Both the position numbers and the translations under genes were made by a program. This document shows positions 1 to 64,000 of a DNA stretch of 64,000 bases, in pieces; within the stretch, counting starts at the first letter, position 1; each line of letters opens with the position of its first letter. Under the pieces are notes generated by a model. That model had not been told where the DNA came from, did not search any database, and saw only the letters and a program-made list of their open reading frames with translations. This DNA is from Luteibacter jiangsuensis (GTDB lineage: Bacteria > Pseudomonadota > Gammaproteobacteria > Xanthomonadales > Rhodanobacteraceae): positions 1 through 64,000 of the forward strand of contig NZ_JAAQQR010000010.1 of the NCBI RefSeq assembly GCF_011742555.1, written 5' to 3'.

Positions 1-65
1 GAGTGCGGCGGCCCTAGCTCCCACACGTGCTCGCAGCACCGCCGCTAAAACGGCTTGCCGCACTC
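1..65. repeat. Intergenic inverted repeat
   Basis: GAGTGCGGC at 1-9 is the exact reverse complement of GCCGCACTC at 57-65, so this stretch could fold into a long stem with an internal loop. It lies in the non-coding 237 bases downstream of the DUF1631 gene. No open reading frame of credible composition covers it. It may be the edge of a larger repeat cut by the window start. Confidence 0.45.
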
Positions 66-103
66 CGCTCTCACCTCAAGCCTACCCCGACGCAAAGACA
101 CAA

Positions 104-180
104 GCCGCTTCAGCGGCGATGTGTGCTCGCGACAAGCGTGCCCGCTGCCGCGGGATCGCCGGCACAGCCGGCTCCCACAG
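104..180 (-). repeat. REP/BIME-like intergenic repeat, copy 1
   Basis: The reverse complement of this segment runs from CTGTGGGAGCCGGC through GCCGGCGATCCCGCGGCA to ATCGCCGCTGAAGCGGC. It matches the element at 4606-4690 almost base for base at its two ends, with a more variable middle. Both copies sit between genes and carry GC-rich dyads (GCCGGC, GCCGCTTCAGCGGC). This is the pattern of REP-type elements known from Pseudomonas and Xanthomonadales genomes. Confidence 0.75.
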
Positions 181-237
181 GAAAGCATCCATCCATACAA
201 GGCGGGCTGGATGTGGGCTGGAGCCGCTTTGGCGACT

Positions 238-2493
238 TCAGCCCTCGGGTTGCCGAAGCTTCTCCACGATGGCGTCCATCGCGCGGTCGAACAGCAGGGT
301 GGAATCGAGCACGCGCGCCGTACCGCTGGCGAACGCCTGGGCGAGGCCGGCGAGGCTGTGGTCGGCCACCTTGAGGCCACGGCGGTTCACGAAGAGGTAG
401 CGCCCGCTGATCGGGCTGATCCACGACAGCTTCGCGCGATCGGTGGTGCCATCGGGCGCCGTGAATTCCAGCCACTGGCCGACCTTGAGCTCACGCGCCT
501 GCGCCAGGTAGCGTTCGTCGAACGCCTCGTCGGCCAGGGCTTCCACTTCCTCGTCCGGCTCCGGCGCGGCCAGCGGTTCTTCGATGGCCTGGATGGCTTC
601 CGGCAGCGGCATGACGCTGGAAACGATGGTGCCCGAGGCGGTCTCGGGTGCGGCTTCGCCCAGCTGCTGGCGATAGAACGCATGCAGTTGCCCGAGCAGT
701 TGCTCGGTATCCGCTTCCTGGAACGCCACCGCCGCGAGACCGCGGCGCAGCGTGCGCTCGATGCCGGGCAACATGGCACGAAGGTCGCGGCGGCCATTGA
801 GGTCGTGCACCGGCCGCGCACTGGCGATGAAGTCGTCGATGAAGCGCAGCGATTCGCGGAACTCGGGCGATTCCTCACCCTGGCGCAGCACGGTGAGCAC
901 GATGTAGTTGGCCCACGCGCGCGTGAGCACGCCATAGACGAGAGGCGGCAGCGAGGTGCCGCCGATGCGGCCGACGATCTCCTGCGCGGCGCGGCGGCGG
1001 GCCTGCTCGAGTTTTTCGCGGCCGCGGGTGGATTCCGCCACGCGCTGCTCGGCCAGCTCCGCGCGCTTGCGGCTGACGTCCAGGAAGTCCTGCAGTTCGG
1101 CGGCGAGCTTCGTGAAGATGCCCACGTCGTCGTCGAAGTCGTGCAGCAGGCGTTCGACGATGGACTTCACCTTGTCGAACAGGCGTCCGTCGCGATCCGC
1201 CTCGACCGACCAGCCCTTCGCGGCGTCGGCCAGGGCATCCAGCAGTTGGCGCGCCGGATGCGTCTTGTGCGCGAACATGCGCCGGTCGAGCAGAGCGACC
1301 TTGAGATAGGGAATCTGCAGGCGCGCGAGCATCACCTGCATCTCGGTGGGGAGGTTGTGGTCCTCGAGGATGAACTCGAAGAGCATGCCCACCAGATCGA
1401 TGGTGTCTTCGTCCATGCCGGACACGTGCGCGGTCTGCTGACCGCGCAACTGGCCGATCTGGGCGAGCAGTTGTTCTTTCAGTTGCGCCACGTCGCGCGT
1501 GACATCCGCCTGCGTGGCCAGCTGTGCCGCCTGGTTGGGCAACACGGCGATCTGGCTTTGCAAGAGGGTGAGCGCGCCGAGCAGCTCGGTGGGGCTGGGC
1601 AGCGGGCCCGTGGCGAGCGGCGTACCGGCGGCACCCGTTCCACCGTCGCTGCGCCGCGCGGAGAAGAGGGCATGCAGCGATTGCATGAACTCGGCGGCCG
1701 CGGCGTCCGTGACAGGCGCAGCGGCCTGGGCCGGCGCCGCGGCGGACACCGGACCGATGGGCGCGGGCGCATCGCTGCGGCGCGCGGGAATCTCGTGGCG
1801 CAGTTGCGGCAGCACGCCCGCGGCGGCCAGCTCGTTGTTGATGTCGTCGTAGAGCTCGTCGATGCCGGCGAGCACGTAGCGGTCGAACAGCTTGTAGATG
1901 ATCAGCTTGACGCGGACCTCCACCATCAGCTCGCGCATCGCCTGCCGGAACGCCGCGGCGAGGGAGGCCGGCCCGACGGGGTTGCTGGCGTCGTCCATCC
2001 GGGTGCCGCCGCAGATCACCGAAAGTCGCTGGTTCACCGCGAAGAGCGCGCGGGCAAGGCGCTGCTCGTTCTTGCCGATCATGCTGGTGATGGCGAGCGA
2101 TTCTTCCAATTCGTTCTCGCCGACGAGGCTGAGTTCGATATTGGCGAGCGGACGGGCGCCGGCGTCCGTGTCGGGCGCGCGAGTGCGCCCCGAGGAGAAA
2201 TCGGCCAGATCGCGGGCGACCTGGCCGAGGAAGGTACGCTCGACGATCGCCCGTTTCTTGCGCACCTCGCGCATGCCGTCGAAGAACTGTGTCTGCGCGG
2301 CGTTGTTCTCGGCTTTCTCCGCCAGGTCGAACAGTGCGTCGTCGATGTTCTCGAACATGTTCGAGGCAAGCGCGTGCAGCCGCTTGGTGGCGAGGCCGCG
2401 CACCGTGACCAGCAGCGCGCCCACGCGCTCGCTGCGCGGGTCGAGGCGCTGACTCAGGTCGACGACGTTTGACGGCTCGCTCGCGTTATTCAT
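238..2493 (-). CDS. DUF1631 family protein
   Basis: This 751-residue cytoplasmic protein resembles the DUF1631 family of gammaproteobacteria along its whole length; the function of that family is not established. The N-terminal 110 residues look helical (SERVGALLVTVRGLATKRL and following), and an Ala/Pro-rich linker lies near residues 245-290. The last 110 residues form a beta-rich unit (GQWLEFTAPDG ... LSWISP ... YLFVNRRG) that weakly resembles PilZ-like C-termini. The ATG start has no competing upstream codon. No operon partner is visible: the next gene on this strand is the Trm112-like gene, 78 bases upstream. Family membership is fairly sure, function unknown. Confidence 0.85.
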   Translation of the reverse strand: MNNASEPSNVVDLSQRLDPRSERVGALLVTVRGLATKRLHALASNMFENIDDALFDLAEKAENNAAQTQFFDGMREVRKKRAIVERTFLGQVARDLADFSSGRTRAPDTDAGARPLANIELSLVGENELEESLAITSMIGKNEQRLARALFAVNQRLSVICGGTRMDDASNPVGPASLAAAFRQAMRELMVEVRVKLIIYKLFDRYVLAGIDELYDDINNELAAAGVLPQLRHEIPARRSDAPAPIGPVSAAAPAQAAAPVTDAAAAEFMQSLHALFSARRSDGGTGAAGTPLATGPLPSPTELLGALTLLQSQIAVLPNQAAQLATQADVTRDVAQLKEQLLAQIGQLRGQQTAHVSGMDEDTIDLVGMLFEFILEDHNLPTEMQVMLARLQIPYLKVALLDRRMFAHKTHPARQLLDALADAAKGWSVEADRDGRLFDKVKSIVERLLHDFDDDVGIFTKLAAELQDFLDVSRKRAELAEQRVAESTRGREKLEQARRRAAQEIVGRIGGTSLPPLVYGVLTRAWANYIVLTVLRQGEESPEFRESLRFIDDFIASARPVHDLNGRRDLRAMLPGIERTLRRGLAAVAFQEADTEQLLGQLHAFYRQQLGEAAPETASGTIVSSVMPLPEAIQAIEEPLAAPEPDEEVEALADEAFDERYLAQARELKVGQWLEFTAPDGTTDRAKLSWISPISGRYLFVNRRGLKVADHSLAGLAQAFASGTARVLDSTLLFDRAMDAIVEKLRQPEG

Positions 2494-2571
2494 CGCGCAT
2501 CCTGGATGTGTTTCTGGCCCCCGCCCGAGGGGTCATTGTGCGGGAACGAATGCTTTATAGCGTGACCCGCG

Positions 2572-2862
2572 TCACGGATTTTGTGCGCGACCGCTTTCCT
2601 GAGTAAAGCCCGCCAGCTGGAGCGTGCCGATGCCGGCCTCGGGCAGCATGACGGGAATGCCGTCTTCCACCCGGTAGACGACCTGGCCGTCGGTAGTGAT
2701 CAGGCCTTCGGAGACGGGATCGGCCACCTTTTCGCCGGCCACGGTGTCGACCGAGCCGGCCCGGATGGCATCGTTCAGCTGATCGCGCTCCTTCGCCGAG
2801 AGCGGACGGAGGGGGCGCTTGCTGACGGGGCAGCAAAGGATGTCGAGAAGACGCTTGTCCAT
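2572..2862 (-). CDS. Trm112/YcaR-like small protein (UPF0434)
   Basis: The 96-residue product begins MDKRLLDILCCPVSKRPL, the hallmark of the Trm112p-like/YcaR family, with the typical YRVEDGIPVMLPEA segment near residues 62-75. Members fold around a zinc ribbon and, in other organisms, activate methyltransferases. Here Cys10-Cys11 is present, but the usual CPxC partner position is Ser/Lys, so metal binding is uncertain. The ATG at 2862 was chosen because the longer reading frame upstream overlaps purE antisense and has no family similarity. It is transcribed divergently from purE. Confidence 0.85.
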   Translation of the reverse strand: MDKRLLDILCCPVSKRPLRPLSAKERDQLNDAIRAGSVDTVAGEKVADPVSEGLITTDGQVVYRVEDGIPVMLPEAGIGTLQLAGFTQESGRAQNP

Positions 2863-2935
2863 GGCATGGGCCCCCGCAAGGGGCCACCTGATGAAAGGAA
2901 TGCCTTTACAATAGCGACTTTTGGGTGCTCCGGCC

Positions 2936-3451
2936 ATGACTTCCAACGGCGGTAACGAAGCGGACGCGCCACGCGTAGGCGTGGTGATGGGCTCGCGCTC
3001 GGACTGGGAAACGATGGAGCATGCCTCCTCCACGCTGGCCCGGCTCGGCATCGTGCATGAGGTCCGGGTGGTTTCGGCCCACCGCACGCCCGACCTTCTG
3101 TTCGATTACGCCGCCACGGCGCGCGACCGGGGCATCCAGGTCATCGTCGCCGGGGCCGGTGGGGCCGCCCACCTGCCGGGCATGCTCGCCGCGAAGACCC
3201 CGTTGCCGGTGCTGGGCGTGCCCGTGCAGTCCAAGGCCTTGAATGGCATGGATTCCCTCCTTTCCATCGCGCAGATGCCCGCCGGCATCCCCGTGGGTAC
3301 GCTCGCCATCGGGCGCGCGGGTGCCGTCAATGCGGCCTTGCTGGCGGCGTCGGTCCTGGCACTGCACGACGCGGACGTGGCTGCGGCGCTGGACGAGTTC
3401 CGCGCGGCACAGACCCGCACCGTGCTCGACGACCCGGATCCGCGCACGTGA
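2936..3451 (+). CDS. purE: N5-carboxyaminoimidazole ribonucleotide mutase PurE
   Basis: Class I PurE converts N5-CAIR to 4-carboxy-AIR in de novo purine synthesis. Diagnostic motifs are GSRSDWETM (residues 19-27), [17 protein letters not shown] and PVLGVPVQS, and the length of 171 residues is normal. ATG 2936 is preferred; an in-frame TTG at 2921 would add five residues, and neither start has a strong ribosome site. A possible -10 box, TACAAT, lies at 2907-2912. The last codons overlap the purK start (GTGA), so the two genes form an operon and are translationally coupled. Confidence 0.95.
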
Positions 3452-4602
3452 GCCGCACGCTTCCCACCGTAGGCATCCTCGGGGGCGGCCAGCTGGCCCG
3501 CATGCTGGCGCTGGCGGCGTCCCCGCTCGGCCTGCGCACCCTCGTGGTCGACCCCGTGGCGGACTCGTGCGCCGGCCAGGTCACCGACCTCGTCACGGCC
3601 GAGTGGGGCGATGCCGCCGCGCTGGCGGAGTTCGCCGGTCGGGTGGACGCGGTCACCTTCGACTTCGAGAACGTGCCCGCCGCCACGGCCGAGCGGCTGG
3701 CCGCACAGGTCGCCGTCCACCCGAATCCACGCGCCCTGGCCGTGGCCCAGGATCGGCTTTCTGAGAAAACCCTGTTCCGGGAGTCGGGTCTGAACACCCC
3801 CGAATTCGCCGCCGTGGACAGCCGGGACGATCTGGCCGCTGCGGTAGAGCGCATCGGCTTGCCGGCCATCCTCAAGACGCGCCGGCTCGGCTATGACGGC
3901 AAGGGCCAGTTCCGTCTGAAAACCCCGGCCGACATCGATGCCGCCTGGGCGGCCCTCGGCGAAGCCGGGGCGAAGCACGGCCTCATCCTCGAGGCGTTCG
4001 TGCCCTTCGACCGCGAGCTTTCGGTCCTGGCCGTGCGCGGGCGCGACGGCGAATTCCGCACCTGGCCGCTCACCCGCAATTGGCACGTCGACGGCGTGCT
4101 GTCGCTCAGCCTTGCGCCAGCGCCGGGCACGTCGGACGAACTTGAACAGGCCGCCGTTGCGCAGGCGAGGGCGATCGCCGAGCGGCTCGATTACGTCGGC
4201 GTGTTCGCCTTGGAACTCTTCGTTCGCAACGGCGAGCTGCTGGGCAACGAAATGGCGCCGCGCGTGCACAACTCCGGCCACTGGACCATCGAAGGGGCAC
4301 ACACGAGCCAGTTCGAAAACCATGTGCGGGCGGTGCTCGGCCTGCCGTTGGGCGATACGGGCGTGCGCGGCGCGAGTGCCATGCTGAACTGGATCGGCGA
4401 ACTGCCCGATCCGGCGCCGGTGCTCGCCACGGCCGACGGCCACTGGCACGACTACGGGAAGGAAGCCCGTCCTGGCCGCAAGGTTGGCCATGCCACCATC
4501 TGCGCCAGCGACGCCGGCAGCCTGCGGGCGAAGCTTGTGGAGGTTGGCGCCGGGCTCGGCCGCGAGGAGCAGGTGGCGCCGGCGATCGACGTGCTGGGCT
4601 GA
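3448..4602 (+). CDS. purK: N5-carboxyaminoimidazole ribonucleotide synthase PurK
   Basis: This 384-residue ATP-grasp enzyme makes N5-CAIR from AIR, ATP and bicarbonate, the substrate of PurE encoded just upstream. The N-terminal [16 protein letters not shown] motif (residues 8-23), the [12 protein letters not shown] loop and the [14 protein letters not shown] active-site block are all present. The start is GTG at 3448, overlapping the purE stop by four bases. Transcription probably ends at the hairpin 4699-4730, past a REP-like repeat. Confidence 0.96.
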
Positions 4603-4605
4603 AGA

Positions 4606-4690
4606 CTGTGGGAGCCGGCTTTGCCGGCGATCCCGCGGCAGTGGGCAAACCGGCCGCGAGCACCCATCGCCGCTGAAGCGGCTCCCACAG
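4606..4690 (+). repeat. REP/BIME-like intergenic repeat, copy 2
   Basis: The element begins CTGTGGGAGCCGGC and ends GCGGCTCCCACAG, giving terminal inverted repeats, with inner dyads GCCGGC and GCCGCTGAAGCGGC. It is the same family as 104-180 in the opposite orientation. It fills most of the space between purK and the purK/sodB terminator. Confidence 0.8.
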
Positions 4691-4698
4691 AAAGCAAA

Positions 4699-4730
4699 AG
4701 GCCGGGTCTTGCGACCCGGCCTTTCTTCTT
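4699..4730. terminator. Bidirectional terminator between purK and sodB
   Basis: AGGCCGGGTC and GACCCGGCCT pair around a TTGC loop (4699-4722), followed by TTCTTCTTT on the plus strand and by TTTTGCTTTC on the minus strand. The convergent purK and sodB genes flank it, so it likely serves both. Confidence 0.85.
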
Positions 4731-4744
4731 TCCGGAAAGGAAAT

Positions 4745-5326
4745 TCAGGCGAGATTCTTCGCCGCGAATTCCCAGTTCACGATGCTCCAGAAGTTCTCGA
4801 GGTACTTCGGGCGGGCGTTGCGGTAGTCGATGTAATACGCGTGCTCCCACACGTCGGCCGTGAACAGCGGCTTGTCGCTGCCCGTGATCGGGGTGGCGGC
4901 GTTCGAGGTGTTCACGATGGCCAGCGAACCGTCGGGGCGCTGCACCAGCCAGGTCCAGCCGGAGCCGAAATTGCCGGCTGCCTGCTTGTTGAACTCTTCC
5001 TTGAACTTGTCGACCGAGCCGAAAGCCTTGGTGAGCGCATCGGCAAGCTTGGCCGGCGGCTCGGCCTGCTGGGATGCCGGGCGCATGGAATGCCAGTAGA
5101 ACGTGTGATTCCAAATCTGCGCGGCGTTGTTGAAGATGCCGCCGGAGGACGTCTTGACGATGTCTTCCAGGGACTTGCCCTCGAACTCCGTTCCCTTGAT
5201 CAGGTTGTTGAGGTTCGTGACGTAGGTCTGATGGTGCTTGCCGTAGTGGAACTCCAGGGTCTCGGCGGAGATATGCGGCTCGAGGGCATTCTTTTCGTAG
5301 GGGAGCGGCGGCAATTCGAACGCCAT
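4745..5326 (-). CDS. sodB: Superoxide dismutase (Fe) SodB
   Basis: The 193-residue cytoplasmic enzyme dismutates superoxide to hydrogen peroxide and oxygen. His27 in [10 protein letters not shown], the His in NHTFYWHSM, and the Asp and His in [13 protein letters not shown] are the four expected metal ligands. The iron type is inferred from overall similarity to SodB ([19 protein letters not shown]); manganese or cambialistic use cannot be excluded by eye. The start [15 protein letters not shown] is the family start. A 108-base divergent promoter region separates it from grxD. Confidence 0.96.
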
Positions 5327-5434
5327 AGCGGGACTCCTTAGCGGTGGCTGGGGGAAAGAGGGTAGGCAGGGAGGCAGGGTGCCAGCGCTGCTACACTACG
5401 CAACTAGTCGCATTCTAATGATGAAAACCGAGCT

Positions 5435-5758
5435 ATGGACGTCGTAGACGAGATCAAGGCCATCGTGGCGGCCCATCCGATCGTGCTTTTCATGAAGGGC
5501 ACGCCGGAATATCCCACCTGTGGCTTCTCCGACCGCGCGGTAAAGGCCTTGCAGGCGGCGGGCGCGACCTTCCACGACGTGAACGTGCTGGCCGATCCGC
5601 GCATCCGCGCGGGCCTGCCGCATTACTCGAACTGGCCGACGTTCCCGCAACTGTTCCTCCTCGGCGAATTCATCGGGGGCTGCGACATCGTCGAAGACCT
5701 GCACGCCGCAGGGGAACTCAAGCGCATGGCGGCCGATGTCGCGGGGGCCGCATCGTGA
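5435..5758 (+). CDS. grxD: Monothiol glutaredoxin (Grx4/GrxD type)
   Basis: The 107-residue protein has the CGFS active site at residues 29-32 within KGTPEYPTCGFSDRAV, plus the WPTFPQLF and GGCDIV glutathione-binding segments. Family members bind a glutathione-ligated [2Fe-2S] cluster as dimers and hand it to other proteins or act in iron sensing. The neighbouring sodB is consistent with an iron/oxidative-stress context. The stop codon overlaps the GTG of the following SDR gene, so they are probably cotranscribed. Confidence 0.95.
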   Translation: MDVVDEIKAIVAAHPIVLFMKGTPEYPTCGFSDRAVKALQAAGATFHDVNVLADPRIRAGLPHYSNWPTFPQLFLLGEFIGGCDIVEDLHAAGELKRMAADVAGAAS

Positions 5759-6522
5759 GTGCACTGCCGTCCGTGCGCCTGCCCGAGGGCTGGGCGCCGG
5801 CGCCCGGCGCGCTCGCCGGGCGCGTCGTCATCGTCACGGGGGCCACCGGCGGCCTGGGTGGCGAAACGGCGAAGGCCGCCACGCGGGCCGGCGCCACGGT
5901 GGTGATCACCGGACGCAAGGTGCGCGCGCTGGAAAAGGTGTACGACGAACTTGTGTCCCTGGGTGGCGGTGAGCCCGTCATCCACCCGCTCGATCTCGAA
6001 AGCGCCACACCGGCCGACTACGCCGCGCTCGCCGAGGGCATCGAGAAAGAGTTCGGCCGCCTCGACGGCGTCGTGCACGCGGCCGCGCATTTCAACGAAC
6101 TCACGCCCATCGCCATGCACAAGCCGGACGACTGGCTGCGCGCGATGCAGGTGAACGTGTCCGCCCCCTTCGCGCTCACCCAGGCCTGCATGCCCCTCCT
6201 CACGCGGGCGGACGACAGCGCGGTGGTTTTCGTACTCGACGATCCCGATCTGGTGTCGCGCGCGCACTGGGGCGGCTACGGCGTTTCCAAGGCCGCCGTG
6301 GAACGCATGGCCGCGGTGCTGCACGCCGAGAACGGCCGCGGGCCGATGCGCGTGCACGCGTTCCTTCCTCCGCCCATGCGCACGGCCCTGCGCCGCGCGG
6401 CGTACTACGGCGAGAACACTCTGGAGAAGCCGCTGCCCACCGCTTCGGCCGATGCCATCGTCTATCTGCTTTCCGGTGCCGCGGCGGACGCGCGCGGTGC
6501 CGTGCTCGATACCCGCAATTAA
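5755..6522 (+). CDS. Short-chain dehydrogenase/reductase (YciK-like)
   Basis: This 255-residue classical SDR has the cofactor motif TGATGGLG at residues 28-35, the HAAAHF segment in place of NNAG, and the catalytic YGVSK motif near residue 180. The arrangement resembles E. coli YciK, an SDR of unknown substrate. The first 20 residues form a short extension common to the YciK branch. The GTG start overlaps the grxD stop by four bases. The protein is soluble and probably uses NADP(H), but that is inference. Confidence 0.85.
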   Translation: MSALPSVRLPEGWAPAPGALAGRVVIVTGATGGLGGETAKAATRAGATVVITGRKVRALEKVYDELVSLGGGEPVIHPLDLESATPADYAALAEGIEKEFGRLDGVVHAAAHFNELTPIAMHKPDDWLRAMQVNVSAPFALTQACMPLLTRADDSAVVFVLDDPDLVSRAHWGGYGVSKAAVERMAAVLHAENGRGPMRVHAFLPPPMRTALRRAAYYGENTLEKPLPTASADAIVYLLSGAAADARGAVLDTRN

Positions 6523-6534
6523 GGAGCTCCACCC

Positions 6535-7143
6535 ATGGAAACGCAGATGACGACCTTGTCAGCGGGCATCCTGCTGTTCCTGATCATGGATCCGCTGGGC
6601 AATATCCCGCTATTCCTGGCCCTGTTGAAGGACGTGCCGCCGCAGCGCCGGCGCAAGGTCATGGTGCGCGAGCTGCTCATCGCGCTGGCCGTGCTCGTGG
6701 CCTTCCTGCTCGGCGGTCAGTACATCCTCAAGGTGCTGCAGCTGCGCCAGGAATCGGTGAGCATCGCCGGTGGCATCGTGCTCTTCCTCATCGGCATCCG
6801 CATGGTCTTCCCGCCGGTGGAAGGCGGGGTGTTCGGCAAGCCCGGCGAAGGCGAGCCGTTCATCGTGCCCATGGCCATTCCCGGCGTGGCCGGTCCGTCC
6901 GCCATGGCCGCCCTGCTGCTGCTCACCAATTCCCAGCCCGGGCGCACGGCGGAGTGGGGTATCGCCCTGTTCCTGGCCTGGCTCACGACGTCGATCATCC
7001 TCCTGAGCTCCACGTTCCTGTTCCGTTGGCTGGGGGAAAGCGTGCTTACGGCCATGGAGCGGTTGATGGGCATGCTGCTGATTGCGCTGTCGGTACAGAT
7101 GTTTCTCAGTGGTCTTTCCGCATACCTGCATATCGCCGTCTGA
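6535..7143 (+). CDS. MarC/YhgN family inner-membrane protein
   Basis: The 202-residue protein has about six membrane helices and the family signatures FLIMDPLGNIPLFL (residues 16-29), GIVLFLIGIRMVF and the VPMAIPGVAGPSAM block. MarC/YhgN proteins are integral membrane proteins of unknown function; an early link to multiple antibiotic resistance was not confirmed. It starts 12 bases after the SDR gene with a good GGAG site, so it likely shares that transcript. Confidence 0.88.
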   Translation: METQMTTLSAGILLFLIMDPLGNIPLFLALLKDVPPQRRRKVMVRELLIALAVLVAFLLGGQYILKVLQLRQESVSIAGGIVLFLIGIRMVFPPVEGGVFGKPGEGEPFIVPMAIPGVAGPSAMAALLLLTNSQPGRTAEWGIALFLAWLTTSIILLSSTFLFRWLGESVLTAMERLMGMLLIALSVQMFLSGLSAYLHIAV

Positions 7144-7238
7144 TCGACGTTCGGCACATTGCCGCAAGAACATACGCGGCGGTAGGGTTACTGTCATAAT
7201 TGCCCGCGAGCATGTGGACGTCTAAGGGAGCCCAAGCC

Positions 7239-8945
7239 ATGCTGAGCATCGATCAGACCTTGCTGGAACGCATGCCGTGGTTGGCGCAGCATCCGCGCCT
7301 GCGCAAGCCGCTGGTCGGCATGCTGGAAAGCCTCGCGCACGAAGACCGTTTCAATCGCACGCTGGCCCTGGCCGGGCCGGCACAGGGCTTCGAGTTCTGC
7401 GAGAAAACGCTGGAAAACCTCGGCGTCAGCTGCCGTATCACCGAGCGCGAGCGGGAGAACATTCCGGTCGAGGGTCCGCTCATCGTCGTCGCCAATCATC
7501 CGCTGGGCATGGTCGATGCCATCGCTCTCATCCAGCTGATCGGGTCGGTGCGCCGCGACGTGCGCATCCTGGGCAACGATGTGCTCGCCGCCGTGCCGCA
7601 GCTCGGCTCGCTCCTGCTTCCCGTCGACGTGTTCGGCAAGGGGGCTACGTCCAAGATGCGCGCGGTGTTCCGTGCCATCGAGGCCGGCGAGGTCCTCATC
7701 ATGTTCCCTGCGGGCGAGGTCTCGCGGATGCGCGCCGGCGGCGTGCGCGACGGCAAGTGGTCCGACGGCTTCGCGCGCATCGCCATGCGAGCCGGCGTGC
7801 CCGTGCTGCCGGTGCATATCGCCGCACGGAATTCCGTGGCGTTCTATGGCCTCTCCATGCTGGCCAAGCCACTCAGCACCGCCATGCTTCCCCGCGAAGC
7901 CACCTCGGGTCGCCAGCGTGTGGGCTTCCGCATCGGCAAGCTCGTGGACGCCGAAGAACTGAAGCAGGCCAGCGGCGGTTCGTCCGAACAGGCCGCCAAG
8001 CTCATGCGCCGTCACGTGTACCGCGTGGCGCGCCAGCGCGGGCTGGTGTTCGGCGGGCAGACGCCGCTCGCGCATCCGGAACCGGTGGAGCGCGTGGTGG
8101 CGGAGCTGGACCAGGCCGAGTGCCTGGCCGAGCTTGCGGACGGCAAGAAGATCCTGCTCATGCGCGGTTCGTCCGACAGCTACACGATGCGCGAGATTGG
8201 CCGCCTTCGCGAACTCACCTTCCGCCGCGTAGGCGAGGGCACCGGCAAGCGGCGCGACCTCGACGCCTACGATCCGCTTTACGAACACCTGGTGCTGTGG
8301 GACGCGAAGGCGCTGCGCATCGTGGGCGCCTACCGCTTCGGCCACGGCGGCCGCCTCATCGCCGAGCACGGCATGAGCGCGCTGTACACCTCGAGCCTGT
8401 TCGACTATTCGCCGGCGCTGGAGTCCCGCCTCGCACAGGGTCTCGAATTGGGCCGCAGCTTCATCGCGCCGGCGTACTGGCGTTCGCGTGCCCTCGACCA
8501 GCTCTGGCAGGGCATCGGCCTGTACCTGCAGCGTCACCGTGAGCTGCGCTACCTCTTCGGGCCCGTGAGCATGTCGGTCACGATGCCGCGCGAGGCCCGC
8601 GAGTGGATCGCCGCCGCCCACCAGCATTTCTTCGGCGCGCCCGGACTGGCCGCCGCCCGTCTTCCGTTCGTGATCCCCGAGACCACCATCGAATCGGTGC
8701 GCCGCGAACTGGAAGGCCTCGACCCCGCGACCGGCCTGGGCAAGCTCAAGCACCGGCTCGACGCGCTGGGTGTCACCCTCCCGGTGCTCTACCGGCAGTA
8801 CGTGGACCTCGTGGAGCCCGAAGGCGTGCAGTTCCTCGCCTTCGGCGAGGACCCGGAGTTCTCCGGGTGCGTCGACGGCCTGGTCATGCTCGATCTGGCC
8901 TCGCTGAAGCCGGCCAAGCGCTCGCGCTACCTCGGCAAGAACTGA
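7239..8945 (+). CDS. olsF: Bifunctional ornithine-lipid acyltransferase (OlsF type)
   Basis: The 568-residue protein joins two acyltransferases. The N-terminal half is a lysophospholipid acyltransferase-like domain with NHPLGMVD (near residue 86) and FPAGEVSRMR, the role OlsA plays in O-acylation. The C-terminal half has a GNAT-like N-acyltransferase pattern (MREIGRLRELTFRRVGEG, YEHLVLWDA, IVGAYRFG), the role of OlsB in making lyso-ornithine lipid. OlsF of Serratia has this fused order. ATG 7239 is preferred over 7200 because AAGGGAG at 7224-7230 is well placed. It stands alone and is followed by a hairpin at 8978-9025. The product phosphorus-free lipid is inferred from the family. Confidence 0.82.
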   Translation: MLSIDQTLLERMPWLAQHPRLRKPLVGMLESLAHEDRFNRTLALAGPAQGFEFCEKTLENLGVSCRITERERENIPVEGPLIVVANHPLGMVDAIALIQLIGSVRRDVRILGNDVLAAVPQLGSLLLPVDVFGKGATSKMRAVFRAIEAGEVLIMFPAGEVSRMRAGGVRDGKWSDGFARIAMRAGVPVLPVHIAARNSVAFYGLSMLAKPLSTAMLPREATSGRQRVGFRIGKLVDAEELKQASGGSSEQAAKLMRRHVYRVARQRGLVFGGQTPLAHPEPVERVVAELDQAECLAELADGKKILLMRGSSDSYTMREIGRLRELTFRRVGEGTGKRRDLDAYDPLYEHLVLWDAKALRIVGAYRFGHGGRLIAEHGMSALYTSSLFDYSPALESRLAQGLELGRSFIAPAYWRSRALDQLWQGIGLYLQRHRELRYLFGPVSMSVTMPREAREWIAAAHQHFFGAPGLAAARLPFVIPETTIESVRRELEGLDPATGLGKLKHRLDALGVTLPVLYRQYVDLVEPEGVQFLAFGEDPEFSGCVDGLVMLDLASLKPAKRSRYLGKN

Positions 8946-8977
8946 CGAACGACGCCGGTTCAACGGCGTAGGACTCC

Positions 8978-9025
8978 GAAAGATGTGTAAGGTGGCTCTT
9001 ACACCGATGCGCCTTCACATCTTTC
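8978..9025. repeat. Imperfect hairpin downstream of olsF
   Basis: GAAAGATGTG at 8978-8987 pairs with CACATCTTTC at 9016-9025, and AAGG with CCTT extends the stem inwards. The following TTCTG is a poor U-tract, so this may be a weak terminator or a processed 3' end. It lies in the 368-base gap between olsF and the TonB receptor. Confidence 0.5.
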
Positions 9026-9107
9026 TTCTGCACAAAATGGCTTGAAAAACAGTCATTTGGCCTGTCGTCACGCCCGACTAGGAAAAAGTGGTATTTATCA
9101 AATGGGC

Positions 9108-9136
9108 GTGAAAACGTTACAAATCTGTCATACAAT
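9108..9136 (+). promoter_or_regulatory. Candidate promoter of the TonB-dependent receptor
   Basis: TACAAT at 9131-9136 fits a -10 box, with GTGAAA at 9108-9113 as a weak -35 after 17 bases. It would give an mRNA leader of about 170 bases. The gap 8946-9313 holds this, the hairpin at 8978 and no credible gene. Confidence 0.35.
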
Positions 9137-9313
9137 GCCGTTAAAGTTGGCTTAACAACTGTCGCCACCGCGTCCATGGATCGGGCCGGCCCACACCGAG
9201 ACGACGCAGCCAGAGATTGGGGTAACCGAACGAAACCGAGAGACCGGCCACAGGCCCGGCATCCGTTCGTTCGGCCAAAAAATTTTCATTGCAAGCCACA
9301 GGGTCGACCATTA

Positions 9314-12300
9314 ATGAATAGCCGAGTCCGCGCCAAACTTCTGCCGTTTGCGATCGCATCGCTGCTTGCGGCACCTGCCTTCGCGCAGGAGACGTCCTCC
9401 ACGATCAGCGGTCGCGTCGTCGACGCCAGCGGTCAGCCGGTCGCCAATGCCACCGTCGTGATCGTGCACGAGCCCTCGGGCACCACGAAGACCACCACCA
9501 CCGACGCCAGCGGCCGTTATTCCGCGCAGGGCCTGCGTGTGGGCGGTCCGTTCGACGTCACGGCCACCAAGGACGGCATGCCGTCGGTCCGCCAGGACAA
9601 CGTCTACCTGCAGCTCGGCAGCGACACGGCCGTGAACCTGAGCGCCAGCGCCGCCAGTGCCGCCGATGCCACCGCGCTGGGCGCGGTCACCGTGTCGGCC
9701 GTTTCCGGCCAGTTCACGTCGGAAAACAAGGGCCTCGGCACCAACATCTCGCAGCGCGAACTGAAGGCTGCACCGTCGCCGAGCCGCAACATCGCCGACA
9801 TCGCCCGCCGCGACCCGCGCGTGAACGTCGACCACGGCACCGGCGCCATCTCGGCCAACGGCCAGAACACGCGCATGAACAACATCAAGGTCGACGGCCT
9901 TGGCGTGGGCGACCCGTTCGGTCTGAACTCCACCGGCATGCCGACAGTCGGCTCCCCGGTCTCGCTCGACACGATCGACTCGTTCAACATCTCCACGGCC
10001 AACTACGATGTCGGTTCGGACACGGTGGGCGCGGAAATCAACGCGGTCACCAAGTCGGGTACGAACGACTTCCACGGTTCGGTCTACTACGGCTTCAAGA
10101 ACGCCAGCAGCATGGTCGGTGACGCCGGTTGGCTGGACAACAACAAGGAATACCGGGAGTTCGACCGCAACTGGACGGCTGGCGCCACCGTCGGCGGCCC
10201 GATCATCAAGGACAAGCTGTTCTTCTTCGCCGGTTATGAAAAGGAAGAAGTCACCGGCTTGAGCTCGGGCGCCGTGAACGGCCTCGATCCGTCCCTGTCC
10301 AGCTCCACCAGCAACCGCATCGCCCCGGGCGATCTCCAGAGCGTGATCGACGCCGCGCGCGGCCTCGGCCTGCAGCCGGGCTCGCTCGGCGCGAATGCCG
10401 GCACGCTGACCGACAAGCGTTACATCGCCAAGCTCGACTGGAACATCACCGACGGCCACCGCATGAACCTTGCGTACTCGCGTACCAAGGAAGTGAAGCC
10501 CAATCCGCAGGGTAACTTCAGCGATGCCGTGGGCCTGTCCAGCTACTGGTACACGGTCAACAGCGACATCAAGAACTACACCCTGCAGTCGTTCGACGAC
10601 TGGACCGACAATTTCTCGTCGGAAACCAAGATCGGTTACAGCGATTACCAGCTGAACCGCTCGGTCGACACCCAGCAGCCCCAGGTTGCGGTGCGCATCA
10701 ACAGCGTTCCGTTCGGCGGCACCGCCTCCGGTCCCACCGTGAACCTCGGCGAAGACCAGTACAGCCATTACAACTCGGCGTCGGTGAAGACGCTGAATGC
10801 CATGTGGGCCGGCACCCTGTACCTCGACGAGCACACCATCAAGGGTGGTTTCGAGTGGGAGCGTAACCGCATCTACAACCTGTTCGGCCGCACGGAATTC
10901 GGTGCCTACACCTTCGGCGCCGACGGCCTGACGAACTTCCCGCTCGGCCTGTACAGCAACTATTCGCTGTACCGTCCGGCACAGGGTTATTCGCTCAACG
11001 ACATCGCCGCCCAGTGGGAACTGCGTCGCCACACGTTCTTCCTGCAGGACACCTGGCAGCCCACCGATAACCTGTCGGTGCAGTTCGGCTTCCGCGTCAA
11101 CAAGTACCTGACCGACGACAAGCCGCTCTACAACGCCACGTTCCAGCAGCGCTTCGGCTTCAGCAACGCGAACACGATCAACGGTTCCAAGCTGGTCGAG
11201 CCGCGCCTGTCGTTCAACTACTCCTTCGACAGCGAGTACAAGACCCAGCTGCGCGGCGGCGTGGGCCTGTTCCAGTCCGATCCGCCGACCGTGTGGATGA
11301 CGAACCCGTACCAGAACAACGGTATCAACATCGTCACCTACTCGTATGATCGCCAGGCGGACGGTACCTGCAAGCTCGGCAAGCAGCCGCTGCCGTGCCC
11401 GGCCTTCAGCCCGGATCCGTTCAATCAGCCGACCAGCGGCACCGGTACCACTCCGCAGATGGCCGTCGACACGGTCGACAAGAACTTCAAGCTGCCGAGC
11501 GTGTGGAAGTCGTCGCTGGCCTTCGATCGAGAGCTGCCGTGGCAGGGCATCATCGCCAGCATCGAGTGGCAGCATCTCGACGTGCAGGACGGCATCCTCT
11601 ATCAGAACCTCAACATCGGTGCTCCGACCGGTATCATGCCGGACGGCCGCTACACCTATGCGGGCTGCATCGGCGGCTCGAAGCCGGTGGGTGGCGCGAC
11701 GGGCGCAAGCTGCGGCAGCAACCTCAATGGTGCGAACACCGGCGGCTCGAACGCTCGTTACCGCCAGGACAGCCGCTTCGCCCAGGGCGTGACGTACCTG
11801 ACCAACACCCACAAGGGTGGTGCGGATACGGTCACCCTGTCGTTCACCAAGCCGATGGAGAACGGCTGGTCGTGGAGCGTCGCGGCCACCGGCGGTCACT
11901 CGACCGAGGTGAATCCGGGTACGTCCAGCCAGGCCACGTCGAACTTCTCGAACAGCGCCTGGTACAACCCGAACGAAGACGTGGCCTCGACGGCCAACAC
12001 GAATATCGCCAAGCGCCTCAATGCTTCGCTGACGTGGCAGCACAACTTCTTCGGCGACTACGCCACGACCATCAGCGCCTTCTACGACGGTCATAGCGGT
12101 GTGCCGTACAGCTGGATCTTCAGCAACGACGCCAATGGCGACAGCTACTCGAAGGACCTGGCGTACATCCCCACCCGTGGCGATGGCACCATCTTCAGGA
12201 ACTCGAAGGGCACCGCCGCGGCTTCGCAGCAGCTGGTCGACCAGTTCTACAACTTCATCCAGAACGACGACTACCTGCGCAAGCACCAGGGCGAAGTTGC

Positions 12301-12667
12301 CCGTCGCAACGGCGCGAAGTCGGCCTGGGTGAACCAGATCGACCTGAGCCTGAGCCAGGAAATTCCGGGCATCTTCGCCGGCAACAAGGGCGAGATCCGT
12401 CTGGACATCTACAACTTCCTGAACCTCGTGAACAAGGACTGGGGCCAGCAGTCGTACGTCGGCTTCCCGTATACGCGTAACCTCGCTGCGTTCGGCGGCG
12501 TGGATCCGGCCACGGGCAAGTACGTCTACAACCTGCCGACCGACGCGAACGGCAACTTCCAGCCGGGTACGAAGACCATCTACGACGCGCCGACGGACAA
12601 CAGCGCGACCAAGGTGAACCCGGTGTCCCGCTGGTCGGCCATGCTGACCGTGCGTTACACGTTCTAA
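9314..12667 (+). CDS. Oar-like TonB-dependent outer-membrane receptor
   Basis: The 1117-residue precursor starts with a signal peptide ending APAFA-Q (about residues 1-24). A carboxypeptidase-regulatory-like beta domain follows (SGRVVDASGQPVANATV, to about residue 110), then a plug with an NISQRELKAAPSPSRN segment and GAEINAVTKSGTNDFHGS, and a long beta-barrel ending in the aromatic C-terminus TVRYTF. This layout matches Oar/OmpA-related TonB receptors abundant in Xanthomonadales. The substrate is unknown; no neighbouring enzyme gene suggests one. ATG 9314 is chosen because the upstream extension does not resemble protein and would bury the signal peptide. Confidence 0.9.
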   Translation: MNSRVRAKLLPFAIASLLAAPAFAQETSSTISGRVVDASGQPVANATVVIVHEPSGTTKTTTTDASGRYSAQGLRVGGPFDVTATKDGMPSVRQDNVYLQLGSDTAVNLSASAASAADATALGAVTVSAVSGQFTSENKGLGTNISQRELKAAPSPSRNIADIARRDPRVNVDHGTGAISANGQNTRMNNIKVDGLGVGDPFGLNSTGMPTVGSPVSLDTIDSFNISTANYDVGSDTVGAEINAVTKSGTNDFHGSVYYGFKNASSMVGDAGWLDNNKEYREFDRNWTAGATVGGPIIKDKLFFFAGYEKEEVTGLSSGAVNGLDPSLSSSTSNRIAPGDLQSVIDAARGLGLQPGSLGANAGTLTDKRYIAKLDWNITDGHRMNLAYSRTKEVKPNPQGNFSDAVGLSSYWYTVNSDIKNYTLQSFDDWTDNFSSETKIGYSDYQLNRSVDTQQPQVAVRINSVPFGGTASGPTVNLGEDQYSHYNSASVKTLNAMWAGTLYLDEHTIKGGFEWERNRIYNLFGRTEFGAYTFGADGLTNFPLGLYSNYSLYRPAQGYSLNDIAAQWELRRHTFFLQDTWQPTDNLSVQFGFRVNKYLTDDKPLYNATFQQRFGFSNANTINGSKLVEPRLSFNYSFDSEYKTQLRGGVGLFQSDPPTVWMTNPYQNNGINIVTYSYDRQADGTCKLGKQPLPCPAFSPDPFNQPTSGTGTTPQMAVDTVDKNFKLPSVWKSSLAFDRELPWQGIIASIEWQHLDVQDGILYQNLNIGAPTGIMPDGRYTYAGCIGGSKPVGGATGASCGSNLNGANTGGSNARYRQDSRFAQGVTYLTNTHKGGADTVTLSFTKPMENGWSWSVAATGGHSTEVNPGTSSQATSNFSNSAWYNPNEDVASTANTNIAKRLNASLTWQHNFFGDYATTISAFYDGHSGVPYSWIFSNDANGDSYSKDLAYIPTRGDGTIFRNSKGTAAASQQLVDQFYNFIQNDDYLRKHQGEVARRNGAKSAWVNQIDLSLSQEIPGIFAGNKGEIRLDIYNFLNLVNKDWGQQSYVGFPYTRNLAAFGGVDPATGKYVYNLPTDANGNFQPGTKTIYDAPTDNSATKVNPVSRWSAMLTVRYTF

Positions 12668-12691
12668 GCGAAGGATTCGCCGAGCGATCCA

Positions 12692-12725
12692 GGCCGGCAC
12701 CCGCAAGGGTGCCGGCCTTTTCTTT
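12692..12725 (+). terminator. Terminator of the TonB receptor gene
   Basis: GGCCGGCACCC (12692-12702) and GGGTGCCGGCC (12707-12717) form an 11-bp stem with a GCAA loop, followed by TTTTCTTT. It is a strong intrinsic terminator 25 bases after the receptor stop. Confidence 0.93.
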
Positions 12726-12826
12726 GGGCTTGACCCCCGGCGACCACTCGCGTGATCCTAGGCGGTCCGCTCCCACCCCGGGGCGGGGTTCGCCGCTAAT
12801 TCGCGGTCAGAAGGACAGGTAACACC

Positions 12827-14224
12827 ATGAATGCCATTCAGTTCGGGGAGCCCGTCAGCGGCAAAACCGTCAGCGCCCGCGTCTCGCCGGCCGGCGGCCT
12901 CGACATCCTTTCCCGTAACGAGGTGGCCCGCCTGCGCGACGCCAGCGGGTCGGGCCTGCACCAGTTGCTGCGCCGTTGCGCGCTGGCCGTGCTGACTTCC
13001 GGCAACCTCTCCGACGATCCGGGCAGCCTCTTCGAGCAGTACCCGGATTTCGACATCCAGGTGCTGCAGGAAGATCGCGGCATCAAGATCGAACTCAGGA
13101 ACGCGCCGGAGCAGGCCTTCGTCGACGGCCGCATCATTCGCGGCATCAACGAACTGCTCGTGGCCGTCGTGCGCGACATCGTGTACGTGTCCACGCAGCT
13201 CGAAGCCGGTGCCTTCGATCTCGACGACACCGTGGGCATCACCCATGCGGTGTTCGAGATCCTGCGCAACTCGCGCATCCTGCGTCCGCAGGTGGATCCG
13301 AACCTGGTGGTCTGCTGGGGTGGCCACTCCATCTCGCGCGACGAATACGAGTACACCAAGCGCGTCGGCTACCAGCTGGGGCTGCGCAGCATGGATATCT
13401 GCACCGGGTGCGGTCCCGGCGCGATGAAGGGCCCCATGAAGGGCGCCACCATCGCGCACGCGAAGCAGCGCCGAAAGGGCAATCGCTACATCGGTATCAC
13501 CGAGCCGGGCATCATCGCGGCGGAATCGCCCAATCCGATCGTGAACAACCTCGTGATCATGCCGGACATCGAGAAGCGCCTCGAGGCGTTCGTTCGTCTC
13601 GGCCACGGCATCATCGTGTTCCCGGGCGGCGTCGGCACGGCCGAAGAAATCCTCTACATGCTCGGCATCCTGCTGTTGCCGCAGAACAAGGATATTCCGT
13701 TCCCGCTGATCTTCACCGGCCCGCAGAACTCTGCCGCGTATTTCGAGCAGATCGACCGCTTCCTGCGCCTGACGCTAGGTGACGAGGTCGCCCGTCATTA
13801 CAAGATCGTCATCGACGATCCGGCTGCCGTGGCCCACGCGATGGTTTCCGGCATCGAGAAGGTGCGCAACCACCGCCTGGACAACAAGGACGCGTTCTTC
13901 TTCAACTGGGCGCTCGACATTCCGTTGTCGTTCCAGCAGCCGTTCCGCCCGACGCACCAGGCCATGGCCTCGCTGGCGCTACACCGTGGCCGGCAGCGCC
14001 ACGAGCTGGCGGCGGACTTGCGGCGTGCCTTCTCGGGCATCGTCGCGGGCAACGTGAAGGAAGAGGGCGTCAAGGCGATCGAGCAGTATGGTCCGTTCGT
14101 GATCGACGGCGAGACGGAGATCATGCGAGCGCTCGACGACCTGCTGAAGGCGTTCGTGGAGCAGCACCGCATGAAGCTTCCGGGCGGCACCGCCTACGAG
14201 CCTTGCTACGTCGTTCGCACCTGA
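12827..14224 (+). CDS. ppnN: Pyrimidine/purine nucleotide 5'-monophosphate nucleosidase
   Basis: This 465-residue homologue of E. coli PpnN (YgdH, 454 residues) has a LOG-like Rossmann core. GPGAMKGPMKGA near residue 198 and FPGGVGTAEE near residue 266 are the nucleotide-binding and catalytic motifs that cleave the N-glycosidic bond of NMPs. In E. coli the enzyme is an alarmone target controlling nucleotide salvage. The flanking N- and C-terminal regions typical of PpnN (SRNEVARL..., DIPLSFQQPF) are present. It is monocistronic, with a GC-rich hairpin at 14231-14260 just downstream. Confidence 0.93.
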   Translation: MNAIQFGEPVSGKTVSARVSPAGGLDILSRNEVARLRDASGSGLHQLLRRCALAVLTSGNLSDDPGSLFEQYPDFDIQVLQEDRGIKIELRNAPEQAFVDGRIIRGINELLVAVVRDIVYVSTQLEAGAFDLDDTVGITHAVFEILRNSRILRPQVDPNLVVCWGGHSISRDEYEYTKRVGYQLGLRSMDICTGCGPGAMKGPMKGATIAHAKQRRKGNRYIGITEPGIIAAESPNPIVNNLVIMPDIEKRLEAFVRLGHGIIVFPGGVGTAEEILYMLGILLLPQNKDIPFPLIFTGPQNSAAYFEQIDRFLRLTLGDEVARHYKIVIDDPAAVAHAMVSGIEKVRNHRLDNKDAFFFNWALDIPLSFQQPFRPTHQAMASLALHRGRQRHELAADLRRAFSGIVAGNVKEEGVKAIEQYGPFVIDGETEIMRALDDLLKAFVEQHRMKLPGGTAYEPCYVVRT

Positions 14225-14230
14225 GTCAAC

Positions 14231-14260
14231 GGCCGGGTTCGGCTCCTGCCGTTCCCGGCC
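14231..14260 (+). terminator. Hairpin terminator candidate after ppnN
   Basis: GGCCGGG and CCCGGCC pair, with an inner CGGC/GCCG stem and a TCCT loop; the tail TTCCC is a poor U-tract. Position right after the ppnN stop favours a terminator role. Confidence 0.55.
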
Positions 14261-14363
14261 TTCCCATCGCTGAACGGGACACGCGAAAAGCGCCTTTGCG
14301 TCACGCGTTCTAGACGGTATGACGCGCGAGGATGCGGCCACCGAACCACGGCGGAGACGCGCA

Positions 14364-14519
14364 ATGCTTTTCACCATCCTCATCATCGTTCTGATCATCG
14401 CCCTCATCGGCGGCCTGCCCACCTGGGGCTACTCCAGCGGCTGGGGCTACGGCCCGAGCGGCGGCATTGGCGTGATCCTCGCCATCGTGCTGATCTGCTG
14501 GCTGCTGGGCGTGTTTTGA
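14364..14519 (+). CDS. DUF3309 family small membrane peptide
   Basis: This 51-residue peptide has one hydrophobic helix at residues 1-18, a Gly/Trp/Tyr-rich middle (GGLPTWGYSSGWGYGPSGG) and a second helix at 32-50, the DUF3309 pattern. Function is unknown. GGAG at 14353-14356 sits seven bases before ATG 14364, which is why the longer frame beginning at 14319 was not used. Confidence 0.85.
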   Translation: MLFTILIIVLIIALIGGLPTWGYSSGWGYGPSGGIGVILAIVLICWLLGVF

Positions 14520-14522
14520 TGT

Positions 14523-14564
14523 GTGAACAGTGAACAGTGAACAGTGAACAGTGAACAGTGAACC
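14523..14564 (+). repeat. Tandem 7-bp repeat (GTGAACA)n
   Basis: Five perfect GTGAACA units (14523-14557) plus one imperfect unit (GTGAACC) lie directly after the DUF3309 stop codon. The array is followed by GAACCGTA facing TTACGGTTC at 14579-14587, a short inverted repeat. It is non-coding as far as can be seen and could vary in copy number between strains. Confidence 0.9.
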
Positions 14565-14613
14565 GTAGGGCTGCCACTTACGGTTCGCTGCTTCACGGTT
14601 TACTCTTCCGGCC

Positions 14614-14748
14614 ATGCCACGACCATTTCGTCCCGTACCCGATACCGAGACGCCTCATCCCGGCACCGCGCCGCCGCCGCTGGAGCACGAGCCTGTGGAA
14701 CGGCCCGGGCCTGACCCGGACACCGACGGCGAGCCTGTGGAGCCCTGA
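14614..14748 (+). CDS. Short Pro/Glu-rich ORF coupled to the DNA glycosylase gene
   Basis: The frame encodes 44 residues beginning MPRPFRPVPDTE, rich in Pro, Glu and Asp, with no recognisable family. Its TGA overlaps the ATG of the following glycosylase gene by one base (TGATG), which suggests translational coupling. The composition may only reflect GC-rich DNA, so this is a possibility and not a firm gene. Confidence 0.35.
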   Translation: MPRPFRPVPDTETPHPGTAPPPLEHEPVERPGPDPDTDGEPVEP

Positions 14749-15353
14749 TGTCCTCGCGTCGACCTCGTTGGCCCGGCGCCGTGCTTCCCCGCTCCTTCTT
14801 CCATCGCGACGCGCGTGTCGTCGCTCCCGAGCTTCTGAACAAGGTGCTGGCGTGCGCCGATGGGCGGGCAGGGCGCATCGTGGAGGTGGAAGCATACGTC
14901 GGGGCCATCGACCCGGCCGCGCATACGTTTCGCGGTAAGACCAAACGCAACGCCGTCATGTTCGGGCCGCCCGGCCATATGTATGTGTATTTCACGTACG
15001 GCATGCACTGGTGCTGCAACACCGTTTGCGGCGATGAGGGCGAAGGCTCGGGTGTGCTCATCAGGGCGCTCGAACCTCTGTCGGGCATCGAACTGATGCG
15101 CGAGGCACGGCCCAAGGTCCGGCGCGATCGCGAACTGTGCAGCGGCCCGGCCCGCCTGACCCAGGCACTGGGCATCACGGGCGACCAGAATGGCATCGAC
15201 CTCGTGCGGGCGCGGGACGGCTACACCGTGCTCGACGACGGCATGCCGCCACCGGACAACGTGCCCGGTTCGGCCCGCATCGGCATCCGCGAAGGGACAG
15301 ACCTGCTCTGGCGATGGCTCGTCGCGGGCAATCCCCACGTGTCCCGGGCCTGA
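14748..15353 (+). CDS. AAG/MPG-family 3-methyladenine DNA glycosylase
   Basis: The 201-residue protein is a bacterial alkyladenine glycosylase that removes alkylated purines in base-excision repair. The catalytic Glu lies in IVEVEAYVG near residue 45, followed by DPAAHTFRGKTKRNAVMFGPPGH and MYVYFTYGMHWCCN, and LCSGPARLTQALGI near residue 132. Length is normal for the family. The start overlaps the stop of a 44-residue ORF. Confidence 0.93.
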   Translation: MSSRRPRWPGAVLPRSFFHRDARVVAPELLNKVLACADGRAGRIVEVEAYVGAIDPAAHTFRGKTKRNAVMFGPPGHMYVYFTYGMHWCCNTVCGDEGEGSGVLIRALEPLSGIELMREARPKVRRDRELCSGPARLTQALGITGDQNGIDLVRARDGYTVLDDGMPPPDNVPGSARIGIREGTDLLWRWLVAGNPHVSRA

Positions 15354-15441
15354 CGAACCGCCGCCCCAGGCGCCGGTCGCTTGGACCGGACGCGGTAAGC
15401 GATATACCCTCCGCACATCCCCAGCCTGACAAGGAGCCGCC

Positions 15442-15714
15442 ATGAAGCGCGCCGTCGTCGCACTCGTCCTCGCCTCGCTCGCCATCACCGCCACTGCGGC
15501 CGACACGTATCGTTTCGGCTCCCAGGTCATCTCCACCGGCGACAGCGAAGGCCGCCTGCGCCAGGTGGCCGGCAAGCCCGACCGCGAAACGCCCATCGAA
15601 ACCCGCCGCGGCGGGCTCCAGGGCTATCGTCTGGAGTATTACCGCCGCGGCAAGTCGGTGCAGATCGAAGTGATCGACGGCAGGGTGGCTTCGATCACGC
15701 AACTGGAGAACTGA
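15442..15714 (+). CDS. DUF2845 periplasmic protein
   Basis: This 90-residue protein has a signal peptide (MKRAVVALVLASLAITATA, cleavage after about residue 19) and a DUF2845-like domain with FGSQVISTGDSEGRLRQVAGKPD. Function is unknown. A GGAG ribosome site precedes the ATG. It converges with the chemoreceptor gene, leaving only 15 bases between them. Confidence 0.8.
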   Translation: MKRAVVALVLASLAITATAADTYRFGSQVISTGDSEGRLRQVAGKPDRETPIETRRGGLQGYRLEYYRRGKSVQIEVIDGRVASITQLEN

Positions 15715-15729
15715 AACAGGGCTGCATCG

Positions 15730-17367
15730 TCAGAATTCGTTCCACACCGCTTCCTCCAGGACCCGCTCTTGACGGGGAGCGGCAGGCGGCGGCACCGGAG
15801 CGGGGCGCCGTACTTCGGGGGCGACGTCAGCCTCCATGCCCGTGATCCGGAAGAACGCGACCTGCCGCATCAGTTCTTCGGCCAGGTCCGACATCTGTTT
15901 ACTGGCCGCACTGGCTTCTTCGACGAGCGCGGCGTTCTGTTGGGTGACCTCGTCCAGCGCCGTCACGGCGTCATTGACCTGCTCGATGCCGGCCGATTGC
16001 TGAAGCGATGCGGCGGCAATGTTGTTGACGATGCTGCTCACGCGGGTAGCACTGCTGCCGATCTCTGCCAGGACCTGTCCGGTGCGTCCGACCAGGACGG
16101 AGCCGCCGTCGACGCGATCCGCCGCTTCGGCAATCAGCCGCTTGATGTCGCGTGCCGCCGTGGCACTGCGCTGGGCCAGCGAGCGTACCTCCGACGCGAC
16201 GACAGCGAAGCCGCGGCCTTGTTCGCCTGCGCGAGCGGCTTCCACCGCCGCATTGAGCGCAAGCAGGTTCGTCTGGAACGCGATCTCGTCGATGAGAACC
16301 GCGATATCGGCAACGTTGCGGCTGGTACGGGTGATTTCGCTCATGGCAGCCACGGCCTCGTCCGCCACGCCCTTTCCGAGCAGTGCCTCGTCCTGGAGCG
16401 TCGAGGTGAGAGCGCGCGCGGTGGCGGCACCCTCCGAGTTCTCTCGGACGGTCGCGGTCATTTCTTCCATCGACGCCGCCGTCTCTTCCAGCGAAGACGC
16501 CTGTTCCTGCGTGCGGCTGGAAAGGTCGTCCGTGCCGGCCGACACGTCGCGCGCGGCGTAGGCAACCTGCTGGGCATTGCTGCGCACCTGGCTCACGATG
16601 CTGGTCAACTGTTCGTCCATGGCCGTCAAGGCACGCAGCGTGTGGCTCAGTTCGTCGCTGCCGGTGACCTCGAGCTTGTGGTTCAGCTCGCCCTGACTGA
16701 TGCGGTGGGCGAGATCCCGCGCGCGCAGCAGCGGACGCATGACGGCTCGCGCGAGTGCCCAACCCAAGGCGAGCACGACAAGTGCAGCGCCCAGCAATAC
16801 AGCAAGGGTGACCCAGACCGTGCGCTGCTCACGGACACCTGCCTCGTCGAATCCTGCCTTTGCCTGACCCTTGTTCACCGACACAAGCGCGGCGATTTGC
16901 CCGGCCGCCTGTTCCAGGACGGGAGCGACATGCTGAATGTGATAGGCAACGCCGTCCTTGTCGCCGTGACCGAGTTTCTCGAGCAGCAATCCCATCTGCT
17001 CTTCCGCCGCGCCACGCGAGGCGATGAACGCTTTCGCCTGAGCACGCTCGTCTTCGCTCGTCACCAGGGCTGGGTAATACGCGCCCCAGTCCTTGTCCAG
17101 CCTGTCATGCGCTGCCGCGACCCGTTGCTTGGCGTTTGCCACCGACTCCGGGGTGCCGACGATCATCGCCCGGTTCACGGCGTTACGTTGTTCCGCAAGG
17201 TCGTCGCGTACGTCCGTGACGTGGACGATGGGCATGAGGTTTGTGTTGTACATCGCCTCCAAGCTGGCTTGGGTCCGATTGAGGGCGGCCAGCCCGGTGA
17301 GACCTACGGCGATGGCGGCAAGAAGGGCCGCGGCCATGGTGATCACGATTCGCCATTTGATGGTCAT
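15730..17367 (-). CDS. Methyl-accepting chemotaxis protein
   Basis: The 545-residue chemoreceptor has TM1 at about residues 7-29, a four-helix-bundle ligand domain to about 180, TM2 at about 183-206 and a HAMP segment. A signalling domain follows, with the conserved hairpin tip [20 protein letters not shown]. The last five residues, VWNEF, fit the xWxxF CheR/CheB-docking pentapeptide, which suggests a high-abundance, adaptation-proficient receptor. The ligand is unknown. No che genes lie nearby. It is transcribed away from the sigma factor gene. Confidence 0.93.
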
Positions 17368-17704
17368 GCTTTTGCCTGCACTGAGTGTGTAAGTGCTAAC
17401 GGCAGACCGAGGTCATGCTTTAGGTGAAAAGGCGACGTAAGTGGCTGATGCGACGAGTGAATCTACACATTGCTTAGGTGCGCCTTACGTCCGGTCGCGG
17501 CCACCCATCTCGTTCGCCAACCACGGAGGGCGCAGTGCCTTCCGCGCGGGTGAATCCAAAACGCCGCTTGGGCCGTATCAGGAAGATGGGCAGCCCTGGC
17601 AATCGGCGGCTCCTTTCTCCCGGGCGCCATGAGTGGAAACTTTGCGTATGATCGGCTTGGTCACAACTGTTTCCGGGGTGGTGCCTTTCGGGGCGAGGCG
17701 ATCC

Positions 17705-18283
17705 GTGACTCATGCGATCAACAATACCCCGCTCGACGCACACTACTGGTCGGCGCAGATGTCGGCCGTCTCGGCGCAGCGCGACCGCGCCAGCTTCATG
17801 CGCATCTACGACCATTTCGCGCCACTCCTGAAGCGTTACCTGCGCAACCTGGGCGTGCCCGATCCGGAGGCGGACGAGCTGGTTCAGGAAGCATTGCTGA
17901 CATTGTGGCGAAAGGCGGGCATGTTCGATCCGACACGCGCCAGCCTGTCCACGTGGCTGTTCCGCGTGGCGCGCAATCTTTACATCGACCACGTGCGGCG
18001 AGAGCCGCACTGGTTGCCGGTCCAGGAAGGTCTGGACCGCCTCGATCACGCCGAATCGGTGCGAATCGACTCACAGCCGGAGTCGTCCCTCGATCAGGAC
18101 CTCCTTCTTCAAGCGATCGATCGTCTTCCGGCCATACAGGCGAAGCTGGTTCGCATGTGTTATCTCGAAAGCAAAAGCCACAGCGAGATCTCCTCTGAAC
18201 TGGACATGCCGCTGGGTTCGGTCAAGTCGTCGTTGCGGCGCGCTTTTGCGAAATTGCAGCGCAGCATGAGGGCGCCGCGATGA
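17705..18283 (+). CDS. ECF sigma factor (RpoE of an RpoE-ChrR pair)
   Basis: This 192-residue group IV sigma factor has region 2 at about residues 25-95 (DHFAPLLKRYLRNLG, ELVQEALLTLWRKA, LSTWLFRVARNLYIDHVRR). Region 4 lies at about 135-188 (LPAIQAKLVRMCYLE, HSEISSELDMPLGSVKSSL). Its partner is the ChrR-type anti-sigma factor, whose ATG overlaps this stop (ATGA). In Rhodobacter the equivalent pair responds to singlet oxygen. GTG 17705 with GAGG at 17695-17698 is preferred; an in-frame GTG at 17633 would add 24 residues without sigma similarity. Autoregulation is likely, but no promoter motif was recognised with confidence. Confidence 0.92.
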   Translation: MTHAINNTPLDAHYWSAQMSAVSAQRDRASFMRIYDHFAPLLKRYLRNLGVPDPEADELVQEALLTLWRKAGMFDPTRASLSTWLFRVARNLYIDHVRREPHWLPVQEGLDRLDHAESVRIDSQPESSLDQDLLLQAIDRLPAIQAKLVRMCYLESKSHSEISSELDMPLGSVKSSLRRAFAKLQRSMRAPR

Positions 18284-18939
18284 AGCCGACTCATCATCTG
18301 GATGATGCCACCGTGCTCAGCTACTCCTCCGGCGCGCTGCCCGGGGCACTCGCGGTGGTCGCCTCCGCGCATCTGGAGCGCTGCGCCACCTGTCGCGACA
18401 GGCTGCTCGACGCCGACCGGATCGGCGGCCTGCTGTTACAGCAGCAGCGCGTCGAACCCCCGACGGAAGAGGCACGCTCCGCCATGCTGGCCCGGCTCGA
18501 CAGCGAACCGGTCATCGCACCGGAGCAGGTCGGAGACATGGTGGAGGATCACGACCCTGACCGGCTCCCCCATGCGCTGCACCCTTGGTTCGGCCATTCC
18601 ATGCGTGCCTTGCGCTGGCGCCGCGTGGCCCCGGGTGTGCAGCGCATCCGCGCGACCGGCATCGGCGGCGGCGACCTGATGCTTTTGCGCATCGCCCCAG
18701 GCAGCAAGCTGCCGCTGCACAGCCACGGGGGCAGCGAACTGACCATGATCCTCGATGGCGCCTACGATGACATGCTCGGTCATTTCGGTCCGGGCGATGT
18801 GGCCGATCTGGACGGCGAGATCCTTCATCAGCCGGTGACGTCGCCGGGCGTGCCGTGCATCTGCGTGGCAGCCACGGACGCGCCGCTCAAGTTCTCCGGC
18901 TGGGTTGCCCGCGCGCTGCAACCTCTGTTCGGATTCTGA
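18280..18939 (+). CDS. chrR: ChrR-type anti-sigma factor (zinc domain plus cupin)
   Basis: The 219-residue protein has an N-terminal zinc anti-sigma domain with His6, His31, Cys35 and Cys38 (HLERCATC), the ligand set described for Rhodobacter ChrR. A C-terminal cupin carries His147, His149, Glu153 and a candidate His183 in the spacing of the ChrR metal site (LHSHGGSELTMILDG). The first domain would hold the sigma factor; the cupin is needed for release in response to singlet oxygen in Rhodobacter. Overlap with the sigma gene and the downstream lipid genes support the assignment. Confidence 0.92.
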   Translation: MKPTHHLDDATVLSYSSGALPGALAVVASAHLERCATCRDRLLDADRIGGLLLQQQRVEPPTEEARSAMLARLDSEPVIAPEQVGDMVEDHDPDRLPHALHPWFGHSMRALRWRRVAPGVQRIRATGIGGGDLMLLRIAPGSKLPLHSHGGSELTMILDGAYDDMLGHFGPGDVADLDGEILHQPVTSPGVPCICVAATDAPLKFSGWVARALQPLFGF

Positions 18940-19067
18940 GCCGCCAGCGGCACAGCTTTTATTAGCCAGCTGCCGCGCGCCGAAGGGAAGGGCTGGTCGG
19001 CACACAAGGTCGGGTGCATCCAATCGCCGCCGCCATGCGTATCTGTCATGAGCGCACAGGAACCGCG

Positions 19068-20018
19068 ATGGACAATGCCCCGAAAACTTCCAGCCCCAAG
19101 CCGTCGCTACGGCGGTTGCGCCAGTGGTTCGACGCCGGCGCGGTCGCGCTGCCGGCGGACGATCCGCGTGCCGACCGCATCGACTGGCTGCGAGCGGCCC
19201 CCTTCCTGGCGATGCACTTCGCCTGCGCTGGAGTGATCTGGGTCGGTGTGTCGCCCATTGCCCTGATCGTGGCGGCCACGCTTTATGCGGTTCGGATGTT
19301 CGCCATCACGGGGTTTTACCATCGCTATTTCTCGCATCGCACGTTCCAGACGTCGCGTCGCGTCCAGTTCGTGTTCGCCCTGATAGGCGCGTCTTGCGTG
19401 CAGCGTGGACCGCTTTGGTGGGCGGCGCACCACCGCCACCATCATCGGCACGCCGATACCGCGCTGGATCCTCATTCGCCCGGCGTGCACGGCTTCGTGT
19501 GGAGCCATGTGGCTTGGTTCCTTACGCCGCGCAACTTCCGCACCGATCTGTCTCGCGTGCCCGACCTGGCGAAATATCCGGAGCTGCGCTGGCTGGACCG
19601 ATTCGACATCGCCGTTCCCGTCGCGCTGGCCGTGGGTCTCTACGCGCTCGGCGTCCTGCTCCATCGCGTCGCTCCGCAGCTCGGCACCAGCGGGGGGCAG
19701 ATGCTCGTCTGGGGGTTTTTCATTTCCACGGTTGTACTTTTCCACGCCACCGTGACGATCAACTCCCTGGCGCATCGCTTCGGCAAGCGTCGCTTCGAAA
19801 CAAGGGACGACAGCCGCAACAACCTCTGGCTGGCCCTGCTGACCTTCGGAGAGGGCTGGCACAACAACCATCATTTCTTCCCTGGATCCTGTCGCCAGGG
19901 CTTTCGCTGGTGGGAAGTGGATGTCACCTGGTACGTGCTCAAGCTGATGTCCGCTCTTGGACTGGTGCACGGACTCAAGCCGATACCGGCGTGGGTCATG
20001 GCCAAGGCGAGGGGCTGA
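19068..20018 (+). CDS. Acyl-CoA/acyl-lipid desaturase
   Basis: This 316-residue membrane di-iron desaturase has the three histidine boxes HRYFSH, HHRHHH and HNNHH and about four membrane helices. It would introduce a double bond into a fatty acyl chain using oxygen. ATG 19068 follows an AGGAA site; a 128-base gap separates it from chrR, enough for an internal promoter. Its place at the head of the CFAS-like gene run suggests that it supplies or further oxidises acyl chains that the methyltransferases modify; that link is inference. Confidence 0.88.
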   Translation: MDNAPKTSSPKPSLRRLRQWFDAGAVALPADDPRADRIDWLRAAPFLAMHFACAGVIWVGVSPIALIVAATLYAVRMFAITGFYHRYFSHRTFQTSRRVQFVFALIGASCVQRGPLWWAAHHRHHHRHADTALDPHSPGVHGFVWSHVAWFLTPRNFRTDLSRVPDLAKYPELRWLDRFDIAVPVALAVGLYALGVLLHRVAPQLGTSGGQMLVWGFFISTVVLFHATVTINSLAHRFGKRRFETRDDSRNNLWLALLTFGEGWHNNHHFFPGSCRQGFRWWEVDVTWYVLKLMSALGLVHGLKPIPAWVMAKARG

Positions 20019-20021
20019 GCC

Positions 20022-21320
20022 ATGCGTATCGCCGTGGTTGGATCGGGCATCTCCGGGCTGGCGTCTGCATGGTTGTTGTCGCGTAAGCACGACGTGACGC
20101 TGTTCGAAGCCGACGGCTATATCGGCGGGCACACGCACACCCATGACATCGAGCAGAAAGGTCGCCGTTTCCGGATCGACAGCGGTTTCATCGTGCACAA
20201 CCCAGATCACTATCCGCTGCTGACGCGTATGTTCGACGATCTGGGTGTGACGTCGCAGCCGACCACCATGAGTTTCTCGGTGCACAGCGAGGCCAGCGGT
20301 CTGGAATACAACGCCAGCACGCTGGACTCGCTCTTCTGCCAAAGGCGGAATCTGCTTTCGCCGCGCTTCCTGGGGATGGTTCGCGATCTGGTGCGGTTCT
20401 ACCGCGAGGCACCGGCGCTTCTGCTACAGCCGGACGACACGATCACACTGGGCGCTTACCTGGACAAGCAGCGCTATGGCGCGGCGTTTCGCGACGAGCA
20501 CCTGATCCCGATGGCGTCCGCGCTGTGGTCGTCGCCGGCGACGCAGATTCTCCAGTTCCCGGCGCGCTACCTCGTGCAGTTCATGGCCAACCACCAGATG
20601 CTGCAGGTCAGCGGGCGCCCGCAGTGGCGCGTGGTGCAGGGTGGCTCTTCGACCTATGTGGCGGCGCTGCGGGCGCGCTGGTCTGTCCGCGAACGACTGA
20701 ACTGCCCGGTGTTCTCGGTCCGTCGCGACCACGGCCTCGTTTGCATTCAAAGCGCCGCCGGCGACGAGCATTTCGACCAGGTGGTGCTGGCCTGCCACAG
20801 CGATCAGGCGCTGCGCCTGCTGTCCGACGCGAGCGAGCGTGAGCAATCGATCCTGGGCGCGATGACCTATCAGGCGAACGACACGGTGCTGCATACCGAC
20901 ACCCGCGTTCTGCCTCGGCGGCGCAAGGCGTGGGCGGCGTGGAATGCCTGGGTGCCGCGTGACGCCGGAGCTGCCTGCACGGTGAGCTATTGCATGAACC
21001 TTCTGCAGGGAATCGACTCGGCGGAACCGTTCATCGTTACGCTGAACCGAAGCGAGGCCATCGCGCCTGACAAAGTGCTGGCACGCATGCGCTACCACCA
21101 CCCTGTATATACGCGGGCCTCGGTACGTGCGCAGTCGCGAAAGGCCGAGATCCAGGGCAGGAGCGGTACCTGGTTTGCCGGCGCTTACTGGGGCTGGGGC
21201 TTCCATGAAGACGGCATGCGCAGCGCGGTCGAGGTGGCGGCTGCGCTGGGAGTCCATTGGCCGTCCGACACCGCGGCGGGCGCCGTGGGGGAAGCGCATG
21301 GGCTGGAGGCGGCGGCGTGA
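20022..21320 (+). CDS. FAD-dependent oxidoreductase (COG2907, amine-oxidase-like)
   Basis: The 432-residue flavoprotein begins with a Rossmann FAD motif (VVGSGISGLASAWLLS, residues 5-20) followed by the GGHTHTH segment, and has the C-terminal WFAGAYWGWGFHEDG FAD-contact block. COG2907 proteins sit next to DUF1365 and CFAS-like genes in many bacteria and resemble phytoene-desaturase-type oxidases. It starts three bases after the desaturase stop and overlaps the next gene (GTGA). Substrate unknown; a role in oxidising methylated acyl chains is plausible. Confidence 0.88.
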   Translation: MRIAVVGSGISGLASAWLLSRKHDVTLFEADGYIGGHTHTHDIEQKGRRFRIDSGFIVHNPDHYPLLTRMFDDLGVTSQPTTMSFSVHSEASGLEYNASTLDSLFCQRRNLLSPRFLGMVRDLVRFYREAPALLLQPDDTITLGAYLDKQRYGAAFRDEHLIPMASALWSSPATQILQFPARYLVQFMANHQMLQVSGRPQWRVVQGGSSTYVAALRARWSVRERLNCPVFSVRRDHGLVCIQSAAGDEHFDQVVLACHSDQALRLLSDASEREQSILGAMTYQANDTVLHTDTRVLPRRRKAWAAWNAWVPRDAGAACTVSYCMNLLQGIDSAEPFIVTLNRSEAIAPDKVLARMRYHHPVYTRASVRAQSRKAEIQGRSGTWFAGAYWGWGFHEDGMRSAVEVAAALGVHWPSDTAAGAVGEAHGLEAAA

Positions 21321-22117
21321 CGGCGAAGGCCGCCAGTACAGCGCTCCCCTGGGCCAGCGCCGTCTATGAGGGCGTCGTGCGCCATCGTCGCCATGCGCCG
21401 CATCCGCACGCTTTCACCTATCGCATGGCGCAGCTTTATCTTGATCTCGACGAGGTCGAGCAGGTCTTCCGCGGACGCTGGCTGTGGTCGGCCACGCACG
21501 CCAACGTGGCACAGTTCCGCCGCAGCGATTACCTCGGCCCCGATGATCTGCCGCTGGTCGAGGCCGTGCGCCGTCGCGTCGAACAGGCCACCGGTCGGCG
21601 GCCGATGGGGCCGATTCGTCTGCTGACTCACCTGCGCTACTTCGGGCTGGTCTTCAATCCGGTCAGCTTTTACTACTGCTTCGCCGAGGACGGCCAGACC
21701 CTGGTCTCGGTGCTGGCCGAGATCACGAATACCCCCTGGAAGGAACGGCACGCGTATGTACTGCCGGTCGACGGCGCCATCGATAGGGATGGCGCACTGC
21801 ACTGGCATTTTTCCAAGACGTTTCACGTCTCGCCGTTCATGGCAATGGACTGCGAGTACGACTGGCGACTCAACATGCCGGACGAGCACTTGCGGGTGCA
21901 CATGAATGTGCTGCGCGAAGGACGGCGAGAGTTCGATGCCACGTTGAGCCTCGAACGGCGTGCACTCTCCCCCGGATCGCTGGCGCGCGTGCTCTGGCGC
22001 TACCCCTTGATGACCGCGCAGGTGGTCGGGGCGATCCACTGGCAGGCGCTTCGGCTCTGGTTGAAACGGAATCCGGTCCACGATCACCCCGCGCTGCATG
22101 CGCGTGGTCCCGAATGA
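21317..22117 (+). CDS. DUF1365 family protein
   Basis: This 266-residue protein has the DUF1365 pattern: AVYEGVVRHRRHAPHPHAFTY at the N-terminus, LTHLRYFGLVFNPVSFYYCF near residue 100, and NTPWKERHAYVLP. Its function is unknown, but the family is nearly always adjacent to COG2907 and CFAS-like genes, as here. The GTG at 21317 overlaps the COG2907 stop by four bases. Weak C-terminal hydrophobicity (VLWRYPLMTAQVVGAIHW) suggests membrane contact. Confidence 0.88.
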   Translation: MTAKAASTALPWASAVYEGVVRHRRHAPHPHAFTYRMAQLYLDLDEVEQVFRGRWLWSATHANVAQFRRSDYLGPDDLPLVEAVRRRVEQATGRRPMGPIRLLTHLRYFGLVFNPVSFYYCFAEDGQTLVSVLAEITNTPWKERHAYVLPVDGAIDRDGALHWHFSKTFHVSPFMAMDCEYDWRLNMPDEHLRVHMNVLREGRREFDATLSLERRALSPGSLARVLWRYPLMTAQVVGAIHWQALRLWLKRNPVHDHPALHARGPE

Positions 22118-22139
22118 CATTGCTTCCCCGAGGTTTGCC

Positions 22140-23408
22140 ATGAACGAGATCGCCACACCCGTCGCGCAGGAAGCCGCCCCGTTCGGCGCCCTTGATCGCT
22201 TCCTGCGTCGACAATTGCTCGACCGCATGCGCGGGCTGCGCCATGGCCGTCTGGTGCTTCACGACGCCTGCGGTTCGGTGGAGTTCGGCGACCCCGCGAA
22301 TGTCCAGACGGATCTGCAGATCCGTCTGCAGGTGAAGGACCCCGCCTTCTATCGCGCCGTTGCCCGTCGTGGCAGCGTCGGCGCTGGCGAGTCCTATATG
22401 GACGGTCAATGGAGTTGCGACAACCTTGTGGGCCTGATTCAGCTGCTTGTCCGCAATCGCGATCTCCTCGACGGCATGGAAGGCGGGCTGGCACAACTGG
22501 GCGCCGTGGCCCTGCGCGCCTGGCATGCGCTTCGCCGCAACACGCGCAACGGCAGCCGGCGCAATATCTCTGCACACTACGATCTGGGCAACGATTTCTT
22601 CGCCTTGTTCCTCTCGCAGGATCTGATGTACAGCTCGGCTATCTGGGACGATCCCGCCGATACGCTGGACACGGCCTCGGCCCGCAAGCTCGAACAGATC
22701 TGCCGCAAGCTCGACCTGAAGCCCACCGACCGGGTGATCGAAATAGGTACCGGCTGGGGCGGCTTCGCGCTGTATGCCGCCAGGCACTATGGATGCCACG
22801 TCACCACGACGACGATCTCCCGCGAGCAGTTTGCGTTTGCCGGCAAGCGCGTCGCGGAGGCGGGCGTGGAGGCGCATGTCCAATTGTTGCTCCAGGACTA
22901 TCGGGACCTCGAGGGCCAGTACGACAAGCTCGTCTCGATAGAGATGGTGGAGGCGATCGGCGCGCAGTATCTGGATACCTATTTCGAGAAGCTCGGTCGC
23001 TTGCTCAAGCCCGATGGGCTGGCGCTGGTGCAGGCGATCACGATCGAGGACCACCGCTACGAGCAGGCCCTGACGTCGGTCGACTTCATCAAGCGCCACG
23101 TGTTCCCCGGCAGCTTCATTCCGTCGATCAGTGCATTGATGGCAGCGAAGACCCGTGCCAGCGACCTGGCGCTGATCCGGATGGAGGACTTCGGAAGTTC
23201 TTATGCACTCACCCTCAAGGCCTGGCGTGAGCGTTTCATGGCGAAGTTGCCGCAGGTCCGCTCGCAAGGGTTCGACGAAAGGTTCATCCGCCTCTGGGAG
23301 TTCTATCTGTCCTATTGCGAAGGCGGGTTCCGGGAGCGCTCGATCGGCGTGGCCCATCTGCTGTTGGCCAAGCCCGGACACCGTCCGTCCGCGCGCGACC
23401 TCGGGTAA
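22140..23408 (+). CDS. Cyclopropane-fatty-acyl-phospholipid synthase family methyltransferase, paralogue 1
   Basis: The 422-residue protein has an N-terminal lipid-binding-like region and a C-terminal SAM methyltransferase fold. Diagnostic segments are SAHYDLGNDFFALFLSQDLMYSS, VIEIGTGWGGFA (SAM motif I) and SIEMVEAIG. CFAS proteins add a methylene bridge across phospholipid cis double bonds; relatives in ChrR regulons can instead C-methylate the chain. ATG 22140 follows CGAGG at 22129. It differs strongly from the second paralogue at 24199. Confidence 0.9.
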   Translation: MNEIATPVAQEAAPFGALDRFLRRQLLDRMRGLRHGRLVLHDACGSVEFGDPANVQTDLQIRLQVKDPAFYRAVARRGSVGAGESYMDGQWSCDNLVGLIQLLVRNRDLLDGMEGGLAQLGAVALRAWHALRRNTRNGSRRNISAHYDLGNDFFALFLSQDLMYSSAIWDDPADTLDTASARKLEQICRKLDLKPTDRVIEIGTGWGGFALYAARHYGCHVTTTTISREQFAFAGKRVAEAGVEAHVQLLLQDYRDLEGQYDKLVSIEMVEAIGAQYLDTYFEKLGRLLKPDGLALVQAITIEDHRYEQALTSVDFIKRHVFPGSFIPSISALMAAKTRASDLALIRMEDFGSSYALTLKAWRERFMAKLPQVRSQGFDERFIRLWEFYLSYCEGGFRERSIGVAHLLLAKPGHRPSARDLG

Positions 23409-23419
23409 GGGACGTTTCC

Positions 23420-24202
23420 ATGAGCATCGGGTGGCAATGTCTGATCCTGTGGCTGTTGGCGGCGACGGTCATGACCCTTGGCTGGCAGTGGCAGCGCAGT
23501 CGTTCCAATGCCGGTATCGTCGACGTGCTCTGGGCGGCGGGCGTAGGGGCCGGCGCCGTGCTCATGGCGCTCTTCGGCAGCGGTGCGCCGATGATCCGGG
23601 CAGCGCTCGCGATCCTCGGCGGCGTGTGGGGTATGCGCCTGGCCCGCCATCTGTGGAAGCGTGTGCGCGGTGAACCGGAGGACGGTCGCTACAAGCACCT
23701 GCGCGCGCACTGGAAAGGCGCGCAATGGAAATTCTTTGCTTTCTTCCAGTTCCAGGCCTTGCTGATCGTGCTGTTCGCGCTGCCTTTCGCAGCCGTGGCG
23801 AAAAATCCGCAGGTGTCCGTTGCATGGCTGGCCGCAGGTGCTGTCGTCTGGTTGCTCAGCGTGGTTGGCGAGTCGGTCGCCGATGGGCAGCTGGCGCGTT
23901 TCCGCGCGGACCCGGCGAACAAGGGGCGTACCTGCCGCGAGGGTCTGTGGCGGTACTCGCGCCACCCGAACTATTTCTTCGAGTGGCTGCACTGGTTCGC
24001 TTACGTCTTCCTTGCCGTCGGATCGCCTTTCTTCTGGCTGGCGTGGTCCGGCCCGTTGGTGATGTACGTCTTTCTGCGCTGGATCAGTGGCGTGCCATAC
24101 ACCGAGGCACAAGCCTTGCGCAGTCGCGGCGATGAGTACCGCGAATACCAGCGCAGCACACCGATGCTGATTCCCTGGTTTCCCAAGAGGTCGGAACAAT
24201 GA
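23420..24202 (+). CDS. DUF1295 membrane protein (steroid 5-alpha-reductase-like)
   Basis: This 260-residue protein has about six membrane helices and the DUF1295 signatures GIVDVLWAAGVG near residue 28 and LWRYSRHPNYFFEWLHW near residue 178; the latter resembles the C-terminal motif of 5-alpha-reductases and ICMT enzymes. It may reduce or methylate a lipid double bond. ATG 23420 was used because the upstream extension overlaps the methyltransferase gene in another frame. Its stop overlaps the next start (ATGA). Confidence 0.87.
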   Translation: MSIGWQCLILWLLAATVMTLGWQWQRSRSNAGIVDVLWAAGVGAGAVLMALFGSGAPMIRAALAILGGVWGMRLARHLWKRVRGEPEDGRYKHLRAHWKGAQWKFFAFFQFQALLIVLFALPFAAVAKNPQVSVAWLAAGAVVWLLSVVGESVADGQLARFRADPANKGRTCREGLWRYSRHPNYFFEWLHWFAYVFLAVGSPFFWLAWSGPLVMYVFLRWISGVPYTEAQALRSRGDEYREYQRSTPMLIPWFPKRSEQ

Positions 24203-25281
24203 ACGTCGCCAAGCCTGCTCCCCACGAACGGTCCAACGAACGACCGGCTACCGGTCTGCTCGGCATGGCCGAACGCGGCCATCTTCCGGATGCCCTTTTG
24301 CGCCAGGGGATTCGACGCCTCTGCGCGCAGCGCCTGCGTGAAGAGCGGGACGGCGGCTTGGAGGCTCAGTCGGCGCGTTACGCCGAGCGCATCTCGATGT
24401 TGCGGAGCAGCCCGCTGGCGGTCCATACCGACGAGGCCAATGCGCAGCATTACGAGTTGCCGCCCGCATTCTTCGAGCTTTGTCTGGGCAAGCGCCTGAA
24501 GTACTCGGGGTGCTATTACCCCCGCGGCGACGAAACGCTGGATCAGGCGGAGGAGGCCATGCTCGAGCTGTACGGCGAGCGCGCCGAGCTGGCAGATGGC
24601 CAGTCCATCCTGGAACTGGGTTGCGGCTGGGGTTCGCTGACGTTGTGGATGGCGCAGCGCTATCCACACGCCCGGATCACCGCGGTGTCCAACTCGAGTT
24701 CGCAGCGTGAGCACATCGAGGGACAGTGTCGCGCGCGGGGGCTGGCCAATGTGCGGGTCATCACCTGCGACGTGAATACCCTGGAGCTCGATCCCGCCCA
24801 GTTCGACCGCTGCGTGTCCGTCGAGATGTTCGAGCACATGCGCAACTACGACATGCTCATGAGACGCATCGCCCTATGGCTGCGGCCGGGCGGCAAACTG
24901 TTCGTGCATATCTTTGCGCACCGGACCCTGATGTATCCCTTCGAGACCCAGGGCGACGACAACTGGATGGGCCGCCACTTCTTCACCGGTGGCCTGATGC
25001 CGGCATCGGACACGCTGCTGTGGTTCCAGTCTGTCCTGCACATCGAGCAGCGCTGGCATGTCGACGGTACGCATTACCAACGCACAGCCAACCATTGGCT
25101 GGCGAATCAGGACGCCCGGCGCGAGCAGGTCATGCATGTGCTGAGCCAGGCCTACGGTGCGAAGTCTGCATCGCTGTGGTTTCAGCGCTGGCGCATGTTC
25201 TGGATGTCGTGCGCCGAGTTGTTCGGGTACGCCGACGGCCAGGAGTGGCTGGTTGCGCATTACCGCTTCGTGCGGCCCTGA
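24199..25281 (+). CDS. CFAS-like SAM methyltransferase, paralogue 2
   Basis: The 360-residue enzyme has the SAM motif ILELGCGWGSLTLWMA near residue 136, VSVEMFEHMRNYDMLM and LFVHIFAHRTLMYPFE. This pattern is closer to the short CFAS-like/coclaurine-methyltransferase-like branch than to Cfa proper. The preceding HYELPPAFFELCLGKRLKYSG is the substrate-side signature. It overlaps the DUF1295 gene by four bases. Two methyltransferases of different branches in one operon suggest two successive or alternative acyl-chain methylations. Confidence 0.88.
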   Translation: MNVAKPAPHERSNERPATGLLGMAERGHLPDALLRQGIRRLCAQRLREERDGGLEAQSARYAERISMLRSSPLAVHTDEANAQHYELPPAFFELCLGKRLKYSGCYYPRGDETLDQAEEAMLELYGERAELADGQSILELGCGWGSLTLWMAQRYPHARITAVSNSSSQREHIEGQCRARGLANVRVITCDVNTLELDPAQFDRCVSVEMFEHMRNYDMLMRRIALWLRPGGKLFVHIFAHRTLMYPFETQGDDNWMGRHFFTGGLMPASDTLLWFQSVLHIEQRWHVDGTHYQRTANHWLANQDARREQVMHVLSQAYGAKSASLWFQRWRMFWMSCAELFGYADGQEWLVAHYRFVRP

Positions 25282-25308
25282 GTCCATTCCCACCCATAGG
25301 AACCCGCC

Positions 25309-25869
25309 ATGAAACTGCCCAAAGCCCTGCTGCTGGCGTGTGCCGTGATGGTCAACACCAGTGCGTGCGCCACCAAGTTGCCGCCGATCGACCCGGTGGC
25401 CCACGTCGACCTGCCTCGTTACATGGGTAGCTGGTACGTGATCGCCGCCATTCCCACGCGTTTCGAGAAAGACGCGTACGATGCCGTCGAAACCTACACG
25501 CTGAAGCCCAATGGCGAGGTCGCGACCTTGTTCCATTTCCGCAAGGGCAGCTTCGATGGCAAGCTGAAAGAATTCCGCACCACCGGGATCGTGAAGCCGG
25601 GCACCGATAACGCGGTGTGGGGAGTGCGGGTGTTCTGGCCCCTGAAAGCACAATACGTCGTTGCCTACCTCAAGGACGACTACAGCCAGGTGATCGTGGC
25701 CCGGGACGCGCGCGACTACGTCTGGGTGATGGCGCGCACGCCGACGATTTCCGAGGCGGACTACGGCGCCCTGTTGAACAAGGTGAAGGCCCTTGGCTAT
25801 CCGATGGACAAGATCCGCAAGGTGCCGCAGAGGCCACGTGGGGCCGATCTTGGGACGGGCGCCCGGTGA
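25309..25869 (+). CDS. Lipocalin-family outer-membrane lipoprotein (Blc-like)
   Basis: This 186-residue precursor has a lipoprotein signal ending SAC20 and a lipocalin domain starting with the GSWYVIA motif near residue 43, then VWGVRVFWPLKAQYVVAYL and YVWVMARTP. Blc-type lipocalins bind lysophospholipids or fatty acids at the outer membrane. Its position 27 bases after the methyltransferase suggests it carries modified or damaged acyl chains made or repaired by this operon. It is the last host gene before the prophage junction. Confidence 0.9.
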   Translation: MKLPKALLLACAVMVNTSACATKLPPIDPVAHVDLPRYMGSWYVIAAIPTRFEKDAYDAVETYTLKPNGEVATLFHFRKGSFDGKLKEFRTTGIVKPGTDNAVWGVRVFWPLKAQYVVAYLKDDYSQVIVARDARDYVWVMARTPTISEADYGALLNKVKALGYPMDKIRKVPQRPRGADLGTGAR

Positions 25870-25886
25870 GAGCGTTGGCCAGAAAC

Positions 25887-25917
25887 AAAAAAAACCAGCA
25901 ATCGCTTGCTGGTTTTT
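25887..25917. terminator. Terminator shared by the lipocalin gene and the tRNA-Asn remnant
   Basis: CCAGCAA (25895-25901) and TTGCTGG (25906-25912) form a 7-bp stem with a TCGC loop. TTTTT follows on the plus strand; on the minus strand the stem is followed by eight T residues. It can end transcription of the lipocalin operon and originally of the tRNA-Asn gene. Confidence 0.88.
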
Positions 25918-25924
25918 CCGAATT

Positions 25925-25975
25925 TGGCGCCCGAAGTTGGACTCGAACCAACGACCCCCTGATTAACAGTCAAGT
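25925..25975 (-). tRNA. 3' fragment of tRNA-Asn (GTT); prophage attL core
   Basis: Read on the minus strand, the 51 bases run from the anticodon arm (CTTGACTGTTAATCAGGGG, anticodon GTT) through the variable loop, T arm (GTTGGTTCGAGTCCAAC), acceptor 3' strand TTCGGGC, discriminator G and CCA. The D arm and 5' acceptor strand GCCCGAA are absent; prophage DNA takes over at about 25976. Tyrosine integrases commonly recombine within the anticodon region and supply a 3' copy. The intact tRNA should therefore be rebuilt at the far prophage end, outside this window. Confidence 0.85.
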
Positions 25976-26023
25976 GAACGATGTAGATATTTCGCGAGCA
26001 TGCAGGCGGCAAATTTACATAAA

Positions 26024-26050
26024 TGACCTATCTACGCGGTAGATCGGTCA
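26024..26050. repeat. Inverted repeat between attL and the integrase gene
   Basis: TGACC-ATCTAC and GTAGAT-GGTCA are arranged around GCG with one mismatched base per arm. It ends two bases from the integrase stop codon. GTAGAT recurs at 25983-25988, nearer the tRNA junction. It may be an integrase arm site or the 3' hairpin of the integrase mRNA. Confidence 0.5.
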
Positions 26051-26051
26051 A

Positions 26052-27206
26052 CTACTTAGCCGGCTTTTTTACACGCTTCCCGGCCACGTCGACGACCGGG
26101 ATCGAGTGGTCGTAGTGGTGCACCATCTGCTGCGTCTTGTGGCCACTGGCCTGCTGCTTTTCAGCCGTGTCGCCCTCGGTGTCCGTGATGCCGCGATGCT
26201 TCAGCCCGTGCAGCCCGAAGCGTTGCTCCTCGACGATCAACCCGGCCTCCTTCGCTGCGGCCATCGCGCGCCGCCAGGCACTGCTCATCGCACCCTTCGA
26301 TAGTGGGGCACCGTCTTCCGAGATGACCAGCGGCCGGTCCTTCGCCTGTAGCGGGATGGGCATGCGCTTCCGCGCCCAGACCTCGGTGCGCCTCGCCGCC
26401 AACCAGTCGCAAGCGTCACGCAGCTCCGCACTCCAGCGAACCAGGGTCGGACGGCTACCCTTCCTTCGAACGACCATCAGGCCCTCGTCCGTGACGCTGG
26501 CATCAGTCAGGTCGCGCACCTCGACGCCGCGCATGCGGCAGAGGTAAGCGAGCGCAGCCACCGCCCATACGTACGGCGCGAGCGAACCCTTCCGGCGGCC
26601 GGACATCGCGCCACGCGCGCGCAGGAACGCCGCCACGCCCTTCATGACGTCCTCCTCTGGCATTCGGTGCGCGCGGCGCTCCTTGGCCTGCGCGACGCCC
26701 TTCGCGGGGTTGCCGGCGCAATGGCCGCGCCGCACCCCCCAGTTGAAGGCCACGGACAGGTAGCGCTTGATGGCGTTCGCCTTCGTGGGGAACTCCTCGG
26801 CGATCTGATCGACCAGGCGCTGTAGCAGCGGCGTGGTTATCGTCGAGAGCGGCAATTTCGCGAAGGGGATGCCCAGCTTCGTTGGATGCTTCCGCAGCGC
26901 CTCGTGGGCGTAGGCGTAGCCCTCCTGCGTCGCGGCCGCCAGGCCTCGGAAGTGCGCGGAGCCGTCGAACTTGTCCAGCAGGTAGTCCAGGGTGTCCGTC
27001 TTCACCCCTCGGACGGCTTCCATGGCCTTGTGCAGGTCCGACATCAGGACATCGGCCTCGGCCACGCGGATCCGCTTCGCCGGCTTGCCGGCGAGCGTGT
27101 ACCAGTAGCGATCGCGCCGGTTCCAATAGATACCGACCGGCAGCTTCTTCTGGTCGATGTGGCCGGGGATCGTGGGATCGAACCGGCGCTTACGTCCTCG
27201 CGTCAA
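26052..27206 (-). CDS. int: Tyrosine-type phage integrase
   Basis: The 384-residue recombinase has an N-terminal arm/core-binding region (WNRRDRYWYTLAGKP; a SAM-like helical domain at about 90-185). In the catalytic domain, CRMRGVEVRDL carries the first Arg, HGLKHRG the His box (Lys where many members have Arg) and GHKTQQMVHHYDHS the final His and Tyr. It mediates integration into tRNA-Asn next to it. Its start overlaps the stop of the DUF4224 gene by four bases, so it is the last gene of the leftward operon. Confidence 0.93.
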   Translation of the reverse strand: MTRGRKRRFDPTIPGHIDQKKLPVGIYWNRRDRYWYTLAGKPAKRIRVAEADVLMSDLHKAMEAVRGVKTDTLDYLLDKFDGSAHFRGLAAATQEGYAYAHEALRKHPTKLGIPFAKLPLSTITTPLLQRLVDQIAEEFPTKANAIKRYLSVAFNWGVRRGHCAGNPAKGVAQAKERRAHRMPEEDVMKGVAAFLRARGAMSGRRKGSLAPYVWAVAALAYLCRMRGVEVRDLTDASVTDEGLMVVRRKGSRPTLVRWSAELRDACDWLAARRTEVWARKRMPIPLQAKDRPLVISEDGAPLSKGAMSSAWRRAMAAAKEAGLIVEEQRFGLHGLKHRGITDTEGDTAEKQQASGHKTQQMVHHYDHSIPVVDVAGKRVKKPAK

Positions 27207-27412
27207 AGCACGTCCTCCGTGCGGTAGCGCGGCTCGTTCGACGGCGTCAGGCCGAGGGCCGCATTAACGGCCTCGATCGTAGTCCAGGGGAGGGGGCCGG
27301 CCCCCAGTCGGATCCCTTGCTCGCTGGCCCACTTCCGCACGGCCGAGGGCTTCGTTTTGTGCGAGAGCCGGCAGAGGTCGTCGAAGTCGACGAGGTGGGT
27401 GTTACTGCTCAC
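27203..27412 (-). CDS. DUF4224-like small protein
   Basis: This 69-residue protein has FDDLCRLSHKTKPSAVRKWA followed by GPLPWTTIEAVNAALGL, the DUF4224 pattern found directly upstream of phage integrases. Such proteins may act as recombination directionality factors, but that is unproven. The GTG start overlaps the stop of the HNH gene (GTGA) and its stop overlaps the integrase start, so expression of both is coupled. Confidence 0.75.
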   Translation of the reverse strand: MSSNTHLVDFDDLCRLSHKTKPSAVRKWASEQGIRLGAGPLPWTTIEAVNAALGLTPSNEPRYRTEDVL

Positions 27413-27837
27413 GGCTTCGCCGCCTCCTGGAACAGGTCGCCGGAAGCCTTGCGCGCCGCGATGGTGGCGCGCCGAGTCTCGGCATGGTGGTCTTTGTCGT
27501 AGGCGAGGTGGCACCGCTGGCACCACGCACGAAGGTTGTCGGGCTCACAGTTCTCGGGCTGGTGATCGAGGTGGCCTATCGTCAGCACGATGGTCACGTA
27601 GCGCCCGGCCGGGTAGTCCACCAGGTGGACCTGGCCGAGGGCCTCCCCAGTGATGGCATCGAACACCTCGCCCGTGTCGAGCATGTAGGTGGCGCCGCTG
27701 TCTTCCCTGCAGATGCGCTCGCCGTTGGGAACCTTGCACTGTTCGCAGCAGTTGCCGGCGCGTTCGAGGATGGCCGGCCGGATCTCGGTAAACCAGTTCG
27801 ACGGGTAGCGAGCGCGGTTCTCAGGCTTGATCGGCAC
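27409..27837 (-). CDS. HNH-like nuclease domain protein
   Basis: The 142-residue protein has an early zinc pair (CCEQCKVPNG, near residue 30) and a C-terminal GHLDHQPENC ... LRAWCQRCHLAYD block. That is the HNH beta-beta-alpha metal motif with structural Cys pairs. It is likely a small phage endonuclease; its target is unknown. It overlaps the ASCH-like gene upstream by 17 bases and the DUF4224 gene downstream by four. Confidence 0.75.
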   Translation of the reverse strand: MPIKPENRARYPSNWFTEIRPAILERAGNCCEQCKVPNGERICREDSGATYMLDTGEVFDAITGEALGQVHLVDYPAGRYVTIVLTIGHLDHQPENCEPDNLRAWCQRCHLAYDKDHHAETRRATIAARKASGDLFQEAAKP

Positions 27838-28522
27838 GCGGCACCTCCACGAGTCGAAACTCGATGCACCACACCCAGGGGTTGTCGGCCCAGGTCGTTC
27901 CCGGCTTGGCTAGCCCATCCCAGAGGTCGGCGAACTGCTGGCGCAGGTCCACCACGGCGTCGTGCTCGCGCAGGTGGCTGACCATGCCCTCGGCGATAGC
28001 CTGTTCGGCGGTGATGCCCTGCAAACGCTCCACGCGCACGGCGGTCACTTCAAGGGTGATCCGGCTGGCCCATCGAGGCATGTGGATGGCCGGCCGCCAG
28101 TGCGGGCCCGTGTCGTGGTCGCGGCATTGGGCGCAGCTCGGGCGGTCGCAGCACAGATCCGGCGCGGGGTCCGTGGCGCGGTAATGCGCCTGGGTCCACA
28201 GTGGCAGCAGGCCGTCTACGTCGTCGTCCGGCCTGCGCCGCACGGGCCGCCCGTCAGCGTGCGGCGGCTCGCCTCCTTCGACGTCGTGCTCTAGGGCGAA
28301 GGTCTCGCGCACCCACAGCCGGTCGCCGGGCGCGCCGTAGGGGCACGGATACCAGTAGTCAGTCGCGCGGTTGAGATCTTCGCGCCACGGCCACAGGGAG
28401 CCGTCATCGCGTTCCTCGATGCTCTGGTAAGTCGGCTTCACCACCCGCCGCGTCACGGTCTTGCGGCCTTCGAGGATGGCGTGCACCATCGGCGCACTGA
28501 AAAGGATGGGGAGTTCACGCAT
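27821..28522 (-). CDS. Phage protein with ASCH-like start
   Basis: The 233-residue protein opens with MRELPILFSAPMVHAILEG and RKTVTRRVVKP, an ASCH-like pattern common in phage proteins of unknown role that are sometimes labelled morphogenetic. The pattern continues with PYGAPGDRLWVRETFA and PRWASRITLEVTAVRVERLQ. A Cys/His insertion (CCDRPSCAQCRDHD) near residue 135 may bind metal. ATG 28522 shares two bases with the divergent start of the plus-strand gene at 28521, and GAAGG lies upstream. The longer frame upstream has no protein character. Confidence 0.75.
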   Translation of the reverse strand: MRELPILFSAPMVHAILEGRKTVTRRVVKPTYQSIEERDDGSLWPWREDLNRATDYWYPCPYGAPGDRLWVRETFALEHDVEGGEPPHADGRPVRRRPDDDVDGLLPLWTQAHYRATDPAPDLCCDRPSCAQCRDHDTGPHWRPAIHMPRWASRITLEVTAVRVERLQGITAEQAIAEGMVSHLREHDAVVDLRQQFADLWDGLAKPGTTWADNPWVWCIEFRLVEVPRADQA

Positions 28523-28745
28523 GGTCAGTACCTTCGGGAAGTACGAGCTGCACACGGGCTTCATGCGCATCGAGGCCGATGGGGTGGAATTCGCGGGAAC
28601 CTGGTCGGCCTTCGAGATGCTGGAAGACGGGATGAAACGGCGAATCCAAGACGCGTGGACCACAGGGCGGTATCCGAACGAGATACTCGCCTCCCGGGCC
28701 GCCGAGGACGAGGGCACGGCGTTCATCCGCACGCTTCCTCCGTGA
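28521..28745 (+). CDS. Small phage protein, divergent to the leftward operon
   Basis: This 74-residue acidic protein (MVSTFGKYELHTGFMRIEAD start) is not recognised. GGGGAG at 28508-28513 is well placed for ATG 28521. Its reading frame looks like genuine protein whereas the opposite strand here does not, and it exactly fills the gap between two leftward genes. It is the only rightward gene in the 26-36.8 kb stretch. Its start codon overlaps the start codon of the leftward neighbour at CATG. Confidence 0.6.
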   Translation: MVSTFGKYELHTGFMRIEADGVEFAGTWSAFEMLEDGMKRRIQDAWTTGRYPNEILASRAAEDEGTAFIRTLPP

Positions 28746-28747
28746 CG

Positions 28748-29008
28748 TCATGACTGCACCGCCTTTGCCTTCTCGGCAGCCAGCTCGCCGGCGGCGTGCG
28801 CATTCGCGAGCACAACGAAGTCGGCGATCTCGTCGGGAAGCTCCAGGCCGTTCCCTACCTCGGGACTGATGCGCTCCCCGTCGGGATCGTATAGCGTGGG
28901 CACCGCCGCGCCGCGCTCCAGAGCAAGTTCGATGATGTAGCCGTCAGGGAGATCGCGGCAGGCCGCCTCTACCGCCTCGCCGATACGGTGAAAGAAGGTT
29001 GCACTCAC
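28748..29008 (-). CDS. Hypothetical phage protein
   Basis: The 86-residue acidic protein (MSATFFHRIGEAVEAACRD start) has no recognised domain; it is probably soluble, with a helical C-terminus (IADFVVLANAHAAGELAAEK). The GTG start overlaps the stop of the upstream gene (GTGA), typical of this operon. Confidence 0.6.
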   Translation of the reverse strand: MSATFFHRIGEAVEAACRDLPDGYIIELALERGAAVPTLYDPDGERISPEVGNGLELPDEIADFVVLANAHAAGELAAEKAKAVQS

Positions 29009-29232
29009 GACCGCACCTCCCCATCCCCCGCCGTGGGGGTGTCCTTCGGTGCTGGCCTACGCTTGCCTTTCACCGCGCGCTTGGCCTCTTCGATCACATT
29101 CTCGTAGGCCATCTCAATCGCTTCTTCAGGCGTGAGGCCATACTGTTTTTCCGCACCCCGCCTCAGGCGCTCGGGCGACTGATAGCTGGCAATGCGTTTG
29201 AGCGCGTCGAAATAAGCGGCTTCGTTGCTCAC
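29005..29232 (-). CDS. Hypothetical phage protein
   Basis: The 75-residue protein looks helical over residues 5-55 (ALKRIASYQSPERLRRGAEK, TPEEAIEMAYENVIEEAKRA) and ends in a basic, Pro-rich tail. No family is recognised. GTG start and stop both overlap neighbours by four bases, so it is translated as part of the coupled leftward series. Confidence 0.6.
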   Translation of the reverse strand: MSNEAAYFDALKRIASYQSPERLRRGAEKQYGLTPEEAIEMAYENVIEEAKRAVKGKRRPAPKDTPTAGDGEVRS

Positions 29233-30398
29233 GGTTTCACCTCCGGCGCGGCGGCGAGCATTTCAGCGTAGCGCTCGCCGAAGTCACCGATGAAGACTGT
29301 GGTTCGAGCGAAGGAAAGCGGCGGCTCGTCGGATTGGAACGCCGAGCGCATTTCCGGCGTAGGCTCGACCGGCACGAGCTTCCACCCCTCCGGCACCACC
29401 GCCCCGGCGCTGGGCGAGGCGAGGGCGGTGCGCGCCAGGCACGCGCTGCACGTGTGACCGGCATTCTCCGGCACCGGACGGCAGCCGCATGCTCCGGGAC
29501 CGTGGTCGAGGTCGTGATCGACAAGAAGGGCGGTCAACGCGCGACGAAGCTCCGTCACCTCGCCATCCTTGCGGACCTGACATTGGGCGGTGAGGGTACG
29601 GATCACGCTTGCATAGCAATCATGCATGTCAGCCTGACTGTCATGGCCCAGCTTCCGCTGCGTATCGCGTTCGCGTTCGTGCCATTCGATCACGTTCGAT
29701 AGCCCATCCGTCACCTCGGCAGGCGTGGCGCCACTGCCGTGCACGAAGCCCTGGTCGTAGCCGTCCGCGAAAGCCTTACGCACGACCGGATCGGGGCTGC
29801 ACTCGTTGGTGTCCGGGTCCAGCTTCAGACCTTCCTCGGCAGGCGTGGCGACAGCCGGGCGCGGTGCACATAGGGCGGCTTCCACACGGGCCACCGCTCT
29901 CCCGAACGAAATCTGGTCGCTGGTATCGCCGTCGAAACCTTTGCGAGCAATAGGAAGAAGGGATCGAACAGCGGCCCTAAGTTCATCATCCTCGTCAAGC
30001 GCGGCACACCGAGAGTCGATGATGGCTCGTACCTCGTTACGCACGTTCAAACGCGCTCTGTGATGCCCACGCTGGTATTCCGACAGTGTGTTGAACTCGT
30101 CTAGGTCAATATCTGGCCACGCCACGGCTTGCTCTATCCGAGCCACCACCCCATCGCCCACCGCCTGCTCGGGCTTCGGCTGGGCATTTCGTTCCAACCA
30201 ATCGTTGTGGCGAGCTACGTCGTACCCTTCACCACTCGGCTGCTCGGCAGGCTGGGAGGCGAGGCTGGCGATCATGGCGTTGAGGCTCGCAACGGCCTGA
30301 CGCACGCGAGTGACGTGGAGTGAGACGCGCGATAGGTTGCCGCCAACTTGCGCGGTTTCCAGCAGGTTGCGGATGTCGGTGAGGGTCATCGTGCTCAT
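29229..30398 (-). CDS. Large hypothetical phage protein
   Basis: This 389-residue protein starts MSTMTLTDIRNLLETAQVGG after an AGGATCACC leader. It has several short segments typical of phage accessory proteins (WLERNAQPKPEQAVGDGVV; VRKAFADGYDQGFVHGSG; a Cys/His stretch CGCRPVPENAGHTCSACL near residue 325; VPEGWKLVPVEPTPEM near residue 350). The last segment is common in proteins of lambdoid leftward operons. Function unknown. The longer frame to 30920 overlaps the next gene and was not used. Confidence 0.65.
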   Translation of the reverse strand: MSTMTLTDIRNLLETAQVGGNLSRVSLHVTRVRQAVASLNAMIASLASQPAEQPSGEGYDVARHNDWLERNAQPKPEQAVGDGVVARIEQAVAWPDIDLDEFNTLSEYQRGHHRARLNVRNEVRAIIDSRCAALDEDDELRAAVRSLLPIARKGFDGDTSDQISFGRAVARVEAALCAPRPAVATPAEEGLKLDPDTNECSPDPVVRKAFADGYDQGFVHGSGATPAEVTDGLSNVIEWHERERDTQRKLGHDSQADMHDCYASVIRTLTAQCQVRKDGEVTELRRALTALLVDHDLDHGPGACGCRPVPENAGHTCSACLARTALASPSAGAVVPEGWKLVPVEPTPEMRSAFQSDEPPLSFARTTVFIGDFGERYAEMLAAAPEVKP

Positions 30399-30406
30399 GG
30401 TGATCC

Positions 30407-30868
30407 TTAGAACTTGCCCAGCAGCGGGACGACCTTCCCCGACTGGTAGGCGATGGAGACGGTGGGAGCGACCTCGTCGTGCACGGTGCGTCCGTTGGGC
30501 AGCACGATGTGCGCAAGGAACTCGGCTTCGAAGGTGGTGATGCCGGACTCGACGGCTTCGAGCTTGGCCTTGATGCAGAGCGCGAGGGCGCGCCACTTCT
30601 GGCGCACGGCCGCTTCGTAGGCCTTGGCCGCGTCGGCAGGGCTGCGTAGATGGTTGCGGCCTGGCGTGCGCGTGAACTCCGTCGCCTGCGGATTCGGCAT
30701 CGGAAGCTCGAACTTCACCCGCCGATCGAAGGCCTCGAAGGCGATGATTGCGCGGTCCGGCGCGGAGCCGTACATGAAGGACGTGGCGCCGTAGCGGCGG
30801 AGCGTGGACTCGATCTCCGCGCGGCTCTTGTCGCTGCTCACGGTCGTGCCTTGGGCGTACTTCGTCAT
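30407..30868 (-). CDS. Conserved phage protein of unknown function
   Basis: The 153-residue protein has the conserved pattern YGATSFMYGSAPDRAIIAFEA, KFELPMPNP and KWRALALCIKAKLEAVESG, seen in many temperate siphophages near recombination genes. The long central helix region suggests a DNA- or protein-binding role, but none is established. Eight bases separate it from the next gene; it overlaps the cupin-like gene upstream. Confidence 0.7.
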   Translation of the reverse strand: MTKYAQGTTVSSDKSRAEIESTLRRYGATSFMYGSAPDRAIIAFEAFDRRVKFELPMPNPQATEFTRTPGRNHLRSPADAAKAYEAAVRQKWRALALCIKAKLEAVESGITTFEAEFLAHIVLPNGRTVHDEVAPTVSIAYQSGKVVPLLGKF

Positions 30869-31437
30869 ACCTTGACGGCCTTCTTCTTCGGCGGCGGCGG
30901 AGGTGTGGCCGGCCGCGCATAGGTGGGAGGTGGGTTGGTATTCGGCGCGCGGCGGAGTGCCGGGGAATCCGTCAAGGCTTCACACCCCGCGCCGATAGCG
31001 CCCGGGTCGCTGGGATCGGTGAACTTCTGCCAGGGCACCCAGCCGCTCATGCAGTGGAAGCCCCACTCGCGGAACCGTGGACCGGTGATGAATAGCGTCA
31101 GGCACGGCCCGTCCACCAGCTCGATGCGATGGGCGGTGCTGGCGCCTCGGGCCACGACGTCACCCTCGCAACGCTCGGTGCGCGTGTGGATGCCGCCGGC
31201 GTTGATCCGGTGCTCGACATAGCGGCCGGCCAGCAGCATGCTGACGTTCCACCACGGGTGGTCGTGGAGCGCGCGATCGTCGTCCGAGCGCATGAAGACG
31301 TGCAGGTAGACATTGAACAGCCGGTTGCGCGGGATCACCCACCAGCGGAGCAGGTAGGGGCGATCCTGGCCGCCGATGACAACATCGGGTGCGCGCTTCA
31401 GGGTGCGGGAGGCGAGGCGATCGAGGAAGCGCATCAT
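30865..31437 (-). CDS. Cupin-like phage protein
   Basis: This 190-residue protein has FNVYLHVFMRSDDDRALHDH followed by PWWN, a cupin-type metal-binding strand, and GDVVARGASTAHRIEL further on. The C-terminus is a Pro/Lys-rich tail (PPPPPKKKAVKV). Such small cupins recur in phage genomes with unknown substrates. The first 25 residues are basic. It overlaps both neighbours by four bases. Confidence 0.68.
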   Translation of the reverse strand: MMRFLDRLASRTLKRAPDVVIGGQDRPYLLRWWVIPRNRLFNVYLHVFMRSDDDRALHDHPWWNVSMLLAGRYVEHRINAGGIHTRTERCEGDVVARGASTAHRIELVDGPCLTLFITGPRFREWGFHCMSGWVPWQKFTDPSDPGAIGAGCEALTDSPALRRAPNTNPPPTYARPATPPPPPKKKAVKV

Positions 31438-31625
31438 GCCGGAACCTGCACAGCGGCGGCGTATTTGAACGCTTCGGGAAGCGTCTGGACGAGCGCGACG
31501 AGGTAGCCGTAGATAGTCACCTGAAGGAATGGATGCCAGCGTCCGTGCTCATCGAACCATCCCTCAACGGAATGGCTGATTCGCGGCTTCTGGGGCTTGG
31601 GGCGGATGGGCAGGTCCATGGTCAT
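31434..31625 (-). CDS. Hypothetical phage protein
   Basis: The 63-residue protein (MTMDLPIRPKPQKPRISHSV start) has a Pro/Lys-rich beginning and a hydrophobic middle (FLQVTIYGYLVALVQTLP). No family is recognised. The ATG at 31625 overlaps the stop of the upstream gene (ATGA), which decided this start over the longer frame. Confidence 0.55.
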   Translation of the reverse strand: MTMDLPIRPKPQKPRISHSVEGWFDEHGRWHPFLQVTIYGYLVALVQTLPEAFKYAAAVQVPA

Positions 31626-31870
31626 CCCTCCACCGCGTGCGGGATCTTGGCGTTGTCGATCGTGACCTCGGCGACCCACTCGCGCACGCCGCTATGTCCG
31701 ATCTCACGCTCATCGAAGTAAACGGATTTCACTGCCTCGCGAGGCGTGTCGGCCATGCCGGCGGCATGAAGAACTGCGTTCGCCACCAATCGCTCCATCT
31801 CGGCGCGGGCGAACGTCATGGCGACCTTGGTCGTGTGTGTGTGCTGGATCGTGGGCTTAGCCATGGTCAC
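31622..31870 (-). CDS. Hypothetical phage protein
   Basis: This 82-residue protein (MTMAKPTIQHTHTTKVAMTF start) has a mixed alpha/beta look (MTFARAEMERLVANAVLHAA; VREWVAEVTIDNAKIP) and no recognised family. GTG 31870 overlaps the upstream stop; ATG 31864 is an alternative start. Confidence 0.58.
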   Translation of the reverse strand: MTMAKPTIQHTHTTKVAMTFARAEMERLVANAVLHAAGMADTPREAVKSVYFDEREIGHSGVREWVAEVTIDNAKIPHAVEG

Positions 31871-32442
31871 TCCGAAATACCGTCTTCGACGAGACGGGCG
31901 TTGTAGGCGTCACGGATGCGCTGGCGCTGCTGCTCCGCGTCGAGGTCGAGGTCGTCCACCGCGGCAAGGGCGGACTGGAAGGCTTCCCGGGCTTCGCTGG
32001 TGGAGCAGTCGCGGGCCACGCCCAGGACGTCGCTCCAGTGCTGGCGCGCGGGACCTGGGGCGGGAGCCGTCACACCCTGACGGGGAGCCGTGGACGGCGA
32101 AGGCGTGGCGTGCACGGTCGGTACGAATGGCGGCAGGCTGATCGGCGCCGGCGGCGCCGCTGCAGGGCTGGGAGCCAGACCGACGAGCCACCAGCACGTC
32201 GACCCGCCTCGCGTGTCGTGGCGCAAGACCTTTCCCGCCTCCTGCAGCTTCTGCATGCGCCTGCGCGCTTGCGGAACCGACAGGCCAGCCTCACGAGCAA
32301 CCTCGTCCAGGTGCGGCCCGGTGAGCACAGCGGTCCGGTCGCCGCAGCGGAACGGGTCAACTATCATCCAGCGGTTCGCGGCCTTCATGCACGCACGTGC
32401 CAGGGCCTTCTCGAACTCTTCGGGCGTGATGGTGGTGGTCAT
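31867..32442 (-). CDS. Winged-helix and J-domain-like phage protein
   Basis: The 191-residue protein seems to have two parts. Residues 1-90 carry a winged-helix-like segment (LTGPHLDEVAREAGLSVPQA, RRRMQKLQEAGKVLRHD). After a Pro-rich linker, residues 140-190 read HWSDVLGVARDCSTSEAREA followed by a basic helix ending RIRDAYNARL, which resembles a DnaJ domain but lacks an HPD motif. A DNA-binding protein able to contact a chaperone or replication protein is possible; this is inference. Confidence 0.6.
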   Translation of the reverse strand: MTTTITPEEFEKALARACMKAANRWMIVDPFRCGDRTAVLTGPHLDEVAREAGLSVPQARRRMQKLQEAGKVLRHDTRGGSTCWWLVGLAPSPAAAPPAPISLPPFVPTVHATPSPSTAPRQGVTAPAPGPARQHWSDVLGVARDCSTSEAREAFQSALAAVDDLDLDAEQQRQRIRDAYNARLVEDGISE

Positions 32443-33752
32443 GCTGTCTTCTCGAACAGGCTGGTCTGGCGGGACGCCTCGTCGTGCTCGCGCTGCGCAT
32501 CGGCGATCCGGGCGAGGGCGATAGCCGCGTAGTCACGGTCCATTTCCATGCCGATGAATCGCATGCCTTCGAGCACGGCGCCGCGGCCGGTACTTCCCGA
32601 GCCCAAGAACGGGTCAAGCACGACGCCGCCTGCCGGCGTGACCAGGCGACATAGGTAGCGCATCAGGTCGGTGGGCTTTACGGTCGGATGGTGGTTAGCG
32701 CGCTTGGGCGGCTCGTACCCCTCGTCGCGGCGCGTGATGTGCTGGCCAGAGGTATTCGAGACCATGCCTGCGGCGCGCTTCTCGAAGTCAGCCAGGCCGG
32801 CCTCGCGGTCTTTCGCCGTAGCCTTGGCGCAATAGAAGAAACGGGCGGCACTGCCACTATCGTTCCGCGCTGGCGCGTCTGGCGCGGCGGGCATATCGCC
32901 GTAGATGCCGCGCGACACGCGCTTACGGGATTGCCCGCGCAGATCGCCCTGCTGGCCCGGGGCGTCCGGGAAGTAAGCCACAACCGTATCGCTTCCGTCG
33001 TGGATGACGTTCGCTGGCCAGCGTCCCGCGATATCACCACCGCGCGGGCCGGGCGCCGCAGCGAAGTTGGTGGCGCCGTTCTCCGCGTACCGTGCGTTCG
33101 CGCTGGGCTGGCCTGCGCGGCCGCGGGGCGTGTGCTCATCGTGACGGCACGGGATCAACCCCGCGCCGGCGCGCAGGGTCTCATCGGTCGGGATGCGGCA
33201 GCCGTCGATGTCGAGGCCACCAGTGCCCCACTTGGCGAAGTTCTGCGCGACGGTGCCTTCAAGGGGCTTGCGGGCCATGACGACCGGCTCGTGCGCAGGC
33301 TTGCAGGCGGTGCCGCCCCATTCGCCGTTGTGCGACTTCGGAAAGCCGCTGCCGAAGATCCACATGATCTGATCGCGCACTTCAAAGCCTGCATCCTCGA
33401 TGCCGCATGCCATGCGGTGGTATGTGCGCGGGCTGGCGAATGAGAGAAGCAGGCCGCCGGGCTTGAGCACGCGGAAGGCTTCTGCCGCCCAGGCTTCGCT
33501 GAACCGCTGGAATGCCTTCATTGCTTCCGGCGCAAGGTCGTACATTCCCGCTGCCGCTGCCTTGCCATTGCGCGTGCGTCCTGCCTCCGAACTGTCGGCG
33601 CTGGCATGCCTGCGTTCAATGTCCGCGCCATCCCACGCCTTGCCCATGAACCGGATGCCATAGGGCGGGTCGGTGACCACCGAATCGACGCTGTTGTCGG
33701 GCAGCGTGCGCATCAGTTCCAGGCAGTCGCCGGTGAGGATGGTGACGCTCAT
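32439..33752 (-). CDS. Phage DNA N6-adenine/N4-cytosine methyltransferase
   Basis: The 437-residue enzyme has the catalytic motif DPPYG at about residues 28-32, ahead of the SAM-binding DPFLGSGSTGRGA block near residue 390; this order places it in the beta class. The HHPTVKPTDLMRYLCRLVTP segment precedes motif I. No restriction enzyme gene is adjacent, so it is an orphan methyltransferase that may protect phage DNA from host restriction or mark it for regulation. It overlaps rdgC by four bases. Confidence 0.9.
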   Translation of the reverse strand: MSVTILTGDCLELMRTLPDNSVDSVVTDPPYGIRFMGKAWDGADIERRHASADSSEAGRTRNGKAAAAGMYDLAPEAMKAFQRFSEAWAAEAFRVLKPGGLLLSFASPRTYHRMACGIEDAGFEVRDQIMWIFGSGFPKSHNGEWGGTACKPAHEPVVMARKPLEGTVAQNFAKWGTGGLDIDGCRIPTDETLRAGAGLIPCRHDEHTPRGRAGQPSANARYAENGATNFAAAPGPRGGDIAGRWPANVIHDGSDTVVAYFPDAPGQQGDLRGQSRKRVSRGIYGDMPAAPDAPARNDSGSAARFFYCAKATAKDREAGLADFEKRAAGMVSNTSGQHITRRDEGYEPPKRANHHPTVKPTDLMRYLCRLVTPAGGVVLDPFLGSGSTGRGAVLEGMRFIGMEMDRDYAAIALARIADAQREHDEASRQTSLFEKTA

Positions 33753-34654
33753 TCCGGCCTCGGCAGCTTGAAGATCTCGGCGAGCCGATCGAGCAGGCGC
33801 CGGTGTTCGAGAGCCATCAGGGCGAAGGTTGCATCCCGCTCCGCCTCGCCGCTCTCGGGCTCCGTCTTCTCGTCGAGCACCACGTCGGTGAACCGGACTT
33901 TGCGGATCACCAGGTCTTCGCCGAGCACGAAACTGATGCGGTCGTCGAAAGTCAGGCCGATGCGGAAGACCTGCTTTCCGGTGCGAATGTGCTCGCGCAC
34001 CTCGTCGGTGTCCAGATCCTGCCGGCGGCAGCGGGCGACGGCGCCGTAGGCGGTAGCCGGGTAGCGCAGTTCGATCTCGTCACCCAGGGCGAAGCCCGCC
34101 GGCAGTTCGCCAGTGGCGACCCAGTGGGTCATGAGGATGCGGGGCGATTCCTCCGGCGCGAGCGGCACGGCGGGGAAGCTGCCGAGGGCTTCGCGCAGCT
34201 GGGACAGCAGGCCTTCTGCGGTCTTGCGGCTGGCGGTGTTCACCACGACCCAGCCGCCAGTGAGGTTGGTGTAGGCAGCCGTCAAGGTCTGACGGACGAA
34301 GGCTCGCGGCAGCAACTCGTTGAGCACGTCGTCCTTGATCTTCCTCCGCTCGCGCCCGCTGACCTTGCGGCCCTCGTTCTCGGCGATCTTCTGCACGCGG
34401 CTGGCCAGTTCGTCATTCACGACCGAAGGCGGGAGCATGCGGGACTCGCTGCCCACCATGACCATCGTGTCGTGGCCCACCATGTGCGTGAGGCGGTCGC
34501 CGCCACGTCCGAAGGGCGAGACAAACCCGCGCGTCGACATCTCCATCGGGCCCACGGCGCGCAGCTGGTGCTCGGGTAGCACATAGTCAAGGCGTGACAG
34601 GTCGTCAGCGACGGCCGGCGAGAAGCGGAACAGGGTGAGGTTGCGAAAGAACAT
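33749..34654 (-). CDS. rdgC: Recombination-associated protein RdgC
   Basis: The 301-residue protein matches RdgC throughout: MFFRNLTLFRFS start, LVVG-type MSTRGFVSPFGR near residue 40, ELLPRAFVRQTLTAAY, and FALMALEHRRLLDRLAEIF at the C-terminus. RdgC forms a ring around DNA and limits RecA loading in E. coli. A phage copy may temper the SOS response or aid its own recombination. ATG 34654 follows GAGGAGGA, which fixes the start. Confidence 0.92.
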   Translation of the reverse strand: MFFRNLTLFRFSPAVADDLSRLDYVLPEHQLRAVGPMEMSTRGFVSPFGRGGDRLTHMVGHDTMVMVGSESRMLPPSVVNDELASRVQKIAENEGRKVSGRERRKIKDDVLNELLPRAFVRQTLTAAYTNLTGGWVVVNTASRKTAEGLLSQLREALGSFPAVPLAPEESPRILMTHWVATGELPAGFALGDEIELRYPATAYGAVARCRRQDLDTDEVREHIRTGKQVFRIGLTFDDRISFVLGEDLVIRKVRFTDVVLDEKTEPESGEAERDATFALMALEHRRLLDRLAEIFKLPRPE

Positions 34655-34656
34655 GC

Positions 34657-35019
34657 TCAGTCCTCCTCGCCGTCGTTTTCGCGCTGGAGGCAACGCAGCA
34701 CGAAGTCGTCAGGGACATCGATCTCAAGGACTGGGTTGTAGAAGAAGCGGGCATCCGTAGCCGGGACGAAACGTGCCGGCCAGTTCGGAATCGGCCGGTC
34801 CGTGAAATCGGGGTCGAAGTTCGCGATGCCGATCAGCCAGGAGCCGCTGTGCTCGGGGCAATGCTGGCCGGTCACGATCAGTCCAGCATCCGGCTCGCTG
34901 GGCGCGGTGATCAGATACTCGATGGGTTCGCCGCTGGCGCAGTTGTCGAAGTCATCCTTCGTCACCGCGTACTCGCCGAACGTGTCGTCGCTGTAGCCTT
35001 CGAAGCGGAGCGTTTTCAC
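34657..35019 (-). CDS. Hypothetical acidic phage protein
   Basis: This 120-residue protein (MKTLRFEGYSDDTFGEYAVT start) is acidic and rich in aromatic residues (GSWLIGIANFDPDFTDRPIP). No family is recognised. Its stop lies just before the rdgC start. The 149 bases upstream (35020-35168) hold no ORF but contain two small GC hairpins, at 35031-35046 and near 35142-35160. Confidence 0.6.
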   Translation of the reverse strand: MKTLRFEGYSDDTFGEYAVTKDDFDNCASGEPIEYLITAPSEPDAGLIVTGQHCPEHSGSWLIGIANFDPDFTDRPIPNWPARFVPATDARFFYNPVLEIDVPDDFVLRCLQRENDGEED

Positions 35020-35168
35020 AGGAATCCTTTGCCAGCCGAAGCTGGCGCAGCGTTGAAGATGGACAAGGAAGCCGCCTCACGGGCGAGGCCTGACGGGGGA
35101 GGGAGGAGAACCAGTTCCCGCGCCGAAAGGCGGCTTGCTTGTGCCCCGTTGCCCACGGGGCGAGGGCC

Positions 35169-35297
35169 TTACGGGTGGGAAGAAGCGGGATCGATGACCC
35201 AGCAGGCGGCGCCGAGAAGCCAAACGCCCACGATGAGCGCTACAGCGGTCTTCTCGTCGAAGGGCGCGGACGACCACCAGGTGAAGAAGCGGCGCAT
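35169..35297 (-). CDS. Short membrane peptide of the leftward operon
   Basis: The frame encodes 42 residues starting MRRFFTWWSSAPFDEKTAVA, with one membrane helix (VALIVGVWLLGAACWVI). Its ATG shares one base with the stop of the upstream gene (TGATG). It is not recognised. Given its place in a delayed-early operon it might alter the host envelope, but this is a guess. Confidence 0.5.
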   Translation of the reverse strand: MRRFFTWWSSAPFDEKTAVALIVGVWLLGAACWVIDPASSHP

Positions 35298-35512
35298 CAC
35301 CAGTTCCCCACGGGAGCGAGCAGGGCGAAGAGCGTGAGGCCAACGATCAGCAGCACCGTGATGCCGCGCGGGCTTTCGACGAGCCGCTGCAGGTTCGGTG
35401 TGGACGACTGGGCGTGCTGGTGCGCTTCGGCTGCACGCAAGTCCCGGTCACCTTCGGACTTGAGCGTGGCGTAGCGCAGGGCCTGCCGCTGGCGGACGGT
35501 GAGGGCGCTCAT
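35297..35512 (-). CDS. Small phage membrane protein
   Basis: This 71-residue protein has a basic helical N-terminal half (MSALTVRQRQALRYATLKSE) and a C-terminal membrane helix (ITVLLIVGLTLFALLAPVG, about residues 51-69), so it is probably tail-anchored in the inner membrane. ATGA overlap with the upstream gene supports this start. Function unknown. Confidence 0.6.
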   Translation of the reverse strand: MSALTVRQRQALRYATLKSEGDRDLRAAEAHQHAQSSTPNLQRLVESPRGITVLLIVGLTLFALLAPVGNW

Positions 35513-35832
35513 GCGGCACCCCCGACGCGGGCGAGGGCGGCGCGGCTTTCGATTTGCGCCAATTCGGAAGCGCGGGCGATATTCATGGCGGCGATCACGG
35601 CGTCATTTCCCGCGACCTTCGCGACTGCATCGTCGTATCGATCATTCACCTCGTCCACCTGTTTGCTGTAGTAGCTCGGGCAGACGCGATGCACGCGATA
35701 GCGGCGCGTCGGCGCACGTGAACCCTTGAATCCAAAGCTGTCCGACTTCGCCCACCACTTCGATGGCTGGTCGGCCTCGATGGGAAGACGGCAGTGCGGA
35801 CACACATCCACCCTCTGCGTCTCGTTATCCAT
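35509..35832 (-). CDS. Hypothetical phage protein with zinc-ribbon-like start
   Basis: The 107-residue protein begins MDNETQRVDVCPHCRLPIEA, with one CxxC pair and a later VHRVCP cysteine that may complete a metal site. A helical C-terminus follows (VNDRYDDAVAKVAGNDAVIA). No family is recognised. ATG 35832 overlaps the next upstream gene by eight bases; the longer frame was rejected as non-protein-like. Confidence 0.55.
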   Translation of the reverse strand: MDNETQRVDVCPHCRLPIEADQPSKWWAKSDSFGFKGSRAPTRRYRVHRVCPSYYSKQVDEVNDRYDDAVAKVAGNDAVIAAMNIARASELAQIESRAALARVGGAA

Positions 35833-36061
35833 GGGACGCCTCCAGGCGGGCAAGTGATTCGCGTAGCTTGCGCGTCCGTGGGTGTGTTGGCGCCAACACT
35901 TCGAGAAGATGGAGCGCATCGATTGCACGGATTGCCATCGCGGCGGTCGCATCTCGACGCTCCGTATAGACCGCAACGACAGTCTTCGGGCACAAGCCTT
36001 TATTGGCCGCGTGCTGCAAGCAAATCTCGATGGAATCAACCCTCTGCGTCTCGGTGCTCAT
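35825..36061 (-). CDS. Hypothetical phage protein
   Basis: The 78-residue, mainly helical protein (MSTETQRVDSIEICLQHAAN start) is not recognised. Its first residues resemble those of the neighbouring gene product (MDNETQRVD), which may reflect a duplicated start region. ATG overlaps the stop of the lipoprotein gene upstream (ATGA). Confidence 0.55.
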   Translation of the reverse strand: MSTETQRVDSIEICLQHAANKGLCPKTVVAVYTERRDATAAMAIRAIDALHLLEVLAPTHPRTRKLRESLARLEASHG

Positions 36062-36282
36062 CGCGCACCCTCCGCATCGGTGTAGCCCTTGGCCCGAAGG
36101 CAGGCGGGAACCGCTTCGTGCTGGATGTACGCCTCACGCTCGCGTTGCGAGATGTTGTCCGGCACGACGACGCCGTAGGTGCACTGCTCGATGTCGCGGT
36201 CGCGCTGGGTCTTCTGGACGGCGCAGCCGAAGGCGGCGAGGCAGGCTAGGGTGACGAGGCAGGTGCGAAGGAAGGCGTTCAT
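36058..36282 (-). CDS. Small phage lipoprotein
   Basis: This 74-residue precursor has a hydrophobic signal (MNAFLRTCLVTLACLAAFGC) with a lipobox-like AFGC and Cys20 as the probable lipidation site. The mature part is short and charged (QKTQRDRDIEQC, REREAYIQHEAVPACLRAKG) with two further Cys that could form a disulfide. Expressed early, it may act at the envelope, for example in exclusion; no family is known. Confidence 0.6.
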   Translation of the reverse strand: MNAFLRTCLVTLACLAAFGCAVQKTQRDRDIEQCTYGVVVPDNISQREREAYIQHEAVPACLRAKGYTDAEGAR

Positions 36283-36521
36283 GCGGCGTCTCCCTGCGCA
36301 ATGACCTGATCCGCTTCATCGAGTTGTTTGATGAGGGCCGACGCGAAAGCGCGCCATTCGTCATTGCTTCCGTGAAATCCGCAGCGGAGGCTGCCCGCGC
36401 CCGTATCGAATTCGACGGCACAGCGACCTTCGCCACATGCCCGGCGCATGGTGTGGACGCTGACGCTGACATTGCCAATGGTCAGCGCCTCATGTTCTGC
36501 GCGAATGGTGTCGGTGCTCAT
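36279..36521 (-). CDS. Hypothetical phage protein
   Basis: The 80-residue protein (MSTDTIRAEHEALTIGNVSV start) has paired Cys (CGEGRC; LRCGF) and a helical C-terminus (WRAFASALIKQLDEADQVIA). No family is recognised. Start and stop overlap neighbours by four bases. Confidence 0.58.
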   Translation of the reverse strand: MSTDTIRAEHEALTIGNVSVSVHTMRRACGEGRCAVEFDTGAGSLRCGFHGSNDEWRAFASALIKQLDEADQVIAQGDAA

Positions 36522-36781
36522 GCAGCACCCCCAATCGCATCCCAGCACGACTCGACCGCCATCCGGCTGTAATGCCGCACCGCCTGCTCGCGCTGGGCGT
36601 CGAGTAGGGCAAGGTGCGCGGCATTCAGGGCGTCGAACGCGTCCTTCGCACGGAAGGCGGCATCGCCCGGGGCGTTGAGGTCGGACTCGATGTCCGCGAT
36701 CAGTTGGTTGGCGACTCGGGCCAGTTCCCACGCGCGTTCGGCGAGCGTCTGGCAGTTCGGCTTGTTAAGGCTGGTGCCCAT
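36518..36781 (-). CDS. First gene of the leftward operon, hypothetical
   Basis: This 87-residue, largely helical protein (MGTSLNKPNCQTLAERAWEL start) is not recognised. It is the first gene behind the candidate PL promoter at 36822-36849, with a GAGGGAGAGGA ribosome site before ATG 36781. Its position is that of lambda N, but it lacks an Arg-rich N-terminal motif, so an antiterminator role is not supported. Confidence 0.62.
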   Translation of the reverse strand: MGTSLNKPNCQTLAERAWELARVANQLIADIESDLNAPGDAAFRAKDAFDALNAAHLALLDAQREQAVRHYSRMAVESCWDAIGGAA

Positions 36782-36821
36782 GGTCCTCTCCCTCGCCGGT
36801 GTTTGGCGGCGTGGAAGTGAG

Positions 36822-36849
36822 ACTATGGCATTCCATAGATCACTGTCAA
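36822..36849 (-). promoter_or_regulatory. Candidate PL promoter of the leftward operon
   Basis: On the minus strand TTGACA (36849-36844) is followed after 16 bases by CATAGT (36827-36822). One operator overlaps each element. The same layout occurs on the plus strand at 39003-39030. Confidence 0.72.
36824..36837. promoter_or_regulatory. Repressor operator OL1
   Basis: TATGGCATTCCATA has perfect 5-bp arms (TATGG/CCATA) and covers the -10 region of PL. It is 24 bases from OL2 and belongs to the family TATGGnATnCCATA. Confidence 0.75.
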
Positions 36850-36861
36850 TGGGATTCCATA
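36848..36861. promoter_or_regulatory. Repressor operator OL2
   Basis: AATGGGATTCCATA overlaps the -35 box of PL by two bases and is offset exactly 24 bases from OL1. One arm base deviates from the TATGG/CCATA consensus. Confidence 0.7.
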
Positions 36862-36880
36862 ACTTTTTTCGGCAGGCGAG

Positions 36881-36902
36881 AAAAAGGCCGCCGAAGCGGC
36901 CT
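36881..36902 (-). terminator. Terminator of the lysogeny-side lipoprotein gene
   Basis: Read on the minus strand, AGGCCGC-TTCG-GCGGCCT is followed by TTTTTC. It lies between the lipoprotein gene at 36928 and PL, so it keeps immunity-region transcripts out of the leftward operon. Confidence 0.85.
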
Positions 36903-36927
36903 CAGATGGAGCGCGGGCGTCAGACCG

Positions 36928-37356
36928 TTACAGGGTGGTGGGCGTGATCTCGACGCCCGAATTCGGGTTGATCGTGATCCGGAAGCGCTTCTCGTCGCCA
37001 GGCTTCAGGATCGTGGACACCTCGCGGCGATCCTTACCCTCCCTGTAGCCGCAGAGGCCGGAGCCGGTATTCCAGGTGCCGACGATGTGCTCGCCCGCGG
37101 GGACGTGGAAGGTGGCGCGCTCGCCGGCGGCTACTTTCGCCACGACCTTCCCGTCGATGAAGATGGCGCCGTAGCAGCCGCTGCCGGACATCCCGACGTC
37201 ACGGGTAACCACGATGGTGGCGTCACCCTCGGTCGGGGACTGGAAGGCGAGTAGCCGTTCAGGGGGTGGCTGGCGCAGCTGGTCGGGTCGGGGCGGCTTC
37301 GTGACGCAGCCGGCAATGGCGATCGAGCAGGCGACAAGAATCCAGGCGTGGCGCAT
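36928..37356 (-). CDS. Phage lipoprotein A (DUF2846-like), immunity region
   Basis: The 142-residue lipoprotein has a signal peptide with lipobox AIAGC17 and a beta-rich domain, TRDVGMSGSGC ... IDGKVVAKVAAGE ... VPAGEHIVGTW ... GLCGY, resembling DUF2846-type lipoproteins. A second gene in the tail module (62707) encodes a protein of the same length, lipidation position and motif order. Its location on the repressor side, flanked by two terminators, marks it as a candidate lysogenic-conversion gene, perhaps blocking superinfection. GGGGAAAGGG provides the ribosome site. The role is inferred. Confidence 0.75.
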   Translation of the reverse strand: MRHAWILVACSIAIAGCVTKPPRPDQLRQPPPERLLAFQSPTEGDATIVVTRDVGMSGSGCYGAIFIDGKVVAKVAAGERATFHVPAGEHIVGTWNTGSGLCGYREGKDRREVSTILKPGDEKRFRITINPNSGVEITPTTL

Positions 37357-37393
37357 TCCCTTTCCCCTGTGGATGGTCGGTCCCGATGATACG

Positions 37394-37418
37394 AAAAAGC
37401 CCGCCGGAGCGGGCTTTT
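37394..37418 (-). terminator. Terminator downstream of the repressor-side operon
   Basis: AAAAGCCCGC (37395-37404) and GCGGGCTTTT (37409-37418) pair around CGGA; the minus-strand transcript continues with TTTTTCG. It sits eight bases past the stop of the 37427 gene and before lipoprotein A. Confidence 0.85.
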
Positions 37419-37426
37419 CGAGGCAT

Positions 37427-37876
37427 TCAGCTACCTACGCCGAACCATCTCGCTATGGTAGCTGCTCCGCCATTGGCGAGCCATGCGATGGCCGTGCCCA
37501 CCAGGCCAACTGCGGCCGATGCGGCACCGAACGCCCCCTTCCATGTGGGCAGATCTTCGACATCCTTCTTCACCAGCTTTATGTCGCTTTCGACAGTATT
37601 TATCTGCAACTTCATCGCACCAACGTCTTCCGAAACCTTCTGGAGTCGGGTGTCGATGCTCCGAAGCAGGGCGTCAGACATGGTTATGAATCCTGGAGTC
37701 TTGGTACCGAATGAGGCGCCAGCATACCCGGTGGGCGTGGCATTTAAGTTAAGCTGACCGGTATTGCCGAAAGTGCCTAGCGTTTTTGGCGGCGGCGCGG
37801 AGCCGGCCCCAGAAGTTACCATTGGGGCGATCCAGGCTGGCGGCGTCGCGCCGCTCGACACAGCATCGACGCTCAT
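37427..37876 (-). CDS. Coiled-coil, tail-anchored membrane protein
   Basis: The 149-residue protein has a Gly/Pro/Thr-rich first third, a coiled-coil-like stretch (LLRSIDTRLQKVSEDVGAMK, INTVESDIKLVKKDVEDL) and a C-terminal membrane helix (AASAAVGLVGTAIAWLANGG). The last two parts resemble XhlA-type phage or mobile-element membrane proteins. The N-terminal extension is supported by ATGA overlap with the next gene, although an internal ATG (MSDALLRS) could give a shorter form. It lies in the repressor operon, so it is probably made in the lysogen. Confidence 0.65.
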   Translation of the reverse strand: MSVDAVSSGATPPAWIAPMVTSGAGSAPPPKTLGTFGNTGQLNLNATPTGYAGASFGTKTPGFITMSDALLRSIDTRLQKVSEDVGAMKLQINTVESDIKLVKKDVEDLPTWKGAFGAASAAVGLVGTAIAWLANGGAATIARWFGVGS

Positions 37877-38238
37877 GCCTGGTTCTGATTCTCAGTCGCG
37901 GCTGCATGGGCTGCCATGGCCTGATCAGCTGCGTCAGCGTGGGTTATAAGGAGGGCTGCCAGCTGTCGAGCAGCCGCCGGCGCCATCTTCATGCGTCCGA
38001 GAATCGTGCGGGCGGGCAAAGTCGTGGGGAACTCGAATCGCGGGTTCGCCAAGCCATCTGAGGGTTGCGTCCCGACCATGTCACCTGTGACGCGCATGGT
38101 CGGGTAAACAATATGGTCATCGGCGAAGTCGACCTGTAGCGTTCCGTCCGAGATGGGGCCCGTGACAACCACCGCCGGGTTGGTGATGAAGAAATAGTTG
38201 GGTGCCAGGGTTACCGGCACTTCGAGATGACCTTCCAT
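37873..38238 (-). CDS. Hypothetical protein next to the repressor
   Basis: This 121-residue protein starts MEGHLEVPVTLAPNYFFITN behind a GCAGGGGAAC ribosome site. It has a beta-rich first half (DGTLQVDFADDHIVYPTMRV) and an Ala-rich helical end. Similar short proteins with a TMRVTGDMVG-like core and an Ala-rich tail occur in phages and plasmids, without known function. It is the gene after the repressor in the same direction and so a candidate lysogeny gene. Confidence 0.62.
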   Translation of the reverse strand: MEGHLEVPVTLAPNYFFITNPAVVVTGPISDGTLQVDFADDHIVYPTMRVTGDMVGTQPSDGLANPRFEFPTTLPARTILGRMKMAPAAARQLAALLITHADAADQAMAAHAAATENQNQA

Positions 38239-38315
38239 ATTGTTCCCCTGCTTTGAAGCCAGATTTTCGCATTGAGGACTGCGCCCGTCTGTAGGACTTC
38301 GCCTACAACGATCGG

Positions 38316-38966
38316 CTAGTCCTCCCAGCTCCCGATCCACCGCACCCGGCCATGGATCTCGAACTGCCTCGATTCGTCGACCGCTACAGGCTTACGCCAC
38401 TTCGGGTCGTCCTTATTGTCGCTGGCGATGAACCAGCGGCCGCCCAGCTCGACCAGCCGCTTGGCCATGAGGTCGCCCTCGTAGCTGATCACGTAGATCT
38501 TGTCGTCCCGCGGCTCGATATCTGAAGTGTCGAAGAGGATGGCGTCCCCGTTCTTTATGGTCGGGGACATGGAGTCGCCCCGGCCATAGAGGACTGCGAG
38601 GCGGTCGGCGTGGAGCTTCTTCCGGCGCAGGCTCTCGGCCCGAAACTTCAGTTTATGTGTCTCGGCGTATTCGTCGACCACGGCGCCATCGCCCAGGGCG
38701 GCCGCCTGGCGAACCCCGACGATGTCGGCCCAGCCTTCCTCGGCCGGCGGCTCGTCGCTCGCTTCCATGGGGCCTTTGCCGGTTTCCAGCCACTCCACGC
38801 GCACGCGGAGAGCCTTCGCCAGCACGTGGAGCTTCGTGCTTGACGACTGATCGCTGTTCTCGATACCGGCCAGTGTCGGATATGGCAGGTCCGCAGCCTT
38901 TGCCAGAGCAGGCCGAGACATCTTCAGGCGCTGGCGCGCCTCCTTGATTCGTTCACCCACGGTCAT
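38316..38966 (-). CDS. CI-like repressor with S24 autopeptidase domain
   Basis: The 216-residue repressor has an XRE helix-turn-helix (ERIKEARQRLKMSRPALAKA, LPYPTLAGIENSDQ) in residues 4-60 and a LexA/CI-like S24 peptidase domain. The catalytic Ser lies in GRGDSMSPTIKNGDAILFD and the Lys in EGDLMAKRL. It should keep PL and PR silent by binding the TATGGnATnCCATA operators and be inactivated by RecA-stimulated self-cleavage after DNA damage. ATG 38966 is chosen since the upstream extension runs across the operators. Confidence 0.92.
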   Translation of the reverse strand: MTVGERIKEARQRLKMSRPALAKAADLPYPTLAGIENSDQSSSTKLHVLAKALRVRVEWLETGKGPMEASDEPPAEEGWADIVGVRQAAALGDGAVVDEYAETHKLKFRAESLRRKKLHADRLAVLYGRGDSMSPTIKNGDAILFDTSDIEPRDDKIYVISYEGDLMAKRLVELGGRWFIASDNKDDPKWRKPVAVDESRQFEIHGRVRWIGSWED

Positions 38967-38990
38967 GGGCGAATGGTTATGGAAAGACGT

Positions 38991-39004
38991 TATGGGATGC
39001 CGTT
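38991..39004. promoter_or_regulatory. Repressor operator OR2 (degenerate right arm)
   Basis: TATGGGATGCCGTT has a perfect left arm and a degraded right arm that merges with the PR -35 box TTGACA. It is exactly 24 bases from OR1. A further half-site, TATGG, begins at 38978. Confidence 0.62.
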
Positions 39005-39030
39005 GACAGCGAGTTATGGGATGCCATAGG
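39003..39030 (+). promoter_or_regulatory. Candidate PR promoter of cro
   Basis: TTGACA at 39003-39008 and CATAGG at 39025-39030 are spaced by 16 bases, the same design as PL. The -10 box is poor. The cro ATG lies only nine bases past the -10 box. Confidence 0.7.
39015..39028. promoter_or_regulatory. Repressor operator OR1
   Basis: TATGGGATGCCATA has perfect TATGG/CCATA arms and covers the -10 region of PR. The 12-mer TTATGGGATGCC is repeated exactly 24 bases upstream. Confidence 0.75.
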
Positions 39031-39039
39031 CTTCGCCCC

Positions 39040-39258
39040 ATGAAGCCATGGTCCGAACGAATCGCAGATTTGCAGAACGACGGCTGGTCGCTCACCGCGC
39101 TCGCCTCAGCCATTGGCTGCTCGCCTCAAGCCCTGTCGGACATCAAGCAGGGCAGGTCGCAGGAGCCCAGGGGAATGGCAGCTGTGCGCCTGCACCACCT
39201 GCACCTTTCCGGCGCGAAGCCTCCGGTCGACCCAGTCCCCGCCGGGAAGGTGGCCTGA
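39040..39258 (+). CDS. cro: Cro-like transcriptional regulator
   Basis: This 72-residue protein has a helix-turn-helix (LTALASAIGCSPQALSDIKQ, residues 17-36) typical of phage Cro/YdaS regulators. It lies divergently from the repressor behind PR. No ribosome site precedes ATG 39040, and the -10 box ends at 39030, so its mRNA may be leaderless. It would repress repressor synthesis and tune early transcription during lytic growth. Confidence 0.82.
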   Translation: MKPWSERIADLQNDGWSLTALASAIGCSPQALSDIKQGRSQEPRGMAAVRLHHLHLSGAKPPVDPVPAGKVA

Positions 39259-39259
39259 C

Positions 39260-39358
39260 GTGCTCACCGACATCCTCTGCCTACTGACGTTTGCCTCTCC
39301 GTCCATGTGGATGGTGTTCAAGGCGACGACCCCGAATCGAACTGAGAGGCGCCCATGA
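39260..39358 (+). CDS. Possible 32-residue ORF between cro and the next gene
   Basis: The frame opens with GTG one base after the cro stop and ends with a TGA overlapping the next ATG. It encodes a short hydrophobic stretch (LTDILCLLTFASPSMWMVF) and a basic end. The neat spacing suggests translation coupling, but no homologue is known. Confidence 0.3.
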   Translation: MLTDILCLLTFASPSMWMVFKATTPNRTERRP

Positions 39359-39804
39359 GCCTGATCGTTTCCTTGCTGGCGCTGGCCATCGCCGCTGGCA
39401 ACCTTGTGTGGCTGGCGCGCATGCAGCGTCGATCGACTCGCGTCGGCGAGTTGACCGTAGACGTCAAGGTCGACGGTGCCGAACTCGGCCGGCGGATGGC
39501 CGAGGTGGCGCGTAAGACCATCGTAGGTGCATGGCTCGGTATACGAATCAGCGACGTTGCCGGTGAGCGCCGCCAGGACGGGTTCGAAGAGATAGACCCC
39601 TTTTCGCCGTCGCCTTTGGCCGCTACCCGCGATTTCATGAGGAGCCAGGTGCTCGCACAGAAGGCGAGCACCTGCAAGGACCCGCTGGTTAGCGCGCGTC
39701 TTTTGGCAGAAGCCAGCCTGCTTGCTCTTCGCTCAGCGCGAACTGCAAGTCCTCGTAGCTCATCGCCTTCACGTCCCTCGGGAGCCAGTGATGCTTCTGC
39801 ATGA
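39355..39804 (+). CDS. Membrane-anchored phage protein
   Basis: The 149-residue frame starts with a membrane anchor (MSLIVSLLALAIAAGNLVWL) followed by VGELTVDVKVDGAELGRRMA, and the first 105 residues look like real protein. The last 40 residues are Ser/Arg-rich and overlap the leftward gene at 39689 antisense by 116 bases. That antisense gene also looks real. The two may genuinely overlap. Confidence 0.5.
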   Translation: MSLIVSLLALAIAAGNLVWLARMQRRSTRVGELTVDVKVDGAELGRRMAEVARKTIVGAWLGIRISDVAGERRQDGFEEIDPFSPSPLAATRDFMRSQVLAQKASTCKDPLVSARLLAEASLLALRSARTASPRSSSPSRPSGASDASA

Positions 39805-39949
39805 GGTAGTAGCGCACCGCGTCGAGACCGTGAAGGTCCGACTTGTACCCCTGTTTCTCCGCGAGAGCGTCGCCGAAAACGTCCAGTGAATAGGTGAGGT
39901 CCGCGTCCGCGTGATGCAGGCCCTTCCTCAGTTCGTAGTGCTCTTTCAT
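39689..39949 (-). CDS. Hypothetical phage protein, convergent
   Basis: This 86-residue protein (MKEHYELRKGLHHADADLTY start) has a well-formed mixed composition ending LSEEQAGWLLPKDAR, and AAAGGAAACCC lies before its ATG. It is a lone leftward gene in the rightward early region; its 3' end overlaps the neighbour at 39355-39804. No family recognised. Confidence 0.6.
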   Translation of the reverse strand: MKEHYELRKGLHHADADLTYSLDVFGDALAEKQGYKSDLHGLDAVRYYLMQKHHWLPRDVKAMSYEDLQFALSEEQAGWLLPKDAR

Positions 39950-40071
39950 GGGTTTCCTTTCGTTGATGGGTCGTGGTGTCGCAGCTCGATTCTGCCACGA
40001 AGGGAAACCCGCCTTTTCCGTACGCCGTGATGTCCATGGCGTAAGTGTCTCAACCAGTGAGATTCACCACC

Positions 40072-40674
40072 ATGACGAAGCGTTTTCACGAAACTCGGAT
40101 CGAACTGGTTCGCCGCATTGCCCGCGAGGCACAGGCCGAACGGCAGCTGGTGGTCACGGCGTTCGCCGACACGTTCGTGACCCTGGCCCACACCATGGCG
40201 GCCGCGGCGTTTGATGAGTCGAACCTGCGCCTGCCGCACCCGACCGACGGCACGCAGCACGAGAAGGATAGGGCACATAACCGCCAGATCGTTGATCGTT
40301 GGCTGCGCGGCAAGGTGGAGGAGTTCCCGGCCGAGTTCGAGGAACCGTGGGTGATGGCATTGCCCGAGCCTGCGCGCGAGCGCGCGCTGTTGGCGCTGTT
40401 CGATCGCTACGACCGTCTGCCGGCGAAGAAGCTGGCGCCCGACCAGGGGCTCTCGTCCTTCAGCGACATGCTGGCGCACGCGGCGCGCGTCACCGACGCC
40501 ATGGCGCCGATCGTGGCCGACGGAAGGATCGATGAAGGCGACCGACCGCACCTGAAGCCCGCGCTCGAGGCCGTGTCGCATCTCATGGCGAGCCTCGCCG
40601 GCATGCAGGCCCAGCTCGCCGCGGCGTTGCCGGACGAGGCGAGGAACGTCGTGCTGATGCGGAGCGCCGGCTGA
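40072..40674 (+). CDS. Early-region phage protein of unknown function
   Basis: The 200-residue helical protein (MTKRFHETRIELVRRIAREA start) has a C-terminal half with LSSFSDMLAHAARVTDAMAP and VSHLMASLAGMQAQLAAALP. It occupies the place of CII-like or YdaT-like regulators between cro and replication genes, but no motif confirms this. ATG 40072 is preferred over 40045. Its stop overlaps the start of a 25-residue ORF (TGATG). Confidence 0.6.
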   Translation: MTKRFHETRIELVRRIAREAQAERQLVVTAFADTFVTLAHTMAAAAFDESNLRLPHPTDGTQHEKDRAHNRQIVDRWLRGKVEEFPAEFEEPWVMALPEPARERALLALFDRYDRLPAKKLAPDQGLSSFSDMLAHAARVTDAMAPIVADGRIDEGDRPHLKPALEAVSHLMASLAGMQAQLAAALPDEARNVVLMRSAG

Positions 40675-40751
40675 TGCGTCACACCTTGACGATCCGCGAA
40701 CGCCTTGTGTGGCTTCGCACGCTCCGGGCCCTCAAAGCATTCACCCCATGA
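40674..40751 (+). CDS. Possible 25-residue basic peptide
   Basis: This tiny frame starts within the stop of the preceding gene (TGATG) and ends within the start of the next (ATGA). It encodes a basic, Leu/Arg-rich peptide beginning MRHTLTIRERLVWLRTL. Exact linkage at both ends argues for translation, perhaps mainly to couple the neighbours. Confidence 0.35.
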   Translation: MRHTLTIRERLVWLRTLRALKAFTP

Positions 40752-40981
40752 ACCGCCTGTCGTCCCCTGCCTACCTGCGCGCGCTGGCCTCCATGCCTGC
40801 CGTGCTGGCCCATGGGGCGACACCTGAGCAGCTTGTGGCTGCCGAAATGCACCTCGCCTCGCTGGCGCCATCGCCGCAGGGCTCGTTGTTCAACCCGCAG
40901 CACGCTAACTCGGGAGTAGCTGCCCGAGGACAGCCGGATCCGGCCGGTTGCGTGTCTGCACTTTCCCGGAACCCGGAGTAG
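40748..40981 (+). CDS. Hypothetical early protein
   Basis: The 77-residue protein starts MNRLSSPAYLRALASMPAVL and continues ATPEQLVAAEMHLASL; its second half is Gly/Pro/Asn-rich and may be disordered. No ribosome site is evident; translation probably depends on coupling from the upstream 25-residue frame. It lies two bases before the replication gene start. Confidence 0.5.
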   Translation: MNRLSSPAYLRALASMPAVLAHGATPEQLVAAEMHLASLAPSPQGSLFNPQHANSGVAARGQPDPAGCVSALSRNPE

Positions 40982-40983
40982 GT

Positions 40984-41913
40984 ATGGCCGTTTCAGCCGA
41001 CGCACGCATTTCCACCGCGCTACCCGCGCACCCGAAGACAAAGAAGCTTGTGAAGCGCCTCGGTGGCGCGGCGGCGTGGCACCTGGTGTGCCTGTTCCTC
41101 TGGGCTGCCGCGAATCGCTCCGATGGCGACCTGACCGGCATGAGCGATGAGGACATCGAGCTGGCGGTGGACTGGGCTGGGCCCGACGGCGAGCTGGCGA
41201 CAACGCTCGCGGATGTCGGCTTCCTCGACGGTGAGCCGGGCGAATATCGCATCCATGACTGGGCCGAGCATAACCCATGGGCAGCTGGCGCCGAAGCGCG
41301 CAGCGAGCGTGCCAGCTTCGCCGCGCTGACGAAGCAATACGGCCGGGCCGAGGCTGCTCGACGGATGCCTGAGTACGCCGCGCGCATCCTCGAAGCACGC
41401 GCTCAGCACGCTGATGGCGTCCCGCCGCGTGCTAATAGCACGCATGTAGCATTGCGAGAGACTGCTAATAGCAGTCAGTTGGCAGTGCTAGATGGTGCTA
41501 GTAGCAGTGCGGTTAGCACGAGTGAGCAGTGCCCCGTCTCCGATACCGTCTCCGTCTCCGTCTCCATTACCGAATCCAAAGATCAACAGCAGGCGGCGCA
41601 AGCTTCGCCTGCACCCTCGTCGGAGGCATCGCCGAAGCGCGGGAAACGCCTTCCCGACGACTGGCAACCGTCTCCGGCCCTGATCGCATGGGCTGGTTCT
41701 GACCACCCGCAGGTCGACCTTCGCATCGAGGTGCCGAAGTTCTGCGACTACTGGCACGACAAGGCCGGGAAGGATGCGACGAAGCTGGACTGGGACGGCA
41801 CGTTCCGGAACTGGATTCGCACCGCTGCCGAACGACTTCCGCGGATTGGCGGTGGAAACGGCGGCGGCGTAGCGCGCCCACGGCGTGAGCTGACGCGGGA
41901 GATGGCCCGATGA
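40984..41913 (+). CDS. Phage replication protein (O/DnaT-like)
   Basis: This 309-residue protein has an N-terminal winged-helix-like domain (PAHPKTKKLVKRLGGAAAWH; LWAAANRSDGDLTGMSDEDI; GEYRIHDWAEHNPWA), a Ser-rich linker (residues 165-215) and a C-terminal LPDDWQPS ... FCDYWHDKAGKDATKLDWDG ... FRNWIR unit. That C-terminal unit is typical of phage replication initiators and helicase loaders. It precedes a DnaB-type helicase and overlaps it (ATGA). The origin is probably inside this gene, as in lambdoid phages; the linker region 41430-41580 carries repeated GCTA-rich words (TGCTAATAGCA, GTGCTAGATGGTGCTAGTAG) that could be iterons. Confidence 0.78.
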   Translation: MAVSADARISTALPAHPKTKKLVKRLGGAAAWHLVCLFLWAAANRSDGDLTGMSDEDIELAVDWAGPDGELATTLADVGFLDGEPGEYRIHDWAEHNPWAAGAEARSERASFAALTKQYGRAEAARRMPEYAARILEARAQHADGVPPRANSTHVALRETANSSQLAVLDGASSSAVSTSEQCPVSDTVSVSVSITESKDQQQAAQASPAPSSEASPKRGKRLPDDWQPSPALIAWAGSDHPQVDLRIEVPKFCDYWHDKAGKDATKLDWDGTFRNWIRTAAERLPRIGGGNGGGVARPRRELTREMAR

Positions 41914-43304
41914 GCAGCTTCCGCAGCGAAGCGGCCACCATGGGTCTGCGCATCCCTCCACACTCGACCGAAGCCGAGCAGGCGGTGCTGGGTGGCCTGA
42001 TGCTGGCCCCGGGTGCGCTCGACAAGGTGTCCGGCCGCATCACGGCCGACGACTTCTACCGTCGCGACCACCGGCTGATCTTCAAGGCGATGCTTGGCCT
42101 GGCGAATCGCGGCGACCCTTGCGACGCGATCACCCTGGGCGAGTGGTTTGAGCGAAACGGCTTCGTCGAGGTGGAGCCGACCTACCTCATGGAACTGGCC
42201 AACTCCACCCCGAGCGCAGCGAACATCGGCGCATACGCTGCCATTGTGCGGGACCATTCGACCCGCCGGCGTGTCATCGACACCGCGACGCGTCTGGTCG
42301 AGCAGGCCTTCGCCGCGAACGACGACACCGGCGAGCTGATCGACAGCGGCATCACTGAGCTGATGGGCATGCAGCACGTCGAGTCCAGCAGCGAGTTCAC
42401 GCTGAAGCAGGCCTTGTCCATGGCGTACGAGGCCGCCGAGCAGGTGAAGAAACTCGGCGGGCAGATACCTGGCGTATCCACGGGACTGTCAGACCTTGAC
42501 GACGTGCTCGGCGGCCTGCACGACTCGGACCTCATCGTCATCGGCGCCCGCCCGGCCATGGGCAAGACGGCCCTGCTGCTGAACCTTGCGCTGGCGGCGT
42601 ACCGCGGCCCGGTACAGTTCGACGAGAACGGCAACCCGTTCCGAACGCCACTGCCTGGTGGGCTCATCTCGACCGAGCAGCCGGTCGTGCAGATCGGCGC
42701 ACGACTGCTGTCCCTCGAGGGTGGCGTCAAGGCCTCACGCCTCCGCAACGGCGCGCACGACGAGAGCGACCTGGAGCGACTGTTCTTCGCCGTGCGCCGC
42801 CTTCAAGACCGCCAGCTCATGATCAACGACCGTGCCACCGTGACCATCACGGACGTGCAGCGGCAGGCCCGGCGCTGGAAGCAGGAGCACAACATCGGCG
42901 TGCTGTGGGTGGACTACATCCAGCGCATCCGTGGCAGCGATCGCCGCGCCCGCAAGCACGAGCAAGTGGCCGAAGTGGCAGCCGGGCTGAAGGACATTGC
43001 GCGCGAGTTGGACATTCCCGTGGTGGCACTGGCGCAGGTGAGCCGCGAGGTGGAGAAGCGCGTGAAGGACTTGCGCCCGAACATGGGCGACCTCTCCGAC
43101 TCCAGCGAGATCGAGAAGGAAGCCGACCAGATCCTGATGCTGTACCGCGACGAGGTCTACCACCCCGACACACCCGACAAGGGGCTGGCCGAGATCCTGA
43201 TCGAGAAGAACCGCCATGGACCGACGGGCCTCGTTCGGGCCCAGTGGATTCCCGAGACGATGAAGTTCAGCGACTGGCGCCCCGGGAGGGACTGGGATGC
43301 CTGA
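41910..43304 (+). CDS. DnaB-like replicative helicase
   Basis: The 464-residue helicase has an N-terminal DnaB domain (PPHSTEAEQAVLGGLMLAPG; RRDHRLIFKAMLGLANRG) and a RecA-like core. The Walker A motif is GARPAMGKTALL near residue 212, a Walker B-type VLWVDYIQRI lies near residue 332, and a C-terminal EKEADQILMLYRDEVYHPD and LIEKNRHGPTG complete the core. It would be loaded by the upstream replication protein to unwind phage DNA. Confidence 0.93.
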   Translation: MSSFRSEAATMGLRIPPHSTEAEQAVLGGLMLAPGALDKVSGRITADDFYRRDHRLIFKAMLGLANRGDPCDAITLGEWFERNGFVEVEPTYLMELANSTPSAANIGAYAAIVRDHSTRRRVIDTATRLVEQAFAANDDTGELIDSGITELMGMQHVESSSEFTLKQALSMAYEAAEQVKKLGGQIPGVSTGLSDLDDVLGGLHDSDLIVIGARPAMGKTALLLNLALAAYRGPVQFDENGNPFRTPLPGGLISTEQPVVQIGARLLSLEGGVKASRLRNGAHDESDLERLFFAVRRLQDRQLMINDRATVTITDVQRQARRWKQEHNIGVLWVDYIQRIRGSDRRARKHEQVAEVAAGLKDIARELDIPVVALAQVSREVEKRVKDLRPNMGDLSDSSEIEKEADQILMLYRDEVYHPDTPDKGLAEILIEKNRHGPTGLVRAQWIPETMKFSDWRPGRDWDA

Positions 43305-43641
43305 CGACCTGCTGGCGCGGATCGATGCCGAGCGGAAGCGCTACGACCAGGAGCGCGAGGCAAATCGTGCGCGGTTCCCGTTCGCGATGTCGATGATGGA
43401 CCCGATCCGCGCTGCAGGCCTTGAGCCGCGTCTGAAGCACGCCGTGAATGCCGCCGGCGAAGAACTCGGCCGTCCCGTGCCGCTTCCCGGCATCGGTGTC
43501 GATGGCGACAAGCTGGCGCACCTCCCCGAATTCGAGGCGAGCTGGCGCCGGTTCTACGCGAAGCAGCCAGACGACCGGAAGACCTACAACGAGCGCATGC
43601 AGCGCGCTATCCGGCCCCACATGAGAGGCAACGAGGAATGA
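43297..43641 (+). CDS. Hypothetical phage protein
   Basis: This 114-residue protein has a coiled-coil-like start (LLARIDAERKRYDQEREANR) and a core GEELGRPVPLPGIGVDGDKL. No family is recognised. It overlaps dnaB by eight bases and the next gene by four. Confidence 0.6.
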   Translation: MPDDLLARIDAERKRYDQEREANRARFPFAMSMMDPIRAAGLEPRLKHAVNAAGEELGRPVPLPGIGVDGDKLAHLPEFEASWRRFYAKQPDDRKTYNERMQRAIRPHMRGNEE

Positions 43642-43928
43642 GACACACCAACCGCCTGAGCCGCAGCAAGGTGAGCGACCTGCGCGTGCACATCGGCAAC
43701 TTCAACCACGTGGACGGCGAGTACCTGGTGAAGCGGGTAAAGGCTGCCATCGGGGATCACGGCCGCGTCGCCCTGTTCGCCGGCGAGAACGGGGAGGTGG
43801 CCGCGTATTCCTGGCGCCACGTCGACTATGACCGGCACTGCCGCGTGCACGCCCACCATCTCGTCGGGATCTACCAGGCGAAGCGAGAAGGCGAGCGGCT
43901 GACCGTGGCCGACCTGCAGGAGATCTAG
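43638..43928 (+). CDS. Hypothetical phage protein
   Basis: The 96-residue His-rich protein (RHCRVHAHHLVGIYQAKREG) is not recognised. It starts within the stop of its neighbour. A 16-codon frame at 43929-43979 follows directly after its stop and ends in the start of the next gene; it is too short to call. Confidence 0.58.
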   Translation: MRHTNRLSRSKVSDLRVHIGNFNHVDGEYLVKRVKAAIGDHGRVALFAGENGEVAAYSWRHVDYDRHCRVHAHHLVGIYQAKREGERLTVADLQEI

Positions 43929-43975
43929 ATGGACCTCGTCTGCCACATCGCGGGGCTGCGCGGGAGGACGGCCGC

Positions 43976-44374
43976 ATGAAGCGCATCGACCTGGAAAGTG
44001 CGAAGAAGATGGCCACCGAGGCCGCGAAGACGTCTTCGTCCTGGGCATACCAGCACAACTATGCGAGCGGAATGCGGACAATCTCCGTCCGGGCGCCAAC
44101 GCCGCACACGCTTCATCTGACCAGTCTCCACTCATGGGATTTCGCGAAGATCGCCGGGTGCAGCGGGGTGGCTGCCTTGTCCAGGCTCCGAAAGCTGGTC
44201 GCAGCCGGCTTCCTCACTGAGGAACGCCGCTACAGCACCGCTTGCCGTTTCAGGCTTTCCGATGATGCCGCAACCCAGATCGGCCAAGAGATCATCGCTG
44301 AGTTGCAGGCCGAGGGCGTCCCATTCGAGGACGACTGGCGCGCGGGCACAGCCTCGCAGAAGGTCCCTGCATGA
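43976..44374 (+). CDS. Winged-helix-like hypothetical protein
   Basis: The 132-residue protein includes CSGVAALSRLRKLVAAGFLT followed by EERRYSTACRFRLS, a winged-helix-like pattern of small DNA-binding proteins. It lies among recombination genes of the nin-like region. Function unknown; it overlaps the Ref-like gene by four bases. Confidence 0.55.
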   Translation: MKRIDLESAKKMATEAAKTSSSWAYQHNYASGMRTISVRAPTPHTLHLTSLHSWDFAKIAGCSGVAALSRLRKLVAAGFLTEERRYSTACRFRLSDDAATQIGQEIIAELQAEGVPFEDDWRAGTASQKVPA

Positions 44375-44919
44375 AGCGCACCCCTCTCATCCGGAAGACG
44401 CCGCTCCGGGCCCGTCGCGGTTTCGCTGCCACTGCGGTCATCCGCGAGGCGAAGAAGCGCGTAACGGTGGCATTCGACGTCACTGGCAAGGCCTTGACGG
44501 CATACCCCCGTAAGACCCTAACGGCCAAGCCGAAGCCCAGGCCCACGAAGGCGGAGCGGGAGCGCTGGGTGGCGGCTCGCGTTCGCGGGTGCGTGGCGTG
44601 CTACCTCAACGAGACGGAACGATTCTGCTGCCGCGCCAGCTATGGACAGAGCCTCGAGATCCACCACCTGCTCAGCGGCGGTCGCCGGCGTGGCCACCGG
44701 TTCACGGTGTGCCTCTGTCATTACCACCACCAAGGCAAGCGGCTCGTATTCGAGCGCCTCGGCTACGAAGACCACGCCGTCGCCTATGGCCCGAGCTTCG
44801 GCCACCAGCCCCGCCTCTTCCGCGAGGTGTACCGCGACGACGCCGCGTTGCTGGCGCTCCAGGACTGGATGATCGCGAACCTGCCCGTACGCTTCCCGGA
44901 GGCCGCATGCAGCCGCTGA
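44371..44919 (+). CDS. Ref-like HNH endonuclease
   Basis: The 182-residue protein has a basic disordered N-terminus (MKRTPLIRKTPLRARRGFAA) and a C-terminal HNH-type domain: GCVACYLNE, LEIHHLLSGGRRRGHRFTVC, CHYHHQGK and YGPSFGHQPRLFREVY. This order matches Ref of phage P1 and relatives, nucleases that cut displaced DNA strands only with a RecA filament. The final residues overlap the RusA-like gene. Confidence 0.78.
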   Translation: MKRTPLIRKTPLRARRGFAATAVIREAKKRVTVAFDVTGKALTAYPRKTLTAKPKPRPTKAERERWVAARVRGCVACYLNETERFCCRASYGQSLEIHHLLSGGRRRGHRFTVCLCHYHHQGKRLVFERLGYEDHAVAYGPSFGHQPRLFREVYRDDAALLALQDWMIANLPVRFPEAACSR

Positions 44920-45257
44920 TCGTGGAAATCGAGGATATGCGCCTGAAGGGCAGCCAGAACATCCGCGAGCACTGGCGTGCACGGTCCCGTCGCGTCCGGC
45001 GAGAACGAGAGGCAGCACACTGGACGTTGCTCGATGCGAAGCGGCCACCTCTGCCGGTGGTCGTCCGGCTGGTGCGTATCGCGCCGCGCACGCTCGACGA
45101 CGACAACCTGCTGGGCGTCTTCAAGGGCATTCGCGACGGGGTGGCCGACGCTTACGGGATCGACGACCGGGACAAGACAAGGATTCGGTTCGAGTACGAC
45201 CAGGAGCGCGGCGCTCCCCACCAATACGGCGTACGCATTGAGGTGTCGCCAGCATGA
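44907..45257 (+). CDS. RusA-family Holliday-junction resolvase-like protein
   Basis: This 116-residue protein has the conserved RusA acidic pattern RTLDDDNLLGVFKGIRDGVA followed by DAYGIDD near residues 63-89, with a basic N-terminal helix (RARSRRVRREREAA). RusA resolves recombination intermediates. ATG 44907 within the end of the Ref-like gene was preferred to the longer frame at 44589, which lies antiparallel to that gene's coding logic. Confidence 0.82.
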   Translation: MQPLIVEIEDMRLKGSQNIREHWRARSRRVRREREAAHWTLLDAKRPPLPVVVRLVRIAPRTLDDDNLLGVFKGIRDGVADAYGIDDRDKTRIRFEYDQERGAPHQYGVRIEVSPA

Positions 45258-45496
45258 TCCAGATCGGCAGGATCCATGCATCGGGTCGCATAGCTGAGCG
45301 GTTAGCGCGCCGGTTAGGTACGGCCATGCGCCTCGCCAAATGCCTGTCAGACCCTAACACCGAGGTCGAGGCCATGGCGAAGGCCTGCGATAACGCGGCC
45401 CGTGACCTCGTGAGCGCCGCCGCGCTGCTGCGCCGGATCGATAAGCAACAGAAGAAGAGCGGCGCCGCTGGCGCCGTGCACGACACGCGGAAGTAA
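45254..45496 (+). CDS. Hypothetical phage protein
   Basis: The 80-residue basic helical protein (RIAERLARRLGTAMRLAKCL; VSAAALLRRIDKQQKK) is unrecognised. It overlaps the RusA-like gene (ATGA). It could bind nucleic acid, but nothing specific is seen. Confidence 0.55.
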   Translation: MIQIGRIHASGRIAERLARRLGTAMRLAKCLSDPNTEVEAMAKACDNAARDLVSAAALLRRIDKQQKKSGAAGAVHDTRK

Positions 45497-45509
45497 CCAG
45501 GGGAAAACC

Positions 45510-46172
45510 ATGCACACCGGAAAGCGACTCGCCATGCTCAATCCAAAGAACTGCCGGTTCGACATCGGCTCGGGTGGCATCCCCGACATCGTGGCCACGG
45601 ACGTCGCCGCCGCCCTTGGTATGGTGCCCGATGGCATCGGCCGTGAGGTGCTGTGCCGGGTATGGTGGCCGGATGGCGCGAAGCTGACCGCGAGCCAGTT
45701 GCGCGACCTCGTCGATGCGAAGATGCGCGAGGAATGGGCGCGCCGCGAGGCGGCCATGCTCGACGGCCTGCTCGCGATCGCCGCGCGCGGAAGCAAGGGG
45801 CAGCGGAGCTACGCCGATGCTCATGCCGCGCGCTGGCCCAGGCTGGTGGTGCGTGAGCATGAGGTTCCGCAACTGGCACCCGGATACGCCAAGGTCCGTG
45901 ACGCCGTGATCGACGAGCTGGCCAGCGCAGGCCTTTGCCAGACGTGCCACGGGCGGTGTCAGGTCGCCAACGACATGGGCGTGTACCGCGCCTGCAAGGA
46001 ATGCAGCGGGGAAGGGCACATGCGCCTCAGTGAGCGCGGACGCGCCGACCTGTGTGGGTTCTCGTGGAAGACCTACCGCGAGGGCTGGGCCAGCGTCTAC
46101 GATTGGACCTTCCAGGCGTGCACCGATGACCTTCACAGCGCGGAGCGCCAATTTCACGGGGCTCTGGCATGA
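45510..46172 (+). CDS. Antiterminator Q-like protein with DnaJ-type zinc fold
   Basis: The 220-residue protein has two CxxC-type knuckles, GLCQTCHGRCQV and ACKECSGEGHM (near residues 140-170), in the DnaJ-like arrangement seen in Q proteins of the phage 82 type. A C-terminal WKTYREGWASVYDW helix follows. Its position, last in the early rightward region and before the lysis genes, is where Q genes lie. AGGGGA precedes the ATG. Q would let RNA polymerase read through terminators such as 46699-46731. Confidence 0.6.
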   Translation: MHTGKRLAMLNPKNCRFDIGSGGIPDIVATDVAAALGMVPDGIGREVLCRVWWPDGAKLTASQLRDLVDAKMREEWARREAAMLDGLLAIAARGSKGQRSYADAHAARWPRLVVREHEVPQLAPGYAKVRDAVIDELASAGLCQTCHGRCQVANDMGVYRACKECSGEGHMRLSERGRADLCGFSWKTYREGWASVYDWTFQACTDDLHSAERQFHGALA

Positions 46173-46636
46173 AAACATCGGGCGAATGGCTGGATATTCT
46201 GGAACACAGCTGGCGTGAGGCTATGGAAACGCACGGTGGTCCGGAGCAGACTCGCGACGAGTTCCTTTCGATGCACGTCTTCGGCTTCACCACCTACGAT
46301 GGCGACCAGGATGCGACCCTTGCAGCCCGTGCCGTTGACGTTTGCCGCGCCATCAGTGCCAAGGCTACCTACGAATATATCAACCGAAGCCAGGAGGACT
46401 ACACCTGGTATTTGGTCATGTGCAATATGCCGTTCTTCTCGCAGGCGATAAGCTGGGGTACATCGATCCGGGGCGCGTGGTGGTCGGCACCCTACGACAG
46501 CCGCGGCCACCGGCCAATCAAACTGGACAGTTGCGGCATATACGACGGCGATGAACAACTCCTCGGTCTTGAATTCACCACTGCAGAGTGGGAGGTCTTC
46601 ATTGAGGCCGTGATCGACTTCGCGAGTGCCACCTAA
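46169..46636 (+). CDS. Hypothetical phage protein
   Basis: The 155-residue acidic protein (LDILEHSWREAMETHGGPEQ; SWGTSIRGAWWSAPYDSRGH) is rich in aromatic residues and not recognised. It starts in the stop of the Q-like gene. Downstream, an inverted repeat at 46639-46661 and a terminator-like hairpin precede the lysis cassette. Confidence 0.6.
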   Translation: MKTSGEWLDILEHSWREAMETHGGPEQTRDEFLSMHVFGFTTYDGDQDATLAARAVDVCRAISAKATYEYINRSQEDYTWYLVMCNMPFFSQAISWGTSIRGAWWSAPYDSRGHRPIKLDSCGIYDGDEQLLGLEFTTAEWEVFIEAVIDFASAT

Positions 46637-46638
46637 TC

Positions 46639-46661
46639 TTGGGTGGGTGATGCCCACCCAA
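46639..46661. repeat. Perfect inverted repeat before the lysis region
   Basis: TTGGGTGGG and CCCACCCAA pair around TGATG. The plus strand continues with AAAAA, and the T-run on the minus strand precedes the stem, so it is not a standard terminator in either direction. It may be a regulatory site of the late promoter region. Confidence 0.7.
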
Positions 46662-46698
46662 AAAATCACTACACTCGCGCCTAGTGATACAACCCACT

Positions 46699-46731
46699 GA
46701 AGCCCAGCCAAGCGCTGGGCTTCGTCGTTTT
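46699..46731 (+). terminator. tR'-like terminator ahead of the lysis genes
   Basis: GAAGCCCAGC and GCTGGGCTTC pair around a short loop, followed by GTCGTTTTCGTC. It lies between the Q-like gene and the endolysin, the place of the lambda late terminator that Q overrides. A possible -10 (TACACT at 46670-46675) lies just upstream, but no good -35 was found. Confidence 0.6.
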
Positions 46732-46803
46732 CGTCCCGCCGCGGGGACGATCGGTCGTCTCGTCGCCTCCCCTGGCGAGGCGGCCAACCTATTCGGAGAA
46801 GCC

Positions 46804-47337
46804 ATGGAAGCCCAGACGCTGAGCAAGGTGGCGGGTATCTCGCTGCCGCGCGCCAAGCTGTGGGCGGAACCGCTCTCCACGGCCATGCATCTGTACGACA
46901 TCGAGTTCGACTGGCGCATGGCGATGTTCATTGCGCAGGTCGGTCATGAGTCGGCTGGATTCTCGCTTACCAGGGAAATCTGGGGGCCGACTAAGCAGCA
47001 GAAGGGCTACGAGGGTCGCGCGGACTTGGGCAACACCCAGCCGGGTGACGGTGAACGGTTCAAGGGCCGTGGCCTGATCATGATCACCGGCCGCGCCAAC
47101 TATGCGGCAGCGTCGAAGGAGTTTGGCGTGGACTTCGTCCATAGCCCGCCGCTGCTGGAGCGCGAGGACTACGCCGCGCTGACCGCTGGCTGGTGGTGGA
47201 AGAAGCACGGCTGCAACGAGATCGCCGACGAACGCGACTTCGTCGCCCTCACGCGCCGGATTAACGGCGGCCTGACGGGCCTCGAAGACCGCACCCTGCG
47301 CTGGGAGCGCGCCAAGTTCGAGCTGGGTGTGAAGTGA
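46804..47337 (+). CDS. GH19 chitinase-like endolysin
   Basis: This 177-residue glycoside hydrolase family 19 enzyme would cleave the peptidoglycan glycan strand. The likely catalytic Glu49 lies in FIAQVGHESAGFSLTREIWG, followed by ERFKGRGLIMITGRANYAAA and RRINGGLTGLEDR, the GH19 endolysin signatures. No signal peptide is present, so export should depend on the holin. ATG 46804 with GGAGAA upstream fixes the start; it overlaps the next gene by four bases. Confidence 0.92.
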   Translation: MEAQTLSKVAGISLPRAKLWAEPLSTAMHLYDIEFDWRMAMFIAQVGHESAGFSLTREIWGPTKQQKGYEGRADLGNTQPGDGERFKGRGLIMITGRANYAAASKEFGVDFVHSPPLLEREDYAALTAGWWWKKHGCNEIADERDFVALTRRINGGLTGLEDRTLRWERAKFELGVK

Positions 47338-47840
47338 CGGAACAGGACGACGAAGTTGCCATGGTTCACGAGCGGGTCGAAGCCACCGAAGCGCATGCGA
47401 CGGAAGTTGCCATGCAGCACATCAGTGCCTATGCCCCGTTCCTTGGCGCCGCCGAGTCGATCGAGGAGCGCGGCATCGGCTCGTTCGAACGCATTGCCTC
47501 CACGCGTGCAGTGAGCAAAGCCGAGATGACCGACCTTCTGGGACGCGATATCCGTCGTTTCGTTCGCTCCCTGCGCCCTCGTACAGCGATCTACCCGCAA
47601 CTGGGTTCGGTCCGACTCGCCGTGCTGGCGCACGTCGCCATGGTCATCGGGACGCACACATTGATGGAGTGCCGCGATCTCTGGGACGCGATCAGTCAGT
47701 CGCGCTGGGACGATGCGCAGGACATCCTTCTGATGACGCGCTGGCCCGAGCGGGCCACGGCCAGCGACGAGCGGCGCCGCATGCTTGAACTGGCGCGGAT
47801 GATGCGCACGGGCCTCGTGCCGTTGGCCTGGACGCACTGA
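47334..47840 (+). CDS. Lysozyme-fold-like protein lacking the catalytic segment
   Basis: The C-terminal half of this 168-residue protein follows the pattern of T4-type (GH24) lysozymes: LLGRDIRRFVRSL, VRLAVLAHVAMVIGTHTL, LWDAISQSRWDDAQDILLMT and RRRMLELARMMRTG. The N-terminal part that should carry the catalytic EG...YxDxxGxxTIG residues is absent; an unrelated acidic helical region (residues 1-70) stands in its place. It is therefore unlikely to be an active lysozyme. Coupled between endolysin and holin genes, it may modulate lysis or be structural. GTG start. Confidence 0.6.
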   Translation: MTEQDDEVAMVHERVEATEAHATEVAMQHISAYAPFLGAAESIEERGIGSFERIASTRAVSKAEMTDLLGRDIRRFVRSLRPRTAIYPQLGSVRLAVLAHVAMVIGTHTLMECRDLWDAISQSRWDDAQDILLMTRWPERATASDERRRMLELARMMRTGLVPLAWTH

Positions 47841-47842
47841 AC

Positions 47843-48106
47843 ATGGGCGGCATCGGTCGCGGACGTGTGCGAGAGGCGAAGGCTCTCCAAGGCGGCGTCG
47901 CGCTGATCCTGCTCCTGATGCTGTTCATCTGCATATGGGCGCTGATTTATGTGCCGATCCCCGCAGCCAATAAGGACACGTTCAACCTGATCATAGGCGG
48001 CTTGCTGAACGCCATCGGCATGCTGACCGCTTACTTCTTCGGCACGAACCAGAGCACAGACTTCCGCCTGTCCAGGCCGAAATCCAGCGAGGCAGACAAC
48101 GCATGA
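47843..48106 (+). CDS. Holin-like membrane protein
   Basis: The 87-residue protein has two membrane helices (VALILLLMLFICIWALIYV, residues 19-37; FNLIIGGLLNAIGMLTAYFF, residues 47-66) with a basic N-terminus and a charged C-terminus. Size, topology and position between lysis genes fit a class II holin or related hole-former. Overlaps the Rz gene by four bases. Confidence 0.75.
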   Translation: MGGIGRGRVREAKALQGGVALILLLMLFICIWALIYVPIPAANKDTFNLIIGGLLNAIGMLTAYFFGTNQSTDFRLSRPKSSEADNA

Positions 48107-48609
48107 ACGCCTGGGCGAAGGTAGCCAGCTACCTCGTGGCGCTCGCCATGGGCTTCTCGGCTGGCTGGTATGTGCGCAGCGAAGGCGCGAGGGCAGACCT
48201 CGCGGAGGCGAATCGCGACCGCGCCGCCGAGCAGACCGGCTGGACGTTGGCCAGCGCACAGGCGGAAGCGGCTCAGCGCGCCAGCGAAGAACACCAGGCT
48301 GCCGGTATCCAGTCGGCGGCCGAGAACTACCAGAAGGGCAAGGCCGATGCGGAACGTGCGAGCGACAAGCGTGTGGCTGATCTCGTTGCTGGCAATGTCC
48401 GGCTGCGCGACCAGTGGGCTACGTGCCGCGCCGCCACCGGCGTTGCAGTGTCGGCTGCCTCCGGTGGACAGCGCGCTGATGGAGAAGCCGGACTACGTGC
48501 AGCAGGTGTCGGACGAGTTCTTCGAATCGTTGGGCAGTGCCAAGCCCAGCGTGATGCCCTCCAGCAAGCCCTGATCGCCGAACGTGCCCAAGCTCCGGAC
48601 GCTCGGTAG
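48103..48609 (+). CDS. Inner-membrane spanin Rz
   Basis: This 168-residue protein has an N-terminal membrane anchor (VASYLVALAMGFSAGWYV) and a long periplasmic coiled-coil (SAQAEAAQRASEEHQAAGIQ; KGKADAERASDKRVADLVAG), typical of Rz/i-spanins. With the embedded Rz1 lipoprotein it would fuse inner and outer membranes in the last step of lysis. Confidence 0.85.
   Translation: MNAWAKVASYLVALAMGFSAGWYVRSEGARADLAEANRDRAAEQTGWTLASAQAEAAQRASEEHQAAGIQSAAENYQKGKADAERASDKRVADLVAGNVRLRDQWATCRAATGVAVSAASGGQRADGEAGLRAAGVGRVLRIVGQCQAQRDALQQALIAERAQAPDAR
48347..48574 (+). CDS. Outer-membrane spanin Rz1, nested in Rz
   Basis: In the +1 frame within Rz, 75 residues start MRNVRATSVWLISLLAMSGC, a lipoprotein signal with lipobox MSGC at Cys20, followed by a Pro-rich stretch (RAAPPPALQCRLPP). 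Embedded Rz1 genes of this kind are standard in lambda-like phages. It ends 35 bases before the Rz stop. Confidence 0.85.
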   Translation: MRNVRATSVWLISLLAMSGCATSGLRAAPPPALQCRLPPVDSALMEKPDYVQQVSDEFFESLGSAKPSVMPSSKP

Positions 48610-48895
48610 CCGGGTTGCGATGGCGCCGTCCAGGCAGCCAGCAACCCAGCGCGCCGCAGACCGTCGGACGACGGGCAGGGCGCTGCAGGAGCGCCGGCTG
48701 CGCATCTGGTCGCGCGATCCGCACTGTGCTGGCTGCGGTCGGCTGGTCGCGATGCATGAGTTCGAGCTCGACCACATCGTGGCTCTGATCAACGGCGGCA
48801 CCGACACCGACGACAACTGCCAGGTCCTGTGCGTCGTGGAACCCGAGGCGTGTCACCGCCGGAAGACGCAGGCCGACCTCGGTCGGTCGAGGTGA
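48584..48895 (+). CDS. HNH endonuclease of the packaging region
   Basis: The 103-residue protein has the HNH motif CAGCGRLVAMHEFELDHIVA, LINGGTDTDDNCQVLC and ACHRRKTQADLG. Small HNH proteins beside terminase genes assist cos cleavage in HK97-type phages. GTG 48584 overlaps the end of Rz; ATG 48620 is an alternative start. Confidence 0.88.
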   Translation: MPKLRTLGSRVAMAPSRQPATQRAADRRTTGRALQERRLRIWSRDPHCAGCGRLVAMHEFELDHIVALINGGTDTDDNCQVLCVVEPEACHRRKTQADLGRSR

Positions 48896-49129
48896 ACGCG
48901 AACGAGTCGCAACGCGCTTAGCGCCTCTCGCGGGGCGAGGCAGAATGCGAACGAATCTCATCTGCGGGGTGGGGGCACCCGAAAAGTTCGGGCCGAGATG
49001 GACCGGAAACCGACCGTCCCCGCACGCAGAGAAAATTTCCCCTGTTTGATTAATCGCAGCAGGGGCAGGAAATCAAACAACCCGCGCCGCGCAAGGCTTT
49101 CCGGCCTATCGGGCGCATCGAGGTGAGGC
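48896..49129. other. Packaging-site region (cos candidate) with nested inverted repeats
   Basis: These 234 non-coding bases lie between the HNH gene and terminase small subunit, where cos lies in HK97-like phages. GTTTGATT (49044-49051) pairs with AATCAAAC (49071-49078), and an alternative CCCCTG (49039-49044) pairs with CAGGGG (49060-49065), so two competing hairpins share bases. No cohesive-end sequence can be proved from sequence alone. Confidence 0.45.
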
Positions 49130-49531
49130 ATGCCGCGAGGTGGCCCCCGCCCGGGTGCTGGCCGACCGAAGGGCAGCACTTCGAAGGGCAAAAAGACGTC
49201 CGCACCGAAGGCGTGCGCGAAGACGACGAAGAAGAAGGTGGCCGGGCGCGTCGCGGCGCTCCCGCCTGGCCCGCCGCCGACCGATGAGCTGTTCGAGGGT
49301 GAGGTACTGCCAGCGGAGCTGACACCGCTGGAGTACATGCTCAAGGTGATGAACAACCCGAGGGCGGAAGCGGATCGACGGGACCGCATGGCGGTCGCCG
49401 CCGCGCCATTCGTGCATGGGAAGATGGGCGAGAAGGGCAAGAAGGACGCCAAGCGCGAGGCAGCAGCGAGCGCTGGAGGCGGGCGATTCGCGTCGGCGCC
49501 GCCGCCGCCGCGCACCGGACGGGTGAACTAG
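49130..49531 (+). CDS. Terminase small subunit-like protein
   Basis: This 133-residue protein has a basic Lys/Pro-rich N-terminus (MPRGGPRPGAGRPKGSTSKG), as in many phage small terminases, and the core LTPLEYMLKVMNNPRAEADR followed by RMAVAAAPFVHGK. It should recognise the packaging site just upstream and guide the large subunit. The N-terminal tail could bind DNA. Confidence 0.8.
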   Translation: MPRGGPRPGAGRPKGSTSKGKKTSAPKACAKTTKKKVAGRVAALPPGPPPTDELFEGEVLPAELTPLEYMLKVMNNPRAEADRRDRMAVAAAPFVHGKMGEKGKKDAKREAAASAGGGRFASAPPPPRTGRVN

Positions 49532-49535
49532 CCCT

Positions 49536-51212
49536 ATGGAGTGGACAACGGCCTGCCCAGACTGGGCAGATCGACTGCGCGCAGGGGAGTCGATCATCCC
49601 TCCGCCCATTTTCCCGGACGAGGCGGAGCGAGGATTGAAGGTATTCCGCCAGCTGCGGCTGGTGGATGTGCCCGGCTCGCCCACGATTGAGGAGTCTTGC
49701 GCGCCCTGGGTGTTCGACTTGGCCGCCTCGATCTTCGGCGCATACGACTCGGAGACCGGCCGCCGGCTGATCACCGAGTGGTTCGTGTGCGTGCCGAAGA
49801 AGAACTCTAAGTCCAGCATCGCGGCAGCCATCATGATGGCGTCGCTGGTGCTCAACTGGCGCCATTCGGCCGAATTCACGATCTTGGCGCCGACGATCGA
49901 GATCGCCGGCAACAGCTTTGCCCCAGCGCGCGACATGGTCCAGTACGACGAGGACCTGGAAGACCTGATGCACGTTCAGGTGCACGTGAAGACGATCACG
50001 CACCGCGGTAATGGCGCGACGCTGAAGGTCGTCGCTGCGGACAACAACACAGTCGGCGGAAAGAAGTCCGTCGGCACACTGGTGGACGAGATATGGCTGC
50101 TTGGCAAGCAGCCGAACGCTGAGAACATGCTGCGGGAGGCCACCGGCGGCCTGGCCTCGCGGCCCGAGGGCTTCATCATCTACCTGACCACGCAATCGGA
50201 TGACCCTCCGGCTGGCGTCTTCAGGCAGAAGCTGCAGTACGCACGCGACGTGCGCGACGGGAAGGTGGTGGATCCTCGCTTCGTGCCGGTGATCTACGAG
50301 TTCCCTCCCGACATGATCGCGCGCGGAGAGCACCGGAAGCCCGAGAACTTCCACATGGTGAACCCCAACATGGGGTATTCCGTGGATCGAGAGTTTCTGG
50401 AGCGCGAGTTCCGGAAGGCAGAGAACGACGGCGAAGAGTCCATGCGTGGCTTCCTTGCCAAGCACCTCAACGTCGAAATCGGCCTAGCGCTTCGCTCCGA
50501 CCGCTGGGCTGGCGCGGACTTCTGGCAAAGGCGTGCAGCCAAGGTCGGTTTGGCCGACCTGTTGCGCGACTGTGACGTAATCGACGTCGGAATTGACGGC
50601 GGCGGCCTGGATGACCTGCTTGGCTTCGCGGCCATCGGGCGCCACCGGGATACGAAGGACTGGATGGTATGGACCCGTGCCTGGGCCCATCCGTCCGTGC
50701 TTGAGCGCCGGAAAGAGGTCGCGCCGGCGTTGCGTGACTTCGAAAAGCAGGGTCACCTGGTGATCGTCGAGAAAATCGGCGATGACGTCGATCAAGTGGC
50801 GGGATTCGTCGCTCAGATAGAAGAGGCCGGACTTCTGGATATGGTCGGTGTGGATCCGGCCGGACTCGGCGGCATTCTGGACGCCATCGAAGACGCAGGC
50901 GTGCCGAAGGACAAGGTTGTAGGCATCAGCCAGGGCTGGAAGCTAGGCGGCGCGATCAAGACGGTAGAACGGAAGCTAGCCGAGGGCACGATGACTCACG
51001 GCGGCCAGCCGATGATGAACTGGTGCGTCGGTAACGCCCGCATCGTTCTCACGAGCAACGCCATCAACATCACGAAACAGGCCAGCGGCACGGCGAAGAT
51101 CGACCCGCTGATGGCCGTGTTCAACGCAGCGTCACTCATGGCGCTCAACCCGGAATCGAGAGGCGGTATGGACGACTGGCTGGGTGGCATCGTCCGGGGC
51201 GGTCGCGCATGA
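49536..51212 (+). CDS. Terminase large subunit
   Basis: The 558-residue packaging motor has the Walker A-like PKKNSKSS at residues 87-94 and VGTLVDEIW as Walker B. A nuclease domain starts with VIDVGIDGGGLDD, where the Asp would bind metal, and the C-terminal PLMAVFNAASLMALNPE segment is typical of HK97-type terminases. It translocates DNA into the prohead and cuts at the packaging site. It overlaps the portal gene by four bases. Confidence 0.94.
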   Translation: MEWTTACPDWADRLRAGESIIPPPIFPDEAERGLKVFRQLRLVDVPGSPTIEESCAPWVFDLAASIFGAYDSETGRRLITEWFVCVPKKNSKSSIAAAIMMASLVLNWRHSAEFTILAPTIEIAGNSFAPARDMVQYDEDLEDLMHVQVHVKTITHRGNGATLKVVAADNNTVGGKKSVGTLVDEIWLLGKQPNAENMLREATGGLASRPEGFIIYLTTQSDDPPAGVFRQKLQYARDVRDGKVVDPRFVPVIYEFPPDMIARGEHRKPENFHMVNPNMGYSVDREFLEREFRKAENDGEESMRGFLAKHLNVEIGLALRSDRWAGADFWQRRAAKVGLADLLRDCDVIDVGIDGGGLDDLLGFAAIGRHRDTKDWMVWTRAWAHPSVLERRKEVAPALRDFEKQGHLVIVEKIGDDVDQVAGFVAQIEEAGLLDMVGVDPAGLGGILDAIEDAGVPKDKVVGISQGWKLGGAIKTVERKLAEGTMTHGGQPMMNWCVGNARIVLTSNAINITKQASGTAKIDPLMAVFNAASLMALNPESRGGMDDWLGGIVRGGRA

Positions 51213-52492
51213 AGGTGGCGCCGAAGATGGGTCTTATTGCCCGTGTGCGCGCCGCCGTTGACGGCTGGGTGCGCTCTTTCACGCCTGCGGACCGAGACCT
51301 CTACATCGACCGTGCTATGGACACGGAGGCCGGCGTTTCGGTCACCGCAAAGACCGCCATGCAGGTCGACGCGGTCTGGTCATGCGTGCGCCTGATTTCC
51401 GAGACGATCGCGACCCTCCCGCTGTCGATGTATGAGCGGACCAGTGCCGGAAAGCGAATCGCGGCGCAGCACCCGCTGCATTTCGTCATCCACGACCAGC
51501 CGAACGTCGACTCAACGGCCGCGGTTTTCTGGGAGGCGCTGGTGGCCTCCATGTTGCTGCGTGGGGCAGGTCGCGCCGAAAAGTTGTACGCGGGCACGAA
51601 GCTGATCGGCCTCTCGTTTCTCGACCCAGAGAAACTGGTCATCACCTGCGACGTGAATGGGAACAAGGTCTATCGTTACCTCCGGCCCGATGGGAACCAG
51701 CGGATCATCCCTCCGTCACGGATATGGACGGTTCCCGGGTTCACCCTTGACGGCATCAACGGTGTTTCGGTGATCGCCTACGGCGCGAAGGTCTTCGGCA
51801 ACGCCATCGCGGCCGACAAGGCGGCTGCGCAGACGTTCCGTAACGGCCTGCTGCAGACGATCTACTACAAGATCAGCTCGTTCCTCACGCCGAAGCAGCG
51901 CACGGAGTTCAAGACCAACCTTGTCGGCTCCATCGAACGCGGCGAGGCGCCCCTGCTGGAGGGAGGGACCGAAGCCGGCACGCTGGGCATCAAGCCGTCC
52001 GACGCGCAGTTGCTGGAGTCGCGCTCGTTCTCGGTGGAGTCGATCTGCCGTTGGTTCCGCGTGCCCCCATGGATGGTCGGCCACACGGAGAAATCGACCA
52101 GCTGGGGCACCGGCATCGAGCAGCAGATGATCGGGTTCTTGACGTTCACGCTCGCGCCATGGCTCCGCCGCGTGGAGCAGGCAATCTCGAAGGACCTTCT
52201 GCTGCCGTCGGAGCGGCTCCGCTACTACCCGAAATTCAACGTGGAGGGGCTGCTGCGCGCTGATAGCGCCGGCCGCTCTGCCTTCTACGGCGTCATGGTG
52301 GACAAGGGCATCTTGACCCGCGACGAGGTGCGAGAGCTCGAGGACAGGGAGCCGATGGGCGGCAACGCCGGCGTGCTGACCGTCCAGTCGGCCATGACCA
52401 CGCTCGACGCGTTGGGATCCGCCCCTGATGCACAGCAGGCACGCGCAGCCCTGCGCGCGTTCCTCGATATCCCCGAAGAGAAGAGGGCGTAA
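51209..52492 (+). CDS. HK97-type portal protein
   Basis: This 427-residue portal protein has the signatures VDAVWSCVRLISETIATLPL, SFSVESICRWFRVPPWMVGH and a C-terminal EPMGGNAG. It forms the dodecameric ring through which DNA enters the head. It starts within the terminase stop and is followed by the protease gene four bases on. Confidence 0.94.
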   Translation: MKVAPKMGLIARVRAAVDGWVRSFTPADRDLYIDRAMDTEAGVSVTAKTAMQVDAVWSCVRLISETIATLPLSMYERTSAGKRIAAQHPLHFVIHDQPNVDSTAAVFWEALVASMLLRGAGRAEKLYAGTKLIGLSFLDPEKLVITCDVNGNKVYRYLRPDGNQRIIPPSRIWTVPGFTLDGINGVSVIAYGAKVFGNAIAADKAAAQTFRNGLLQTIYYKISSFLTPKQRTEFKTNLVGSIERGEAPLLEGGTEAGTLGIKPSDAQLLESRSFSVESICRWFRVPPWMVGHTEKSTSWGTGIEQQMIGFLTFTLAPWLRRVEQAISKDLLLPSERLRYYPKFNVEGLLRADSAGRSAFYGVMVDKGILTRDEVRELEDREPMGGNAGVLTVQSAMTTLDALGSAPDAQQARAALRAFLDIPEEKRA

Positions 52493-52496
52493 GACG

Positions 52497-53363
52497 ATGA
52501 CCATCAAGACGCTTCCGGGTGCTCCGGAGGGTCGCCCGTGCGCGGGCATCAGCAGCCAGCTGCAGCCGCGTGCGATGGACCGCTGGAACGCCGGCGTGCG
52601 TGCCGCAGCCAACGACGAGGGCGACCGCTCCATCAGCGTCTACGACGTCATCGGCTACGACTATTGGACTGGCGATGGCGTGACCGCTAAGCGCGTCGCT
52701 GCGGCCCTCCGCAGCATGGGGGCGGGTCCGGTCACGGTGAACATCAACTCGCCAGGTGGCGACATGTTCGAGGGCCTCGCTATCTACAACCTTCTCCGTG
52801 AGCACGATGGCGAGGTCACGGTGAAGGTCCTCGGTCTCGCTGCGTCTGCGGCCTCGATCATTGCCATGGCCGGCGACACCGTCGAGATCTCGCGCGCTGG
52901 CTTCCTGATGATCCACAACGCGTGGGTCATGGCCGTCGGCAACCGGAACGACCTGGCCGAAGTTGCAGCCACGCTGAAGCCGTTCGATGACGCGATGGCA
53001 AGTATCTATGCCGCACGCACCGGCGCCGACCAGAAGGCGATGTCGAAGCTGATGGACGCGGAGACGTGGATCGGCGGCCAAGCGGCGATCGACGACGGCT
53101 TCGCCGACAGCCTCCTGCCCTCCGACCAGGTCGAGAAGGGCAGCGGCAAGGCCTCTGCCTCAGCCGCGCGACGCATCGAAGCCGGCCTGCGCGCCTCCGG
53201 CATGCCGAAGTCCGAAGCCATGCGCCTGATCAGTGAATTCAAGTCCAGCTCGGGCGACCCGGCTGGCGGCGGTGAGGGCGATCCCACCGAACACGGCCAG
53301 CAGGCCGTTGCTCAACCCAGCGAAGCGGATATCGCCGCCGCGCTGCGCAGCTTCACCCTCTGA
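52497..53363 (+). CDS. ClpP-like head maturation protease
   Basis: The 288-residue protein is a ClpP-type prohead protease. The active-site Ser is in GLAASAASIIAMAGD, the His in FLMIHNAWV, and NINSPGGDMFEG marks the oxyanion strand. The C-terminal 80 residues are Ser/Gly-rich. It likely cleaves the capsid protein N-terminal region. ATG 52497 is the start consistent with the family. Confidence 0.92.
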   Translation: MTIKTLPGAPEGRPCAGISSQLQPRAMDRWNAGVRAAANDEGDRSISVYDVIGYDYWTGDGVTAKRVAAALRSMGAGPVTVNINSPGGDMFEGLAIYNLLREHDGEVTVKVLGLAASAASIIAMAGDTVEISRAGFLMIHNAWVMAVGNRNDLAEVAATLKPFDDAMASIYAARTGADQKAMSKLMDAETWIGGQAAIDDGFADSLLPSDQVEKGSGKASASAARRIEAGLRASGMPKSEAMRLISEFKSSSGDPAGGGEGDPTEHGQQAVAQPSEADIAAALRSFTL

Positions 53364-53383
53364 CCCCCGCAAGGAGTACCACC

Positions 53384-54718
53384 ATGAACAAGCGCATCGT
53401 CCTGCTGGCGGCCATGGCCGTCCTGGGCATCCTCCTCGCGATCGACGCATCCGCGGCGACCGCGCTCTACCACCTGGTCACCACCCACCCCTCGCACCTG
53501 CTCGCTGCCGCACCCGCGCTGGCGGCACTTCCGGAGGGCATCCAGGCCGAACTGAAGCGCATCGGCGACGAGGTGAAGTCCTACGCCGAGAAGGCCGAGA
53601 ACGAGGTCAAGGCCAGTGCCAAGCTGTCGGAAGAGACGCGCGCCAAGGTCGACGAACTTCTGCTGGTGCAGGGTGCCCTCCAGGCTGACCTTCAGCATGC
53701 CCAGCAGGCATTGGCGAAGATCGAGGCGAATGGCGCCGGCGGCGACGTCCAGCACCAGAGCTTCGGCGAGCAGTTCGTCAACAGCGACCAGTTCAAGTCC
53801 TTCACGGCGAACACGACGCCGCGCGGCCGCGTCGACATGACGTTCAAGGCTGCCATCACCTCCGTGACTACGGACACCGATGGGGCCGCTGGCGACCTGA
53901 TTCAGGTGACCCGCGTCCCGGGGGTGATCGCGCCGCCGGACCGCCGGATGACCGTCCGCGACCTGCTCACCCCCGGCCGCATGGACGGCAACGCGCTCGA
54001 ATACGTGAAGGAAACCGGCTTCACGAACAACGCCGGCATGGTCGCCGAGGGTGCGAAGAAGCCCGAGTCCACCATGAAGTTCGACCTGGTCAGCACCACG
54101 GCTAAGGTCATCGCGCACTTCATGAAGGCTTCTCGCCAGGTGCTCGACGACGCTGCGCAGCTGGCGAGCTACATCGACGGTCGCCTTCGCTATGGACTGG
54201 CATTCAAGGAAGAGCAGCAGCTACTCAACGGCGACGGTACGGGCCAGAACCTGCTCGGCATCATCCCGCAGGCAACGGCTTACGTCGCCCCGTTCGATCC
54301 GGGTAGCGCTACGGTGATCGACAAGATCCGCCTGGCCATGCTGCAGGCAGAGCTCGCTGAGTTCCCGGCGACTGGCATCGTCCTCAATCCGACCGACTGG
54401 GCTCGAATCGAGCTCACGAAGGACACCACCGGCCGGTACATCATCGGCAATCCCCAGGGTGTCATCGGCGCGACGCTGTGGAACCGCCCTGTGGTCGCCA
54501 CGCAGGCGATCGAGGTCGACAAATTCCTCACTGGCGCCTTTCGTCTCGGTGCGCAGATCTTCGACCGCTGGCAAGCGCGCGTCGAGGTGGCTACCGAGAA
54601 CGAGGACGACTTCGTGAAGAACCTGGTCACGATCCTCGCCGAGGAGCGGCTCGCGCTCGCCGTGTACCGCCCGCAGGCGTTCATCTACGGCGACCTGGGT
54701 AACGTGGCCGACGCCTGA
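53384..54718 (+). CDS. HK97-type major capsid protein with hydrophobic N-terminus
   Basis: The 444-residue capsid protein has a coiled-coil-rich delta-like region (about residues 50-120), then the HK97 fold (VTRVPGVIAPPDRRMTVRDL; GDGTGQNLLGIIPQA; AVYRPQAFIYGDLGNV). Unusually it begins MNKRIVLLAAMAVLGILLAI followed by DASA, a signal-peptide-like segment, then a second hydrophobic stretch (HLLAAAPALAAL). AAGGAG at 53371-53376 with a seven-base gap supports this ATG. The head protease would probably remove the segment. Confidence 0.93.
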   Translation: MNKRIVLLAAMAVLGILLAIDASAATALYHLVTTHPSHLLAAAPALAALPEGIQAELKRIGDEVKSYAEKAENEVKASAKLSEETRAKVDELLLVQGALQADLQHAQQALAKIEANGAGGDVQHQSFGEQFVNSDQFKSFTANTTPRGRVDMTFKAAITSVTTDTDGAAGDLIQVTRVPGVIAPPDRRMTVRDLLTPGRMDGNALEYVKETGFTNNAGMVAEGAKKPESTMKFDLVSTTAKVIAHFMKASRQVLDDAAQLASYIDGRLRYGLAFKEEQQLLNGDGTGQNLLGIIPQATAYVAPFDPGSATVIDKIRLAMLQAELAEFPATGIVLNPTDWARIELTKDTTGRYIIGNPQGVIGATLWNRPVVATQAIEVDKFLTGAFRLGAQIFDRWQARVEVATENEDDFVKNLVTILAEERLALAVYRPQAFIYGDLGNVADA

Positions 54719-54724
54719 TCCATC

Positions 54725-54748
54725 GGCGGCCCGGATCTCCGGGCCGCC
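54725..54748 (+). other. Strong hairpin after the capsid gene
   Basis: GGCGGCCCGGA and TCCGGGCCGCC form an 11-bp stem just after the capsid stop. There is no U-tract, so it may stabilise the capsid mRNA and not terminate transcription. Confidence 0.7.
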
Positions 54749-54763
54749 CTCAGGAGAGACGAC

Positions 54764-55159
54764 ATGCAGATCAAGTTCATCCCGCCGGACCCGCGCGCCG
54801 GCATGATCGCGACCATGGACAGCAGCCTCGGCGAGCTGTTCGTCCGTAAGGGAAACGCGGTGCGAGTCTCCGAGCAGCACGTCGACGCGGCCTCCGTGCC
54901 TCCGGCCCCGGCGCCGGCTGAGCCGGCTGGCGAGACGGATCTCGACGAGGAAGAACAGGAGCAGGATACCAAGCCCGCCCGCGATCTTCCCACCCTCGCT
55001 GCTGCCTTCGTCGACGGCACGGTCCCTGATGTCACCGCACGGATCGAAGGTGCCGACGAGGAACTGCTCAAGGCCGCGCTGGCGACCGAAACCGCGAGCG
55101 AGAAGCCGCGCAAGGGTGTCGTCGATGCCCTGACGTCCGCGCTGACTCCGCAGGCCTAA
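54764..55159 (+). CDS. Head-associated protein of unknown function
   Basis: The 131-residue acidic protein has a short N-terminal beta part (MQIKFIPPDPRAGMIATMDS), a Pro/Glu linker and a C-terminal helical part (VTARIEGADEELLKAALATE; GVVDALTSALTP) resembling HeH/LEM-like modules of phage head proteins. It is encoded between capsid and connector genes. Role uncertain. Confidence 0.65.
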   Translation: MQIKFIPPDPRAGMIATMDSSLGELFVRKGNAVRVSEQHVDAASVPPAPAPAEPAGETDLDEEEQEQDTKPARDLPTLAAAFVDGTVPDVTARIEGADEELLKAALATETASEKPRKGVVDALTSALTPQA

Positions 55160-55160
55160 C

Positions 55161-55508
55161 GTGGACCTGGTCACGATCGATGAGGCCCGCGCGCACTGCC
55201 GGGCCGATAGCGACGACGACAACCTGCTCGAGGTATACGGAGCCGCGGCCGAGGAGTCTGCGCAGAACTTCCTCAACCGGCGCGTGTTCAAGGACGCCGA
55301 TGCGCTCGACGCCGCCGTTCTCGACAACGTTGCCGGCGATGACCCTATGGTCGTGACGCCGGTGGTAAAGGCGGCGGTTCTGCTGATCCTTGGTCACCTG
55401 TACCGCAACCGCGAGGAGGTCGTCATGGGCGACAGCGCGTCCGCTGCGCAGCTTCCCGTCGGTGCCACGACGCTGCTCTGGCCTCACCGCATTGGACTCG
55501 GGGTTTGA
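55161..55508 (+). CDS. Head-tail connector protein (gp6-like)
   Basis: This 115-residue protein starts MDLVTIDEARAHCRADSDDD and contains FLNRRVFKD and VKAAVLLILGHLYRNREEV, the HK97 gp6 connector pattern. It binds below the portal. GTG start; its stop overlaps a TTG of the next frame. Confidence 0.88.
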   Translation: MDLVTIDEARAHCRADSDDDNLLEVYGAAAEESAQNFLNRRVFKDADALDAAVLDNVAGDDPMVVTPVVKAAVLLILGHLYRNREEVVMGDSASAAQLPVGATTLLWPHRIGLGV

Positions 55509-55510
55509 CC

Positions 55511-55852
55511 ATGGGGCTTGCGGCTGGATCGCTGAACCGGCGCATCGCCATCCAGAAGCCTGGCACGGTCAAGGACCCCGCGGGCCAGCCCATCAAGGGA
55601 TGGGTCGACCACGTCATCACCTGGGCGAACGTGAAGAGCCAGACCGGCATGGGGACGATCGTCGGCGAGCAGTACGGCGTAGCCACCTCGGTCACGCGCT
55701 ACAGCTTCCGGATCCGCTACCGGCAGGGGATCGACGCGAGCATGCGCGTGCTGATGGGCGGCGTTCCTTATGACATCACCTCCGTGCAGATGGATGAGGC
55801 AGGCAGGGAGTGGACGGACCTTGTGTGCAACCGTGGAGCGAACAATGGTTGA
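55511..55852 (+). CDS. Head closure/head-tail adaptor protein
   Basis: The 113-residue protein has LNRRIAIQKPG, WANVKSQTGMGTIVGEQYGV and FRIRYRQGIDASMRVLMGG followed by YDITSV, the SPP1 gp16-type adaptor pattern. It closes the head after packaging. ATG 55511 is used; a TTG at 55505 overlaps the previous stop. Confidence 0.88.
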   Translation: MGLAAGSLNRRIAIQKPGTVKDPAGQPIKGWVDHVITWANVKSQTGMGTIVGEQYGVATSVTRYSFRIRYRQGIDASMRVLMGGVPYDITSVQMDEAGREWTDLVCNRGANNG

Positions 55853-56057
55853 TCCCAACATCCATACCCCGGGAGATGTCCGTGGAGCGCGCCGGGTCTA
55901 TGTCGACGGGAAGCTCGTCGAGAGAGTCGTATACGCGGATACTCGGCGCGGCATCGTGCGCTATGAGGTGTTTCCCCGTCGCCTCGATAAGTGGGGAGAG
56001 CGATTCATCACGCGCACCCGTCGCGGGAAGGTCCGCGTGGAGCCCATCAGTGTCTGA
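55845..56057 (+). CDS. Small conserved phage structural-region protein
   Basis: The 70-residue basic protein (MVDPNIHTPGDVRGARRVYV start) has a conserved VYVDGKLVERVVYADTRRG core seen in head-tail regions of related siphophages. Role unknown. It overlaps both neighbours by eight bases. Confidence 0.68.
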   Translation: MVDPNIHTPGDVRGARRVYVDGKLVERVVYADTRRGIVRYEVFPRRLDKWGERFITRTRRGKVRVEPISV

Positions 56058-56592
56058 CGGGTTCCGGGCCAAGGCCGACACGGGCAGCGCGCTCGCTGGC
56101 CTTGACCAGCTCAAAGGGCCGCTAGGGCTGAGCCTTGCTCGCTCCATGGCCGTGGCAAGCGGAACGGTCTATCGCGACGAGGCGAAGCTGCTCGCGCCGG
56201 AAGAAACCGGCCTCTTGAAGGGAGCTATCTACCTAGCGTTCAAGGACGACCGGTCGAACAACGACCACGTTACCTATTCGATCACCTGGAACGCGAAAAA
56301 GGCGCCGCACGGCCATCTCGTCGAGTTCGGCCACTGGCGCTACAACAAGATCATCAACGGTCATGCGCAGAAGAGCCTTCGCGAGGGTCTGAAGCGTGGC
56401 CGCGGCCCCGAAGACCATGTCGGTCCGGGTGCCCTGGACGTGCCCGTCTGGGTGCCTGCGCATCCCTTTCTTCGGCCTGCATTCGACTTGGCCAGCACAC
56501 GTGCCACGGCGGCAGGTATCGCCCGCGGCAGGGAGCGCCTCCCGGAGCTTTTGAGGGCGGCCTACCAGCCGCGGGACGACGAATTCGTATGA
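56050..56592 (+). CDS. HK97 gp10-like tail-head protein
   Basis: This 180-residue protein has ALAGLDQLKGPLGLSLARSM, RDEAKLLAPEETGLLKGAIY, GHLVEFGHWR and VPAHPFLRPAFD, the HK97-gp10 family pattern (tail completion/tube terminator neighbourhood). GTG 56050 is the start that preserves the family N-terminus; the longer frame lies over another gene. Confidence 0.85.
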   Translation: MSDGFRAKADTGSALAGLDQLKGPLGLSLARSMAVASGTVYRDEAKLLAPEETGLLKGAIYLAFKDDRSNNDHVTYSITWNAKKAPHGHLVEFGHWRYNKIINGHAQKSLREGLKRGRGPEDHVGPGALDVPVWVPAHPFLRPAFDLASTRATAAGIARGRERLPELLRAAYQPRDDEFV

Positions 56593-56945
56593 GCCTGGAA
56601 GAGATCATCTTTTCGGCGCTTGGCCCGCTTGTCGATGGCCGTTGCTCTCCCGACATCACCGACGATAACCCCCAGTACCCGCTTATCGTGTACCAGGGGG
56701 TCGGCGGCGTTGCCATCGACTACGCCGACCAGACCGCCGCGGACAAGGACAACGCCAGGGTACAGGTCTGGGTGTGGGCCGAGACGCGGCTTTCGGCAAG
56801 CGATCTTTCTCGCCAGGTGCGCGACGCCATGATGGCCATCGACCTGCCCGTGAAGACTTTGGGCTCTCCGGTTTCGGAGATGAACGACGTGCTCAAGCTG
56901 TACGGGGCACGCACCGATTTCAGCATCTGGTACCCGCGGGCATAG
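56589..56945 (+). CDS. DUF3168 tail terminator-like protein
   Basis: The 118-residue protein (MSLEEIIFSALGPLVDGRCS start; YPLIVYQGVGG; ARVQVWVWAETRLSASDLSR) matches DUF3168, related to lambda gpU-type tail terminators that cap the tail tube. It overlaps the previous gene by four bases and is followed by an intrinsic terminator. Confidence 0.85.
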   Translation: MSLEEIIFSALGPLVDGRCSPDITDDNPQYPLIVYQGVGGVAIDYADQTAADKDNARVQVWVWAETRLSASDLSRQVRDAMMAIDLPVKTLGSPVSEMNDVLKLYGARTDFSIWYPRA

Positions 56946-56969
56946 TCCTGCGTCCAATGCGCTCCACAG

Positions 56970-56990
56970 GCCGCCTTCGGGCGGCTTTTT
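56970..56990 (+). terminator. Terminator before the tail tube gene
   Basis: GCCGCC-TTCG-GGCGGC followed by TTTTT, 24 bases after the DUF3168 stop. Located inside the late operon, it should be bypassed by antiterminated polymerase or adjust relative expression. Confidence 0.82.
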
Positions 56991-57044
56991 CATGCCCGCC
57001 GTTTGGCGGCGACTACTCCACCGTCAAGCACTGAGGACTCACGC

Positions 57045-57704
57045 ATGAGCCTGAAATTCCCCAATGGCGCCGTGTTCGGCATCTCGACTGCACTTTCCGC
57101 GGCCATCATCGCCACGGCCGTGTCGAACGCGAATCCGGCCGTCGCCACCGTCCCTACCGGGTCCGTCGTAGAGGGCGATGTACTGGTCATGCTCTCGGCG
57201 TGGCCTGACGCAAACAATACGGCAGTGGAGGCCGGCGAGGTCACCGAGGGCGCATCCGACACCGTGCCGCTCTTGGGGTTCGATGCATCGGACCTCGAGG
57301 TCTTTCCCGCTGGCCTGGCCGCCGCGCAGTTCATGGTTGCCTCGGATTTCATCGATTTCAGCCAGCAGGGTGATGTCTCGACGAGCGGCGGTGACCAGCA
57401 GTTCTGGACCGGCCAGTTTCTCGAGGCCAGCCGTCAGATCAGCGTGCCGACGGTCAAGAACGCGAAGACGTTCACCCTTCCGCTGTATTTCGACCCGAAG
57501 CTGCCCTGGTATGCCGCTGCGAAGGCCGCCGACCGTAAACGGAAGCCGATCGTTCTGCGCTGCAAGCTGCCGGACGGCGACACGATCTACCGCTACGGGT
57601 ACTTCTCGTTCGACGCTGACCCGACCACCGCCGCCAACAACCCCATGGGCAATACGGCGACGTTCACCGCCCTTGGCGACGCCGTGCTGGTGGAGGCTGC
57701 ATGA
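57045..57704 (+). CDS. Major tail tube protein
   Basis: This 219-residue protein begins MSLKFPNGAVFGISTALSAA and contains VFPAGLAAAQFMVASDFIDF, WTGQFLEASRQISVPTVKNA and a C-terminal MGNTATFTALGDAVLVEAA, the pattern of siphophage tail tube proteins. It polymerises around the tape measure. ATG 57045 is preceded by AGGA; the frame extension to 57003 has no family support. Confidence 0.88.
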   Translation: MSLKFPNGAVFGISTALSAAIIATAVSNANPAVATVPTGSVVEGDVLVMLSAWPDANNTAVEAGEVTEGASDTVPLLGFDASDLEVFPAGLAAAQFMVASDFIDFSQQGDVSTSGGDQQFWTGQFLEASRQISVPTVKNAKTFTLPLYFDPKLPWYAAAKAADRKRKPIVLRCKLPDGDTIYRYGYFSFDADPTTAANNPMGNTATFTALGDAVLVEAA

Positions 57705-58311
57705 GCCTGAAGAAAGGCAACGGCCCCAAGGTGCTGCCGGCGACCCTGACCATCTCAGGCCAAGGTTCCACGGACAAGCTGGAAGTCACCTACCACAACA
57801 GGAAGCAGTCGGAAGTTCGGGAACGCTTGGAATCCGGCGCGACGATGGCCGGGCTGATCGCGTTCCTGGTGGACTCGTGGGACACGGACTTCGACCTCAC
57901 CGAGGAAGGCGTGATGGCCTTCGAGGATGAATACCCGGGGATCGTCGAGATTCTGTTCGCCGGCTTCCACCAGGCGCGCCGGAAGGAACTGGAAAAAAAC
58001 TGACGGCCGCCACTCGGGCGCTGTACTGGCGGCGCCCGAGTGAAGCGGAACTCGCCGGCACTGGCCTGAAGCTGAAGCACTTCCCCGAGCCACACGTGGA
58101 CGTGTGGCCGGAGGCTTGGGACGCTATCCAGTTTTTCAGCCGCATCTGGCGGCAGTGGAACGTGGGCCCCGGCGGGGCCTACGGGCTGAACTACACCGTC
58201 GTGTTTCACGAACTCGACCGCATGAACCTCACCCCCGACCGCTACGACGAGATGCTCGCGCACCTGCGCGTCATTGAGGACGCGGCCCTCGACGAGATCC
58301 ACAAAGGCTGA
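57701..58311 (+). CDS. Tail assembly chaperone G and frameshift product GT
   Basis: The 0-frame product G is 100 residues (57701-58003; VLPATLTISGQGSTDKLEVT; FDLTEEGVMAFEDEYPGIVE). Just before its stop lies the slippery heptamer A-AAA-AAC (57994-58000). A -1 shift there continues without a stop to 58311, adding a T domain of about 104 residues (LYWRRPSEAELAGTGLKLKH; WDAIQFFSRIWRQWN), DUF1799-like. A 10-bp hairpin starts 10 bases downstream. G and GT are chaperones for tape measure and tube assembly, as in lambda. The two coding parts are one gene here. Confidence 0.9.
57994..58000 (+). other. Programmed -1 ribosomal frameshift site
   Basis: AAAAAAC is read as A-AAA-AAC in the G frame, two codons before TGA 58001-58003, matching the X-XXY-YYZ rule. 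It precedes a stable hairpin (58011-58042) and opens the T reading frame. Confidence 0.88.
58011..58042 (+). other. Frameshift-stimulating hairpin
   Basis: CACTCGGGCG (58011-58020) and CGCCCGAGTG (58033-58042) are perfect complements with a 12-base loop, placed 10 bases after the slippery site. Spacing and stability fit a stimulator. Confidence 0.82.
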
Positions 58312-58313
58312 CG

Positions 58314-60899
58314 ATGACCGAAGCAGAGAGCATCGGCACTGCCCGAATCGACGTCACGGTTAATACCGCGACGATGGAGACGGGCGTCGAGGCCGCCAAG
58401 CGGAAGGTTTCCGGTCTCGGTGCCGAAGCCGCTGCGCAGTTCGACAAGGCCAACGCGAGCACGAAGCGTTACGCCGATAGCCTGCTTCGTCAGGCCGAGC
58501 TGCTGGGGAAGTCGCGCGCCGAGCAGATCGCCTATAACGCTCAGGTCCGCATCGGTGGCGAGCTCGGCGACCAGATCGCGAAAAAGGCGCTGGCGAACGA
58601 GAAGGCTCTGACGCAAGCCAGCGAAAGCTACGTCATGAGCGAGCGAGCGCGCGCCGCCGCCATGCGTGGCGTCCCGGCGCAGATCACCGATATCGTCTCG
58701 GGGCTAGCCACGGGTCAGCGTCCCCTTACGGTCTTGCTCCAGCAGGGCGGCCAGCTCAAGGACATGTTCGGCGGCGTGGCCGGCGCGGCGAAGGCGCTGG
58801 GCGCGTCGCTGCTAGGGCTTGTGAACCCCGCTACGCTGCTCGCCGGCGCGGCCGTGGCGCTCTTCGCCGCCTGGAAGTCGGGCAGCGACGAGCAGGTGGC
58901 GTTTCAGAAGGCGCTGATCAACAGCGGCAACTACGCAGGCGTCACCACGCAGCAGCTCCAGGGCCTTGCCGAAGAGCTGTCGCGGACAAGCGGCACACAG
59001 CACGACGCTGCCGCCGTCCTGGCCGAGGTGGCTGGCTCGGGCAAGTTCACATCCGACCAGCTGCGGCTCGTCGCGTCTGCGGCGATCGCCGCCGGCGATG
59101 GCGCCGAGGACATGGTGGCGCGATTCGCGAAACTGGCGGATGACCCGGTCAAGGCGTCGGCTGAACTCAATTCGTCCTATCACTACCTCACCGCCGCGGT
59201 CTACGACCAAATCCAGGCGCTCGAGGATCAGGGCCGGACGCAGGAGGCTGCCCGGCTTGCCATGGAAAGTTACAGCGCTGCCGTGGTCTCGCGCTCGAAG
59301 GACGTAAAGGAGAACCTCGGATTCATCGAGCAAGCCTGGAACGGCATCACGGGCGCGACGCGGCGAGCCATCGATGCGGCGCGGGACCTTGGCCGTGCGC
59401 AGACCGACCAGCAGAGATTCGACGTCCTCTTCGAAAACCGCGACGCGGCGAAGAAGCTGGTCGACCGCGGGCTGGGTAGCACGACGTTCCTCGGGAAGAC
59501 CGCCCAGCAGTTCTATGACGACGCCACGAAGGAACTGGGCGCGATGCAGGACGCCCAGGTGGCTGCCCAGAAAAAAGCGTCTCGAGACGCCGCTACGCAG
59601 CAGGCCAACGACGCGGCCATCCGCCTCGCCCAGGAGGCCCAGCAATACGAGTCGGACGAGACGAAGCGCGCGCGACAGATCGCCGCCATCCACCAGCAGG
59701 CGAACGACGCGATCGCCAAGGCGACCCAGGTCGGGGACAAGGCGCTGGCCGACAAGATCCGGGCGAGCGAGGCGGCGGCGGTCGCCGGCATCATGTCGAA
59801 GGGGCCGAAAGAAAAAGACCTACGCATCGACGTGTCGGATGGCTGGAAGGAGATGGTCGCCCAGATCGAAAAGGGCATCTCGGCCGATAAGAAGGAGATA
59901 GAGCAGCGCGCCCGCGCGACCGTCGAACTGAACAGCTACCGCGAGGCCATGCAGCAGCGCCTGCAGACCGACCGCATGGCGCTCGACATCCAGGTGCAGA
60001 GCCTTGGCATGGGGCAGCACCAGATCGACATCCAGCGGCAGCTGGTGGATATCCAGCGTGATGCGGACCGCGAGCTGGCACGGCTCAACGACCCGGCCAA
60101 CCGCCGCACGCTGACCGACGACGAGTATCAGGCGCGCCTCTCCGCGATCAAGGATTATGAGGATCAGCGCGTCCAGCTGGTCTACGACGCGGATGCGCGC
60201 CTCAACGCCGCGCGCGCCGACTGGACAAACGGTGCCCGACGGGCCCTTGCCGACATCACCTACGATGCCAGCGACACCGCGACCAGCTTCGCCAACCTGG
60301 TCCAGAGCACCTACGGTAGCCTGTCTGACTTCATCGTCGATGCCGCGACCACCGGCAAGGCCAGCATCAAAGACCTGGTCTCGTCGATCCTCAAGGAAGT
60401 GGCGCGCCTCCAAGCGAACAAGGCCGCAGCGAGCCTCCTGAATTATGGCCTGAGCTACTTCACCGGCGGTTACGGCGGCACGAACGGCCAGGGCGGCGTC
60501 GATTACAACTCGCAGGGCTTCGTGTCGAAGGTCTACGCCAAAGGCGGCGTGGTGGATGGCGCCTCCCTGTCGAACTGGTCGAACACGATCGTGGATCGAC
60601 CAACGATGTTCGCCTTCGCGCGGGGTGCGGGTCTCATGGGAGAGGCGGGACCGGAAGCCATCATGCCCCTCACCCGTACGGCTGACGGGAAGCTTGGCGT
60701 GAAGCAGGTTGGCGGCAGCGACAGCGCATCGGTGAATGTGAGCGTTGTCGTCAATGCCGACGGCAGCGGTGGCACCGAGTCTGAGGGGGATTACCAGGCC
60801 TGGGGCAAGCAGCTGGGCGAGAACATGCGCGCGATCGCGCAGCAGGAGCTCGCAAACGCCATGCGCCCTGGTGGCGCCCTGTGGCGAGCGAGGGGCTGA
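58314..60899 (+). CDS. Tape measure protein
   Basis: The 861-residue protein has the lambda-H type N-terminus (ARIDVTVNTATMETGVEAAK; RGVPAQITDIVSGLATGQRP; TVLLQQGGQLKDMFGGVAGA), a hydrophobic stretch near residues 155-185 and long coiled-coil regions (about 400-620). The C-terminus, GLMGEAGPEAIMPLTRTADG, is typical of tape measures. Its length sets the tail length, here near lambda scale. It follows GT by two bases. Confidence 0.94.
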   Translation: MTEAESIGTARIDVTVNTATMETGVEAAKRKVSGLGAEAAAQFDKANASTKRYADSLLRQAELLGKSRAEQIAYNAQVRIGGELGDQIAKKALANEKALTQASESYVMSERARAAAMRGVPAQITDIVSGLATGQRPLTVLLQQGGQLKDMFGGVAGAAKALGASLLGLVNPATLLAGAAVALFAAWKSGSDEQVAFQKALINSGNYAGVTTQQLQGLAEELSRTSGTQHDAAAVLAEVAGSGKFTSDQLRLVASAAIAAGDGAEDMVARFAKLADDPVKASAELNSSYHYLTAAVYDQIQALEDQGRTQEAARLAMESYSAAVVSRSKDVKENLGFIEQAWNGITGATRRAIDAARDLGRAQTDQQRFDVLFENRDAAKKLVDRGLGSTTFLGKTAQQFYDDATKELGAMQDAQVAAQKKASRDAATQQANDAAIRLAQEAQQYESDETKRARQIAAIHQQANDAIAKATQVGDKALADKIRASEAAAVAGIMSKGPKEKDLRIDVSDGWKEMVAQIEKGISADKKEIEQRARATVELNSYREAMQQRLQTDRMALDIQVQSLGMGQHQIDIQRQLVDIQRDADRELARLNDPANRRTLTDDEYQARLSAIKDYEDQRVQLVYDADARLNAARADWTNGARRALADITYDASDTATSFANLVQSTYGSLSDFIVDAATTGKASIKDLVSSILKEVARLQANKAAASLLNYGLSYFTGGYGGTNGQGGVDYNSQGFVSKVYAKGGVVDGASLSNWSNTIVDRPTMFAFARGAGLMGEAGPEAIMPLTRTADGKLGVKQVGGSDSASVNVSVVVNADGSGGTESEGDYQAWGKQLGENMRAIAQQELANAMRPGGALWRARG

Positions 60900-60901
60900 C
60901 C

Positions 60902-61237
60902 ATGGCCGAAACCTTTACCTGGATTCCGGTGGGTACCCCAAGCGGCACGTCAACTTTCCGCTTGCTCAAATCGCAGTTCGGTGATGGGTACTCGCAGGAA
61001 GCGGCCGACGGTATCAACAACAAGGTCCAGTCCTGGCCGCTCCAGTTCTTCGGCAGCGGCCAGGAGATCGACGCCATCACGGCATTCCTAGATAGCCACG
61101 CCGGCGCCATTGGCTTTCTGTGGACGCCGCCACGCGGGCAGCAAGGGCTCTACAAGGTCACGTCCTATGCGATGAATCCGCTGGGTGGTGGGCGCTACAC
61201 GCTCTCGGCGACGTTCGAGCAGAAGTTCGCCCCATGA
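60902..61237 (+). CDS. Minor tail protein M-like
   Basis: The 111-residue protein (TFTWIPVGTPSGTSTFRLLK; SQFGDGYSQEAADGINNK; FLWTPPRGQQGLYKV) matches lambda gpM-type minor tail proteins at the tail tip. It overlaps the next gene by four bases. Confidence 0.88.
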   Translation: MAETFTWIPVGTPSGTSTFRLLKSQFGDGYSQEAADGINNKVQSWPLQFFGSGQEIDAITAFLDSHAGAIGFLWTPPRGQQGLYKVTSYAMNPLGGGRYTLSATFEQKFAP

Positions 61238-61941
61238 CGATCTTTGCCGATATCCAGACCCTGGAGCCTGGGGCTTGGGTCGAGCTGTTCGAGATCGATG
61301 CTCGGCCGATCACCAACGGCGGCGCGGGCGACATACTACGCTTTCATGGCTACACGCAGGTGGGCCCGATCATCTGGCAGGGGCTTACCTACGAGCCGTG
61401 GCCTATCGCGACGCAGGGCTTCAAGATCGACCCGGATCAGCCGCCCGTGCCCACATTGGCCGTCGGCAACGTCAACGGGCGAATCACGGCGCTCTGCCTG
61501 GCCTTCCAGGACTTGGTCGGCGCCCGCCTGACGCGCCACCGCACGCTCGGCAAGTACCTGGACGCGGTGAACTTCCCCGGCGGCAACCCGACGGCGGATC
61601 CGGAGCAGGAGGTAGCCCCGGAACTATGGTTCATCGAGCGCCGTTCGGCGGAGGACTCGACGCAGGTCACGTTCGAGCTCTCGAGCCCGATGGACTTCGG
61701 TGGCCGACAGCTGCCGCGTCGGCAGATCATCGCGAACGTCTGCAGCTGGCTGGCCATCGGTGGGTACCGTGGGCCGTATTGCGGCTACACAGGCCCAGCG
61801 GTGGCAAAGGCGGACGACACGCCCACCGACGACCCCGTCCTCGACATGTGCAGCGGACGCCTTGTCGGGTGTGGTCTTCGGTTCGGCCCGGACGCCGAAC
61901 TCCCCTATGGCTCGTTCCCCGCCGCGACACTGATCAAGTGA
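61234..61941 (+). CDS. Minor tail protein L-like
   Basis: This 235-residue protein matches lambda gpL (ADIQTLEPGAWVELFEIDAR; FIERRSAEDSTQVTFELSSP; GRQLPRRQIIANVC). Four C-terminal Cys (NVC, PYC, DMC, VGC) are spaced like those that bind an iron-sulfur cluster in gpL. It forms part of the tail tip. Its last base is shared with the ATG of the K-like gene. Confidence 0.9.
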   Translation: MTIFADIQTLEPGAWVELFEIDARPITNGGAGDILRFHGYTQVGPIIWQGLTYEPWPIATQGFKIDPDQPPVPTLAVGNVNGRITALCLAFQDLVGARLTRHRTLGKYLDAVNFPGGNPTADPEQEVAPELWFIERRSAEDSTQVTFELSSPMDFGGRQLPRRQIIANVCSWLAIGGYRGPYCGYTGPAVAKADDTPTDDPVLDMCSGRLVGCGLRFGPDAELPYGSFPAATLIK

Positions 61942-62699
61942 TGAAACCCAGAACCCAGACCGCCATTCATGCACACGCGCTGGAGGCCTACCCGCGCGAG
62001 GCCTGCGGTGTCATCGTCGTGCGTCGCGGGCGGGAGCGATACGTGCCGTGCGAGAACCTCGCGGCCACGCCGGACGAGCACTTCGTGCTGTCGCCTCGTG
62101 ACCTTGCCGCGGCGGAGGACCAGGGCGAGGTAACGGCCATCGTGCACTCGCACCCGAACGTGCCTGCCAGGCCTTCGGAGGCCGACAGAGTGGGGTGCGA
62201 GCGGTCGGAACTGCCATGGGTGATCGTTTCGGTAATGCCCGGGGAAGGTGGGCCGGTGGTGGCTGACACGCAGATCATCGAACCGAACGGCTACGAGGCC
62301 CCGCTGGTCGGGCGCGCCTGGGCGCATGGTGTGCTGGACTGCTGGGCGCTTTGCCGCGACTGGTACGCGCGCGAGCGCGGCATCCTGCTGCCCGACCCGC
62401 CCCGTGCCGACGGCTGGTGGGACGACGGCATCAGCGACCTGTACAGCGACAGCGCGATGGAGGCGGCTGGCTTCCGCAAGATCGACCTGAAGGACATCTC
62501 CGCCGGCGACCTGATCCTCATGCAGATTCGGTCGAAGAACCTCGTGCCGAACCACGCGGCGGTCTACATCGGCCAGGGGCATATCCTGCACCACCTGCAC
62601 GGTCGGCTCAGCTCACGCGACGTCTATGGCGGCTACTGGCAGGAGGTGACGCGCTCCGTATGGCGCCTGGTGTACCCTTCGTCTCTCTCGGAACGGTAG
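61941..62699 (+). CDS. Tail tip peptidase K-like (JAMM plus NlpC/P60)
   Basis: The 252-residue protein has an N-terminal JAMM/MPN domain (EACGVIVVRRG; IVHSHPNVPARPSEAD). A C-terminal NlpC/P60 domain follows, with the catalytic Cys in GVLDCWALCRDWY and the His in NHAAVYIGQGHILHH, the organisation of lambda gpK. It acts in tail assembly and probably cuts peptidoglycan peptides during DNA entry. Confidence 0.92.
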   Translation: MKPRTQTAIHAHALEAYPREACGVIVVRRGRERYVPCENLAATPDEHFVLSPRDLAAAEDQGEVTAIVHSHPNVPARPSEADRVGCERSELPWVIVSVMPGEGGPVVADTQIIEPNGYEAPLVGRAWAHGVLDCWALCRDWYARERGILLPDPPRADGWWDDGISDLYSDSAMEAAGFRKIDLKDISAGDLILMQIRSKNLVPNHAAVYIGQGHILHHLHGRLSSRDVYGGYWQEVTRSVWRLVYPSSLSER

Positions 62700-62706
62700 G
62701 GACATC

Positions 62707-63135
62707 ATGGTGAAGCGTCTGATGCTGATTGTTGCCTCCGTCGCGCTATCCGCGTGCGCGACAAAGCAGATTCCACTCGCCGAGGCGAAGCCGGTACCGA
62801 AGGATCGGGTGTTCTTGACATCGGCCGTGCAGGGCGGTGGATCAGTGCAGTTCGTAAGAGACACTGGAATGATGGGCGGCGGTTGCGACCTGGACCTTCG
62901 GATCGACCGCGATGTCGTGGCGAAGGTGGCGACGGGGGAGACCATCACAGTTCCCCTGGCCGCTGGCGCCCACGTCGTCGATGCTCGCTTCGGCGGAACG
63001 GGCCTATGCAACGGCGGCAAAGCTGACCGCAACGTGAGGGCTTCGCAGGTCGTCGTGTCGCCAGGCGACAAGCTCATCTACCGAATAGCGGTAGATGACC
63101 ACGGGATCATCACCGTAACACCGAGAATCGACTGA
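62707..63135 (+). CDS. Phage lipoprotein B (DUF2846-like), tail module
   Basis: This 142-residue lipoprotein has lipobox ALSAC17 and the domain VRDTGMMGGGC ... IDRDVVAKVATGE ... AAGAHVVDARF ... GLCNG. It equals lipoprotein A (36928) in length, lipidation site, two Cys positions and motif order. It is inserted between K- and I-like tail genes, where lambda has none, and followed by its own terminator: the signature of a moron. Like Cor or Llp lipoproteins of other phages it may mask the receptor. AGGGA precedes the ATG. Confidence 0.78.
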   Translation: MVKRLMLIVASVALSACATKQIPLAEAKPVPKDRVFLTSAVQGGGSVQFVRDTGMMGGGCDLDLRIDRDVVAKVATGETITVPLAAGAHVVDARFGGTGLCNGGKADRNVRASQVVVSPGDKLIYRIAVDDHGIITVTPRID

Positions 63136-63138
63136 GAC

Positions 63139-63166
63139 AGGCCCGCTTCGGCGGGCCTCATCTTTT
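63139..63166 (+). terminator. Terminator of lipoprotein B
   Basis: AGGCCCGC-TTCG-GCGGGCCT followed by CATCTTTT, four bases past the lipoprotein stop. It separates the moron-like gene from the I-like gene. Confidence 0.8.
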
Positions 63167-63176
63167 ATGGAGACGT

Positions 63177-63869
63177 ATGTCGCCAACCACTGTGCTGCTA
63201 TCAGGGCCTCTGCGAAAGCGGTTCGGTAGAGAATTCAAGCTTCACCTCGACACAAAGACCCCAGCCGAAGCGATCCAGGCTCTTTGCATCATGATCGACG
63301 GCTTTCGGGCATACCTCCTAGGTGCAGCCGACCGCGGCGTCGAATTCGCGGTTTGGCGTGGGCGAGGAGAGCATGCGGAGAACATTGGTGTCGAACAGCT
63401 TCGTGAGCCCGCTGGTTCGGTTATTCGGATCGCTCCCGTACACGTGGGCGCCAAGAATGGCGGGGTACTTACGACGATCGTTGGTGCGGTTCTGATCATC
63501 GTTGGCGTGATCGGCATGTACACCCCGTTCGGCCAAGCGTTCGGCGGTGCAGCGTGGGGTCCGTTCGCAATTAAGCTCGGTGTCGCCATGGTCGCCGGCG
63601 GCGTCGTGCAGATGCTCAGCCCGCAGCCGAAGATGGGCAAGGGCAGTGCGGACTCGGCGAACAACCAGGCCAGTTACATCTTCAATGGCCCGGTGAACGT
63701 CACCGCTCAAGGCGCGCCGGTCCCGATCCTCTATGGCGGCCCGATGGAGATCGGAAGCGTGGTCGCCTCGGCCGGCATCGAGGCCGTGGACTACAGCTCG
63801 CGTCCATCGAACGTCGGATTCGGCACGCCGGGCGGCAATGGCAAGAAGACCCCGTACGACCCCGACTGA
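63177..63869 (+). CDS. Tail assembly protein I-like
   Basis: The 230-residue protein has a ubiquitin-like N-terminal part (TVLLSGPLRKRFGREFKLHL), a hydrophobic middle (TTIVGAVLIIVGVIGMYTPF; LGVAMVAGGVVQMLSPQPKM) and the C-terminal NNQASYIFNGPVNVTAQGAP followed by VPILYGG, as in lambda gpI. It acts in tail-tip assembly before J. Confidence 0.9.
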   Translation: MSPTTVLLSGPLRKRFGREFKLHLDTKTPAEAIQALCIMIDGFRAYLLGAADRGVEFAVWRGRGEHAENIGVEQLREPAGSVIRIAPVHVGAKNGGVLTTIVGAVLIIVGVIGMYTPFGQAFGGAAWGPFAIKLGVAMVAGGVVQMLSPQPKMGKGSADSANNQASYIFNGPVNVTAQGAPVPILYGGPMEIGSVVASAGIEAVDYSSRPSNVGFGTPGGNGKKTPYDPD

Positions 63870-63892
63870 TTCTTCCATCACGAGATACCACC

Positions 63893-63919
63893 AGGCCCGC
63901 CATGCGCGGGCCTTTTTTA
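63893..63919 (+). terminator. Terminator between I-like gene and J
   Basis: AGGCCCGC and GCGGGCCT pair around CATGC, followed by TTTTTA. A third intrinsic terminator inside the late operon. Confidence 0.82.
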
Positions 63920-63929
63920 TGGGATATCC

Positions 63930-64000
63930 ATGGGCTTCGACCTGATCTACGGCGCCAAGGGCGGCGGCAGCACGCACACGCCCGTCGAAGCACCGGACAC
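63930..64000 (+). CDS. Tail tip/host-specificity protein J, 5' end only
   Basis: The frame starts MGFDLIYGAKGGGSTHTPVE and runs off the window after 23 codons. The start matches the conserved N-terminus of lambda gpJ-type central tip proteins, whose C-terminus determines receptor choice. The gene is truncated only by the window edge. Confidence 0.82.
   Translation, partial: MGFDLIYGAKGGGSTHTPVEAPD

Follow-up and report, generated by a model that had tools for sequence, protein, structure and literature searches.

Furan fatty acids, membrane lipids with a protective antioxidant role, are radical scavengers that occur also in plants and fish, and to our knowledge their control is known in few bacteria. 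In Rhodobacter (Cereibacter) sphaeroides, the RpoE-ChrR core regulon includes ufaM, ufaD and ufaO, and the signal is singlet oxygen (PMC6852236); a dimethyl product is formed there only after fufM is added. The gene order of the proven pathway in Rhodopseudomonas palustris is RPA2571-2569 (PMC7380195), and FufM is encoded separately by RPA0924 (UniProt Q6NBA4 according to PMC10940516). In Stenotrophomonas maltophilia, the group rpoEc-chrR-chrA is accompanied by smlt2375-smlt2367, whose induction reaches 165-700-fold when chrR is mutated, whereas the chrR/rpoE double mutant stays at or below the wild-type level; mutants in the sigma factor and ChrR have a superoxide phenotype but none under rose bengal or tert-butyl hydroperoxide. 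That study draws no link from the cluster to furan fatty acids, and the word "furan" is absent from its main text (PMC11832516, 2025). In Chlamydomonas, SAK1 is needed for the singlet-oxygen induction of CFA1, DUF1365, DUF1295 and CFA2, the last of which is named coclaurine N-methyltransferase in another table (PMC4067076). The same four kinds of genes, judged by name, recur there, and a single gene set may answer to this stress in both bacteria and algae.

The window analyzed here, a stretch of 64,000 nucleotides from Luteibacter jiangsuensis, contains nine plus-strand genes at positions 17,705-25,869. The open reading frames and profile scores agree with the coordinates and protein families given in a preliminary description, and all nine genes are under purifying selection (dN/dS of 0.065-0.148 versus the nearest relative, G022). 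The first gene, rpoE (17,705-18,283), whose GTG start codon was chosen by eye from comparison with relatives, encodes an ECF11-type sigma factor with Sigma70 r2 and r4 regions; its best match among solved structures is 2q1z_A (E 1e-30), followed by SigL (1.5e-15), which places it closest to the R. sphaeroides RpoE. The second gene, chrR (18,280-18,939), encodes a zinc-binding anti-sigma factor with a cupin-like domain, which scores 163 bits against TIGR02451 (cut-off 124.5) and aligns with R. sphaeroides ChrR (PDB 2z2s, E 6e-34) with all eight zinc ligands in register. The residues previously listed (H6, H31, C35, C38, H147, H149, E153 and H183) are all as claimed, such that both the N-terminal and the cupin-like zinc sites are present, and the RpoE-ChrR assignment is supported by these matches.

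The lipid operon begins with des (19,068-20,018), a membrane fatty acid desaturase (PF00487, 80.7 bits) with the His boxes HRYFSH, HHRHHH and HNNHH. This is followed by a ufaD-like flavoprotein (20,022-21,320; Amino_oxidase/NAD_binding_8), a ufaO-like DUF1365 protein (21,317-22,117; PF07103, 286 bits), the ufaM-like SAM-dependent acyl methylase cfa1 (22,140-23,408, with a possible earlier start at 22,098; CMAS PF02353, 269-270 bits), a DUF1295 membrane protein (23,420-24,202; PF06966, 228 bits), the FufM-family methyltransferase cfa2 (24,199-25,281; CMAS, 134 bits) and a Blc-like lipocalin (25,309-25,869; Lipocalin_2 PF08212, 131 bits; NF007786, 78 bits, below its cut-off of 267). The lipocalin is probably an outer-membrane lipoprotein, its lipobox having been recognized by eye only. 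The genes had been described as joined mostly by four-base overlaps, which is too strong: such overlaps occur at three of the eight junctions (rpoE/chrR, ufaD/ufaO with the GTG at 21,317, and DUF1295/cfa2). The remaining junctions comprise gaps of 128 bases (chrR-des), 3 (des-ufaD), 11 (cfa1-DUF1295) and 27 (cfa2-lipocalin), and either an overlap of 20 or a gap of 22 between ufaO and cfa1, depending on the choice of start codon. An inverted repeat at 25,888-25,919, a consensus match only and listed without a strand, is a possible operon terminator; it was scored on the minus strand, the plus-strand T-run was seen by eye, and terminator-type repeats in the region number eight, against 5.6 expected.

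We assign the flavoprotein, described earlier as COG2907, as the putative UfaD, the DUF1365 protein as UfaO and cfa1 as UfaM of the furan fatty acid pathway. The three homologues stand in a row in the same order as in the Rhodopseudomonas genomes read, with identities of 34-42% to the proteins in the corresponding positions: 41-42% for UfaD, only about 35% (34-36%) for UfaO and 41% for UfaM. This order, that of the proven pathway, upholds the previously proposed link to methylated and furan fatty acids. Accordingly named, the flavoprotein is predicted to be a desaturase of methyl-branched acyl chains, the DUF1365 protein a furan-forming monooxygenase, and cfa2 the enzyme that puts a second methyl group on the furan ring. 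For FufM, R. pseudopalustris DSM 123 and members of its genus served as stand-ins for strain CGA009. A CMAS class of 130-143 bits is present in all 16 genomes searched in that genus, and in the three read for gene order (L192, L201 and L204) the FufM-position gene directly follows DUF1295. The FufM-position protein is 47-49% identical to cfa2 (48-49% in the comparison made for the gene itself) and 24% identical to the UfaM-position protein, close to the published 26% between RPA0924 and the R. sphaeroides UfaM. A tree from which one row (L060) was dropped groups cfa2 with the FufM-position proteins, apart from UfaM (clade of 21 of 21, support 1.00). Where cfa2 is present, DUF1295 is usually its neighbour in the same orientation (45 of 49 and 8 of 8 loci), but DUF1295 is also found close to ufa genes where cfa2 is missing (3 of 70 loci and, counted from the listing, 14 of 80); since FufM alone is sufficient in R. 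sphaeroides, DUF1295 is dispensable there. Given the UfaM, UfaD and UfaO homologues and the position of cfa2 in the FufM clade, the dimethyl-furan pathway is probably encoded here in full; the lipid enzymes of the preliminary description are indeed there, but as a probable whole pathway rather than a loose set.

The operon is not new in kind, as a near-identical one under sigma/ChrR control has been published for S. maltophilia. Both have a sigma/ChrR pair beside a desaturase, an FAD oxidoreductase, a hypothetical cytosolic protein and a CFAS, followed in the same order by membrane proteins, a second CFAS and a lipocalin. In S. maltophilia, however, the sigma pair is divergent from the operon and has chrA as a third gene, whereas in the window the pair precedes the operon in the same orientation, and chrR and des are direct neighbours. 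Of the nine genes of the S. maltophilia-type cluster, the window operon contains seven in its list of open reading frames; the periplasmic first gene and the DUF2878 gene (identified in locus L039) between cfa1 and DUF1295 are missing. The S. maltophilia ChrR was suspected to be an RskA protein because the table of the paper puts it in the inner membrane. This was rejected: five genomes of one genus with a like layout (L077, L078, L079, L082 and L087) carry a true ChrR, 53-55% identical to that of the window. With R. sphaeroides the window shares the sigma factor, the ChrR ligands and the three ufa genes, and ufaD and ufaO adjoin the sigma/ChrR pair in five genomes taken for Rhodobacteraceae (L105-L109). 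In R. sphaeroides, ufaM (RSP2144) lies elsewhere by its locus number, whereas the window has all of these genes in one operon and adds the desaturase, DUF1295 and lipocalin. Rhodopseudomonas has the same four enzymes, but in two modules far apart (1.04 and 2.88 Mb in G390) that are joined in the window; a third, fragmentary CMAS site of G390 (L203) shows no match to the window's proteins.

The rpoE and desaturase genes are predicted to share one ECF-type promoter motif, TGMATCC-N16-CGTA. A pattern search of the 4.33-Mb genome yielded six exact sites, and none with the reversed pattern. Two of the six precede rpoE (TGAATCC-N16-CGTA, 17,551-17,577, plus strand) and des (TGCATCC-N16-CGTA, 19,015-19,041, plus strand), a shared promoter that favors the self-contained layout proposed earlier. 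Of the other four sites, three fall inside long reading frames of the opposite strand; the fourth (C11:341917, minus strand) is located between two frames, such that the regulon may extend past this locus. A similar motif lies no more than 350 bases before rpoE in 5 of 9 ChrR-type loci of the genus, the window excluded. All 21 loci of the genus that were read (11 RskA-type and 10 ChrR-type, the latter with the window among them) have it upstream of des, and all 27 loci of the family (these 21 and six from other genera) have it before des or the periplasmic first gene. In family f2, the strict pattern was present at only 5 of 12 loci, and none of the eight testable loci of more distant families (L056-L064 without L062) had it; the claim of a fixed promoter is therefore limited to the window's family. 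A looser TGATCC form precedes ufaD in the alphaproteobacterial loci L165 and L180, but was not found in that position in L179 or L188.

We consider it likely, with a probability of roughly 0.78, that the locus is a two-unit, auto-regulated stress regulon that makes furan fatty acids. The genes, ligands, homologies, promoter pair and synteny are observed; the chemistry of UfaM, UfaD, UfaO and FufM, as well as sigma control of such an operon, has been shown elsewhere for homologues. The first unit would consist of RpoE and its cytoplasmic zinc-binding inhibitor ChrR, and the second of the lipid operon. Upon oxidative stress, by singlet oxygen or another oxidant, ChrR would release RpoE, which would then drive transcription from the promoters before both units, and unsaturated phospholipid acyl chains would be converted stepwise. 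UfaM would place a methyl group on the acyl chain, UfaD would introduce a second double bond, UfaO would use oxygen from O2 to close the furan ring, and FufM would methylate the ring a second time. The signal in L. jiangsuensis, the product and the roles of the remaining proteins are inferred: unsaturated chains probably come from the desaturase, DUF1295 may have a helper role in the FufM step or a different one, and modified or damaged envelope lipid is probably handled by the lipocalin.

The new part is in the relatives, where the same operon and promoter lie beside an unrelated sensor. ChrR and the ECF11 sigma factor were not found in 10 of 23 genomes of the genus, and in those 10 the same operon with the same promoter stands beside a SigK/RskA pair of the Mycobacterium tuberculosis type. 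This RskA is predicted to be membrane-bound, whereas the ChrR of the window is a cytoplasmic zinc/cupin protein; in locus L035, for example, the sigma factor best matches SigK (4nqw) and the anti-sigma factor is a PF10099 protein. A hidden ChrR was rejected in all 10 RskA-only genomes; as for a hidden ECF11 sigma factor, eight of the 10 gave no match at E 1e-20 and two gave a match of only 31% identity. Conversely, the window's genome yielded no RskA orthologue. Of the operon loci fetched, 46 have a sensor pair close by, which is of the ChrR type in 30 and of the SigK-RskA type in 16, and the operon tree requires at least three sensor exchanges. One of these took place in situ and sets apart two species that belong to a different genus of the same family; a similar case occurs in the Rhizobiaceae. 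It is an even question whether the sensor is a plug-in, i.e., whether ChrR with its ECF11 sigma factor and RskA with its SigK-type sigma factor have repeatedly taken each other's place, with the enzymes and the family promoter unchanged; counting against this, the motif was found before none of the 17 sigK-like genes, although ECF sigma factors are often self-regulating.

The preliminary description had called both methyltransferases CFAS-like, and a cyclopropane fatty acid operon, in which cfa1 and cfa2 both form cyclopropane rings and the flavoprotein and DUF1365 protein are accessory, would accord with the CMAS matches of the two proteins and with the S. maltophilia study, which interprets its cluster in this way and names Smlt2371 and Smlt2368 CFA synthases (PMC11832516). 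We regard this as quite improbable. Neither protein reaches the 400-bit cut-off of the CFAS equivalog NF008686 (cfa1, 300; cfa2, 135), and another CMAS gene of the genome scores slightly higher (C15:269892, 280 versus 270 bits for cfa1); its product shares 35% identity with cfa1 and is placed outside the UfaM-position group, all 29 members of which fall on one side of a tree split (support 0.99). Among solved structures, cfa2 is nearer to the plant coclaurine N-methyltransferase 6gkv (E 1e-76) than to CFAS 6bqc (3e-24), and is probably no cyclopropane synthase; a plant homologue of FufM is given as AT4G33110 in PMC10940516. On the NF008686 scores, the separate CMAS gene, the 6gkv match and the tree, we reject the view that both are cyclopropane synthases, and the UfaD-UfaO-UfaM order points instead to the furan pathway.

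That pathway might still end at a monomethyl furan fatty acid, with cfa2 and DUF1295 acting on another substrate, e.g., an amine or quinone, as could be argued from the likeness of cfa2 to plant N-methyltransferases, from a DUF1295 protein for which we know of no function, and from the occurrence of cfa2 near ufa genes in only 8 of 80 named loci, mostly alphaproteobacterial. We find this unlikely, since cfa2 shares a clade with the Rhodopseudomonas FufM-position protein and, among 70 loci sampled across the order and phylum, lies with ufa genes in 49. The inducer of the proposed furan regulon is less clear-cut, and the chance that it is superoxide, another oxidant or envelope lipid damage, rather than singlet oxygen, falls only slightly short of even. 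The mutant phenotypes of S. maltophilia, likewise a non-phototroph, and the membrane-anchored RskA-type sensor adjoining the same operon in relatives speak for such a signal; against it stand the singlet-oxygen signal of R. sphaeroides, the rapid activation of the Caulobacter system by singlet oxygen and organic hydroperoxides (PMC6852236), and the rise of rpoE transcripts on singlet oxygen in R. capsulatus, whose RpoE and ChrR are similar to SigK and RskA.

The locus places a probable full dimethyl pathway under a single promoter, and suggests that the published "cyclopropane" cluster of S. maltophilia, too, is a furan pathway. Through the sensor exchange, nature provides pairs of closely related bacteria whose signals for making furan lipids are directly comparable. 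If the sensor is indeed a plug-in, two different sigma factors would read one promoter, the signal that controls the synthesis of furan fatty acids could be cytoplasmic or come from the envelope, and the question of whether R. capsulatus has a remodelled rpoE-chrR or an acquired sigK-rskA would be answered in favor of replacement.

The locus at 17,705-25,869 comprises nine ORFs, all in the same direction, which according to Pfam and NCBIfam encode in order an ECF sigma-70 factor, ChrR, a fatty acid desaturase, an amine-oxidase-like flavoprotein, a DUF1365 protein, a CMAS-family protein (cfa1), a DUF1295 protein, a second CMAS-family protein (cfa2) and a lipocalin. The ChrR match to TIGR02451 lies above the family cut-off, and alignment with R. 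sphaeroides ChrR (2z2s) confirmed the eight metal ligands proposed in the preliminary description (His6, His31, Cys35, Cys38, His147, His149, Glu153 and His183). The junctions, described there as mostly four-base overlaps, show one in only three of eight cases. Compared with the closest relative (genome G022, locus L054), dN/dS is 0.065-0.148 across the nine genes, which makes all of them look like working genes. A 14-pair inverted repeat, identified by consensus match only, lies directly 3' of the lipocalin gene. A prophage (26052-64000) seems to start about 180 bases 3' of the operon, with an integrase match just below the Pfam cut-off at its start, followed, as judged by eye, by DnaB-like helicase, terminase, portal, capsid, tape measure and NlpC/P60-like tail genes. 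Since the alignment with L054 ends at about 25,976, the prophage may have inserted recently. No tRNA gene was detected by ARAGORN in the 64,000 nt of the window.

Lemke et al. 2020 showed that three enzymes, the CFAS-like methylase UfaM, the flavoprotein UfaD and the DUF1365 protein UfaO, convert cis-vaccenate chains to a monomethyl furan fatty acid, and that the dimethyl form is made by FufM (RPA0924), 26% identical to UfaM (PMC7380195). The flavoprotein-DUF1365-CFAS order of the window is that of RPA2571-2570-2569, and the same three genes occur in the same order in Rhodopseudomonas pseudopalustris DSM 123 (L121) and the congeneric genome G390 (L202), whose proteins share 34-42% identity with those of the window.

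All 16 genomes searched in the genus of R. pseudopalustris carry a CMAS-family gene of 130-143 bits. In the three loci read (L192, L201 and L204) it lies directly 3' of DUF1295, and its product is 47-49% identical to cfa2 of the window. The cfa2-type protein of G390 is 24% identical to the protein in the UfaM position. Along the G390 contig the cfa2-type gene lies at 20%, the UfaM gene at 55% and one more CMAS match, which is fragmentary, at 65%; the positions expected from the locus numbers of RPA0924, RPA2569 and RPA3082 are 19%, 53% and 64%, in a total which we take to be about 4,836 genes. In a methyltransferase tree of 51 sequences, from which one mis-extracted row was removed, all 21 cfa2-type proteins fall into a single clade with support 1.00. 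PMC10940516 gives AT4G33110 as the Arabidopsis homologue of FufM, and the best matches of cfa2 among solved structures are plant N-methyltransferases. On the strength of this genus-wide class, its position and identity, the clade, the Arabidopsis homologue and the structural matches, cfa2 is assigned to FufM, as which it probably acts.

Of the 49 fetched operon loci having cfa2, 45 have DUF1295 next to it on the same strand, as do all eight such named loci; the two sets have a few genomes in common. Nevertheless, DUF1295 is found near ufa genes in loci that lack cfa2, in 3 of 70 cases and, by hand count, in 14 of 80 named loci, mostly Bradyrhizobium, and FufM by itself is described as sufficient in R. 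sphaeroides (PMC7380195). DUF1295 is therefore part of the furan gene set, with its tightest tie to cfa2.

The S. maltophilia cluster smlt2375-smlt2367 (desaturase, FAD oxidoreductase, hypothetical protein, CFAS, membrane proteins, CFAS, lipocalin) matches the operon of the window in gene order; its expression rises 165- to 697-fold when chrR is mutated and falls to or below the wild-type level once the sigma factor is also missing (PMC11832516). By analogy with genomes of like layout, we read its hypothetical proteins as putative DUF1365, DUF2878 and DUF1295 proteins. Judged by Stenotrophomonas-like synteny alone, the order concerned is probably Lysobacterales/Xanthomonadales. The word "furan" is absent from the main text of that paper (PMC11832516); PMC6852236 credits Dufour 2008 with a core regulon containing furan genes. 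Because both this cluster and that regulon are published, the operon is of a kind previously known, to which the window adds a further case.

The adjacent sensor appears to be exchangeable in kind. Among 23 genomes of the genus, ChrR was detected in 12 and an RskA orthologue in 12: ten have ChrR only, ten RskA only, two both (G013 and the fragmentary G006) and one neither (G015, which alone lacks DUF1365). With the sigma factor of the window as query, eight of the ten RskA-only genomes gave no match at E 1e-20, and the remaining two matched at 31% identity. At operon locus L035 the anti-sigma factor is RskA_C, and the sigma factor matches M. tuberculosis SigK best (4nqw, E 7e-32), ahead of R. 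sphaeroides RpoE (6e-25). In one relative of the RskA type, the stretch matching RskA (G019:C3:138964-139707) has an in-frame stop (TAA).

An operon tree of six joined enzymes, for which 41 of 71 loci were usable (16 with ChrR, 16 with RskA and nine with neither nearby), requires at least three changes between the two sensors; 1000 label shuffles required at least five, with a mean of 10.95. The window groups with L075 (ChrR), next to L076 and L052 (both RskA), with support of 0.98-1.00. L075 and L076 belong to separate species of a single further genus in the family. The former reads rpoE-chrR, photolyase, TspO, operon and the latter sigK-rskA, photolyase, TspO, operon; photolyase and TspO genes are 81% identical in DNA, with about 1 kb more between them in L076. 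This looks like an exchange in place. Photolyase and TspO/MBR thus stand between sensor pair and operon whichever the sensor, which is not so in the window. Neorhizobium alkalisoli (L179, sigK-rskA) and Rhizobium tropici PTD1 (L181, rpoE-chrR), whose enzyme genes are 71% identical in DNA, form a comparable pair. In another family (f2), the sister of five ChrR-bearing Stenotrophomonas-like loci is L084, an RskA-type locus from the same genus. G013 has a lipocalin-rpoE-chrR piece on contig C55 (L205) and the operon beside sigK-rskA on another contig (L046), and may be an intermediate of the exchange.

In Bradyrhizobium (L128-L133, L136, L137 and L151) a second ECF sigma gene lies directly 3' of rpoE-chrR near furan genes and matches a SigK-type query better than the RpoE of the window, as though the two sigma types had been retained side by side. 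In eight alphaproteobacterial loci (L135, L138, L140, L141, L143, L150, L153 and L157) the strand opposite ufaD-ufaO-ufaM carries, about 2-4 kb 3' of these genes, a ChrR-like gene that adjoins no rpoE match at the thresholds used and may encode a stand-alone cupin protein. In M. tuberculosis, sigK-rskA presumably lies after a COG2907, DUF1365, ufaA1 and DUF1295 operon. According to PMC7074977, the R. capsulatus proteins called RpoE and ChrR resemble SigK and RskA more than they do RpoE and ChrR of R. sphaeroides; the paper asks whether remodelling or gene transfer produced that pair. Among the open-licence PMC papers listed, titles and abstract openings gave no description of a sensor exchange before furan operons.

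The promoter appears to be common to both types. A pattern search for TGMATCC-N16-CGTA, in which the 16-nt spacer is fixed, found six sites in the 4.33-Mb genome; the reversed pattern gave none. Two sites are in the locus, at 17,551 (5' of rpoE) and 19,015 (5' of the desaturase gene); of the other four, three fall inside long frames read from the opposite strand, and the fourth lies between two frames. The motif precedes the desaturase gene in all 21 genus loci read (10 ChrR-type including the window, 11 RskA-type) and rpoE in six of the ten ChrR-type loci, window included. Beyond the genus it is present in all six loci of the same family and in 5 of 12 of family f2, and was found in none of eight testable more distant loci. 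Its absence upstream of the 17 sigK-like genes speaks against simple autoregulation. In M. tuberculosis, sigK is described as autoregulated via the Rv0449c promoter (PMC7509140). From adjacency and conservation we infer that the SigK-type sigma factor would bind the common promoter.
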